Shown here piece after piece: positions 1 through 37,394 of a stretch of 37,394 bases of DNA. The notes below the pieces were generated by a model. That model was not told the DNA's origin, did not search any database, and worked only from the letters and a program-made list of their open reading frames with translations. The position numbers and the translations under genes were made by a program. Position 1 is the first letter of the stretch, and each line of letters starts with the position of its first letter. The stretch comes from Syntrophorhabdaceae bacterium (GTDB taxonomy: Bacteria; Desulfobacterota; Syntrophorhabdia; Syntrophorhabdales; Syntrophorhabdaceae): contig DATKMQ010000119.1 of the NCBI GenBank assembly GCA_035541755.1, positions 1-37,394 of the forward strand, read 5' to 3'.

Positions 1-1
1 C

Positions 2-736
<735 letters not shown>

Positions 737-761
737 GGGATAGGCGAATTAAGAAGCGCGG

Positions 762-778
762 ATTGCGGGCGGCGCAAT
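762..778. other. small perfect hairpin after cheB
   Basis: ATTGCG and CGCAAT form a perfect 6-bp stem around a 5-nt loop, 26 bases after the cheB stop. No T-run follows on either strand, so a Rho-independent terminator is only a weak possibility. Confidence 0.3.
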
Positions 779-920
779 AAAAGTTCGGACATCCCGCGAT
801 GTAAAGGCCGTAAACTTAGGAATCAGCCAGTCACGACAAGTGGCTTGCAAAGAACAAAGAAACGCGATAAAACTTTAGTATTGGGGTATCAAGAAATACC
901 GTCAGTTGAAAAGGTGAGAG

Positions 921-2411
921 ATGTCCGATATACGCATATTGATCGTTGAGGATGAGAGGATTGTTGCCAGAGACATCGAAAGACGGCTTATGAGCCTTGG
1001 TTACAGCGTCACGGCTATCGTTTCTTCGGGGGAGGAGGCCATAGAAAATGCGGAGCGGACTCGCCCCGACCTGATCCTCATGGATATACGCCTGAAAGGA
1101 AAAATGGACGGCATAGAAGCGGCAGAGGACATACGCAAACGACAGGATATTCCCATCGTCTACCTCACGGCCTATGGAAGCGAAGAGACCATAGAACGGG
1201 CAAAAATCACGGGACCCTTCGGATACCTGCTCAAGCCTTTTGAAGATCGTGAGCTGCGCACGGCCATAGATATAGCGCTTTTCCGACATAATATGGAGCT
1301 GACTCTAAGAGAGAGCGAAGCACGTTATCGCCAGCTCTTCGAGGAATCTCGGGACGCGCTCTACGTTGTGGATCTCAAGGGCAACCTTTCCAATGTAAAC
1401 AGGTCATTCCAGAACCTTTTTGGATATGGAAAAGAAGATGTTATTCGAACGAGAGAGATGTTCCTGGATCATGGAGAGCTGCGCCGCCTGGCCCGTGAAC
1501 TCGAAGAGAACAATATAATAGTCGACCATGAGACCCGGTTATTGAAGAAAGACGGCTCGGCTATCGACTGCCTCGTAAGCCTCTCTCAACTGTTCGACAA
1601 GGAGGGTAGACTTACCTCATATCAGGGAAGCATCCATGATATTACGAGGAGAAGACAGCTTGAGACACAACTGTTTCAGGCAAAGAAGATGGAGGCAATC
1701 GGGAAATTTGCCGGCACCGTAGCCCACGATTTCAATAACCTCATGACGACCATATCGGGCTATGCCGAGCTTTTGCAACTCCGCCTTCAACAGAAGGACT
1801 TGAAGCGGTATATAGACGGCATTGTCAAATCTTGCTCTATGGCCGCTCAATTAACTAAAGACCTGCTTTCCTTCAGCAGGGACAAACTCGCCAATCCGAA
1901 GAAGGTAGACATCGGAGACGTACTCAAGAAATTAGAAAATGTGATGGTACCTGTGATCGGCAACACGGTGGCCATGGACATTGTCACAGAGGACAAAGAT
2001 CTCACGGTCTATGCAGATGAGAGCCAGTTGGGGCAGGTTTTCTTGAACCTTGTCACCAACGCGAGAGACGCGATGCCTCATGGCGGGTCCATAACCATCC
2101 GAGCGGAAAAAGCAGACATGAATGCAGTATCCGGCCGGGGCGACAAAAGGAATGACGAGTGGGTGGTTATCAGCGTGCAAGATACGGGCGAGGGTATGGA
2201 CAAGGAAACTCTTGAACGTATTTTCGAACCTTTCTTCAGCACCAAGGAGGCGGGCAAGGGAACAGGCCTTGGACTTTCTATCGTGTACGGCATCATAAAA
2301 CAGCACAGAGGGCATATTGATGTTTTGAGCGAGCTCGGTAAGGGAACCGTCTTCAGAATATGGCTGCCACTCGTGAGGGGGGAGGGCACAGAGGGGCTTA
2401 AGCGATTGTAA
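921..2411 (+). CDS. Receiver-PAS-histidine kinase (soluble)
   Basis: This is a 496-residue cytoplasmic protein with no membrane segment. Residues 1-125 are a receiver with the acidic pair EDE and phospho-acceptor Asp55 in LMDIRLKG. Residues ~130-245 are a PAS domain (RYRQLFEES onward). Next come HisKA with phospho-His269 in the H-box VAHDFNN, then an ATPase domain with N-box NLVTNARDAM and glycine motifs DTGEGM and GTGLGLS. An N-terminal receiver on a kinase suggests that another kinase's phosphoryl group controls its activity, as part of a relay. AAGGTGAG precedes the ATG at the right distance. It lies 96 nt upstream of the second kinase and runs the same way, so 921-5621 may be one signalling unit. 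The signal and target are unknown. Confidence 0.9.
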   Translation: MSDIRILIVEDERIVARDIERRLMSLGYSVTAIVSSGEEAIENAERTRPDLILMDIRLKGKMDGIEAAEDIRKRQDIPIVYLTAYGSEETIERAKITGPFGYLLKPFEDRELRTAIDIALFRHNMELTLRESEARYRQLFEESRDALYVVDLKGNLSNVNRSFQNLFGYGKEDVIRTREMFLDHGELRRLARELEENNIIVDHETRLLKKDGSAIDCLVSLSQLFDKEGRLTSYQGSIHDITRRRQLETQLFQAKKMEAIGKFAGTVAHDFNNLMTTISGYAELLQLRLQQKDLKRYIDGIVKSCSMAAQLTKDLLSFSRDKLANPKKVDIGDVLKKLENVMVPVIGNTVAMDIVTEDKDLTVYADESQLGQVFLNLVTNARDAMPHGGSITIRAEKADMNAVSGRGDKRNDEWVVISVQDTGEGMDKETLERIFEPFFSTKEAGKGTGLGLSIVYGIIKQHRGHIDVLSELGKGTVFRIWLPLVRGEGTEGLKRL

Positions 2412-2506
2412 GTAACCGCGTGCGTCGAACGCGGCGGCGTCATGTGGTGCTGAGAAACGCTCTGTTTGGGCGTTGATTTTTCGGACTTGGCAATAGGTCA
2501 GATGTC

Positions 2507-5260
2507 ATGCAGAGGGCAGGCAAAATAGTGGGCAGGCTCAAGGCGACGATAAACAGGATAATGGCTCCGCCGGTCTTTTCAGATGCAGAAAAGAACTGGA
2601 CCGCCTACCGTCTTTCATACATGCTGTGGGCCGCTATGCTCGTGATAACCCTTATGGGTGTGGGCATCGTTCTCATCCAACCTGACAATTTGAGGCGTTG
2701 GATCATAAACGTGGCCGTTACGAATGGGAGCTGCATCATCCTTCTTGCGCTCACTCGTAAGGGCTACGTCCGCTTCGCGGCCATATTCTTCGGAGTGGAG
2801 ATGTGGGCGGTCGTTACCGCGCGGGTTTTGACTGCCGGAGGTATGCAGGGGCCCGTTGCCATGACGTATGTCGTGGTTATATTGGTCGCGGGGTTGCTTC
2901 TCGGTGAACGATGGGGCATAGCGGCAGGGGTGGTGTGCGGTGTGACCGGACTCGTGCTGGTCTGGCTTCAGCGCGCAGGACTCCTGCCGGCGAGCGTTGT
3001 GCATTACAGCCCCCTCTCATTTTACATTGTGTACGCGTCTTTCATAGCGATCATCAGCGCTCTCCAGCGGATTTCGACGAGGGCTATCAAGAACTCTCTT
3101 CAAGACGCTGAGGAAGAGTTGGCCAAAAGAAAACGGGCCGAAGAATCACTTCTCATCAAGGAGAGCGCGATCTCCTCGGCCATTAACGGGATGATAATAG
3201 CCGATTTTAGCGGCAAGCTGACCTATGCGAACCCCTCATTCCTCAAGCTCTGGGGATACGACAGTGAGGACCAGGTTTCGGGAAGGCCCGTGATATCCTT
3301 CTGCGAGCCCAAGGATAGAATGGCGGAAGTCATGGACATGCTGAAGAAGAACGATCGTTGGGTGGGAGAGCTTATCGGCAAAAGAAGAGATGGTTCGGCG
3401 TTCAACGTTCAAGTGACAGCGAGCACGGTGAGAGACGCAGGCGGCCAGCCCGTTTGCATGATGGGCTCTTTCCTCGATATTACGGAAAGCATTGAGACGA
3501 AGAGACAGCTTCTCGAATCAGAGATGCGATACAGGGCGGTGGTGGAGCATTCGAATGACGGCATAGCTATAGTGCGCGGAGGAATCCACATTTACGTGAA
3601 TCCGAGATTTCTCGAAATCTTCGGTTACGAGAAGCCGGAGGATATCATCGGAAAACCGCCGCTCATGATAATACACCCCGAAGATCGGCAGAGACTACTC
3701 GCGTATAACCGCACACGGGAACACGGAAAGAGGGCCCCGGAGAGCCTCGAATTCAAAGGTATCAGGAAGGATGGTACGACCATATTTCTTGATAATTCCA
3801 TCGCCATGACATTCGACAAGGGAGAGCCTGTTATCATAGTTTTTTTGAAAGACATCACGCAGCGTAAACAGGCGGAACAGAAGATTCTTGAATCGGAAGA
3901 GCTCTACACAACTGCTATCGAACACTCGAACGACGGCGTGGCGCACGTGAAAGACGGCGTGCATATCCTGGTGAATCGGAAGTTTCTTGAAATATACGGG
4001 TACGAGAGACCCGAGGAGGTTGTGGGCAAACCTACCACCATTGTTGTGCACCCTGATTATCATGAACAGGCCAGGGATTTCAGGGAAAAAAGACAACGCG
4101 GCGAGTACGCGCCGTCACGATTTGAATTCAAAGGCATAAAGAAGGACGGGACCACAATCGTCATCGAGGCCTCGATTACGCGCACAGTGTACCGTGGAGA
4201 GCCGATCTTCCTCGTTATTTCAAGAGATATTACCCAACAGCGACGGGCCGAGGAGGCGCTGAAGAAAAGCGAGGCAACTCTTCGATCGGTCTTTGCTGCC
4301 TCCCCCGTGGGTATCAGCCTTGTGACCCTGGACAGAAAGGTAATATGGGTTAACGACAGGATGTCCTCTATCGTTGGTTACACGGCGGATGAAGTACGGG
4401 GCACACAGGGACAGAACGTGTATCAGACCGACGCGGAGGCAGGACGGGTCGGGGACGTCGTCTACGGCGAAGTCCTGAAGGGAGGCATTGGCGCAACCGA
4501 CACAAAATGGGTTCACAAGGACGGCCGGGTACTCGATATACATGTCAGCGCCGCGGCCGTGGACCCCAGGGATTTCTCTGCCGGTGTGGTCTTTATCGTC
4601 TTCGACATTACGGATCGCAAGGCCGCGGAGGAGGCCCTCAAGACGTCGCTCACAGAAAAGGAGGTACTCTTGAGGGAGATACATCACCGTGTCAAGAATA
4701 ATCTTCAGGTCATATCGAGCCTGCTGGTCCTTCAATCACATTATATTGAGGACACTCAGGCTTTGAATATGTTTAAAGAGAGCGTGAACAGGATCAGGAC
4801 CATGTCTCGCATCCATGAAAAACTCTACCAGTCCAAGGACCATGGCCGGGTCGGCTTCGGGGCCTATATAATGGAGTTAGCCACGCAACTGTACAACTCG
4901 TATGGTCTCAATGCGGAATCGGTTACTCTCAGGAGCCAGGTCACAGATATCTCATTCGACATCAATACGGCGATTCCGCTCGGCCTTATCGTGAATGAAC
5001 TGATATCGAATGCCTTGAAGCACGCTTTTCCTGATGGAAAGAAAGGCGAGATTACCGTCTCGCTTAATCGGGAGGGAGATAAGTGTGTGCTCGCGGTTTC
5101 TGATGACGGCGTGGGCTTTCCTCCCCATATAGATTTTCGCAAAACCGATTCTCTCGGTATGCAGCTCGTCATAGAGCTTACCGAGCAGCTCGGGGGGGTG
5201 ATAGAGCTCAATCGGGATCACGGAACAGCTTTTGCCATAAGATTCGAGCCAGGGACATAG
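2507..5260 (+). CDS. Membrane-anchored four-PAS sensor histidine kinase, HisKA_2 class
   Basis: This is a 917-residue protein. Residues ~28-205 contain about six hydrophobic segments with short loops, an integral membrane sensor of no family I can name. Four PAS domains follow at about 210-335, 336-460, 461-585 and 590-715. PAS2 and PAS3 are near copies (see repeat entry). The catalytic part is HisKA_2 type: EIHHRVKNNLQ around His726/727, then an ATPase with NELISNALKHAF and SDDGVGFP. HisKA_2 kinases often pair with separate receivers, and a receiver-only gene begins 1 nt after this stop, so the pair is probably cognate and translationally coupled. The ATG at 2507 lacks a strong Shine-Dalgarno sequence; a nearby downstream start is possible. 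Input is probably membrane-associated plus cytosolic PAS sensing; ligands are unknown. Confidence 0.88.
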   Translation: MQRAGKIVGRLKATINRIMAPPVFSDAEKNWTAYRLSYMLWAAMLVITLMGVGIVLIQPDNLRRWIINVAVTNGSCIILLALTRKGYVRFAAIFFGVEMWAVVTARVLTAGGMQGPVAMTYVVVILVAGLLLGERWGIAAGVVCGVTGLVLVWLQRAGLLPASVVHYSPLSFYIVYASFIAIISALQRISTRAIKNSLQDAEEELAKRKRAEESLLIKESAISSAINGMIIADFSGKLTYANPSFLKLWGYDSEDQVSGRPVISFCEPKDRMAEVMDMLKKNDRWVGELIGKRRDGSAFNVQVTASTVRDAGGQPVCMMGSFLDITESIETKRQLLESEMRYRAVVEHSNDGIAIVRGGIHIYVNPRFLEIFGYEKPEDIIGKPPLMIIHPEDRQRLLAYNRTREHGKRAPESLEFKGIRKDGTTIFLDNSIAMTFDKGEPVIIVFLKDITQRKQAEQKILESEELYTTAIEHSNDGVAHVKDGVHILVNRKFLEIYGYERPEEVVGKPTTIVVHPDYHEQARDFREKRQRGEYAPSRFEFKGIKKDGTTIVIEASITRTVYRGEPIFLVISRDITQQRRAEEALKKSEATLRSVFAASPVGISLVTLDRKVIWVNDRMSSIVGYTADEVRGTQGQNVYQTDAEAGRVGDVVYGEVLKGGIGATDTKWVHKDGRVLDIHVSAAAVDPRDFSAGVVFIVFDITDRKAAEEALKTSLTEKEVLLREIHHRVKNNLQVISSLLVLQSHYIEDTQALNMFKESVNRIRTMSRIHEKLYQSKDHGRVGFGAYIMELATQLYNSYGLNAESVTLRSQVTDISFDINTAIPLGLIVNELISNALKHAFPDGKKGEITVSLNREGDKCVLAVSDDGVGFPPHIDFRKTDSLGMQLVIELTEQLGGVIELNRDHGTAFAIRFEPGT
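3515..4264 (+). repeat. Tandem duplication of a PAS-encoding unit inside the kinase gene
   Basis: Two consecutive 375-bp units (about 3515-3889 and 3890-4264) encode PAS2 and PAS3. Shared landmarks are EHSNDG, FLEIFGYE/FLEIYGYE, IHPED/VHPDY, FKGIRKDGTTI/FKGIKKDGTTI and KDITQ/RDITQ, at a constant 125-codon offset. This is an in-frame internal duplication that has since diverged. Confidence 0.8.
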
Positions 5261-5261
5261 G

Positions 5262-5621
5262 ATGGCTCGGATTCTCATTGTGGATGATGAGAGAATATCC
5301 GTACTCCTCGCCATACGTCTGCTTGAGCGATTGGGCCACACTGTTGTGGATGCCGTATCTACAGGCAAGGATGCTATCGAAAGGACGGCCGCTTCGAATC
5401 CGGACGTAATTCTCATGGACGTCGGATTGAAAGGGGATATGGACGGCATTGAGGCGGCCAAACAGATTAATCGTCTTTTCAGCATACCCATCATTTTTGT
5501 GACTGCATATACGGATCAAGGCACTGCGAAAAGAATGAACGAAACGAGGTTTTCAGGGCTCATTTCAAAGCCCTTCCAGGAGGAAGACCTGCTTCGCGCT
5601 GTAGGGGAGGTGTTACGCTAA
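5262..5621 (+). CDS. Stand-alone response-regulator receiver
   Basis: This 119-residue protein is a single receiver domain with no output domain. It shows the N-terminal acidic pair in VDDER, phospho-acceptor Asp53 in LMDVGLKG, the Thr of VTAYT and the Lys of SKPFQE. Its ATG is 1 nt after the TAG of the HisKA_2 kinase, so the two are almost certainly cotranscribed and probably partners. It closely resembles the receiver at the N-terminus of the kinase at 921 (shared LKGDMDGIEAA/LKGKMDGIEAA), which suggests one derives from the other. It could be a shuttle or phosphate sink. The gene ends 22 nt from the convergent aminotransferase, with no evident terminator between them. Confidence 0.9.
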   Translation: MARILIVDDERISVLLAIRLLERLGHTVVDAVSTGKDAIERTAASNPDVILMDVGLKGDMDGIEAAKQINRLFSIPIIFVTAYTDQGTAKRMNETRFSGLISKPFQEEDLLRAVGEVLR

Positions 5622-5643
5622 AGAGAGCCTCCGGTAGTGTCCG

Positions 5644-6834
5644 TTATTCTAAGGACGCGACGGCATGCTTGATCCGTTGCATGCCCTTTCGAATAACCTC
5701 CATTGATGTGGCGAAAGAAAGTCTCAGGTAGCCTTCTTTTCCGAATTCGATGCCAGGGACAACGGCCGTATGGAAGCCTTCCAACAGCATGGTTGTTAAC
5801 GTGGCTGATGAATCGATGGGTGTACCTTTGTATTGCTTGCCGAGCACGCTGCTGAAGTTGGGAAACACATAGAATGCCCCTTTAGGGTTATAACAGGTTA
5901 CGCCCGGGATTTCCGTGAGTTCCTTTACGAGATAATCCCTGCGCTCGCGAAAAGCCGTGAGCATCTGTCCGATGCTGTCTTGAGGACCATTAAGGGCGGC
6001 AACAGCGGCAATCTGGGACACGGACGAAGGGTTAGAGGTGCTCTGGCTTTGGATGTTACCCATGGCCTTTATGATAGAGGCCGGTCCGGCGGCAAAGCCG
6101 ATACGCCATCCTGTCATAGCGTATGTTTTGGAGACACCGTGACAGATTACGGTCCTGTCCTTAAAGGCCGGGTCTAAGGAAGCGATGCTCGTGTGGGTAT
6201 ATTCGTCGTAAGCGAGCTTTTCGTAAATCTCGTCGGAGACAACGTAAAAATCATGTTCCTCCGCGAGCTTCCCGATTGCGAAAAGGTTTTCTCTGCTGTA
6301 GACAGAACCGACCGGGTTGGAAGGATAATTAAGGATGATGCCCTTGGTCTTCTTGGTGATCTGTTTTTCCAGTATGTCGGGCGCTATCGCATAGTCTTCC
6401 TCTTCATTCGTCTCTATGATGACCGGTTTGGCGCCCGCGAGTTCAATCATTGGTGGATAAGAAACCCAGTATGGAGCCGGAACAATGACCTCATCTCCTG
6501 GCTGAAAAAGGGCCTGAAAAAGGTTATAGAGACTATGTTTTCCTCCGCAGGAGATAATGATCTCGTCGCGGCTGTAGGAAAGGTCGTTGTCGCGTTTGAA
6601 TTTTCCAATGACGGCATCCTTCAATGGGTCGATACCAGCCGCCGGGGTGTAGCGAGTGAAATTATCATGGATAGCCCTGATAGCGGCCTCCTTGATATGA
6701 TCGGGGGTATCAAAATCGGGTTCGCCCGCGCCGAACCCAGCTATATCGATGCCCTGCGCCTTAAGGGCCTTTTCTTTGGCGGCTATTGCGAGCGTGGGTG
6801 AGGGTTTGAGAAGGCGGGCTCTTTTGGACAACAT
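5644..6834 (-). CDS. Pyridoxal-phosphate aminotransferase class I, aspartate aminotransferase type
   Basis: This 396-residue cytosolic fold-type I aminotransferase probably transfers amino groups between aspartate and 2-oxoglutarate; relatives of this subgroup also act on prephenate. Visible motifs are the aspartate of VSDEIYEKL, the Schiff-base Lys236 in SKTYAMTGWRIG, the NYPSNPVG loop and the C-terminal arginine region LRLSFATS. Length and layout match the bacterial Iγ aspartate aminotransferases. AAAAGGAGT lies 7 nt before the ATG. It is the last gene of the leftward run, 160 nt after tilS, and has its own promoter-like sequence at 6880-6908. The exact substrate is not provable from sequence alone, so no gene symbol is given. 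Confidence 0.92.
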   Translation of the reverse strand: MLSKRARLLKPSPTLAIAAKEKALKAQGIDIAGFGAGEPDFDTPDHIKEAAIRAIHDNFTRYTPAAGIDPLKDAVIGKFKRDNDLSYSRDEIIISCGGKHSLYNLFQALFQPGDEVIVPAPYWVSYPPMIELAGAKPVIIETNEEEDYAIAPDILEKQITKKTKGIILNYPSNPVGSVYSRENLFAIGKLAEEHDFYVVSDEIYEKLAYDEYTHTSIASLDPAFKDRTVICHGVSKTYAMTGWRIGFAAGPASIIKAMGNIQSQSTSNPSSVSQIAAVAALNGPQDSIGQMLTAFRERRDYLVKELTEIPGVTCYNPKGAFYVFPNFSSVLGKQYKGTPIDSSATLTTMLLEGFHTAVVPGIEFGKEGYLRLSFATSMEVIRKGMQRIKHAVASLE

Positions 6835-6879
6835 GCAGTACTCCTTTTCATGACGTTTCTTTCGGAACAGCGAAGATAC

Positions 6880-6908
6880 TGTTTACACTATCGGAGGCAT
6901 GTTGTCAA
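6880..6908 (-). promoter_or_regulatory. Possible sigma-70-type promoter for the aminotransferase gene
   Basis: On the - strand a perfect TTGACA (6908-6903) is followed after 17 nt by TAAACA (6885-6880), which matches the -10 consensus at three of six positions. The predicted transcript would have a leader of about 40 nt before the ATG at 6834. Confidence 0.4.
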
Positions 6909-6994
6909 TCAAAATACTTACGGGGTTAACGGCGGGATATCGTGATCTGTAAAGATTTGAAGGGGGAGAAAGACAAAAAGCGCCCGCGTTTTAC

Positions 6995-8416
6995 TCAAGT
7001 CAAGCCCACGCTCGCTTTGAGGACCTTTCCGGTTTTTTGTGTGATCTTGAAACTATCGCTGATCCGATACCCCACAACCCAGATGATCTCGTCGTCGGAG
7101 AAAAGAAGGGGGACTCTTTTTCTGTCATCCTTTGGAATCTTGGCTGAAATAAAAAAATCCTTGAGCTTTACCGTATGCTTCATGCCGAGAGGTGTAAAGC
7201 GGTCGCCGTTCCGGAATGTCCTGATTGTGAGGGCACCCAGTTTCTCATAGTCGAACAAAGCGGTACCCAGGTCATTCGGAAAGACGGCAGGGGCCCTTGC
7301 GACACGAGCAAGGGAAAGATGCAGTTTGAGCGGCTCGATGTAGTTTCTCCCTACGAATACCGGGAAAACCTGCCGGACGCTCTGGGGAGCAGGCCGTGCC
7401 GTGAAGATAAGGTTTCCATAGACCCTCCGTACCCTGATACCGTGAGGAAGCGTTGCAACGAGATTCGGTTTTTCCGCACGAACCATGTAATTTATCTGAC
7501 GGAGATGTTCCCTCAAAGGCACGAAATCCGCGTTCAAACGGGAGACGATCGTAGAAATCACCCTGAATCTTGTCTCTCCGTCGATTTGGTTCAGCGCCTC
7601 TATAGGGAGACAGATATCGCCATCCTTCACCTGCTCATTGTCTTGAACAAACCGTTGCGCCTTGCCTTCGAAGAGGCCATTAATGTACGTGAGATCTCCG
7701 AGAAGAAGGAATAACTTTTCTTTGAACAGGGGATTTAGGTTTTCCATGAGCGGAAATATCTTCTTCCTCAGAAAATTCCTCTCGTATACAGTTTTTTTGT
7801 TCGAAGAATCCTCCACGAAGGGTATGGTGTTTTTTCGAACATAGGACTCGATGTCGCTACGGTAGGTGAAAAGAAAAGGTCGTACGATGGATCCCCTTTT
7901 GATGGGAATGGCCGTAACTCCCCTAAGCCCCGTACCCTTAATCGCCCTGAGCAGAAAGGTTTCAATCTGATCGTCGAGATTATGAGCAACGGCGACCTTA
8001 TTGTAATGATGCCGCTTGCAGATCTCATCGAAGGTCAGATAGCGCAACTCTCTTGCTGCATGCTGGATCGATAGGCCGCCTTGAGCTGAACGGGTTTTTA
8101 CATCGACCCTCTTCACATGAATGGGAAGTAAAAGGTCTCTTGCTAGCTTTCGCACGAATCGCTCATCCCTTTGGGATTCTTTGCCGCGAAGCATATGGTT
8201 TACGTGTAAGAGACCTATCTCAAAGGTCATCTTCTTTTGCAATTCCAGGAGAACAAAGAGTAGAGCAGTCGAATCCATCCCCCCCGAAATGCCGATGAGC
8301 ACCCTGTCGCCCTGTTCGATGAGACCTTCCCGGGCTATAGTTCTTTGGACGTTTCGGAGAATATCCACCACAGGGAATCTATTTGTTTTCGGCGAGACAC
8401 CGTTCGCTAGGAGCAA
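6995..8416 (-). CDS. tilS: tRNA(Ile)-lysidine synthetase TilS
   Basis: TilS uses ATP to attach lysine to C34 of tRNA-Ile(CAU), so that it reads AUA as isoleucine; it is normally essential. The PP-loop ATPase signature ISGGMDST is near residue 44, followed by HVNHMLRG, AHNLDDQIETFLLR and RPFLFTYR, all typical of TilS. The C-terminal half carries the TilS substrate-binding regions, with RNGDRFTPLGM and LKDFFISAKIP. The open frame reaches a TTG at 8416, overlapping the end of fmdB by 10 nt. GTG codons at 8371 and 8368 are alternative starts that fit the family's usual N-terminus better, but no candidate has a clear Shine-Dalgarno sequence. It is downstream of ftsH in the same run, the reverse of the common tilS-ftsH order. 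Confidence 0.93.
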   Translation of the reverse strand: MLLANGVSPKTNRFPVVDILRNVQRTIAREGLIEQGDRVLIGISGGMDSTALLFVLLELQKKMTFEIGLLHVNHMLRGKESQRDERFVRKLARDLLLPIHVKRVDVKTRSAQGGLSIQHAARELRYLTFDEICKRHHYNKVAVAHNLDDQIETFLLRAIKGTGLRGVTAIPIKRGSIVRPFLFTYRSDIESYVRKNTIPFVEDSSNKKTVYERNFLRKKIFPLMENLNPLFKEKLFLLLGDLTYINGLFEGKAQRFVQDNEQVKDGDICLPIEALNQIDGETRFRVISTIVSRLNADFVPLREHLRQINYMVRAEKPNLVATLPHGIRVRRVYGNLIFTARPAPQSVRQVFPVFVGRNYIEPLKLHLSLARVARAPAVFPNDLGTALFDYEKLGALTIRTFRNGDRFTPLGMKHTVKLKDFFISAKIPKDDRKRVPLLFSDDEIIWVVGYRISDSFKITQKTGKVLKASVGLT

Positions 8417-8628
8417 CTCGAGCAGTTGGAAGAGCCGCAGCTCGCGCAGGAAGAACCGCTGCCCGTTGACGAGGATTTGAATTTATATCCAACGGAAAAA
8501 CCAAATGAAGACATCTTCTTGGTGGGGTTTTTCGCGCCGCAGGAGGGACATTCGGGCTTGTCATCTTTGAAAACAAGGGCCTCGAATTCTTTCTTGCACT
8601 TCTTACAGACATATTCGTATATGGGCAT
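8407..8628 (-). CDS. FmdB-family zinc-ribbon protein
   Basis: This 73-residue protein begins MPIYEYVCKKC and continues with a second CxxC pair (ECPSCG), the zinc ribbon of the FmdB/CxxC_CxxC_SSSS family. The tail is rich in Ser, Gly and Cys (SCASCGSSNCSSCS), again typical. FmdB was first noted as a putative regulator of formamidase and amidase genes; the role of most members is unknown. A perfect AGGAGGAGGG lies just upstream of the ATG. It sits between the TPR-like protein and tilS, with 17 nt before it and an overlap after it, so it is part of the ftsH-to-tilS operon. Confidence 0.9.
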   Translation of the reverse strand: MPIYEYVCKKCKKEFEALVFKDDKPECPSCGAKNPTKKMSSFGFSVGYKFKSSSTGSGSSCASCGSSNCSSCS

Positions 8629-8645
8629 AACCCTCCTCCTGTAGT

Positions 8646-9545
8646 TTATTTTTTCTTTTTCTTTATCTCTTTGGTTATATCGGAGATGAGCGCCTCCAGA
8701 GAATTCATATAGGTACCATGGGCACTCTCGTCGATATCGAGAGACCGGGCCCGCTCAGCGCACTGGAGTGCGCGCGTGAACATGTTCTTAAGGTGGAAAT
8801 AATACGCGGAGGCATATAGATAGAGGAACTGGAGACCCGTACTATTGCTGCCCGTGCGCATGATCTTCTTGAACAGGAGTCTTGCCGTATCAAAGTATTG
8901 ACTCTTAAGATAGCTCTCGGCAGCCTTGAAGATGAGAAGCTCCCTTCCATCTGCATAGGCCATGTCAAGGAGATTTTCAAAGCCCTTCCTTCCATAAATC
9001 CTGGTCAGGGCCTTTTCATTCTCGAAGACAAAGCGTGGCAAAAGGTAGTTATCTTTGTAGAGTACAATGAGATCTCTCAGTTGACCCACGAGCTGGTTCA
9101 AGAGGACCTTGATTTCCTTGAACGCCTCCTTGAGCCTGGTTTCAGCTTTGATGACGAGCATCGCGATTTCATGGATAACCTTTTTTTCCTGATCCGTCAA
9201 TGTATTGAGATCCATGTCGCGTTGAGGCCTGTAGTATTCAAGCTGGTAGAGGTTTTCTCTAAGCTTCATGGCTTCATGAAAGGTGTAGCCTATGGTGATG
9301 TCATAGAGCTTTTCCTTATAGGTGGCGTCGGTCGAATTCCGGAAGAGTTCATGGCTCATCTCCTTCAAACGAAAAAGATGGCTCTTGCCCCTGTCGTCCA
9401 CGAATTCCTCTATGCTTGCAAAACAGAGCTCCTTGCCTTTGAAAAGAGCCCGGCATTCCATAGATTTCTCGTATACGCTGATGGACTCTTTGATCAGGTC
9501 AATTTGCTTTTTCTCTAAGTTCGTTGTTGTCATGTTCGCCCGCAT
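8646..9545 (-). CDS. Unrecognised helical protein with TPR-like C-terminus
   Basis: I do not recognise this 299-residue protein. It is predicted cytoplasmic, with no signal peptide or membrane segment, and is charged and helix-rich. From about residue 205 there are paired amphipathic helices with TPR-like spacing (YLKSQYFDTARLLFKKI, then LYLYASAYYFHLKNMFTRALQCAERA). The tail is a lysine run. A conserved-looking Cys pair lies near the N-terminus (ECRALFKGKELC). The ATG at 9545 lies inside the 3' end of ftsH (47-nt overlap); an in-frame ATG at 9533 is an alternative. Cotranslation with ftsH and position before fmdB-tilS suggest a housekeeping role, possibly an adaptor, but no function can be assigned. 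Confidence 0.8.
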   Translation of the reverse strand: MRANMTTTNLEKKQIDLIKESISVYEKSMECRALFKGKELCFASIEEFVDDRGKSHLFRLKEMSHELFRNSTDATYKEKLYDITIGYTFHEAMKLRENLYQLEYYRPQRDMDLNTLTDQEKKVIHEIAMLVIKAETRLKEAFKEIKVLLNQLVGQLRDLIVLYKDNYLLPRFVFENEKALTRIYGRKGFENLLDMAYADGRELLIFKAAESYLKSQYFDTARLLFKKIMRTGSNSTGLQFLYLYASAYYFHLKNMFTRALQCAERARSLDIDESAHGTYMNSLEALISDITKEIKKKKK

Positions 9546-11430
9546 CTGTTTTGAGTATCTTCCTTAGTTCATCACCTTCTATGGATTCCTTCTCAAGAAG
9601 GGTTTTTGCTACCTTTTCAAGAAACTCCTTTTTTTCGAGGAGCATCGTCTTCACCTTCACGTATGACTGCTCTATGATCTTTCTCACTTCGTCGTCAATT
9701 TCACGCGCTGTTTCTTCGCTGTAGTCCTTGGCGCCGAAGGAAGGGCCTATATCCATAAAGAGCGGTTTGCGCTCCTTCTCGAAGGTCATGTGTCCGAGCT
9801 TTTCGCTCATGCCGTATTCTTTGACCATGGATTTAGCTATGTCCGTGGCCCGCGCGAGGTCGTTTTGGGCGCCGGTCGATATTTCCTCGAAGACAATTTC
9901 TTCGGCGGCCCGGCCGCCCAAAAGGACTGACAGTCGGTCGAGAAGCTCCTTTCGGGTCATGAGATACCTGTCTTCGGTAGGCAGCTGTAGCGTGTACCCG
10001 AGAGCGGCAATGCCGCGCGGGATAATCGATATCTTATGCACGGGGTCGGTGGTTTCAAGGAACTCGGCGATAAGGGCGTGCCCGGTTTCGTGGTAGGCTA
10101 CAATCTCCTTTTCTTTCTTGCTCATCACCCTTTGTCTCTTTTCAAGACCTGCCATGATCCTGTCTATGGCCTCCTCAAATTCAGCCATAGTCACTGTGCT
10201 TTTGCCCTTGCGTGCCGCCAGAAGCGCCGATTCGTTGACAAGACTTGCCAGGTCCGCTCCCACGAAGCCGGGGGTCCGGGCTGCAATAGTCTTGAGATCG
10301 ACCCCCTTAGCTATCTTGACCCCTCGGATATGGACCTTGAGTATCTCCTCTCGTCCCCTGATATCAGGCCTGTCCACCAGAACGTGCCGGTCAAACCGTC
10401 CAGGTCTCAGAAGGGCTGGGTCCAGGATTTCCGGTCTATTGGTCGCCGCCATGATGATAACGCCGGTTTTCGTGTCAAATCCGTCCATTTCTGCAAGGAG
10501 TTGATTGAGCGTCTGCTCTCTTTCGTCATGAGAGGACATAGGATTAATGCCGCGGGCTTTGCCTAGGGCGTCAAGCTCATCGATGAAGATGATGCATGGG
10601 GCCTTTTCTTGAGCCTGAGAAAAGAGATCTCTTACCCTGGAAGCGCCCACCCCCACAAACATCTCTACAAAATCTGAGCCGCTCATACTGAAAAAAGGAA
10701 CTTTGGCCTCTCCGGCTACGGCCTTGGCCAAAAGCGTCTTTCCAGTGCCAGGGGGGCCGACAAGCAGTATGCCCTTAGGTATCTTCCCGCCTATGTCGAG
10801 AAATTTCTGCGGATACTGGAGATACTCGATGATCTCCTTCAGTTCCTCTTTTGCCTCCTCCACGCCTGCCACGTCTTCGAAGGTGATCTTTATCTCGTCC
10901 TCGCCGTAGATCTTGCCCCTGCTCTTGCCGAAATTCAAAACACTGGAGGGTGCGCCGCCCATCTTCTTGATGAGCAGGTTCCATATGAAAATCATAACGG
11001 CAAAGGGCAATATCCACGAAAAAATGAAAGAGGTGATCTTATTCTCAGCATGGCCCGCAAATTTAATATTGTATTTTTGCAGATCCTTGACGAGATCCGG
11101 ATCGTCCACCCGTGTGGTAACGAATTTGACCTTCTTGTTTTCCTCGCTCAGGAGATTTCCCTCGATGGTTTCTTTGTAGATACTCACATCGACGATCTTC
11201 CCTTTGGTTATGAGATCCTTGAATTCGCTGTAGGGTAGGGTCTTCACCTCATTGTTAAAGTACACGTAGCTATAGTTGAGAAGGGCGAGGGCCACGAAAA
11301 CGAAAACAAAATAGAGGTACGTAAAGCTTTTGGTCTTCTTTTCCTTATCTTTATTTTTGTCCTTTAACTCGAGGATGATGTTTTTCTGTTTTCCTCGGTC
11401 CTTTTTGCTCGTTGTTTTATCCTTTTGCAT
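9499..11430 (-). CDS. ftsH: ATP-dependent zinc metalloprotease FtsH
   Basis: FtsH is a hexameric inner-membrane AAA+ protease that degrades membrane and short-lived cytosolic proteins. From the ATG at 11430 the product is 643 residues, the usual length. It has a lysine-rich N-terminus, a first membrane helix, a small periplasmic domain and a second membrane helix ([16 protein letters not shown]). Next are Walker A GPPGTGKT (~residue 223), Walker [12 protein letters not shown], the second region of homology ending [10 protein letters not shown], and the zinc site HETGH starting at residue 447. The frame extends upstream to a TTG at 11538, but that extension is not FtsH-like. A TTG at 11445, preceded by AAAAGG, is another possible start. 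The 3' end overlaps the next gene by 47 nt. Confidence 0.96.
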
Positions 11431-11756
11431 GCTAAAGTGTAACAAAAAATAGACCTTTTTGAAATAGGTTTTTCCACATTTCCCAAGACTTGATAGGGGA
11501 TTCAAGAATCCTGAACTTTGGGTGGAGAGGGCATGCAAGCCAACTGTGGGCGAGTGGCGATGGAGCCTTTCGAGCTATTTTTCCAATGGGTGGGGTCGCT
11601 TAGCGGATTTATCCGCGTTCCCGGATGCGGCCGATATGTGAGAACATGAGAACATACGAGATGTGCCGGATTGTGGGGTAATCGGACCGAAGGTACTTCG
11701 CCATAACATAAGCCAGGTGCGTTCTGGTGTCGCTTGTATCGCACCTCAATCAGGCA
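11431..11756. other. Intergenic region between serA and ftsH, with one hairpin
   Basis: These 326 bases hold no convincing gene. An inverted repeat at 11715-11746 (AGGTGCG / CGCACCT, 18-nt loop) lies just downstream of the serA stop. It could form a 3' hairpin, but no U-tract follows on the - strand. A smaller GCGGATTTATCCGC palindrome lies near 11600. The segment must contain the ftsH leader, but no clear -35/-10 pair could be chosen. Confidence 0.4.
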
Positions 11757-13379
11757 TTAGAGCTTAATCTCTTTTGCCTCTATCATGCCGTCAATAGTGA
11801 GGATTCGGTTGAGAACCTCCTTACCGATCGTGTCGTCCACAGAAACAAAGGCGACTTCTTCGCCGCTTTTCTGTCTGGAAACGCTGAAACCCGCTATGTT
11901 TATGTTGTAATCGCCGAGGATTGTGCCCACTTTTCCGATAATCCCCGGTCGGTCAAAGATTCGGAAGTGCAAAAAGGTCCCTCGAGGGATAACGTCGAGA
12001 TGAAACCGATCAAGCAATACGACTCTTCCCAGCTTATCGGAAAAGACAGTCCCGGCGATGCTCACCTCTTCCAGGTCCGTTTTCAGGGTGAAGACGATAA
12101 GGTCGTTGAACGTGTCAAATCGATCGGTTTTTGACTCTTCTACAATGATATTACGGTCTTTGGCCACATAAGGGGCGTTAATGTGCGTGACCGTTTCCTT
12201 CAGACTTACCTCCAGGAAACCCTTCAGTCCCGCGATCGTGAAGGGCTGGTAGCTGAAAGGGACATCAAACTTTCTTTCGCAGAGGTCTTCCTCGAAGTTT
12301 TTGCCGACCATAACGATCGCGATTTTCTCAGGCCTTCCTTTGGCTATCTGCGCAGAGAGCTTGCCCATCTGTTCCGCGAGATTGAAGTAGAGCTGCATTT
12401 GTTCGGGAAGTTGCGATTTCAAGAAAGGTATATTAACCGCATTTTGATATGGCCTATCATGGAGCGCATTAAGCACTTGTTCTGCGATGATTACCGCAAC
12501 CGCTTCCTGGCCTTCCACGGTATTTGCACCGATGTGAGGGGTCGCAAAGGCGTTCTCGAGCTCGAGCAGCCTGTTGCTCTCGGGCGGTTCCTCCACAAAG
12601 ACATCGACTCCTGCAGCGAAAACCTTGCCAGACTTCAACGCATCATAGAGGTCATGCTCGTTGACGATGCCGCCCCGGGCGCAATTTACGAAGATCACAC
12701 TATTCTTCATAAATGCCATCTCTTTGGCAGTGATCATATTTCTCGTCTTGTCCGTCAAAGGGGTATGAAATGTGATGACGTCCACCTCTTTCAACACATC
12801 ATCCAGGCTGTCGTAAAGACTGACGCCAAGGGCGTCCGCCTTCGTTTTCTTGATGTAGGGATCGTAGGCGATTACTTTCATGCCGAAGCTCTTGGCCCTG
12901 ATAGCCACGTTTGTCCCGATTCTGCCGAGACCGATGACGCCGAGGGTTTTATTATAGAGCTCGACGCCCATGAACTTCTTTCTGTCCCACTTGCCCTTCT
13001 TCAGAGAATCGTTCGCAAGGGGTATCTTTCTGGCGGCGGCAAGCATGATTCCCATAGTGAGTTCCGTGGCCGCCAGTGTGTTGCCCGTAGGCGCATTGAG
13101 TACAATGATACCTTTCTTGCTCGCAGCCTCGATATCGATATTATCGACGCCCACACCCGCCCGGCCGATGACTTTGAGCTTTCCCGGGTCTTCAACGAGA
13201 TCGGCGTCTATTGTCGTTCCGCTCCGCGTAATGATTGCGTCATATTGGCCTATGATCTTCTTGAGATCCTGGGTTTTTATGCCCGGCCTGGTGTCAACGT
13301 GCACCGCCTGGTCTTTGAGAAGAATATTGAGGCCTTCCTCCGCGATGTTGTCTGTGATAAGTATGCTATACTGTTTCAT
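11757..13379 (-). CDS. serA: D-3-phosphoglycerate dehydrogenase SerA
   Basis: SerA makes 3-phosphohydroxypyruvate from 3-phosphoglycerate with NAD+, the first step of serine synthesis. Starting at the ATG at 13379 (MKQYSILITD) the product is 540 residues, the long bacterial form. It has the substrate domain, the Rossmann motif GLGRIGTNVA, catalytic Arg in NCARGGI, Glu in VFVEEPP and His in TPHIGANT. An ASB-type regulatory domain follows, and a C-terminal ACT domain starting near FRIFDRPGIIGKVG. The ACT domain suggests allosteric control, classically by serine. The open frame runs further 5' to 13562, but the extra residues are not part of the family. AGAAAGG directly abuts the ATG, an unusually close Shine-Dalgarno-like sequence. 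It is monocistronic by position. Confidence 0.96.
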   Translation of the reverse strand: MKQYSILITDNIAEEGLNILLKDQAVHVDTRPGIKTQDLKKIIGQYDAIITRSGTTIDADLVEDPGKLKVIGRAGVGVDNIDIEAASKKGIIVLNAPTGNTLAATELTMGIMLAAARKIPLANDSLKKGKWDRKKFMGVELYNKTLGVIGLGRIGTNVAIRAKSFGMKVIAYDPYIKKTKADALGVSLYDSLDDVLKEVDVITFHTPLTDKTRNMITAKEMAFMKNSVIFVNCARGGIVNEHDLYDALKSGKVFAAGVDVFVEEPPESNRLLELENAFATPHIGANTVEGQEAVAVIIAEQVLNALHDRPYQNAVNIPFLKSQLPEQMQLYFNLAEQMGKLSAQIAKGRPEKIAIVMVGKNFEEDLCERKFDVPFSYQPFTIAGLKGFLEVSLKETVTHINAPYVAKDRNIIVEESKTDRFDTFNDLIVFTLKTDLEEVSIAGTVFSDKLGRVVLLDRFHLDVIPRGTFLHFRIFDRPGIIGKVGTILGDYNINIAGFSVSRQKSGEEVAFVSVDDTIGKEVLNRILTIDGMIEAKEIKL

Positions 13380-13446
13380 CCTTTCTGCCCCGTCACATTG
13401 AAATGCTTGTAATATTTTAATCAGCGTGTTATATCTGTAACGTAAT

Positions 13447-13475
13447 AAAATACCATCGAGAAGACGAAAAATCAA
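13447..13475 (-). promoter_or_regulatory. Likely serA promoter
   Basis: On the - strand TTGATT (13475-13470) and TATTTT (13452-13447) are separated by exactly 17 nt; each matches its consensus at four of six positions. The resulting leader before the serA ATG would be about 60 nt. Confidence 0.5.
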
Positions 13476-13531
13476 CCGGGGTGCCCTCTGAAAGGGAACG
13501 CTTAAGACAGGTGGAACGACGGACAGACTGT

Positions 13532-14245
13532 ATGGAAAATGACAGGCCAAGAAAGCGTCCATTTATTAACAGGAGCAATCTGAGGGACATTATCATCGTT
13601 ATATCCGTTTTGTCGGCCATGTTCTACGGTCTCGACAATGTTCGGTTGTGCCTCTCGTTCTTTCTTTTATGTTTCGGCTGTTTTTTTCACTATGTGACAA
13701 AAGGCGTGCTCATTCGCAACGTAGTTCTGTGCCGAGAGGGCACATACAGCCTGGTAAGACACCCCTACTACATGGCAAACTACCTCATAGATTCGAGCTT
13801 TTGCCTGCTCAGCGGAAACGTTTACCTCATCCTTATCTATCCTTTCGTTTTCTACTGGTCCTACGGTAATACCATCCGTAAGGAGGAGAGCCTGCTTGCA
13901 TCAGTTCACGGAGAGGAGTTCTTGAAATACAGCCTGGACGTGCCCCAGATTTTTCCTGACGCGTATTCGATACGGAATATGAGAGAGATCATCAAGGGCT
14001 TCTCTCACCAGAGGATAACCAGAAATGAAGTGTCGAGATTCATGCGGTTCTGGGCAACGGGGCTTTTCATTGTCTTTGTCCACAGCATAAAGAACGAATT
14101 TCTTGCAGAATTGAATAATCTTATCTTTTTGAGAGATCACCATCGCGAGTCCGTGCTTCTGTTCACTGCGATCATACTATTTGTAGCGAGCCTCTTTATC
14201 CGGTGTAAACAGGAATCGGCCCCTCCTGCCCCGCAACCCAAGTGA
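13532..14245 (+). CDS. Isoprenylcysteine/phospholipid methyltransferase-like membrane protein
   Basis: This is an integral membrane protein of about 237 residues with four to five hydrophobic segments. The core pattern YSLVRHPYYMANYL, then a hydrophobic hairpin, then EESLLASVHGEEFLKY is the SAM-binding end of the ICMT/PEMT/NnrU-like methyltransferase superfamily. Its substrate, which could be a lipid or prenyl group, cannot be told. A further C-terminal hydrophobic pair (residues ~175-230) is longer than in minimal members. Start choice is uncertain: the ATG at 13532 has only a weak purine stretch before it, and an in-frame GTG at 13481 would add 17 polar residues. It is divergent from serA and precedes the glycosyltransferase, so a role in envelope lipid modification is plausible. 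Confidence 0.7.
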   Translation: MENDRPRKRPFINRSNLRDIIIVISVLSAMFYGLDNVRLCLSFFLLCFGCFFHYVTKGVLIRNVVLCREGTYSLVRHPYYMANYLIDSSFCLLSGNVYLILIYPFVFYWSYGNTIRKEESLLASVHGEEFLKYSLDVPQIFPDAYSIRNMREIIKGFSHQRITRNEVSRFMRFWATGLFIVFVHSIKNEFLAELNNLIFLRDHHRESVLLFTAIILFVASLFIRCKQESAPPAPQPK

Positions 14246-14374
14246 CGGCGGCCGCTGTCAGGCGAGACCTATATTTTAAGACCTCTTTATGCGTTTGATT
14301 ACGTCTGCCTGTGAGATCGAGCGGGTAGAAGTTTTTATTGACGCGAAGGTCGTCTCCCACTATATTTAGGTTTC

Positions 14375-16159
14375 ATGATCCCAAAGCCGGCAACAGAGAC
14401 TTTCAGCGAGTGGTCGCATCGTGATTGGGTGATATGTCTCTGTCTCGTCCTTGCAAGCGCCATTCTTTTCTGTTCGGGTTTATCTATACGTTCCCTCTGG
14501 GGGTCGGAGGGACGCTGGGCGGTTGTGGCCCGGGAGATGATTCAGTCGGGTGACCTGTTTGTCCCTACGATTAACGGCGAGATCTTCTTCGAAAAACCGC
14601 TCTTGAGTTATTGGGCGATTATACCGTTCTATCATATTCTGGGCATGACGGAGGCCGCCGCACGTATGCCCGGGGCAATTGCGGGAGTTCTGACTGTTCT
14701 CATTGTTTTTGCTGTGGGGCGGGATTTCTTTGGGCGGAGCGCGGCCCTCATATCGGCTGTACTTCTCATGACCTCGGTGATGTTTGTATCCTGGAGCCGT
14801 ACGGCGTCAGCCGAGATTTTCAATGTTCTCGGTGTCTGGTCTATCCTGTGGGCGTACCTGCATGGGGCGCACGAAGGGCGCTTTTGGCGCCTTGTTGTCT
14901 TCTACGCTCTTGGTGCGGTGGCCTGTTTTTGCAAGGGCCCTGTGGCCTTTGCATCCGCTGGGGTCGCGGTCTTCGCTGTAAGCGGGGTGAACGTGGCGTT
15001 CAGTCTTCAAGGCGAGTCATTTTCCTGGCAATGTGCTAGAAAGCACGTGCTCAACGAGTACAAATGGATTTTGTCGGTGAGAGGTCTTGCTGCGGGGCTT
15101 TCAGGCCTCTTAATCTTTGCGGCCCTTCTCCTGCTGCCCGTGTTCTTCTCCGGTTCGTGGGATTCGGTTTACCAGATGTGGAGAGAGAACATAGTCCGTT
15201 TTGTAAAACCCTTTGATCATGTTGATCCGCCCTATGCGTATCTGATCCATTCGCTTGTATTTACACTGCCCTGGACAGTGGTTCTTCTGGCGTGCCTGAC
15301 GCGCCCTGCCGGATGGGTGAGAGAGACGCAGAAGAGGTGGATTGCCGTCACGATCATCACGATATTTCTGTTTTTCACCCTGTCGGGCTCGCGAAGAAGC
15401 TATTATATCCTCCCGCTCGTCCCCGGACTATCCCTGTTTGCGGGTAAATCAATCGCAGACTGGCTTCAAGGTGAGAAGAACCCCCACCCCGCTCTCATGA
15501 AACTTGCGGCAATGATAACCGCGATAATCCTGTTTTTGGTGGGAGTGGCTGTGATCTACATCTATCTCGGCGTGGAAACATTCCGACACGCCTCCGAAAT
15601 GGTGGTCGGGCCCGCGGCGATTGCAGGGGCCGCTTTCTCCCTGTGGCTTATCGCGCGCAATCGTTTGAAAATAGGGCTGATCGTGCTCTTTTCTCTGTTC
15701 TTTCTGGGGGAGTTCTGGGGGTTTACCACGGGCATGGGATTGGCCGAGAGGAGTCGGACGCTCAAACCCTTCTGTTTAGCTGCAAAGCAGGCGCTGAGCG
15801 GTGTGGATGACGATGCTATCGCTCTCTACGGTGTGACCAACTCATCGCTGATATACTATTTGCAACACGCGAGACCGCTTCACAACCTGAAGGGTCCGGA
15901 TGAACTCACAGCCCTTAGCGAAAAGGACGAGGATGGGCACTTCTTCCTTGTTGCCGAGGCCTCGTCGGTCGCCTCTATACGGGGGCTTTTGCCGGAAAGA
16001 GAAGTTGTCACTCTCCTCGAACAGGAGGCTGAAGGTAAAAAGGATGACGAGAACAGTTTTGTGCTCCTTGAGGTGAGGGGGCGTGATCAAAACCGGACAG
16101 AGGGTGTTGAGAAGGACCTGAGTGCCAGCGAGACAGCTGATGAGGAAGATGGCCGGTAA
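14375..16159 (+). CDS. ArnT-like membrane glycosyltransferase (PMT_2 / GT-C fold)
   Basis: This 594-residue protein has about twelve hydrophobic segments. The first extracytoplasmic loop has the GT-C layout of ArnT/PMT enzymes: GSEGRWAVVAREM, then NGEIFFEKPLLSYW, then AARMPGAIAGVLTV. In ArnT relatives this segment binds the polyprenyl-phosphate sugar, and the acidic residue in the (D/S)E-x-R position is catalytic; here the usual DE is SE. A second family landmark is GSRRSYYILPLVPGLSLFAG near residue 345. The last ~100 residues form a soluble, acidic C-terminal domain. It probably transfers a sugar from undecaprenyl phosphate to lipid A, a glycan or a protein outside the cytoplasmic membrane. 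No arn operon is nearby, so the donor sugar is open. Confidence 0.8.
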   Translation: MIPKPATETFSEWSHRDWVICLCLVLASAILFCSGLSIRSLWGSEGRWAVVAREMIQSGDLFVPTINGEIFFEKPLLSYWAIIPFYHILGMTEAAARMPGAIAGVLTVLIVFAVGRDFFGRSAALISAVLLMTSVMFVSWSRTASAEIFNVLGVWSILWAYLHGAHEGRFWRLVVFYALGAVACFCKGPVAFASAGVAVFAVSGVNVAFSLQGESFSWQCARKHVLNEYKWILSVRGLAAGLSGLLIFAALLLLPVFFSGSWDSVYQMWRENIVRFVKPFDHVDPPYAYLIHSLVFTLPWTVVLLACLTRPAGWVRETQKRWIAVTIITIFLFFTLSGSRRSYYILPLVPGLSLFAGKSIADWLQGEKNPHPALMKLAAMITAIILFLVGVAVIYIYLGVETFRHASEMVVGPAAIAGAAFSLWLIARNRLKIGLIVLFSLFFLGEFWGFTTGMGLAERSRTLKPFCLAAKQALSGVDDDAIALYGVTNSSLIYYLQHARPLHNLKGPDELTALSEKDEDGHFFLVAEASSVASIRGLLPEREVVTLLEQEAEGKKDDENSFVLLEVRGRDQNRTEGVEKDLSASETADEEDGR

Positions 16160-16214
16160 GCTTCCGGCGCGATTCCGGCATAGCCATTTGCACGCCGTTT
16201 AATTAAACTTTTTC

Positions 16215-16243
16215 TTGACTTAGAAGGCCAAATATATTAATGT
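16215..16243 (+). promoter_or_regulatory. Possible rplM operon promoter
   Basis: TTGACT (16215-16220) is followed after 17 nt by TAATGT (16238-16243) in an AT-rich stretch. The -35 is good and the -10 weak (three of six). It is 29 nt before the rplM ATG. Confidence 0.45.
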
Positions 16244-16272
16244 AAACAAATTTTTGAAGGGTGGCGAAACAG

Positions 16273-16719
16273 ATGAAGACCTATTTTCCAAATGACACGG
16301 ACGTTAAGAAGGACTGGTATGTGATAAATGCGGATGGAGTCGTTCTGGGCAGATTAGCGGCCCAGGTGGCGTCCATGCTCCGAGGAAAGACGAAACCGGT
16401 GTTTACGCCCCATGCGGACACCGGTGACTTTGTCATTGTGATTAATGCGGAGAAGGTGAAGCTCACGGGCAACAAGCCTTTCAACAAGATGTACAACAAA
16501 CACAGCAACTACCCAGGCGGCTTGAGGGTCACCAACGCCAAAACCATGTTGGAGAAAAAACCGGAAGAGGTCATTTACGCAGCGGTAAAAGGCATGCTAC
16601 CCAAAACAGGCCTTGGAAGGCAGCTACTTAAGAAGCTGAAAGTATACAAAGGAAATGAACATCCTCACAGGGCGCAGATGCCCAAGCAGATGTCACTGAA
16701 GGAGGTACAAGGTGCCTGA
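16273..16719 (+). CDS. rplM: 50S ribosomal protein L13
   Basis: This 148-residue L13 begins MKTYFPN and has WYVINADGVVLGRLA, the PVFTPHADTGDFV segment, NAEKVKLTGNK and GMLPKTGLGRQ, all strongly conserved. L13 binds 23S rRNA early in large-subunit assembly. The ATG at 16273 is preferred to the GTG at 16261 because the family normally starts MKTY and AAGGG lies upstream. It overlaps rpsI by 8 nt. Confidence 0.97.
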   Translation: MKTYFPNDTDVKKDWYVINADGVVLGRLAAQVASMLRGKTKPVFTPHADTGDFVIVINAEKVKLTGNKPFNKMYNKHSNYPGGLRVTNAKTMLEKKPEEVIYAAVKGMLPKTGLGRQLLKKLKVYKGNEHPHRAQMPKQMSLKEVQGA

Positions 16720-17104
16720 AAAAAGGTACTATGCAACTGGAAAGAGAAAGACCGCGGTAGCAAGGGTCTGGATAAAACAGGGAGCAGGAGAGTTTACCGT
16801 AAACGGAAGAAAAATAGAGGATTATTTTCCCGTTGAAGAGTTGATGCTTATGGTCAACAAACCTTTTGTCCTTACCGGAATGACCGGTAAATTCGATGTG
16901 GTTGCCAACATCTATGGGGGCGGTATTCCGGCGCAGGCCTGGGCCCTCGGCCACGGAATCGCCAAGGCCCTTCTTGAGTTTAATGCTAATCTTCGCACCA
17001 CGCTCAAAAAGCAGGGGCTTATCACCAGGGATCCGAGAGCGAAAGAAAGAAAGAAGTACGGGAAGAAAGGGGCACGGGCAAGCTTCCAGTTCTCGAAGAG
17101 ATAA
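16712..17104 (+). CDS. rpsI: 30S ribosomal protein S9
   Basis: This 130-residue S9 has YYATGKRKTAVARV near the start, GGGIPAQAWALGHGIAKAL in the middle and the basic tail KYGKKGARASFQFSKR, whose C-terminal arginine reaches the ribosomal P site. Its start is GTG, with AAGGAGGT just upstream, inside the end of rplM. The overlap implies coupled synthesis of L13 and S9. Confidence 0.97.
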   Translation: MPEKRYYATGKRKTAVARVWIKQGAGEFTVNGRKIEDYFPVEELMLMVNKPFVLTGMTGKFDVVANIYGGGIPAQAWALGHGIAKALLEFNANLRTTLKKQGLITRDPRAKERKKYGKKGARASFQFSKR

Positions 17105-17110
17105 TCCGTA

Positions 17111-18133
17111 ATGTGGAATGTTGGAATTATCGGAGCGACAGGATATACGGGCGTTGTGCTTATATCCTCGCTCCTTTCTCATTCTGGGGTAAAGATCAAC
17201 CTCGTCACTTCCAATACATACAAAGGCAAGAAGATTTCAGATGTATTCCCTGTTCTTAAGGGATCCTTTGAAAATGTGCTTGAGCCCACCGATAAAGACC
17301 ATGCCGGTAAGTGCGATGTCTATTTTCTCTGTCTTCCTCATGGCAGTTCCATGGAGACCGCCAAGGCCCTCTATGATGGAAAGGCGATCATTATCGATCT
17401 GAGCGCCGATTTCAGATTCGACGATGTCGGATTATACGAGAAGACGTACATTCCGCACACAGCAAAAGATCTGGTTTCCCACGCGGTCTTCGGACTTCCG
17501 GAGCTTTATCGGGACCGCATTCGAAACGCTCACCTCATCGGAAATCCGGGATGTTACCCTACATCTGCGATTCTCGCGCTTTACCCACTTCTCAAAGAAA
17601 AGATGCTTGGGCCCGACATCTTTATCGATTCCAAATCAGGTGTGAGCGGGGCAGGCCGTGAAGCAAAGCTGGGAAGCATGTTCTGCGAGGTTTCAGAAGG
17701 CTTTAAGGCTTACAATGTCGGGATACATCGTCATGAACCTGAGATTCAAAAAGAAGTGAGTAAATTATCTCAGGCGAAGGTTTCTTTCGTCCCCCATCTT
17801 TTGCCCATGAACCGGGGGATACTGACCACAGTCTACGGAAAGCTCGCGGCCGGGACAACCACGAAGGACGTTTTGCAGGTGTATAAGAAGGTCTATGCCC
17901 AGGAGCCCTTCGTGAGGATTATGGACGAGAACGTATACCCCGACACACGGTTCGTGCGATTTTCAAATTATTGCGACATCGGATTGAAGGTCCTCGACGA
18001 TCAGAGGATAGTCGTTCTGTCTGCTATCGACAACCTGGTGAAAGGCGCATCAGGCCAGGCAGTCCAGAATATGAATATCGCGCTTGGCGTAGAAGAGAGA
18101 AAGGGCCTTGCGCAGATCCCCCAGTATCCCTAA
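17111..18133 (+). CDS. argC: N-acetyl-gamma-glutamyl-phosphate reductase
   Basis: ArgC reduces N-acetylglutamyl phosphate with NADPH in arginine synthesis. The 340-residue protein is the long type 1 form: NADP-binding GATGYTGVVL at residues ~7-16, catalytic Cys148 in GNPGCYPTS, KSGVSGAGR, and His in NVGIHRHEPEI. It starts 6 nt after rpsI, so it is probably transcribed with the ribosomal genes, an arrangement known in several deltaproteobacterial lineages. The only upstream ribosome-binding candidate is the purine stretch GAAGAG at the rpsI end. Confidence 0.95.
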   Translation: MWNVGIIGATGYTGVVLISSLLSHSGVKINLVTSNTYKGKKISDVFPVLKGSFENVLEPTDKDHAGKCDVYFLCLPHGSSMETAKALYDGKAIIIDLSADFRFDDVGLYEKTYIPHTAKDLVSHAVFGLPELYRDRIRNAHLIGNPGCYPTSAILALYPLLKEKMLGPDIFIDSKSGVSGAGREAKLGSMFCEVSEGFKAYNVGIHRHEPEIQKEVSKLSQAKVSFVPHLLPMNRGILTTVYGKLAAGTTTKDVLQVYKKVYAQEPFVRIMDENVYPDTRFVRFSNYCDIGLKVLDDQRIVVLSAIDNLVKGASGQAVQNMNIALGVEERKGLAQIPQYP

Positions 18134-18197
18134 GCGGTAAGGTGTCAACTCACAGGGCGGACGGTTAAGCGCGTCTTCCCATCGATAACCCACCCCG

Positions 18198-19166
18198 CTA
18201 TTCCTCCAACTTTTGAATCTCCTGAATTCTCAAATGTTCTTTGATGAGAAAGACAAAGCCGAGTACGCTATAAGGGATGTACCACGTGGCTTGAAACACG
18301 ATCGAAACAGCCAGCGCCTGGTAATTCGGAACATTAAAAAGTGCCAGCAGGTTTACGAGCAGCCATTGGTAAACCCCCACATATCCGGGGGAGGAGGGGA
18401 TGACGAGCCCCATATTGAGAAGAGCGCAAACGAAGGGCACGTAGACAATTCCGATCTTCACCCCGAGGGCGAGCATGGTGAAGTAAAGGGCTAAACTCAT
18501 GGAAAGCCATGTGACGAAGGCGATTGCGACGAAGTAGGCAAGGTTAAGGGGGGAGCTGATGCGTCTTAAGTTTTCCTGGATTTCAAGGACACGTTTTGCG
18601 AGTTTGGAGAAAAAGGGTTTCTTGATTCCCGCAAGCTTGTCAGAGATCACTCCGGCAAATCTCTTCCTGCTCAGAGTAATTAAGGCGGTTGCGCACACGA
18701 TAAAGAGACCGACGAGCATGTAAAGAGCGCGGGAGACACCCTGGGGCAGGTTATGTTTCGGAAGGAAGATAAAGGTGATGATGAGGAGTCCCACAAGGTC
18801 GAAAAATCTGTCCACAAGCACCGTGGTGACCGAATACGTAAAGGAGATCCCCGTCTTCTTGGAAAGCGCGTAGCCTCGGGCTATCTCTCCGATTCGCGCG
18901 GGCAACACGTTATTTATGAACAGGCCGATGACGAGCGCGATGAAAGTATCTCGAACACGCACCCCGCATCCTACGACTTTGGACCATCTATACGCGCACA
19001 GGGTGAGACAAAGGAATATACACGCAAGCGGTATAAAAGAAAAACGCATATCCGCGTTTTGTAATGTGTAGAATAATTTCCGAAGCTCTACACCCTTGAG
19101 TGAAAGGTAGAGCAGAAGCAGGCTTATGACAAAGCCGGTGACGGTAATGATCTTATGTTTTTTCAT
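18198..19166 (-). CDS. YbhN/UPF0104-type membrane protein (lysylphosphatidylglycerol synthase TM family)
   Basis: This is a 322-residue protein with about eight membrane segments. Family landmarks are LFINNVLPARIGEIARGY and VTTVLVDRFFDLVGL, with PSSPGYVGVYQW near the C-terminus. The family comprises flippase-like membrane proteins related to the transmembrane half of MprF; there is no C-terminal aminoacyltransferase domain here. The ATG at 19166 (MKKHKIITV) overlaps the end of the EamA gene by 14 nt and is chosen over the longer open frame to 19223. Lipid or glycolipid transport is inferred only from the family. Confidence 0.82.
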   Translation of the reverse strand: MKKHKIITVTGFVISLLLLYLSLKGVELRKLFYTLQNADMRFSFIPLACIFLCLTLCAYRWSKVVGCGVRVRDTFIALVIGLFINNVLPARIGEIARGYALSKKTGISFTYSVTTVLVDRFFDLVGLLIITFIFLPKHNLPQGVSRALYMLVGLFIVCATALITLSRKRFAGVISDKLAGIKKPFFSKLAKRVLEIQENLRRISSPLNLAYFVAIAFVTWLSMSLALYFTMLALGVKIGIVYVPFVCALLNMGLVIPSSPGYVGVYQWLLVNLLALFNVPNYQALAVSIVFQATWYIPYSVLGFVFLIKEHLRIQEIQKLEE

Positions 19167-20046
19167 TCTTAGTATAGTTGGCGCAGTAGATTCCCATACA
19201 GACAAGAAGAAGACCGAGGACAAGCCATACGGTTAACTGCTCTTTATAGAATAGCACACCGAAGAACACCCCGAAAATCGGTGTGAGAAAAGTAAAGGCC
19301 GCGAGTTTTGCAACCGGATACCTGTATATGAGTTTGAACCACACGAAGTACGATGCGAATGCGATGATTATGGACTGATATGCGAGAGACGCCAGTATGT
19401 ATCCGTCCACGTGTTTGATCCATTTATTCTCAAGGACGAGGGCGCATATGAGTGTGACCGGCACGGAGAATACGAGCTGATAGAGAAACGTGTTGATAGG
19501 GTGGACTTTTTGAGCGAGAAACTTTTTTATGTAGAGCGTTGTAGCCCCCCATAAGATCGCTCCGACTATGGTAAGAAGGTCGCCCGCGAGCATCAGTTTA
19601 TTATAGGTGCTTGGCTTGCCCCTAAAGACGAAGTATACCCCCAGAAACGCAAGAACCAGGCCCGCCGTCTTTATTGCGTTGAGTCTCTCTTTGAGAAACA
19701 CGTGGGCGCCCGCTGCGACGACGAAGGGCGAGAGATACATGAAGATGATGGCCCGGGACGCGTCCGTACAGAGAAGACCGAAATAGAGGCAGACGAATTC
19801 CAGTCCGAAGAGGATCCCGACCATGAGTCCGTGAAAAAGGGTTATACCCCTGTGAAACAGCTTTTGTCTAATGGCGATGCAGTATATGATGCCGCAGCAT
19901 GACGCCACGGTGGAACGGAGAAATGTCGTAAACACGGGCGATAGTCCCGTATTTGAAAATTTTATGGCAGAATAATTGAAGCCCCACAAAATAGTGAGGA
20001 TCAGAATGGCAAAGAAGCCTTTTGCATCTACGCGGTCCGTGGTCAT
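19153..20046 (-). CDS. EamA/DMT-superfamily transporter
   Basis: This 297-residue inner-membrane protein has ten predicted helices in two five-helix EamA halves. The first opens with ILILTILWGFNYSAIKF and includes SPFVVAAGAHVFLKERL; the second includes LTPIFGVFFGVLFYKEQLT. Both glutamate-bearing ends are typical of drug/metabolite exporters of the RhaT/YdcZ kind. The substrate is unknown. There is no Shine-Dalgarno sequence before the ATG and a promoter ends only 14 nt upstream, so the message may be nearly leaderless. The downstream YbhN-like gene overlaps it, so the two probably form an operon. Confidence 0.88.
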   Translation of the reverse strand: MTTDRVDAKGFFAILILTILWGFNYSAIKFSNTGLSPVFTTFLRSTVASCCGIIYCIAIRQKLFHRGITLFHGLMVGILFGLEFVCLYFGLLCTDASRAIIFMYLSPFVVAAGAHVFLKERLNAIKTAGLVLAFLGVYFVFRGKPSTYNKLMLAGDLLTIVGAILWGATTLYIKKFLAQKVHPINTFLYQLVFSVPVTLICALVLENKWIKHVDGYILASLAYQSIIIAFASYFVWFKLIYRYPVAKLAAFTFLTPIFGVFFGVLFYKEQLTVWLVLGLLLVCMGIYCANYTKNEKT

Positions 20047-20060
20047 ATCGTGTGCATGTA

Positions 20061-20089
20061 GTTTTAAGAATATATGCCCCCCATGTCAA
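20061..20089 (-). promoter_or_regulatory. Promoter for the EamA-YbhN pair
   Basis: On the - strand perfect TTGACA (20089-20084) and TAAAAC (20066-20061, four of six) are 17 nt apart. Transcription would start about 6-8 nt before the ATG at 20046. Confidence 0.5.
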
Positions 20090-20184
20090 GGGAATTCATA
20101 AACAGGTCTGGAGGGCCTAAGTGTCAGCGCAGGACATAAGCTTGCAGTCAATTGACCCGTGCGGGCGTTTGGGGTATCTTTCCC

Positions 20185-20214
20185 TTGACAATCCGGGCGC
20201 TTTTCTGTTCTACT
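20185..20214 (+). promoter_or_regulatory. Possible fabH promoter
   Basis: TTGACA (20185-20190) is followed after 18 nt by TCTACT (20209-20214, four of six). It lies 47 nt upstream of the fabH ATG. Confidence 0.45.
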
Positions 20215-20261
20215 TAGTCACGGTTAAGAAACTGTTAAGAAAGGAATTAACGGGGTATTGA

Positions 20262-21248
20262 ATGAAGAGAATTGCAATCATAGGCACAGGATCGTACCTT
20301 CCCGAACGGGTCATGACGAATTTTGATATTGCGAAATTTCTTGATACGTCTGATGAATGGATTTACACACGGACGGGAATCAAGGAAAGAAGAATCGCCG
20401 ATCAGGGCATGGCCACGTCGGACCTTTGCAAAGTGGCGTGTGAGAGGGCTATGGATATGGCGGGGGTCAAAGCGTCAGATATTGATCTCATCATCCTTGC
20501 CACGATCACCCCTGACACCCATTGTCCCGCCGGGGCTAACTGGCTCGAAGCCAAGCTCGGTTGCGACAACGCCGTATCGTTTGACGTCACCGCCGCTTGT
20601 ACCGGATTTATATTTGCCCTTCACATCGCCGATAAGCTTATCAGGGTGGGCGCAAACAGGAAAGCCCTGGTTGTGGCGGGCGAAATCATGAGCCGGGTGG
20701 TCAACTGGAAAGAGCGGGAAAGCTGCATACTCTGGGGAGACGGTGCAGGGGCTGCCGTGATTACGGAAAGCGGGACCGGCGCCGAGATCCTGTCAACTCA
20801 TATCCACACGGACGGGGCGAGTGGCGACACGCTGCTTATGCCTGGGGGAGGCTCCAAAACGACACCCATCTCGCACGAGAGCGTGGACAAGGGCCTTCAT
20901 TTCCTGAAGATGATCGAGGCCAATAAGTCCTTTAAGGTGGCCGTGAACAGGTTTGCGGGGGCGTGCGAGGAAGCTGCCGGAGCTAACGGTTACACAGTCC
21001 ACGATGCGGACGTGATCATTCCCCATCAGGCAAACCTTAGAATCATCCAGGGGATGGCAAAGAAACTGAACGTGCCCATAGAAAAGATCTACATGACCAT
21101 AAAGAAATATGGTAATATCTCCTCGGCAACCGTACCCATCGCGCTTGATGAGGCGGTGCGCACGGGGGCAATCAAAAAAGAGACGCTGGTGCTTCTCACC
21201 GCTTTTGGTGGTGGTCTTACCTGGGGAAGCAGCCTCATCAGGTGGTGA
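20262..21248 (+). CDS. fabH: Beta-ketoacyl-ACP synthase III
   Basis: FabH condenses an acyl-CoA, usually acetyl-CoA, with malonyl-ACP to start type II fatty-acid synthesis. The 328-residue protein carries the thiolase-fold catalytic triad: Cys113 in VTAACTGF, His255 in PHQANLRI and Asn285 in YGNISS. The N-terminus has DEWIYTRTGIKERR and the C-terminus LTAFGGGLTWGSS, both diagnostic. It is slightly longer than the E. coli enzyme. No plsX, fabD or acpP is adjacent, so this is a stand-alone copy; specificity for acetyl or branched primers cannot be read from sequence. A hairpin follows the stop, then tRNA-Ser. Confidence 0.94.
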   Translation: MKRIAIIGTGSYLPERVMTNFDIAKFLDTSDEWIYTRTGIKERRIADQGMATSDLCKVACERAMDMAGVKASDIDLIILATITPDTHCPAGANWLEAKLGCDNAVSFDVTAACTGFIFALHIADKLIRVGANRKALVVAGEIMSRVVNWKERESCILWGDGAGAAVITESGTGAEILSTHIHTDGASGDTLLMPGGGSKTTPISHESVDKGLHFLKMIEANKSFKVAVNRFAGACEEAAGANGYTVHDADVIIPHQANLRIIQGMAKKLNVPIEKIYMTIKKYGNISSATVPIALDEAVRTGAIKKETLVLLTAFGGGLTWGSSLIRW

Positions 21249-21251
21249 TCT

Positions 21252-21281
21252 GTTCGAAATCCGCTATGCGGGGTTTCGAAC
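21252..21281 (+). terminator. Strong hairpin between fabH and tRNA-Ser, possible terminator
   Basis: GTTCGAAATCCGC and GCGGGGTTTCGAAC pair almost completely (one bulge or mismatch) around a 3-nt loop, 4 nt after the fabH stop. The following bases (TTAAAGTG) are not a U-tract, so termination would be weak or Rho-assisted; an RNA processing signal before the tRNA is another reading. Confidence 0.45.
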
Positions 21282-21299
21282 TTAAAGTGTAAGCGGCCC

Positions 21300-21389
21300 G
21301 GAGGGATGGCTGAGCGGCCGAAAGCGGCGGTCTTGAAAACCGTTGGGCGTGCAAGCGCCCCGTGGGTTCGAATCCTACTCCCTCCGCCA
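21300..21389 (+). tRNA. tRNA-Ser (anticodon UGA)
   Basis: The 7-bp acceptor stem GGAGGGA (21300-21306) pairs with TCCCTCC (21379-21385), followed by discriminator G and an encoded CCA (21387-21389). The anticodon stem CGGT/ACCG encloses loop CTTGAAA with TGA at 21334-21336. The long variable arm (GGGCG...CGCCC) is the class II form expected for tRNA-Ser, and the T loop GGTTCGAATCC is intact. It reads UCA and related serine codons. An integrase remnant begins 2 nt after the CCA, which marks the 3' end as a past integration site. Confidence 0.97.
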
Positions 21390-21391
21390 TA

Positions 21392-21793
21392 TTACTCTTT
21401 TAGTTTCAATAAGTTACCTTCTTTTCCGATAGTATGAGTTCGGTATGAGTTCCGCAAGTTCAAAACCCTGGCTTTTATATTCTTTACATTTACGTGAGAA
21501 TACGGCTTCATGCTTTGCATATCTTTCCAACTTCCAAGCGCTAACACGTCCGAGGCGGATAATCCCTCTTCAAGTAACTTCGTGGCAAAACTGTGGCGCG
21601 TGGCTTCGTGAAATTTGACCTCCGACGTAGTCGCAGACCATAATTCGTCGATCTTTTTTGGTAAGTAATGATTGCCAGTATCTGGGTTGATAAAGAGCCA
21701 CTGGTCCTTTGTTTTGCCTTGCATGTGTCTTCGTGCGATTTCGTAACTATCATCGAAGAGAACCTTCCACGCAGCTTCGCCATTCTTGGGCGT
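21392..21793 (-). pseudogene. Truncated tyrosine recombinase (phage-type integrase), C-terminal remnant
   Basis: Read leftward towards tRNA-Ser, this encodes the C-terminal catalytic part of a phage integrase: FDDSYEIARR, WLFINPDTG, the H-x-x-R box HEATRHSFATKLLEEG, LGSWKDMQSMKPY and a probable nucleophilic Tyr in PYSHV. The N-terminal core-binding domain and the first catalytic arginine are absent, so it should be inactive. Its stop is 2 nt from the tRNA 3' end, the typical int-next-to-att layout. At its 5' side the frame runs into unrelated sequence from a membrane sensor gene. It is most simply the residue of an excised or deleted island. Confidence 0.8.
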
Positions 21794-21795
21794 AC

Positions 21796-21891
21796 CAATT
21801 TCGTTATCACGTAGGAGCAAAAACAGCAGAGAGCGAAGATAATCGCAAAGAGAAATCCAAAACCAGAGGCGAGTTTTGTCTTGAGCTTCAT
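21796..21891 (-). pseudogene. Start of a lost membrane sensor gene (first ~32 codons)
   Basis: An ATG at 21891 with TAGGAAAC just before it opens a frame that starts MKLKTKLASGFGFLF and continues through one hydrophobic helix to SYVITKL. This is the usual N-terminus of MCP- or HAMP-type sensor proteins. After about residue 32 the similarity stops, and the same DNA continues as the integrase remnant in another reading frame. The rest of the sensor is not in the window. It probably followed the hybrid kinase at 22000-25743 in an operon before a deletion joined it to the integrase. Confidence 0.55.
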
Positions 21892-21999
21892 GTTTCCTAC
21901 TCAAATGGCCCTAACCAGCATCTCCTAATCGGCCCTTTCACGGTGTGCTTTGGTTGAAAACAGGCGCTGACTTCGTGCATAGCATACCTCTTATCAGGG

Positions 22000-24900
22000 T
22001 CATTCGCCAGTCTTTGCGTCCAGTGCCTTCCTCACCGCTACGGCCAATTCATATTTAGCCAAGGGTTTCAAGAGTAATCCCCTGATCCCTGCTGCCGTGG
22101 CGCTGTCCACATTCACGCTGTCACTATGGCCGGTGCAGAGGATGATGGGAAGATCGGAACGCACGGTAAGCAATTGCTCTGCCAGACGGAGTCCGGTGAG
22201 TTCCGGCATGGTCTGGTCGGTGATCACGAGATCAAAGTGGAACGGGTCTCGGTAGAATAGTTTCAAAGCTTCCGAACTGCTTGTCATGGTTGTAACGGCA
22301 TAGCCTAACCTTTCCAGCATGTTCTTGCCCAATTCTGTGAGCATCTGTTCGTCGTCAACGAAAAGAATCTTCTCGTGACCCGTGGGGAATGCGAGAGAGG
22401 TTGAAGCCTCTGAAGGTTCATCCGCTACCGCCTTGGGGAGGAGAACCCTGAACGTAGAGCCCTCTCCAGGTACGCTCTGCACGGTGATCTCTGCATTGAA
22501 GCTCTTTACAATCCCATAGACCACGGCAAGCCCCATGCCCGTGCCCTGGCCCGGTTCCTTGGTAGTAAAGAAGGGATCGAATATCCTCTCCATGACTGTG
22601 GTATCCATGCCTGCTCCTGTATCCTCCACCACAAGTTCAAGGTAAGCTCCAGGCGAGAGATCCCGGTCATGGGCCTGGTAGGCGTCCTTCAGGGTTATGG
22701 TCAGCTTGCCGCCTTTCTCACGCATGGCGTGGGCGGCATTGGTCGCGAGGTTCATGATGATCTGCTGGATACCTGTGGCATTGGCAAGGATCGTATCTGA
22801 GTTTGTGGCGACGTTCATGCCGATAACGATGGTCGTGGGGATTGAGGCTCGCAGGAGTTTGACTGTCTCCTTGATAATGGGGGTCAATGGGATGGCCTTT
22901 ATCTCATAGGATGCCTTGCGGCTGAAACTTAACATCTGCCTGATGAGGTCGCGCGCCCTGAAGCCGCTTTTCAGCACGAGTTCCAGGTGGTGCCTCGCGG
23001 GGCTGTCAGGCGGTATGTCATCGAGGGCCATCTCGGTAAATCCGATCATGCCTGCGAGGATATTGTTGAAGTCGTGGGCGATACCGCCGGTGAGGGTCCC
23101 CAGGGATTCCATCTTCTGGGTTTGGCGGAGCTCCTCTTCGAGCTTACGCCGCTCGCTAATGTCCCGTGCAGCTGCGAACACCCCCGCTACTTTGCCTTCC
23201 TCGTCCCGGTAGACCGAGGCGTTGTACAGGACTGGAGTGATGTGGCCGTCTCTGTGTCTGATCTCCAGAGGATAATCACGCACAAGGCCCTTGGTGAAGA
23301 CCTGAAGGTAGCTTGCTCTGGCTTTTTGGGATTCGGTGAAGTAGTCGGAGAAGTCTGTACCGATGAGTTCATCCCGTCCATAGCCGGTAGCCTTCTCGGT
23401 TGCCGTATTCACGTCAGTGATCTTTCCCTCGGGGTCTATGGTTGCGAGGGGGTCGACGCTCGCCTCGATGAGGCTCCGGTTATAGGCGTTGGCGATTCGG
23501 ATTTCTTCTTCGATACGCTTCCGGTCCGTTATATCCATACCCATCTCGAGAATAAGCGGGGATCCGTCAGAGTCGGCGAAGGGAAAGTCGTGGATATCGT
23601 AGATGCGCCTGTCCGGGCCGGTCCACTGCCAGGATTGAGGCTTTGATGTTTTTAGCGTTTCATACGTGTAGCAGGTCCCGCAGGGTTCGGTCCGCCCGAA
23701 AAGATGCTCGAAACACTTCTTTTCCCCTGGGTCCCCGAACAGGTCCCGGAAGACGCGGTTGACGAATGGCATCCGGTAATCGGGCCCGAGCAGCGCCACA
23801 TAGGCAGGCAGAGATTCCAGAACGTCATAGAGCCTTTGGCGCTCTTTCGAGAGATTGGCGAAGGCCTGGTGGAGTTCGGCGGTACGTTCGTGGACACGGA
23901 GTTCAAGCTCCTCATAGGCTTTTTGAAGCGCCTGTTCGGCACGCTTGCGACGGGTAATCTCACGGCAGTAAATGCGAACCGCATTAAACTGAGGAACAAA
24001 ATGGATGGTCTCACCGAACACCCTGTCCTTTATCGTGACTTCTCGTGCGATTGTCCTGCTGGTGCCGTCCCAGTCCCTGAGAATGGAGCCCATATCCGAG
24101 GGGAGGAGGGGGCTGCAATCCCTCTTGTCCATACCGAGTTCTTCCAAAGTCTTCTCGACAGATGGGTTGCAGAAGGTAATATCGCCGGACAGGTCGACTT
24201 CGAGGATAGGGATTGGATCGAGTTCCGGGAAGGACGCAAGGCGGTTTGTGTGGTTTTCTTGCGCTCTTCGTTGCATGATGTTCCGGAAGACGAGAACGAC
24301 GCCGGTGGTCGTACCGTCCAGGTCTCTTACGGGTGCGCCGCTGTCGTCGATGGGGACCTCTGAGCCATCCTTCCTGATAAGGATCGTGTGGTTCGCGAGG
24401 CCCACCACAGTTCCTTCGCGCAGCACCCGGTCGACCGGGTTCTCAACCTCGTTGCGGGTATGCTCGTTTACGATCTGAAAGACCTCCGTTATCGGTCTTT
24501 GTTTGGCCCTCTCAAGCGTCCATCCAGTGACCTCTTCCGCGATCGGATTCATGAAGGTCACCCTGCCGTCTGTGTCGGTGACGATGACCGCATCGCCGAC
24601 GCTTGCAAGGGTTGTGGCCCAGCGCTGTTCACTCTTACGCAAGGCAGCCTTCCATGCGACGAGGGAGCCCGCCATGTCATCGAATGCACGCGCCAAATCC
24701 CCGAGTTCACCGTTCTTGACTATCCGTGATACGTTCACACCTTCCGGGCCTATCTTTACTTGCTCCGATGCCTTCTTAAGCAGGGCGACAGGATTCACGA
24801 TGAGACGCTTTCCGGCAAACCAGACGAGAAAGAGGCCAGCCCCGAAGAGTAAGGCGAGAAAGGCAAGACTCCATGCTGTTGCGGCATTTGCCTTGGCGGT

Positions 24901-25743
24901 CACCTCAGCGAGAGGCATGCCTGCCCGCACGTACATATAGGGCTCAGGTTCGTTAGAGAGGCGTAGTTTTCTGTAGGCGCCGATACGAAACCTGCCATCG
25001 TTGCCCACGCTGTCGATCTGCCCCTCATCAGGGCCCTTTTGCATCCGGGCAAAAGTCTCCGGTCTGGGGTCGACCTTTCCCACGAGTTCCCGAGACAGAG
25101 GATCGTTCAAGTTTCTGATGAAAATCACACCCCGATGATCGAGAAGGCTGAACGACCCACCGGGAGGAAGGTTAACGTTCTCAAAAGACTTCTGGGCGCA
25201 TTCCAGATCGAGGACCACGATGACGACCCCTGTCAGCCGATTCGTGGTATCCTTGACCGGGTGTGCGAAGCTTATGACCCCTTTTCTTGCCATCCTGCCC
25301 ATGACATACTCGCCCGATGAAAACATCCCGGTACGAACCGCCTGCTGGAAATACCTTCGATCGGCGAGCGACACCTTTCCCTCGAAAGGCAGTGAGGATG
25401 CCCAGACCATACCGGAATTATCCGTAATGGTAATGCTCGTGTACTGTGGATTTTTTTTTACGAGGTCGGCAAGAAGCGTGGTAACGGCGTCGCGCTTGTA
25501 CAATCTAACTTCTGGGAGGAGAGCGAGGGCCGTTGCCAATTGCTCTGCACCTCTCACCACTGCCTGCTGCTCTGCCGTTATGGTGTTGACAACTTCCAGA
25601 CAGTCCGCTCTGGCCTGGCTTATCGCTTCCCTGCGTTGTTTCATCCCCACATAGACTATGAGTACGGTGCATGAAGCGACGAGGATCAATAAGAGGATCG
25701 CAAATTGGGTACGGATGGATAAAGACCGGAGCTTACTGAGCAT
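22000..25743 (-). CDS. Large dCache-HAMP-multi-PAS hybrid histidine kinase with C-terminal receiver
   Basis: This 1247-residue inner-membrane sensor has a first membrane helix at residues ~12-33, a periplasmic double-Cache domain to ~285 and a second helix at ~290-312. A HAMP region (~313-365) is followed by PAS domains at about 370-490, 495-605, 645-755 and 765-880, with a coiled coil at ~605-640. The HisKA H-box GGIAHDFNN has phospho-His890. The ATPase has NLATNAAHAM, DTGAGM and GTGMGLAVVYGI. The receiver has VDDEQ, Asp1176 in ITDQTMPE and LLKPLAK. The third PAS has a cysteine cluster (Cys in KKCFEH and CGTC). It binds an extracellular small molecule and passes the signal through a phosphorelay. 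GAGGG precedes the ATG. No partner regulator is adjacent. Confidence 0.92.
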   Translation of the reverse strand: MLSKLRSLSIRTQFAILLLILVASCTVLIVYVGMKQRREAISQARADCLEVVNTITAEQQAVVRGAEQLATALALLPEVRLYKRDAVTTLLADLVKKNPQYTSITITDNSGMVWASSLPFEGKVSLADRRYFQQAVRTGMFSSGEYVMGRMARKGVISFAHPVKDTTNRLTGVVIVVLDLECAQKSFENVNLPPGGSFSLLDHRGVIFIRNLNDPLSRELVGKVDPRPETFARMQKGPDEGQIDSVGNDGRFRIGAYRKLRLSNEPEPYMYVRAGMPLAEVTAKANAATAWSLAFLALLFGAGLFLVWFAGKRLIVNPVALLKKASEQVKIGPEGVNVSRIVKNGELGDLARAFDDMAGSLVAWKAALRKSEQRWATTLASVGDAVIVTDTDGRVTFMNPIAEEVTGWTLERAKQRPITEVFQIVNEHTRNEVENPVDRVLREGTVVGLANHTILIRKDGSEVPIDDSGAPVRDLDGTTTGVVLVFRNIMQRRAQENHTNRLASFPELDPIPILEVDLSGDITFCNPSVEKTLEELGMDKRDCSPLLPSDMGSILRDWDGTSRTIAREVTIKDRVFGETIHFVPQFNAVRIYCREITRRKRAEQALQKAYEELELRVHERTAELHQAFANLSKERQRLYDVLESLPAYVALLGPDYRMPFVNRVFRDLFGDPGEKKCFEHLFGRTEPCGTCYTYETLKTSKPQSWQWTGPDRRIYDIHDFPFADSDGSPLILEMGMDITDRKRIEEEIRIANAYNRSLIEASVDPLATIDPEGKITDVNTATEKATGYGRDELIGTDFSDYFTESQKARASYLQVFTKGLVRDYPLEIRHRDGHITPVLYNASVYRDEEGKVAGVFAAARDISERRKLEEELRQTQKMESLGTLTGGIAHDFNNILAGMIGFTEMALDDIPPDSPARHHLELVLKSGFRARDLIRQMLSFSRKASYEIKAIPLTPIIKETVKLLRASIPTTIVIGMNVATNSDTILANATGIQQIIMNLATNAAHAMREKGGKLTITLKDAYQAHDRDLSPGAYLELVVEDTGAGMDTTVMERIFDPFFTTKEPGQGTGMGLAVVYGIVKSFNAEITVQSVPGEGSTFRVLLPKAVADEPSEASTSLAFPTGHEKILFVDDEQMLTELGKNMLERLGYAVTTMTSSSEALKLFYRDPFHFDLVITDQTMPELTGLRLAEQLLTVRSDLPIILCTGHSDSVNVDSATAAGIRGLLLKPLAKYELAVAVRKALDAKTGE

Positions 25744-25899
25744 AGATCAACCCTCACATACGTCGATTTTCCCGGAAACCCGGCGATGCATTAAGCACAT
25801 CAACTCATTATTATTCAGACAATCTAAGGGCAGACAAAGAAAAGGGCAAGGTCTATCCTCAGAAAAGTCAAGAGTTGGGAAATAAAAACGACAGACTCT
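25744..25899. other. Leader of the hybrid kinase, no gene seen
   Basis: These 156 bases, together with the IS scrap, fill the gap between two kinase genes. They must carry the promoter and leader for the kinase starting at 25743. A TTGACT-like hexamer near 25867 lacks a credible -10 partner. No RNA gene or repeat is evident. Confidence 0.3.
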
Positions 25900-26080
25900 C
25901 TATAGGACCTTGGCTTCGCAGAGCGTGGCGAATATCTCCAGTTTAAGAGTTCATTTCTGAGCTCGCTGTTGAATGATTGAATGTAGCCCTTCTCCCAGGG
26001 ACTCCCCGGTTCTATGAAGAGGGTTGCCACCGCGAGGTTGGCAAGCCATTGTCTCGCTGCCTTTGCGCTGAATTGGGGCC
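25900..26080 (-). pseudogene. IS3-family transposase (OrfB) fragment
   Basis: Reading leftward from 26080 gives PQFSAKAARQWLANLAV, then the IS3 rve-core landmark FIEPGSPWEKGYIQSFNSEL and RNELLN. After that a one-base frame change is needed to continue as EIFATLCEAKVL before TAG at 25902-25900. The Glu in the PWE...SFN segment is the last acidic residue of the DDE triad. The first two acidic residues, OrfA and both terminal repeats are missing, so this is a dead scrap of about 60 codons. It lies 12 nt beyond the stop of the next kinase gene. Confidence 0.8.
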
Positions 26081-26092
26081 CTCCAACAAGAA

Positions 26093-27604
26093 TTACGCAT
26101 TACGGTCAGAATTCTTACAGGCGGCTTTCTCTTCGTTCTGCCCGCTATCCAACACCTCTCTTACCTTCCGCAGGAGGGTAAGAGGTGAGATGGGCTTCTG
26201 AAGGAAGTTGAACTCTTCGTCTTGAATGCCTTTGTCGAGAAGAACGTCTCTGGTATATCCGCTTGTAAAGATCACCTTGATGCCGGGCTTGATCGCACGT
26301 ATTTCATTATAGGCTTCCCGTCCGTTCTTTTTCGGCATGACCGAGTCGAGGATCAGGAGGTCAATTGTATGGGCTGTCCTGAACTGGTCTACCGCATCCT
26401 GTCCGTCCACCGCTTCAATTGTCGTATACCCATGTTGTGTGAGTATTGTGCTTGCAAACTCTCTGACCGTTTCGCTGTCCTCTCCGATCAGAATAGTTTC
26501 CTTGCCTCCTTGAATAGGCCCCGGTCCGGACGTCTCTTTTTTTGAGTTTTTTTTGACGGTAGGGAGGTAGATATGAAAGGTCGTTCCCATCTGTGGTTCA
26601 CTGTATACCGTAATATAGCCTTTGTGCTGCTTGACGATTCCATAGACGGTAGAGAGCCCGAGACCGGTTCCTTTTCCCACTTCCTTGGTGGTAAAGAAGG
26701 GGTCAAAAATCCTTTTCTGCAGACTTTCATCCATGCCCGTGCCGGTATCGGAGACCGAGAGGAGGGCGTACGGTCCAGGTTTCACGTATGTGTGGAGTCG
26801 CTGGAACTCATCGTCCAGTTCCACCATTTCCGTCCTTATGGTAAGCGTACCGCCCTGCGGCATGGCGTCCCTGGCGTTGGTAGTAAGATTGAAGAGAATC
26901 TGGTCCATCTGGGTTGCATCGGCCATGACGATAATGTCGTCAGGAGCAAGGTATGTCTCGATAACCATGTCCTCGGTAAGGAGGCGGCTAAGGAGCTTCT
27001 CCGTCCTCCTGATGATCTCGTGGAGACTGACGGGCTCAAGTCTGATTCTTTGTTGTCTGCTGAAGGCAAGGAGGTTGCGTACAAGGTCGGCCGCCTTCTG
27101 CGAAGCAGCGAGGATCTGATCCACATAATTCCGTGACGTACCGCGCTTAACTTTCATTTGCAGGAGGGTGGCGTATCCGACGAGGGCTGTGAGGATGTTG
27201 TTGAAGTCGTGGGCGATACCTCCGGCTAAGGTACCGATGGCTTCCATTTTTTGGGCCTGATAGAGTTGAGCTTCAAGGCGCGTCCTTTCGTGCTCGGCCT
27301 GTTTCAGGTCGGTTATGTCGACCAGTGACGCCACACTTCTGTCAGTACCCGGGATCATGTCCACAACAAAACACATATCCCGCACTTCTCCGGTTCGTGT
27401 AACAAACTGGAATCCGTATTGCCTTGGGACCGCGTCAGGGTTCTTGCGACGTAGATGATGGGAAGAGAGCATCCTTCCTAGGTCTTCCTTGGTTACGAAT
27501 TCGGTCCAGCTCTTTTTGCCTTCAATTTCATCCTTGGTGTAGCCGGAAAGGCGTTGAAACTCGCTATTACAAAGACTGATTGTCGTGCTATTTTCGATAA
27601 TCAT
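26093..27604 (-). CDS. PAS-histidine kinase-receiver: C-terminal half of a split hybrid kinase
   Basis: This 503-residue reading frame starts in the middle of a PAS domain. Its frame is open a further 41 codons upstream to an in-frame TGA at 27730-27728, immediately before which the upstream PAS gene ends. The missing PAS start (SEKLYRTLFENTGTAT) is encoded in those 41 codons, so this is the rear of a larger gene. Domains are PAS (~1-105); HisKA with His132 in GGIAHDFNN; ATPase with NLTTNARDAM, DTGTGM and GTGLGLS; and receiver with GEDSE, the Asp of LILDSVMPKK and LQKPIS. If translated alone it would lack its sensors and have no obvious ribosome-binding site. It may be a pseudogene portion or depend on read-through. 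Confidence 0.85.
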   Translation of the reverse strand: MIIENSTTISLCNSEFQRLSGYTKDEIEGKKSWTEFVTKEDLGRMLSSHHLRRKNPDAVPRQYGFQFVTRTGEVRDMCFVVDMIPGTDRSVASLVDITDLKQAEHERTRLEAQLYQAQKMEAIGTLAGGIAHDFNNILTALVGYATLLQMKVKRGTSRNYVDQILAASQKAADLVRNLLAFSRQQRIRLEPVSLHEIIRRTEKLLSRLLTEDMVIETYLAPDDIIVMADATQMDQILFNLTTNARDAMPQGGTLTIRTEMVELDDEFQRLHTYVKPGPYALLSVSDTGTGMDESLQKRIFDPFFTTKEVGKGTGLGLSTVYGIVKQHKGYITVYSEPQMGTTFHIYLPTVKKNSKKETSGPGPIQGGKETILIGEDSETVREFASTILTQHGYTTIEAVDGQDAVDQFRTAHTIDLLILDSVMPKKNGREAYNEIRAIKPGIKVIFTSGYTRDVLLDKGIQDEEFNFLQKPISPLTLLRKVREVLDSGQNEEKAACKNSDRNA

Positions 27605-27727
27605 CGTTGCCGTACCTGTGTTTTCAAAGAGCGTGCGGTAGAGTTTTTCGGAATCAGCTAGTCTTCTTTCTGCCAGTTTCCGGTCGGTAATATCCTGATT
27701 TACCCCGTACCGCTTAATGACGCGGTC

Positions 27728-27730
27728 TCA
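27728..27730 (-). other. In-frame TGA splitting the hybrid kinase
   Basis: This TGA ends the upstream PAS reading frame, and the same frame continues open on its far side into the kinase. The exactly aligned codon in the neighbouring paralogue (30029-30027) is TCA (Ser), so one C-to-G change could have made the stop. Confidence 0.85.
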
Positions 27731-28858
27731 ATCGTCTTTGACGACGCGCGCCCGTACCACGATGTGGCGTACTTTACCATCGCGCCGAATAATGCGATGC
27801 TCTATATCGGGAGGGGATTCAGCCTCATGTCGAGTAAGGTTATACTGCACGTCATGAGACTGAGACAGGCGATCGTCAGGATGTACAAATCGTTCTCTGT
27901 ATTCTTCGCGCGACATCCGGTATCCGCCTTCTCGTGCGGCGGTCGTGCCGTAAAAAGCATAGAAGGGATCGTTGAATATCAATGCATTCTCGGCGGGGTC
28001 AAACTCCCAGTACACGATATCGGCGAGATCCACAGCCTGAGATAATTGAAGTTCGTTCCTGCGCAGGGCTTCTTCCATCCGTTTGCGTTCCGTGATATCA
28101 CGCGCTATGCCCATGATCGCCGTTGGATCGCCGTTATCATTGCGCAGAAAGGATGCCTTAGTCTCCGCCCATACGGTTGACCCGTCTTTGCACAACATTT
28201 CCAGCTCCAGAACTGTTGTGCGGTCAGGGTCGACCGTTTCATCCTTTATTAAATCCAGACTCTCCCGGATCGCCCTTGTTACCAATTCGAGACTTTCAGC
28301 CGTCATGGAATGGCTGATTGGCTGATCAATCAGTTCTTCCGGGGAAAACCCCCTTGCCTGTTTGACCGAGGGACTGACGTACTTGTATGTCAAGTCCAAG
28401 TTTAGAACATAGATCACGTCCGTAGCATTCTCTGCAAGCAGACGGTATCTATGCTCGCTTTCTTTCAACGCCTCCTCGGCGCATCTATGTCCCGTGATGT
28501 CGCATACCACGCCAATGACGTATTGCTGACCCGTGGCATCTGTGTAATGTGTTTTTGTTGTTTCGATTGTCCGCACTTCACCGTTTGCATCTGTTACTTG
28601 TTCTTCGCTGATGTCTTGTTCCCCGGTCTCGAACACAACCCCGGCGTGTGCTCTGAAAATGTCGGCTTCCTCTTTGGGGAATAGTTCGTGCGGGGTCTTG
28701 CCCAGCCACCGCTCCAACGCTATTCCAGACTGTTTGCAAAGCGCTTTGTTGACAAAGACGTATCTGTATTCAAGGTCCAGAATGAAGACCGGGTCCCCTA
28801 TGCAATCGAGAACCGATTTGCTGTATTCAGAGGACTCGGTGATATTTTTTATGTGCAT
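27728..28858 (-). CDS. Three-PAS sensor protein: N-terminal half of a split hybrid kinase
   Basis: This 376-residue protein has no membrane segment. It has PAS domains at about 10-130 (FILDLEYRYVFVNKALC), 133-258 (RYRLLAENATDVIYVL) and 263-376 (AVDLADIVYWEFDP), and ends abruptly at VVKDD inside the third PAS. The paralogue at 29505 continues at this point with RLIRRYGVNQDIT, and the same sequence type (RVIKRYGVNQDIT) is encoded right after the TGA here. The ancestral protein was therefore about 921 residues: PAS-PAS-PAS-PAS-HisKA-ATPase-receiver. AAAGGAGG lies 14 nt before the ATG. As it stands the product is a sensor without output. Confidence 0.85.
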   Translation of the reverse strand: MHIKNITESSEYSKSVLDCIGDPVFILDLEYRYVFVNKALCKQSGIALERWLGKTPHELFPKEEADIFRAHAGVVFETGEQDISEEQVTDANGEVRTIETTKTHYTDATGQQYVIGVVCDITGHRCAEEALKESEHRYRLLAENATDVIYVLNLDLTYKYVSPSVKQARGFSPEELIDQPISHSMTAESLELVTRAIRESLDLIKDETVDPDRTTVLELEMLCKDGSTVWAETKASFLRNDNGDPTAIMGIARDITERKRMEEALRRNELQLSQAVDLADIVYWEFDPAENALIFNDPFYAFYGTTAAREGGYRMSREEYRERFVHPDDRLSQSHDVQYNLTRHEAESPPDIEHRIIRRDGKVRHIVVRARVVKDD

Positions 28859-28991
28859 ATATTATGTTTAGCGGCCTCCTTTGATCTGCATGCCAAAATC
28901 AGCGGGATGCGTGGCCAAGCCGAAGGTAGGTTGAGGATTTCGAATTTAAGGGCTAATGAATAGACGCCACAGTCTGTTACAACCTGAAGCC

Positions 28992-29360
28992 TTATCTCTG
29001 GTCGGTGCTTTTTAATAGCCATTTAATTGCCAATTTTTCGTCCGAGAAAACCCTGAGCTGCGCCCCCCGGTTTGTCGCCACGGTTTCTGCGAATCTGTTC
29101 AAAACATCAGGACTCGAGAGTACGGCAACCTTGAGAGGCGGCCGGATTACTTCTGACAGATATTTGCCTATAGTATATCGAACCATCTCGTTTTTGGGCT
29201 TTGACCACCGTGTTAAATCGAGTAGAATACGGTTGTGCCCTTTATTCCGGGCCTCAAGAAGCATGCCTTCGGTTACTATCTGCGCGTTTTTTACTGTAAA
29301 AGAGGAGGAAGCATCCCTGACAACAAGGTAACCCGTCCGATCCAAATACTCTATGTTCAT
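28992..29360 (-). CDS. SpoIIAA/STAS-like small protein
   Basis: This protein has about 122 residues from the ATG at 29360 (MNIEYLDRTG), which has GAGGG at proper spacing; the longer frame to 29396 is less likely. It shows an alternating strand-helix pattern with a central RILLDLTRWSKPKN, then LKVAVLSSPDVLNRF and the C-terminal FSDEKLAIKWL. This suits the SpoIIAA-like (STAS/SEC14-type) small-domain family, in which members bind partners or lipids. It sits between the two paralogous PAS genes, in the same direction. A role linked to those sensors is possible but unproven. Confidence 0.6.
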   Translation of the reverse strand: MNIEYLDRTGYLVVRDASSSFTVKNAQIVTEGMLLEARNKGHNRILLDLTRWSKPKNEMVRYTIGKYLSEVIRPPLKVAVLSSPDVLNRFAETVATNRGAQLRVFSDEKLAIKWLLKSTDQR

Positions 29361-29504
29361 CGCTGGCCCTCGTTTCTGATAGATCGATAATTCCATAAGG
29401 GCATAGTATTATTTAGGTATATGGCCAGGGTCAAGCGAAATCAAGCCCAGGCAACCTATAATTTCCTTGCGATTATCCTATAGGTACTTTACGGGAGCGT
29501 ATTG

Positions 29505-31157
29505 CTAAAGGGAGAGTAAGTGTGCCTGAAGATTGACGGTTTTATGTTTTAGGCCCAGTTTCTTTCTGATGTTGTTCCGGTGGACCTCGACGGTGCCCTC
29601 AGAGATATTCAGCAGTTCTGCTATCTGCTTGCTGCCCTTGCCGGCCCTGATCAGGTTGGCTATCTGGATCTCGGTCTTCGTGAAGTGGGAATAGGCAGCG
29701 CCCAGCTTATGCAGGAAAGGAGAGATTATCTCGTTCAGACCGGACTCGACGATGCCTACGTACGTTTTCTGGACATCGCTCATCTGCGTATTCTTCAGCC
29801 TCTCGATGTAGGGCACGATGAGCTCTCGCACATTGGTGTGGATGGCATTTTCGAGCGTTGATTTGTCTTCGTCCCGGTGTTTCAGCAATACTTTCAGAGC
29901 GCTGTTCACTTCCTGGAGATCAAAAGACTTTTTTTCCAGTTCGTGCTCTCTGCTCCTAAGCTCTTCTTCGACTTCCTTGCGCTTTGTGATGTCCTGATTC
30001 ACCCCGTACCTCCTGATTAAGCGGCCTGAGGCGTCCATGACGTTTGTTGCCAGAACCACAGTATGTCGTACTTTGCCGTCGCGCCGAACAACGCGGTGCT
30101 CTATAGGGGGAAGGGGTCCGGTGATGTTTTCTGCAAGAATCCGTTGCACTGTTTCAAGGACACCTGGTTGATCGTCAGGATGAACAAATCGCTTTCTGTA
30201 TTCTTCGCCCGTCATCCGGTATCCGCCTTCACGCTCGGCGGTGGTGCCATAAAAGGCATAAAAGGCATCGTTGAAAATCTGCACGTTCTCGACAGGGTCA
30301 TACTCCCAGTACACGATATCGGCAAGATCCATGGCCTGAGATAATTGAAGTTCGCTCCTGCGCAGGACTTCTTCCATCCGTTTGCGTTCCGTAATATCAC
30401 GCGCTATGCCCATGATCTCTATTGGATCGCCGTTATCGCTGTGCAGAAACGATGCCTTTACCTCGACCCACATGGTCGAGCCGTCTTTGCGTATCATTTC
30501 CAGCTCCAGGACTTTGCCCCGGTCGGGGTCAACCGTTTCGCCTTCTTCTCGTTCCAGATCTTCCCGGATAGCACTTACCACGAATTCGAGACTTTCAGCC
30601 GTCATATTATGGCTGATTGGCTGATCAATCAACTCTTCTGGGGAAAACCCCCATGCCTGTTTGACCGAGGGACTGACGTACTTGTATGTTAAGTCCAAGG
30701 TAAGAACAGAGATCACGTCCGTAGCATTCTCGGCAAGCAGACGGTATCTATGCTCGCTTTCTTTTAACGCCTCTTCAGCGGCCTTATTTTCCGTGATTTC
30801 GCGCAGCACGCCGATGAGGTATTGTTCGCCTGTGGCATCCTTATAAACCGTTTTCGTTGTTTCGATTGTATGGACATTACCGTATGCGTCGGTTGCCTGT
30901 TCTTCTTTAACACTTTGCTTCCCGGTCTCGAAGACTTGCCTGGCATCCTCCATGAAAATATCGGCCTGCTCCTTGGGAAATAATTCTTGCGCGGTCCTTC
31001 CCAGCCACCGCTCTAAGGGAATCCCAGACTTTTCGCAAAGCGCTTTGTTGACGAAGACATTCCTGTATTGACGGTCCAGAATGAAGACCGGGTCTCCAAC
31101 ACAATCGAGAACCGGTTTGCTGTATTCCAAGGCCTTCGGGAGATTATCGCTCCACAT
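29505..31157 (-). CDS. Three-PAS LuxR-type transcriptional regulator
   Basis: This protein has 550 residues from the ATG at 31157 (MWSDNLPKAL), preceded by AAAGGAGG at 13 nt, the same layout as its paralogue; the frame further upstream to 31220 is leader. PAS domains lie at ~10-130, ~133-258 and ~263-385. A coiled coil (RSREHELEKKSFDLQEVNSA) and a helical segment common in soluble PAS-LuxR proteins (NVRELIVPYIERLK) follow. The C-terminal GerE/LuxR helix-turn-helix is FTKTEIQIANLIRAGKGSKQ, then NISEGTVEVHRNNIRKKLGL. It should bind DNA as a dimer in response to a cytoplasmic signal sensed by the PAS domains. It lacks a receiver. It shares its sensor module with the split kinase next door, implying the same or related signals. 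Confidence 0.9.
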   Translation of the reverse strand: MWSDNLPKALEYSKPVLDCVGDPVFILDRQYRNVFVNKALCEKSGIPLERWLGRTAQELFPKEQADIFMEDARQVFETGKQSVKEEQATDAYGNVHTIETTKTVYKDATGEQYLIGVLREITENKAAEEALKESEHRYRLLAENATDVISVLTLDLTYKYVSPSVKQAWGFSPEELIDQPISHNMTAESLEFVVSAIREDLEREEGETVDPDRGKVLELEMIRKDGSTMWVEVKASFLHSDNGDPIEIMGIARDITERKRMEEVLRRSELQLSQAMDLADIVYWEYDPVENVQIFNDAFYAFYGTTAEREGGYRMTGEEYRKRFVHPDDQPGVLETVQRILAENITGPLPPIEHRVVRRDGKVRHTVVLATNVMDASGRLIRRYGVNQDITKRKEVEEELRSREHELEKKSFDLQEVNSALKVLLKHRDEDKSTLENAIHTNVRELIVPYIERLKNTQMSDVQKTYVGIVESGLNEIISPFLHKLGAAYSHFTKTEIQIANLIRAGKGSKQIAELLNISEGTVEVHRNNIRKKLGLKHKTVNLQAHLLSL

Positions 31158-31216
31158 ATTGTTTTTAGGACCTCCTTTGATCTGTTTGCGATGATCGGCA
31201 GGATGCGGGGCCAAGC
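29986..31216 (-). repeat. Segmental duplication, copy B (three-PAS sensor module plus leader)
   Basis: This is the partner of the repeat at 27687-28920. Homology ends at the downstream side just after the YGVNQDIT codons, where outputs diverge: kinase plus receiver in copy A, coiled coil plus LuxR here. The upstream side includes the ribosome-binding region and about 45 further bases. Confidence 0.85.
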
Positions 31217-31502
31217 GCAAGCTAACCCTGGACCCGATTTCTCGGGTTGTTGCGTATCATAGCCAAGACCATCGCAACATTATAATACTACCATAACTAT
31301 TCAGACGAACGTGTAGCGACCAGGCGAAGTCTGCCGAAGCAATACCAGGAAGAAGCTGGGCCTGAAACATAAAACCGTTAATCTTCAGGCATACTTACCC
31401 TCACTTTGGCAGCTTGCCCATTAAAATATATATAGGCTAATCGAAAGGAAATTATAGGGTATTTGGTCTTAATTTCCTCTCACCCATCCCGATGAATTGT
31501 GC
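31158..31502. other. Divergent intergenic region between the PAS-LuxR gene and the che operon
   Basis: These 345 bases contain the PAS-LuxR leader, a LuxR-gene scrap (31323-31424) and AT-rich sequence around 31424-31460, which probably holds the che operon promoter. TATAAT-like hexamers occur near 31281 and 31433, but none has a good -35 partner, so I call no promoter. Confidence 0.4.
31323..31424 (+). pseudogene. Inverted scrap of a LuxR-family gene 3' end
   Basis: On the + strand the codons from 31323 read GEVCRSNTRKKLGLKHKTV, then NLQAYLPSL, ending at TAA 31422-31424. This matches the last ~28 residues of the PAS-LuxR protein on the opposite strand (VEVHRNNIRKKLGLKHKTV, then NLQAHLLSL), and the DNA is clearly similar over about 80 bases. 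An in-frame TAG at 31314 closes it upstream. It is the dead tail of a third family member in inverted orientation. Confidence 0.75.
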
Positions 31503-33278
31503 ATGGACATGATGACCGTGATAACCTGCGCCGAGGCCGTTGACGGCCATAATACTGACGAGCAAAATGAATCGGCCCGAAAATTTGCGGCAGCCAGCGC
31601 GGGAGATCTCAGAGCCCTGAACGTATCGACGGAGAATGACTTCCTTTCGATAGGTTCGTACCTGCAGAAACTCTCCAGTCAGGCGATATCCATATCTAAG
31701 GCTGCTGGGTCCGTCGCAAAAATGGTAGGAAGCGAAGAGGCCGTGGCGAGCACGGACAGACTCAGAGATGCCGAGGCTTGTATAGGCACGTATCTTGAGA
31801 AGTCCCAGGGCAGGTTTACGTACACCTCCGATTCCATGCTTCACATCATACGCCTTATGGACGCTGTCTACACGCCCCTATCCACATTCAAGAGCATAGT
31901 CAAGCACCTTCACATGCTCGGTATTTCAACGAGAATAGAAGATGCGCGTGTCAACAGCGACGGCAGATTCGACACGCTCTCGAAACATGTAGAGAAGCTC
32001 TCGGTTATGATCGCATCAAGAGCGGACGCTATTGTCAAGGCCATCGTTTCGCTGCAGGAAATAATGAAGCAAAGCCGTCCACAGGTGGACAGCGCGAGAG
32101 ACATGATGAGCATCAGGGCGCAGAGCATGCTCAACCGGATCAAATCGGGCCTTTCAATGTTTCTTGAAAAGGGAGAATTATCCTCTCAGACGGCCATAAG
32201 CCTGGCGGCGAATTCGGAACAGGTGGCATCAAACATTTCGCGCGTAATCTCCTCTCTACAGTTTCAGGATATCACTCGCCAACAGATCGAACATGTAGTC
32301 GATTTGTTCGATGAGGTGGCCAGTGAAATCGTTGTCCCGCGTGATATCGTGGCTATTCTTGCAGACACCGGCCCTGTTCAGATCGACCAGCTCGAACATG
32401 CGAGGAAAGAGATGGGCTCAGCTGTGGCAACGATCATAAACGGCCTTGAAGCTATAGCCCGGAATCTCTGGTCCATGCTTAGAGAAACGGAAAAGCTCAC
32501 GGGTATTGCCGGGAATGCCCACTCCTCATTCCTGGCGGACATTAACTATTCGGTTTCATTCGTTGTCGGATCGCTCGAGGAGAACAGAGAAGCCGACGAG
32601 CAGCTCGCTCGCGCCGTAGGTGATCTTTCCGACTCGATTCAGAACGTCTCCGCTCATGTGGACGACATCGAGGAGATATCGTCCGAAATCGAGCTTATTG
32701 CCATCAACGCCCAGATCAGGGCCGCCCATATGGCCGAAAACGGGGGTGCTCTTGGCGTACTGGCCGAAGCCATCAGAAACCTTTCCGAGACTACCAGTAA
32801 ACAGACACTGGCTATCACGAGTGCGCTTGAAAGTGTGAGGGAAGCTTCCGTGAGTCTGAGTGCCGAGAGCCAAAGAAACGGAAACGGGGAGGATATCCTG
32901 GCCATGAGAACAGAAATTGATTCAGTGCTTGATTTTTTGGGGGAATCTCAGCAGACACTCTCCTCGCTTCTCACCCAACTGAAAAAGGAAACAAGTGAGC
33001 TTACGGAAGCAATACAGACGGTTATCAAGAGCGTGAGTGCGCATACCAGGACAGACGAGGTTGTCGGAAAGATCATAAAGGATTTTCGTAATATTGTGGA
33101 AGGACGGAAAGTTGAAGTCGGCTTAGCGACGCCTACAAACGGGGACTATCTCACCCGTCTGGCCGAACGCTATACCATGCAGCAGGAACGAACCGTGCAT
33201 CAGGCCCGTCTGGCCGGTACCAACGACTCACCGTCACTGAAGGAAGATCATTTTTTGGACAACGTTGAGCTGTTCTAG
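31503..33278 (+). CDS. Soluble MCP-like coiled-coil protein with a CheZ-like motif
   Basis: This protein of about 591 residues has no membrane segment or ligand domain, is mostly helical, and is the first gene of the che operon. Near residues 395-440, ISSEIELIAINAQIRAAHM and GVLAEAIRNLSETT resemble, but diverge from, the MCP signalling hairpin. A second similar segment lies at ~135-175 (LHMLGISTRIEDARV). Between them, FQDITRQQIEHV has Asp256 and Gln260 in the D-x-x-x-Q spacing used by CheZ to dephosphorylate CheY. It could be a cytoplasmic receptor-like scaffold, a CheY phosphatase, or both. The start is uncertain: a TTG at 31497 and ATGs at 31503, 31509 and 31512 all lack a good ribosome-binding site; an in-frame TAA at 31470 sets the limit. 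Confidence 0.75.
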   Translation: MDMMTVITCAEAVDGHNTDEQNESARKFAAASAGDLRALNVSTENDFLSIGSYLQKLSSQAISISKAAGSVAKMVGSEEAVASTDRLRDAEACIGTYLEKSQGRFTYTSDSMLHIIRLMDAVYTPLSTFKSIVKHLHMLGISTRIEDARVNSDGRFDTLSKHVEKLSVMIASRADAIVKAIVSLQEIMKQSRPQVDSARDMMSIRAQSMLNRIKSGLSMFLEKGELSSQTAISLAANSEQVASNISRVISSLQFQDITRQQIEHVVDLFDEVASEIVVPRDIVAILADTGPVQIDQLEHARKEMGSAVATIINGLEAIARNLWSMLRETEKLTGIAGNAHSSFLADINYSVSFVVGSLEENREADEQLARAVGDLSDSIQNVSAHVDDIEEISSEIELIAINAQIRAAHMAENGGALGVLAEAIRNLSETTSKQTLAITSALESVREASVSLSAESQRNGNGEDILAMRTEIDSVLDFLGESQQTLSSLLTQLKKETSELTEAIQTVIKSVSAHTRTDEVVGKIIKDFRNIVEGRKVEVGLATPTNGDYLTRLAERYTMQQERTVHQARLAGTNDSPSLKEDHFLDNVELF

Positions 33279-33298
33279 ACACGATGGAGGGAAGGTCC

Positions 33299-33652
33299 AT
33301 GACCGATTGTGTAGTTGAAAAGAATAATAATGAAACTATTCTCCATCTTTCCGGTGAATTGCAGATTGAGTATGCGGCTCAACTACGGTCTCTGCTTGCC
33401 GATTCCCTGAGAGAAGCCGACCTGGTAAAGATAGACCTGTCCTCGGTTACCGCTGCGGACATCTCCTGCTTGCAGCTTTTTTGTGCTGCACATAAAACAT
33501 CGCTAGCAGCAAATAAACTTCTGGATCTTATTGGAATACCGTCGACCGCTTTCAAAGACCTGGCCCGCCGAACAGGATGTATTCGCTCAAGTGGGTGCAA
33601 TCCTGACAAGGGAACGTCGTGTTTGTGGAGTGAGGAAAAATATTATGGCTAA
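33299..33652 (+). CDS. STAS-domain protein of the chemosensory operon
   Basis: This 117-residue protein starts at the ATG at 33299, which has GGAGGG 9 nt before it; the ATG at 33284 would overlap that site. The fold pattern is STAS (anti-anti-sigma-like): ILHLSGELQIEYAAQL, then VKIDLSSVTAADISCLQLF, then the C-terminal helix. The residue aligned with the phosphorylatable Ser of SpoIIAA falls in ADIS. The tail has three cysteines (TGC, SGC and SCLW), an unusual feature. STAS proteins beside cheY and cheA in deltaproteobacterial clusters are common, but their role is not settled. It overlaps cheY by 8 nt. Confidence 0.8.
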   Translation: MTDCVVEKNNNETILHLSGELQIEYAAQLRSLLADSLREADLVKIDLSSVTAADISCLQLFCAAHKTSLAANKLLDLIGIPSTAFKDLARRTGCIRSSGCNPDKGTSCLWSEEKYYG

Positions 33653-34010
33653 GAGGATCATGACGGTGGACGATTCGGCAAGCGTCAGACAAATGGTCGG
33701 CTTTACCCTGAGGCAAGCAGGCTATGAAGTGATTGAGGCGGTCGACGGTAAAGATGCCCTATCGAAACTCGATGGAAGTGCTGTTCATATGGTGATAACC
33801 GACCTCAACATGCCGAATCTTGACGGTATCGGCCTGATCAAGGGTGTACGGGGTCACAATTCGTACAAGTTCATACCCATCGTCATGCTAACTACTGAAT
33901 CTCAGGAATCGAAGAAGCTCGAAGGGAAGCAGGCAGGGGCCACTGGTTGGATCGTGAAGCCCTTCAAGCCGGAACAACTTGTTGCGGTTACAAGGAAGGT
34001 ACTGGGATGA
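33645..34010 (+). CDS. cheY: CheY response regulator
   Basis: This 121-residue single receiver has VDDSA at the N-terminus, phospho-acceptor Asp53 in VITDLNMPN, LTTES with the switch Thr, and the invariant Lys in VKPFKPEQL. It is the expected phosphoryl acceptor from the CheA just downstream. The ATG at 33645 has GAGG 9 nt upstream and lies within the STAS gene's last codons; the stop overlaps the cheA start as ATGA. It is more like CheYs of alternative (non-enteric) che systems than E. coli CheY. Output could be flagellar motor, pili or another process. Confidence 0.93.
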   Translation: MAKRIMTVDDSASVRQMVGFTLRQAGYEVIEAVDGKDALSKLDGSAVHMVITDLNMPNLDGIGLIKGVRGHNSYKFIPIVMLTTESQESKKLEGKQAGATGWIVKPFKPEQLVAVTRKVLG

Positions 34011-36100
34011 ACGACAAACACGGCGAAGCGTTTAGGGAAGAGGCGTACGAACTGTTATCTGAACTGGAAGGCTCCCTTCTGGAGCTGGAAGAGACGCCAA
34101 GTGACCCGCAGCTGATCGGTAGGGTTTTTCGAGTCATGCACACGATCAAGGGGTCAGGTGCCATGTTCGGTTTCGACGACATTGCAGCATTTACGCATGA
34201 GATAGAGAACGTGTACGACAAGGTTCGGAGCGGAGAACTGAACATAACGAAACAGCTCATAGACCTGACTTTAAAATCAAGAGACCTGATAAAGCTCATG
34301 TTGGACGGCGAAGCCCCCGAGAAGACAATACTGGAAGAAACGGTAGCAGCCTTCAAAACCACTACATCCCCCCCAACGCCAACGGGTGCTTCGCCGTTCT
34401 CCCCCCTACATGAGATGTCTTCGGGCGAGAGTGTCACATACCGCATACGCTTCGAGCCAGCCCCCGGTATCTTTCTGAACGGTACCAACCCGGTGCTCCT
34501 CCTCGACGAACTTCGCGAGCTTGGTGAGTGCGTTGTGACGGCGCAACTCGACCAGATTCAACTACTTGATTGTATAAACCCCGAGTATTGCTATGTCTGG
34601 TGGGACATCGTCCTGACTACGAGCAAAGGAACGAACGCGATAAAAGATGTATTCATCTTCGTAGAAGATCAGTGCAAGATCACGATCGAACCCATCGAAA
34701 GAGAGGCCGACGTTGTGCCGGCGGGGAGTGCGCGAGCGTATAAGAAAATAGGGGAGATCCTGGTTGACAGGGGGGATGTGAGGCAGGAAGACGTTCAGTA
34801 CGCGCTCAAGGAAAAGAAATATGTCGGACAATTACTTGTCGAAAAGGGGTTGACGACAGCAGAAAAGGTCGAGTCGGCGCTCGTCGAGCAACGGCACATA
34901 CAAAAGATGAGAGAAAAGGCTCAAGTGAAAGAGGAAGGCATATCGAGCTTGCGGGTCCCGTCCGAGAAGCTCGACGTTCTTGTCAACCTCGTCGGTGAGC
35001 TTGTAACGGCCCAGGCTCGGCTCACGCAGACGGCGTCGACCCTTGCCAATAGTAACCTCGTCTCTATAGCCGAGGAGATTGAAAGACTCACCGCTGAACT
35101 AAGAGACAACACACTGAACATCCGAATGTTGCCTATCGGTTCCACCTTTGCCCGGTTCAAGCGCCTCATTCGCGACCTTTCCCGGGAACTGGGCAAAGAG
35201 ATAGAGATGACGACGGAGGGCGAGGAGACCGAGCTTGACAAGACGGTCATCGAAAAGCTGAACGACCCCCTCGTTCATCTTATACGAAACTGCATAGACC
35301 ATGGCATAGAAACCCCCGATCTGCGGGAGAGACTCGGAAAAAGAAGAACAGGCAGGATCCGTCTATCCGCTGCCCACTCGGGGGCACACGTGGAGATAGT
35401 GATAGAAGACGATGGGGGAGGACTCGACAAGAGCGCGATATTGGCCAAGGCTTATGAGAAGGGTCTTGTTTCCCCGGGCCAGGAATTGACCGACAGAGAG
35501 CTTCTTAATCTTATTTTTGCTCCCGGATTTTCCACGGCTAAGAAAGTTACCAATGTGTCCGGGCGTGGCGTGGGCATGGATGTTGTGAAAAGCGCCATAG
35601 ATGTCTTGCGGGGCACGATCGATATTGCAAGTGAGGAGGGGAGGGGGACCACGGTGCTTATAAGGCTTCCTCTCACGCTCGCCATAATCGAAGGTCTGAT
35701 TGTGACCCTCGGGGGTCGCTATTACATCCTTCCTCTGTCCATTGTGGAGGAGTGTGTGGAACTGACAGAGCAAGACGCCAGAAAATCGCATGGGAGAAAT
35801 CTTGCCCACATCCGGGGAGACCTGGTCCCATATGTAAGACTTCGCAAAGAGTTCGATATTCCGGGAGAGGCACCGCCCATAGAGCAGATTGTTATCACGG
35901 GTTGCAATGGGGAAAAAGTAGGCCTGGTAGTCGATAAGGTGATTGGTGAGCATCAAACGGTCATCAAGAACCTGGGGAGATGCTACAGGGATGTGGACGC
36001 TGTTTCAGGGGCGACCATCCTGGGCGACGGAACCGTAGCTCTTATAGTGGATACTGCAAAGGTCATAAAAAATGCGGAACGGGCGGAGGCGGCCCGCTGA
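34007..36100 (+). CDS. cheA: CheA histidine kinase with an extra GspE-N-like module
   Basis: This protein has 697 residues from the ATG at 34007 (AAGGAAGGT upstream). The Hpt domain (1-110) has phospho-His45 in MHTIKGSGAM. Residues ~145-235 form a domain seen in some CheAs (YRIRFEPAPGIFLNGTN, then DVFIFVEDQ) in place of the classical CheY-binding P2. Residues ~245-300 (KIGEILVDRGDVRQEDVQYA, then GQLLVEKGLTTAEKVESALVEQ) look like a MshEN/GspE-N repeat pair. P3 dimerisation (SEKLDVLVNLVGELVTAQ), P4 ATPase (LIRNCIDHGIE, DDGGGL, GRGVGMDVV) and a CheW-like P5 follow. It phosphorylates CheY under receptor control. The unusual middle region may bind another regulator or a nucleotide. Confidence 0.94.
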   Translation: MNDKHGEAFREEAYELLSELEGSLLELEETPSDPQLIGRVFRVMHTIKGSGAMFGFDDIAAFTHEIENVYDKVRSGELNITKQLIDLTLKSRDLIKLMLDGEAPEKTILEETVAAFKTTTSPPTPTGASPFSPLHEMSSGESVTYRIRFEPAPGIFLNGTNPVLLLDELRELGECVVTAQLDQIQLLDCINPEYCYVWWDIVLTTSKGTNAIKDVFIFVEDQCKITIEPIEREADVVPAGSARAYKKIGEILVDRGDVRQEDVQYALKEKKYVGQLLVEKGLTTAEKVESALVEQRHIQKMREKAQVKEEGISSLRVPSEKLDVLVNLVGELVTAQARLTQTASTLANSNLVSIAEEIERLTAELRDNTLNIRMLPIGSTFARFKRLIRDLSRELGKEIEMTTEGEETELDKTVIEKLNDPLVHLIRNCIDHGIETPDLRERLGKRRTGRIRLSAAHSGAHVEIVIEDDGGGLDKSAILAKAYEKGLVSPGQELTDRELLNLIFAPGFSTAKKVTNVSGRGVGMDVVKSAIDVLRGTIDIASEEGRGTTVLIRLPLTLAIIEGLIVTLGGRYYILPLSIVEECVELTEQDARKSHGRNLAHIRGDLVPYVRLRKEFDIPGEAPPIEQIVITGCNGEKVGLVVDKVIGEHQTVIKNLGRCYRDVDAVSGATILGDGTVALIVDTAKVIKNAERAEAAR

Positions 36101-36101
36101 C

Positions 36102-36716
36102 ATGGCATTCACCTTCTTTTTCAGAGATACGCAAATCTTGAAGCTCGCGGTCGAACATGTCGTACCTTTTGCAATGGGGAGAAGCAGGGTGCGCATCTGG
36201 GATGCGGGATGTGCCATGGGGCCGGAGCCCTATTCTTTGGCTATCCTGCTCGCCGAGAGCATGGGATATTTCGCTTTCAAAAATCTTCGAATCTACGCCA
36301 CCGATATTGATGAAACTGATACCTTTGGGCAGACAATCAGAACCGGAACGTATCCAGAGGAAGACTTGAAGCGAATCCAGCCCGATATCTTCAAAAAGTA
36401 TTTTGTACCGAACGATAAGCCTGGTTACTTCCGGGTTGTTGATACGATCCGGGAGCACGTTATCTTCGAGAAACACGATTTACTTTCGCTGCGTCCTATC
36501 GGGGAAGACTTCAGCCTTATTCTGTGTAAGAACGTGCTGTTGCATTTTCAACCGAACGAAAGAATCGATGTGATAAAGCTCTTCCATGGTTCATTGTCGC
36601 AGGGCGGCTATTTGGCGACGGAACAGACGCAGAAGATGCCGGAGCAGGTGGAGTATCTCTTTGGGAGAGTGGCCGCGAATGGACAAATATTCAAAAAAGA
36701 GGCGGCACAGGCATGA
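36102..36716 (+). CDS. cheR: Short CheR methyltransferase
   Basis: This protein of about 204 residues starts 1 nt after the cheA stop. It matches the SAM-dependent catalytic domain of CheR, which methylates glutamates on MCPs: FFRD near the start, the SAM loop DAGCAMGPEPYSLAILL (usually GCSTGEEPYS), RIYATDIDE, LILCKNVLLHFQ and GGYLATEQT. The family's N-terminal helical domain, about 70 residues, is absent, since the gene begins almost at the FFRD motif. In-frame sequence upstream lies inside cheA and does not supply it. This looks like a natural short variant rather than a truncation, because the start is tightly coupled to cheA. Confidence 0.88.
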   Translation: MAFTFFFRDTQILKLAVEHVVPFAMGRSRVRIWDAGCAMGPEPYSLAILLAESMGYFAFKNLRIYATDIDETDTFGQTIRTGTYPEEDLKRIQPDIFKKYFVPNDKPGYFRVVDTIREHVIFEKHDLLSLRPIGEDFSLILCKNVLLHFQPNERIDVIKLFHGSLSQGGYLATEQTQKMPEQVEYLFGRVAANGQIFKKEAAQA

Positions 36717-36889
36717 AGGTCACGACTCGGTATCCTGCGAGGGAGACTTTCTCAATACTCTTAAAGGGGATCACGCCCTTTCATAGAAATATGCGTGAGG
36801 TCACTCATGCTTACGAACCAACTGGGCTATCAACGCCCGGCGCAGTGCACGAGGATATCGACTTCGCTCCGCAAAAGCAAGTGACGTAA
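36713..36889 (+). CDS. Possible 58-residue small protein after cheR
   Basis: The cheR stop overlaps an ATG (ATGA at 36713-36716) that opens a frame to TAA at 36887-36889; GAGG lies 10 nt before it. The product would begin MKVTTRYPARETFSILLKG and has no recognisable domain. Overlapping starts are the rule in this operon (STAS-cheY, cheY-cheA), which supports translation. Its codon use is less convincing than that of its neighbours. It could equally be the decayed start of a lost che gene. Confidence 0.35.
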   Translation: MKVTTRYPARETFSILLKGITPFHRNMREVTHAYEPTGLSTPGAVHEDIDFAPQKQVT

Positions 36890-36951
36890 AGGACATTTGA
36901 GAGAACGAAGCAGGACGAGGAAGTCCTGAAATATAAATCAAGGAGGAGTAT

Positions 36952-37394
36952 ATGTTCCGTAAAGACATGAAGTCTCTGTCAAGTGAAATTGGTACGATGC
37001 TAGAAATGCAGAAGAAAGGCGACATCGAATGGTTTATTCCCGTGGACAAACTGGAAGGAGAATCTAAGCAGATAGCTTTGAACGTGAACGACCTGATAAA
37101 GCTCCACGTTGAGAACGTCTTGAAGATCGTCGGGATTGTCGCAAGCTATGCCTCAGGCGATTTTTCTCCTGTTCTTGAAGAGCTGCCCGGTAAGCAGAAA
37201 ATTGCTAATGAGAAACTGAACTTGCTCCGAGGCAACCTTGTCAGCCTGACGGTCGATGCAAATATGTTGTCCAAGGCGGCCGTTGAAGGTAAGCTCGCAA
37301 CCCGCGCTGATGCCACAAAGCATGAAGGTGACTTCCGCAAGATCGTCCAGGGTGTGAACGATACCCTCGACGCAGTCATCGGTCCTCTGAACGT
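36952..37394 (+). CDS. Soluble methyl-accepting chemotaxis protein, N-terminal part (3' end outside window)
   Basis: The frame is open from the ATG at 36952, with AAGGAGGAG at ideal spacing, to the right edge (147 codons). The start, MFRKDMKSLSSEIGTML, has no signal or membrane helix. From about residue 60 it shows HAMP-like repeats (VENVLKIVGIVASYASGDF, then ANMLSKAAVEGKLATRAD), a pattern found in MCPs with tandem HAMP domains. The signalling hairpin must lie beyond the window. It is likely the receptor served by the upstream cheA and cheR; 62 nt separate it from the small ORF. Confidence 0.85.
   Translation, partial: MFRKDMKSLSSEIGTMLEMQKKGDIEWFIPVDKLEGESKQIALNVNDLIKLHVENVLKIVGIVASYASGDFSPVLEELPGKQKIANEKLNLLRGNLVSLTVDANMLSKAAVEGKLATRADATKHEGDFRKIVQGVNDTLDAVIGPLN

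Follow-up and report, generated by a model that had tools for sequence, protein, structure and literature searches.

A single in-frame TGA interrupts a PAS-rich hybrid histidine kinase gene of a Syntrophorhabdaceae bacterium, probably by recent nonsense mutation

When one in-frame stop codon divides a gene for a sensor kinase, does the cell still make a working kinase, two separate proteins, or only a fragment? This question is raised by a locus in the 37,394-nucleotide stretch of a Syntrophorhabdaceae contig that we analyzed as a whole (the window). An earlier note had taken the open frames 28858-27728 and 27604-26093 to be the same frame, and translation of the window bears this out: from 28858 to 26093 on the reverse strand runs one reading frame of 921 sense codons and a final TAA, with a single internal TGA at codon 377 (27730-27728), ~40% into the gene, and then 41 open codons before the next ATG. 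Apart from this TGA, the window copy has no second stop and no frameshift. Under the standard code, sensor and kinase therefore do not lie in one translatable frame, since the TGA at codon 377 separates them. The features of the interrupted gene are as follows.

26093..28858, reverse strand: interrupted gene for a PAS-PAS-PAS-PAS-HisKA-HATPase_c-REC hybrid histidine kinase (from the frame and the intact full-length paralogue C40)
27731..28858, reverse strand: upstream open half of 376 codons, with PAS 1, PAS 2 and all but the end of PAS 3 (translation, Pfam)
27695..28051, reverse strand: PAS 3, approximate limits, with the stop near its end (Pfam; in C40 the PAS_3 match covers residues 317-386, to the last profile position)
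27728..27730, reverse strand: in-frame TGA, codon 377 (translation, paralogue alignment)
27725..27727, reverse strand: codon 378, Asp for Gly, a second change in a Ser-Gly turn (paralogue alignment)
27602..27604, reverse strand: codon 419, the next in-frame ATG past the stop, in PAS 4, with a weak upstream site (paralogue alignment, ribosome-binding-site duplex)
27305..27646, reverse strand: PAS 4, approximate limits (PAS_8 match, codons 406-451)
27050..27235, reverse strand: HisKA, with the H-box GGIAHDFNN intact (translation, Pfam)
26558..26920, reverse strand: HATPase_c, with the N, G1, F and G2 motifs intact (translation, Pfam)
26162..26494, reverse strand: receiver domain, with the Asp of LLILDSVMP and the Lys of FLQKP present (translation, Pfam)

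Domain limits were set by running Pfam on both halves of the gene and on C40, which places PAS 1 at codons ~16-123, PAS 2 at ~145-257, PAS 3 at ~270-388 and PAS 4 at ~405-518, followed by HisKA (542-603), HATPase_c (647-767) and the receiver (789-899). In the downstream half, HisKA (42.2 bits, cut-off 26.9), HATPase_c (82.2, cut-off 26.4) and Response_reg (67.1, cut-off 30.2) all exceed their cut-offs and stand in the order of a hybrid histidine kinase, and the catalytic motifs are intact, as had been claimed. The earlier note was mistaken about the 41 open codons, which it had assigned to the completion of the fourth PAS domain: the stop sits near the end of the third, and these codons encode the final ~12 residues of PAS 3, then a linker and ~13 residues from the start of PAS 4, so that the ATG at 27604 falls within PAS 4. 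No transmembrane or Cache domain was matched in the gene. In domain order and intact catalytic motifs it resembles PAS-rich hybrid histidine kinases with a CckA-like core; its closest solved catalytic relative is 5idj (deposited as Histidine kinase; E 2e-54), and the CckA entry 5idm also matched. It differs from these kinases in being cut by a TGA in PAS 3, and we do not claim CckA identity itself.

Evidence on how the stop arose comes from paralogues in the source genome (G000). An intact full-length paralogue with a 921-codon frame lies at G000:C40:40558-43299 and matches the window gene at 77% protein identity (residues 2-915) and 79% DNA identity. Further paralogues that cover the stop position are found on contigs C28, C129 and C51, and one more lies next door in the window:

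29505..31157, reverse strand: next-door paralogue of the sensor half, a PAS x3-LuxR regulator (Pfam, alignment)

This neighbor, by its Pfam matches a three-PAS LuxR-type regulator and not a kinase, shares 80% DNA identity with the window gene over 29986-31135 and 71% protein identity, and it aligns without gaps across codons 1-397, with TCA at the stop codon position, just as the earlier note had observed. The codon aligned to the TGA is likewise TCA in C40 and C28, and is TCG in C129 and C51, so that all five near paralogues have Ser at codon 377; all five also have Gly at codon 378, where the window copy has Asp. Two adjacent codons are thus altered in the conserved Ser-Gly turn of the window copy. 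Of the 61 aligned stretches across this position, a count that includes overlapping loci, none but the window copy carries a stop at it. Because homology continues without gaps across the stop, the two same-frame halves are not a chance juxtaposition. A frameshift as the cause of the split was rejected, as there is no indel, and an alternative genetic code was rejected because other genes in the window end in TGA. Relative to its intact homologues the gene thus carries a disabling lesion, and five near paralogues, among them the intact full-length C40, lend good support to the proposal that a hybrid kinase gene was hit by a point nonsense mutation.

An orthologue of the locus was found in none of one same-genus genome, 39 family genomes and 60 mixed relatives; outside the source genome, no match among the relatives searched exceeded ~50% protein identity across most of the gene, and a contig scan gave two distant loci only. 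The literature that we searched yielded nothing relevant.

If the stop is real, how old might it be? Between the window gene and C40, dN/dS is 0.17 before the stop and 0.146 after it. Changes unique to each copy after the stop number 22 non-synonymous and 64 synonymous in the window gene versus 35 and 72 in C40 (Fisher p 0.34). At columns where all other copies agree, the window gene has 23 lone changes after the stop and the intact copies have 20, 21, 26 and 22; radical changes among these number 3 in the window gene versus 2, 4, 2 and 1. Neither these comparisons nor the catalytic motifs show the relaxed selection or further decay after the stop expected of a pseudogene, which leaves three possibilities: the mutation is very recent, one half still works, or the stop is an assembly error or strain variant. 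It also follows that the stop itself is the only evidence for decay, and that the loss, if real, is young. Taking ~0.028 as the nonsense fraction and assuming an indel share of 10%, one expects three disabling changes in the gene by the time neutral divergence reaches ~1%, so any inactivation must be young; and since the paralogues stand at a dS of ~0.9 from each other, the duplication is much older than the stop. If the gene is a pseudogene, the absence of further decay is compatible only with a very recent event, and in this respect the claim of a recent mutation holds up.

Taken together, these data best support the reading that a redundant, duplicated hybrid kinase has very recently acquired a nonsense mutation, and we consider this probable. 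In the proposed course of events, a single nonsense mutation would have struck close to the end of PAS 3 in one of the soluble PAS-rich hybrid histidine kinases, a family that has expanded in this lineage, and the adjoining codon would have undergone a second substitution. Translation from 28858 should then terminate at 27728, yielding a three-PAS fragment of 376 residues from which the final strand of PAS 3 and every catalytic domain would be missing, while the kinase half should not be produced in useful amounts. From this we infer loss of function, recency and redundancy, and the gene may be regarded as a very young pseudogene, or a null allele, of a redundant signaling protein. It shares with point-nonsense pseudogenes in expanded families the single stop, the intact paralogues, the flanking remnants and the presence of another nonsense member in the genome, but differs from them in showing no visible further decay or relaxed selection. 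It would represent early-stage gene loss, caught before other damage has built up, in a genome whose HATPase_c domains or sensor-kinase-type genes number about 60 (64 HATPase_c domains counted). As the earlier note said, the presence of a working kinase at this locus depends on the outcome, but the stakes are modest, because a close full-length paralogue and those other HATPase_c domains remain in the cell. A gene caller would report two genes for the former one, and the resulting 'sensor-only' protein and 'kinase' should not be taken for a natural pair.

The main rival is that the stop is not fixed at all: it may be an error of assembly or base calling, or the draft consensus may have taken up a variant from a minor strain. 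The assembly is indeed a draft (3.85 Mb in 180 contigs, completeness 95.8, contamination 1.9) and the rest of the gene looks normally constrained, but the frame is otherwise clean and the two separate substitutions within four bases are unlike the usual homopolymer-type error, so that we regard this explanation as unlikely. A second nonsense member of the family bears on the same point. At G000:C56:4130 an in-frame TAA lies inside the HATPase_c domain (LGLSTV*GIIKQH) of an otherwise normal hybrid kinase, the only one of the 64 HATPase_c domains in the genome with an in-frame stop. This suggests that occasional nonsense decay is real in this expanded family and this genome, though the C56 and window stops would look the same if the draft carried occasional wrong bases. 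The other rivals would have the stop tolerated. If the gene now encoded two functional proteins, with a sensor fragment of three PAS domains and a kinase translated separately through re-initiation or internal initiation, one would expect both halves to be open and constrained, as they are, and shorter PAS-kinase-receiver genes are intact in the family (for example, open frames of 618-665 codons). The start signals speak against this. The ATG at 27604, the first in-frame ATG, GTG or TTG after the stop, lies inside PAS 4 with a weak upstream duplex (-3.8 kcal/mol); the bases before it are nearly the same as in the paralogues that read through, and the aligned codon is ATG in C129, ATA in C40 and C28 and GTA in C51, as expected of a codon within a coding sequence. 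On these grounds we rejected the idea that a new start signal exists at 27604. Some in-frame ATGs further in have better upstream sites, such as that at 27376 (-6.6 kcal/mol), but a start there would remove most of PAS 4; the end of PAS 3 would be lost in any case, and no homologue examined stops at this position. With no new ribosome-binding site at 27604, the suggestion that the halves act as separate proteins gained no positive support, and we judge it improbable. Still more speculative, and in our estimate very improbable, is that the TGA acts as a standing genetic switch that yields a stable three-PAS sensor-only protein together with low levels of a re-initiated kinase half, as two interacting proteins.

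Decoding of the TGA as selenocysteine, or some other read-through, would restore a full-length kinase. The genome encodes SelB (377.6 bits) and tRNA-Sec (76.3 bits), both above cut-off, so that UGA recoding is possible in this organism, and the 51 bases that follow the TGA fold somewhat more stably than shuffled sequences (z -1.8). In having an in-frame TGA in such a genome, the window gene is like UGA-recoded selenoprotein genes; unlike them, it has neither a Cys-containing homologue position nor a SECIS. No Cys or Sec occurs at the position aligned to codon 377 among the aligned homologues, the near paralogues having serine. Neither Rfam, which gave no RNA family match at threshold at the stop, nor the folds revealed a SECIS-like element just after the TGA. 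In the bacterial SECIS consensus, the loop lies at a greater distance from the TGA and has a leading G, whereas here the first hairpin begins two bases after the TGA, which puts its loop too close, and the second hairpin has a loop without the leading G. Moreover, the intact paralogue C51 folds equally strongly at the same place, and TGA serves as a normal stop codon for other genes in the window. Read-through, which had also been proposed, is thus left with no positive support and is extremely unlikely. None of the readings needs a new mechanism, and the finding is an ordinary one. A tRNA-Ser gene with anticodon TGA lies at 21300-21389; it was rejected as a UGA suppressor, as this anticodon reads UCA codons.

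Apart from the stop, the surroundings of the interrupted gene record both duplication and rearrangement:

28859..28940, reverse strand: leader with AAAGGAGG, common to the next-door gene and, less closely, C40
25830..26099, reverse strand: integrase-core (rve_3) transposase remnant that abuts the 3′ end of the broken gene (Pfam)

Since the leader and AAAGGAGG are common to the window gene and the LuxR gene, the sensor module was duplicated together with its translation start. The start of the LuxR gene is probably the ATG at 31157 rather than the annotated TTG at 31220. Between this gene (29505-31157) and the window kinase, a sensor module has been exchanged between a transcription factor and a kinase. 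Upstream of the LuxR gene, 31323-31406 on the forward strand encodes a 28-residue LuxR-tail remnant that is 79% identical to residues 544-571 of the next-door protein. The locus has been rearranged, with the transposase and LuxR-tail remnants flanking the broken gene and the LuxR gene. Finally, the two sensor paralogues are separated by a gene at 28992-29396 for a 134-residue protein that is weakly SpoIIAA/STAS-like (20.4 bits, below cut-off) and has a weak ribosome-binding site.

Follow-up and report, generated by a model that had tools for sequence, protein, structure and literature searches.

Is the receptor-like protein at the head of a che operon in a Syntrophorhabdaceae bacterium itself a phosphatase of CheY-P, built around an active site of the CheZ type? 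The question is raised by a gene in a 37,394-nucleotide stretch of DNA (the window), which is one entire contig of a 3.85-Mb assembly. The earlier note on this DNA had drawn attention to a D-x-x-x-Q motif in the gene product, and the open reading frame, the motif, and the residue numbers D256 and Q260 that it gave were all right: the gene starts with ATG at 31503 and encodes 591 amino acids, and both residues sit in SSLQFQDITRQQIEHVVD of the translation.

31503..33278, + strand: whole gene; its product carries a duplicated MCP hairpin and a CheZ-type site (open reading frame, translation, and 86-row alignment)

Distribution and conservation of the family

Family members were found in 23 of the 60 related genomes searched, and a scan of one genome per species across 84,980 species returned 241 relatives, 80 of which were kept. 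The kept relatives come from Geobacter, Desulfovibrio, Syntrophobacterales and relatives, Ignavibacteria, a Nitrospirae genome, Planctomycetota including Kuenenia, and Acidobacteria; a plasmid search with the window protein gave no match at 1e-8. The 86-row alignment consists of the 80 scan relatives and 26 members, minus contig duplicates and the fragments L026, L031, L033, L074, and L103; L085 and L109 were also left out, without good reason. Nine of its columns are invariant: E44, G51, L166, Q253, D256, Q260, N402, E562, and F591.

All 86 aligned relatives thus keep D256 and Q260, a conservation that is partly built in for loci L035 to L114 because the motif DITRQ[QK][VIL]EH was one of the two seeds of the scan. 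Both residues were also kept in 26 of 26 proteins, the window protein counted, in a search without the motif seed, in 13 of 13 full-length members from a later search with a profile that itself contains the motif, and in all left-out members that span the site. Three later-fetched rows without the site (L201, L202, and one piece of L074) are half-2 or N-terminal fragments. Among 198 genomes of the phylum, CheZ was above cutoff in 49, and the family profile was matched in 23 when related receptors and fragments are counted. Some genomes carry both, which rules out the family as a general replacement of CheZ.

The che operon and its CheY

The claim that the gene heads a che operon held, as the following genes lie downstream on the same strand.

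33299..33652, + strand: STAS-domain protein (STAS_2, E 7.4e-14; alternative start possible at 33284)
33645..34010, + strand: CheY, the presumed substrate (Response_reg, E 1.9e-25)
34007..36100, + strand: CheA (Hpt, H-kinase_dim, HATPase_c, and CheW)
36072..36716, + strand: CheR catalytic domain (CheR, E 8.1e-40)
36952..37392, + strand: HAMP protein, truncated by the end of the contig and presumably a receptor (HAMP_2, E 2.8e-12; HAMP_N3, E 3.7e-11)

Downstream genes were counted at the 70 loci whose downstream sequence spans 1.8 kb or more, 12 others being too short to count. CheA was encoded within 3 kb of the family gene at 62 loci, CheY was encoded within 1.5 kb at 61, and a recognized STAS gene lay within 300 bases at 37; at loci without CheA, CheY was still downstream in 7 of 8. 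The CheYs adjoining the family gene have the equivalents of D57 and K109 in 61 of 61 cases, of E89 in 61, and of N59 in 59. We conclude that the neighboring CheY is, by its residues, a canonical partner with the active-site lysine. FliM is present in the source organism, and therefore flagellar output is possible.

Neither cheZ, cheC, nor cheX occurs as a separate gene in the window, as the earlier note had remarked, and three CheX homologues above cutoff are encoded elsewhere in the source genome. The three CheX rule out a genome devoid of other CheY-P phosphatases, and the family protein therefore need not be the only one.

Three further observations concern the surroundings. A second operon-type copy, on another contig of the source genome (L034; G000:C90:1-10000), comprises a family gene, STAS, CheY, CheA, and a receptor. 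Upstream of the che operon in the window, positions 22000-31220 of the - strand encode multi-PAS hybrid histidine kinases (from translation) and a PAS-LuxR regulator. Residues 274-297 of CheA (34007-36100) come near an MshE-type c-di-GMP-binding motif (NF053729; 33.3 bits, cutoff 38), and c-di-GMP might, judging from that resemblance, be tied to CheA kinase activity through this segment.

Internal duplication of a chemoreceptor hairpin

Two divergent MCP hairpins had been proposed for the protein, and both were recovered: the second exceeds the Pfam MCPsignal cutoff, and the two halves are homologous.

31560..32357, + strand: half 1 (residues 20-285), first MCP-like hairpin, with the CheZ-like helix at its end
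32352..33182, + strand: half 2 (residues 284-560), second MCP-like hairpin
32667..32786, + strand: tip region of hairpin 2 (residues 389-428), with charged contacts changed
33045..33059, + strand: second site, decayed (residues 515-519); corresponds to D256-Q260 in the half-half alignment and has no conserved D or Q

MCPsignal scored 37.3 bits on the second half (cutoff, 34.6) and was the sole family above cutoff in the 591-residue protein. In hhalign, for which all P-values given here are single-pair values, half 1 aligned with half 2 over 240 columns (Prob 96.9, P 1.3e-10; P 0.021 for the reversed control), and a 13-row profile of receptors described below matched half 1 at P 2e-28 and half 2 at P 2.1e-22. 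In a tree of the halves of 22 members together with receptors, half 1 and half 2 each formed one clade (support, 100/100), and there was therefore one duplication before the spread across phyla. We conclude that the protein, as judged from these alignments and the tree, goes back to a single, ancient duplication of a chemoreceptor signaling hairpin within the gene and that the ancestry it shares with receptor hairpins is well supported.

The canonical MCP tip contacts, which we take to be N381, E385, and R388 of Tsr, were compared with both hairpins. Half 2 has N (residue 402) in 86 of 86 rows, K or R at the E385 position (residue 406) in 84, and H at the R388 position (residue 409) in 66, a set other than the canonical one. 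Half 1 has S, E, and R at the three positions in 69, 84, and 61 of the 86 rows, respectively.

The AlphaFold2 model built from the 86 rows was all helical (pLDDT 87.1, pTM 0.69), with helices starting at residue 7 and running up and down twice in long stretches that turn at residues 151-154 and 410-414. The helices are broken at 252-253 in one half and at 511-512 in the other, which are equivalent positions. No Pfam sensor domain was found in the protein. With an E threshold of 0.001, Foldseek returned no match to the predicted structure, and most of the matches listed by VIA-align were long helical bundles of no relation to the protein (Z up to 14.5 in one listing and 17.1 in the other; Z below about 13 may reflect only a common arrangement). 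Receptors appeared as 3g67_B (Z 10.1) and 3zx6_B (Z 10.0) in the first listing and as 8c5v_I (Z 11.3, 3.5 A, 277 aligned) in the second; CheZ was not among the matches listed in either, an absence that proves nothing. Structural matches to single-chain helical bundles cover both hairpins, and the modeled bundle is probably intramolecular. We conclude that the 591-residue protein is a helical, probably soluble protein that combines a CheZ-type site with a doubled chemoreceptor hairpin.

Two conserved segments follow the bundle.

33171..33191, + strand: YTMxxER segment (residues 557-563), between bundle and tail; E562 invariant, pattern in 79 of 86 rows
33258..33275, + strand: DNVELF tail (residues 586-591), C-terminal; F591 in 86 of 86 rows

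The YTMxxER segment recurs in similar form in related receptors. An N[VI]ELF ending was present in 24 of the 24 complete members first examined, and tails across the family are mostly N[VIF][ED][LF]F. The tail pattern occurred nowhere in the source genome outside the two family members and was not found in other closed open reading frames of the scanned neighborhoods. CheR pentapeptides follow the rule xZxxZ (Z being F, W, or Y), and some MCPs do without one, according to the available part of PMC7390727. NVELF was ruled out as such a pentapeptide for 85 of 86 rows, with xZxxZ matched by one, and EFEKF-like pentapeptides are frequent at the ends of neighboring receptors.

A helix shared with CheZ

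The proposal of a CheZ-like active-site helix was upheld beyond chance by profile-profile comparison.

32166..32330, + strand: CheZ-like helix (residues 222-276), 55 gap-free columns aligned with CheZ
32268..32282, + strand: predicted active site, D256 (32268-32270) and Q260 (32280-32282), each in 86 of 86 rows and in outward phase

As a single sequence, residues 216-291 matched Pfam CheZ at E 0.004 and 17.5 bits, below the cutoff of 30.7, and this was the only CheZ match in the whole source genome; the NCBIfam CheZ model (NF041271) gave 15 bits against a cutoff of 350. A Pfam scan of 23 members found MCPsignal in 23 and CheZ at E below 0.1 in 12. For profile comparison, a 27-row CheZ profile was assembled from E. 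coli CheZ and 26 of 30 fetched loci, chosen for [FY]QD[LIV][TSA]GQ. Residues 215-300 matched it at P 6e-6, with D256 and Q260 in register with CheZ D143 and Q147. When an 80-residue frame was slid along the protein, five frames starting at 191-231 gave P 6.4e-5 or better, and the best (P 4.2e-6, start 211) lay on the DxxxQ motif. Off the motif, the best frame gave 0.0025 and lay on the pseudo-symmetric helix of half 2, and six ordinary receptors of the same genome, used as a control, reached at best 0.033. Moreover, the hydrophobicity profiles of the family helix and CheZ correlated at r 0.82 in the DxxxQ register and at no more than 0.34 at shifts of 1 to 7.

The likeness centers on one of the two helices of the CheZ bundle. 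The second CheZ helix matches the window family, and the first does so at P 6e-4 at best; an alignment of the excised hairpin with CheZ gave a weak match for this family (P 1e-4), with the second helix alone well placed. A profile search of PDB chains matched receptors and did not find CheZ. We conclude that shared ancestry of helix 222-276 with the catalytic helix of CheZ is well supported at the level of sequence profiles.

Receptors with the same helix

Profile search of the 198 phylum genomes also returned proteins of about 410 to 450 residues with a receptor tip, in which the motif QxQDxxRQ (x mostly F, L in L162) ends the same hairpin. Like the family, these receptors follow the motif with a YTM- or YVM-type segment and then an IELF-type tail; unlike it, they have one hairpin, a canonical tip in most, and hydrophobic N-terminal stretches in most (by eye). 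In a ten-row alignment, the motif never varies at its D, R, and Q. MCPsignal was above cutoff in 9 of 9, and CheZ was found below threshold in 4 of 9 (best E 8e-5). Under a strict cutoff, such a receptor occurred in 11 of the 198 genomes. In Sphaerotilus, Methylobacterium, and Methylosinus, plasmid-borne relatives carry the annotation methyl-accepting chemotaxis protein, and where the receptors (L161-L169, L171, and P0003-P0005) are annotated, that is their only name. In further plasmid searches, the C-terminal part of receptor L164 gave no match at 1e-4, and that of L161 matched four records at 0.01; a PDB sequence search with the receptor C terminus gave no useful match.

The 13 receptor rows, which comprise 11 fetched loci minus L170 (split in two open reading frames) and three plasmid proteins, matched CheZ at P 3.2e-8. 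The ascending receptor helix matched the first CheZ bundle helix at P 8.8e-6, with ordinary receptors reaching at best 0.012. When the tip columns were removed, the receptors aligned to residues 48-167 of E. coli CheZ with both segments in order at P 7.9e-9; controls gave 1.9e-4 with the CheZ-like end removed, 0.1 for the tip segments, and 4.4e-6 with the order swapped. Since both CheZ helices are present in order, the receptors look like a CheZ hairpin that continues into a receptor tip. As true receptors share the CheZ helix, some receptors may end the signal that they help start.

We tentatively propose, at somewhat less than even odds, a class of chemoreceptors with a CheZ phosphatase as the membrane-side half, CheA being at the tip and CheY-P being dephosphorylated at the base, of which the window protein would be a single-chain, one-site descendant. 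If this is true, the state of the receptor could control the phosphatase at its base. CheZ may have been derived from such receptors, or a CheZ may have acquired a receptor tip and given rise to them. No description of CheZ-bearing receptors was found in the literature, mainly open-access papers having been searched, so that this absence is no proof.

A single predicted phosphatase site on a probable pseudo-dimer

The best explanation, to which we give a probability of roughly 0.6, is that the window protein is a single-chain pseudo-dimer of receptor hairpins with one working CheZ-type CheY-P phosphatase site. Two chemoreceptor signaling hairpins, fused head to tail, would form a long helical bundle, with the single active site at the bundle end distant from the tips. 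CheA would phosphorylate the adjoining CheY, and the flexible NVELF tail would catch CheY-P, as the layout of CheZ (bundle, linker, and C-terminal peptide) suggests. D256 would pair with the active-site lysine of CheY, as D143 does in CheZ, and Q260 would orient the attacking water, as Q147 does, such that CheY-P is hydrolyzed. The ancestors would have been receptors with one site per subunit, and after duplication one site would have been kept while the other decayed. We infer CheY binding, CheY-P catalysis, and any link of the family protein to the array. The receptor-like CheY phosphatase proposed earlier is partly supported: the CheZ-helix homology, the invariant outward D and Q, the canonical CheY, and the receptors with the same helix speak for a candidate phosphatase. 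The word receptor fits the relatives better than the window protein, in which no Pfam sensor domain was found and the hairpin-2 tip is changed.

The residues beside the site raise an alternative function. The residue before Q is glycine in 27 of 27 CheZ profile rows and arginine in 85 of 86 family rows, and the residue before D (position 255) is Q in 27 of 27 CheZ rows and H in 85 of 86 family rows. SxQFH precedes D in the family and AxxFQ in CheZ, the latter being a rule stated in the available part of PMC7750401. The arginine before Q260 might block close approach of CheY. The protein could then dock CheY-P without catalysis, its CheZ-derived face and tail holding or storing CheY-P near CheA and the arginine stopping hydrolysis, which could fall to the three CheX of the same genome. 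Both catalytic residues were nevertheless kept in every row while the second copy decayed freely, and an amide and an acid in register are unneeded for pure docking. We consider docking without catalysis unlikely.

Another alternative is that the protein is a soluble receptor-like part of the array, in which the DxxxQ helix is structural, breaking at 252-253 ahead of a packed segment, and makes no contact with CheY. Consistent with a structural helix, MCPsignal alone is above cutoff, in both structure models the helix is interrupted at 253 or 252-253, and there are conserved residues in the region beyond DxxxQ. The two residues, however, are directed off the core: D lies 114 to 144 degrees and Q 166 to 176 degrees from it in the family, compared with 126 to 140 and 178 to 180 degrees in CheZ. 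This outward hydrophobic phase counters, at the level of sequence, the burial of D256 and Q260 in a coiled coil, which the earlier note had set against its own proposal. Moreover, the helix is like CheZ and not like ordinary receptors, and a canonical CheY adjoins. We conclude that D256 and Q260 are predicted to point outward from the hydrophobic core, like their CheZ counterparts, and that a purely structural helix deserves little weight.

That the helix and motif resemble CheZ by chance or convergence is very improbable, because a single-sequence score under the Pfam cutoff and the commonness of loose matches among long helices are outweighed by the in-register profile match with its controls and by the stronger match in receptors, where another CheZ helix also matches, in the right order (P 8.8e-6).

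Comparison with known systems

With CheZ (PF04344) the family shares a DxxxQ helix that aligns in register and has the same hydrophobic face, an F before the motif, and, beyond a linker, a C-terminal tail that ends in F, as in 18 of 27 CheZ rows. It differs in that the site is carried on a chemoreceptor bundle, once per duplicated chain, in scoring below the CheZ cutoffs, and in an NVELF-like tail in place of the VDxLLxxxGF or VDDLLxxxGF-like peptide of CheZ. Because the family truly departs from CheZ in three features, namely the change of G to R, the H ahead of D, and the tail, membership in CheZ is not claimed. With the MCP signaling domain (PF00015), the family shares two MCP-type hairpins, the second above cutoff and both homologous to receptors. 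Unlike MCPs, the family protein has two hairpins per chain, changed charged tip residues, and a CheZ-type site, and neither a sensor domain nor a CheR pentapeptide was found in it.

CheC, CheX, and FliY have a different fold, and the CheX of the source genome are separate genes. The logic of an amide and an acid acting on CheY-P would be common to them and the family: in CheZ and in CheC/CheX/FliY, an inserted amide orients the water and an inserted acidic residue pairs with the receiver lysine, as described in the available text of PMC3035606. The part available of a 2023 survey of CheA architectures has most systems using CheZ or CheC/CheX (PMC10782961).

CheW-CheZ fusions occur in the same phylum with both domains above Pfam cutoffs (L127, 814-2004, + strand; L125, 787-2103, + strand). 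Like the family, they join CheZ to an array protein; unlike it, their CheZ is above cutoff and the partner is CheW instead of receptor hairpins. We conclude that the CheW-CheZ fusion is another route that ties a CheY phosphatase to the array. CheZ proteins of approximately 540 amino acids, in which a long insert separates the two helices of the bundle, were also seen (L143, 238-1869, + strand; L144, 1276-2889, + strand; L145, 563-2173, - strand), and no Pfam domain was above cutoff in the insert.

Implications

D256 and Q260 offer a direct two-residue test of family function. Family members are hard to spot because they are scored as receptors. In the part available of a 2008 survey, Geobacter is described as without cheZ, such that a CheZ-independent mechanism must operate (PMC2577667); Geobacter genomes carry the family, which is a candidate CheY-P phosphatase in lineages so described. 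In chemotaxis, receptor, kinase, and phosphatase usually count as distinct components. A protein that has a CheZ site on a receptor fold would place signal termination on the receptor scaffold and would hint at the origin of CheZ.
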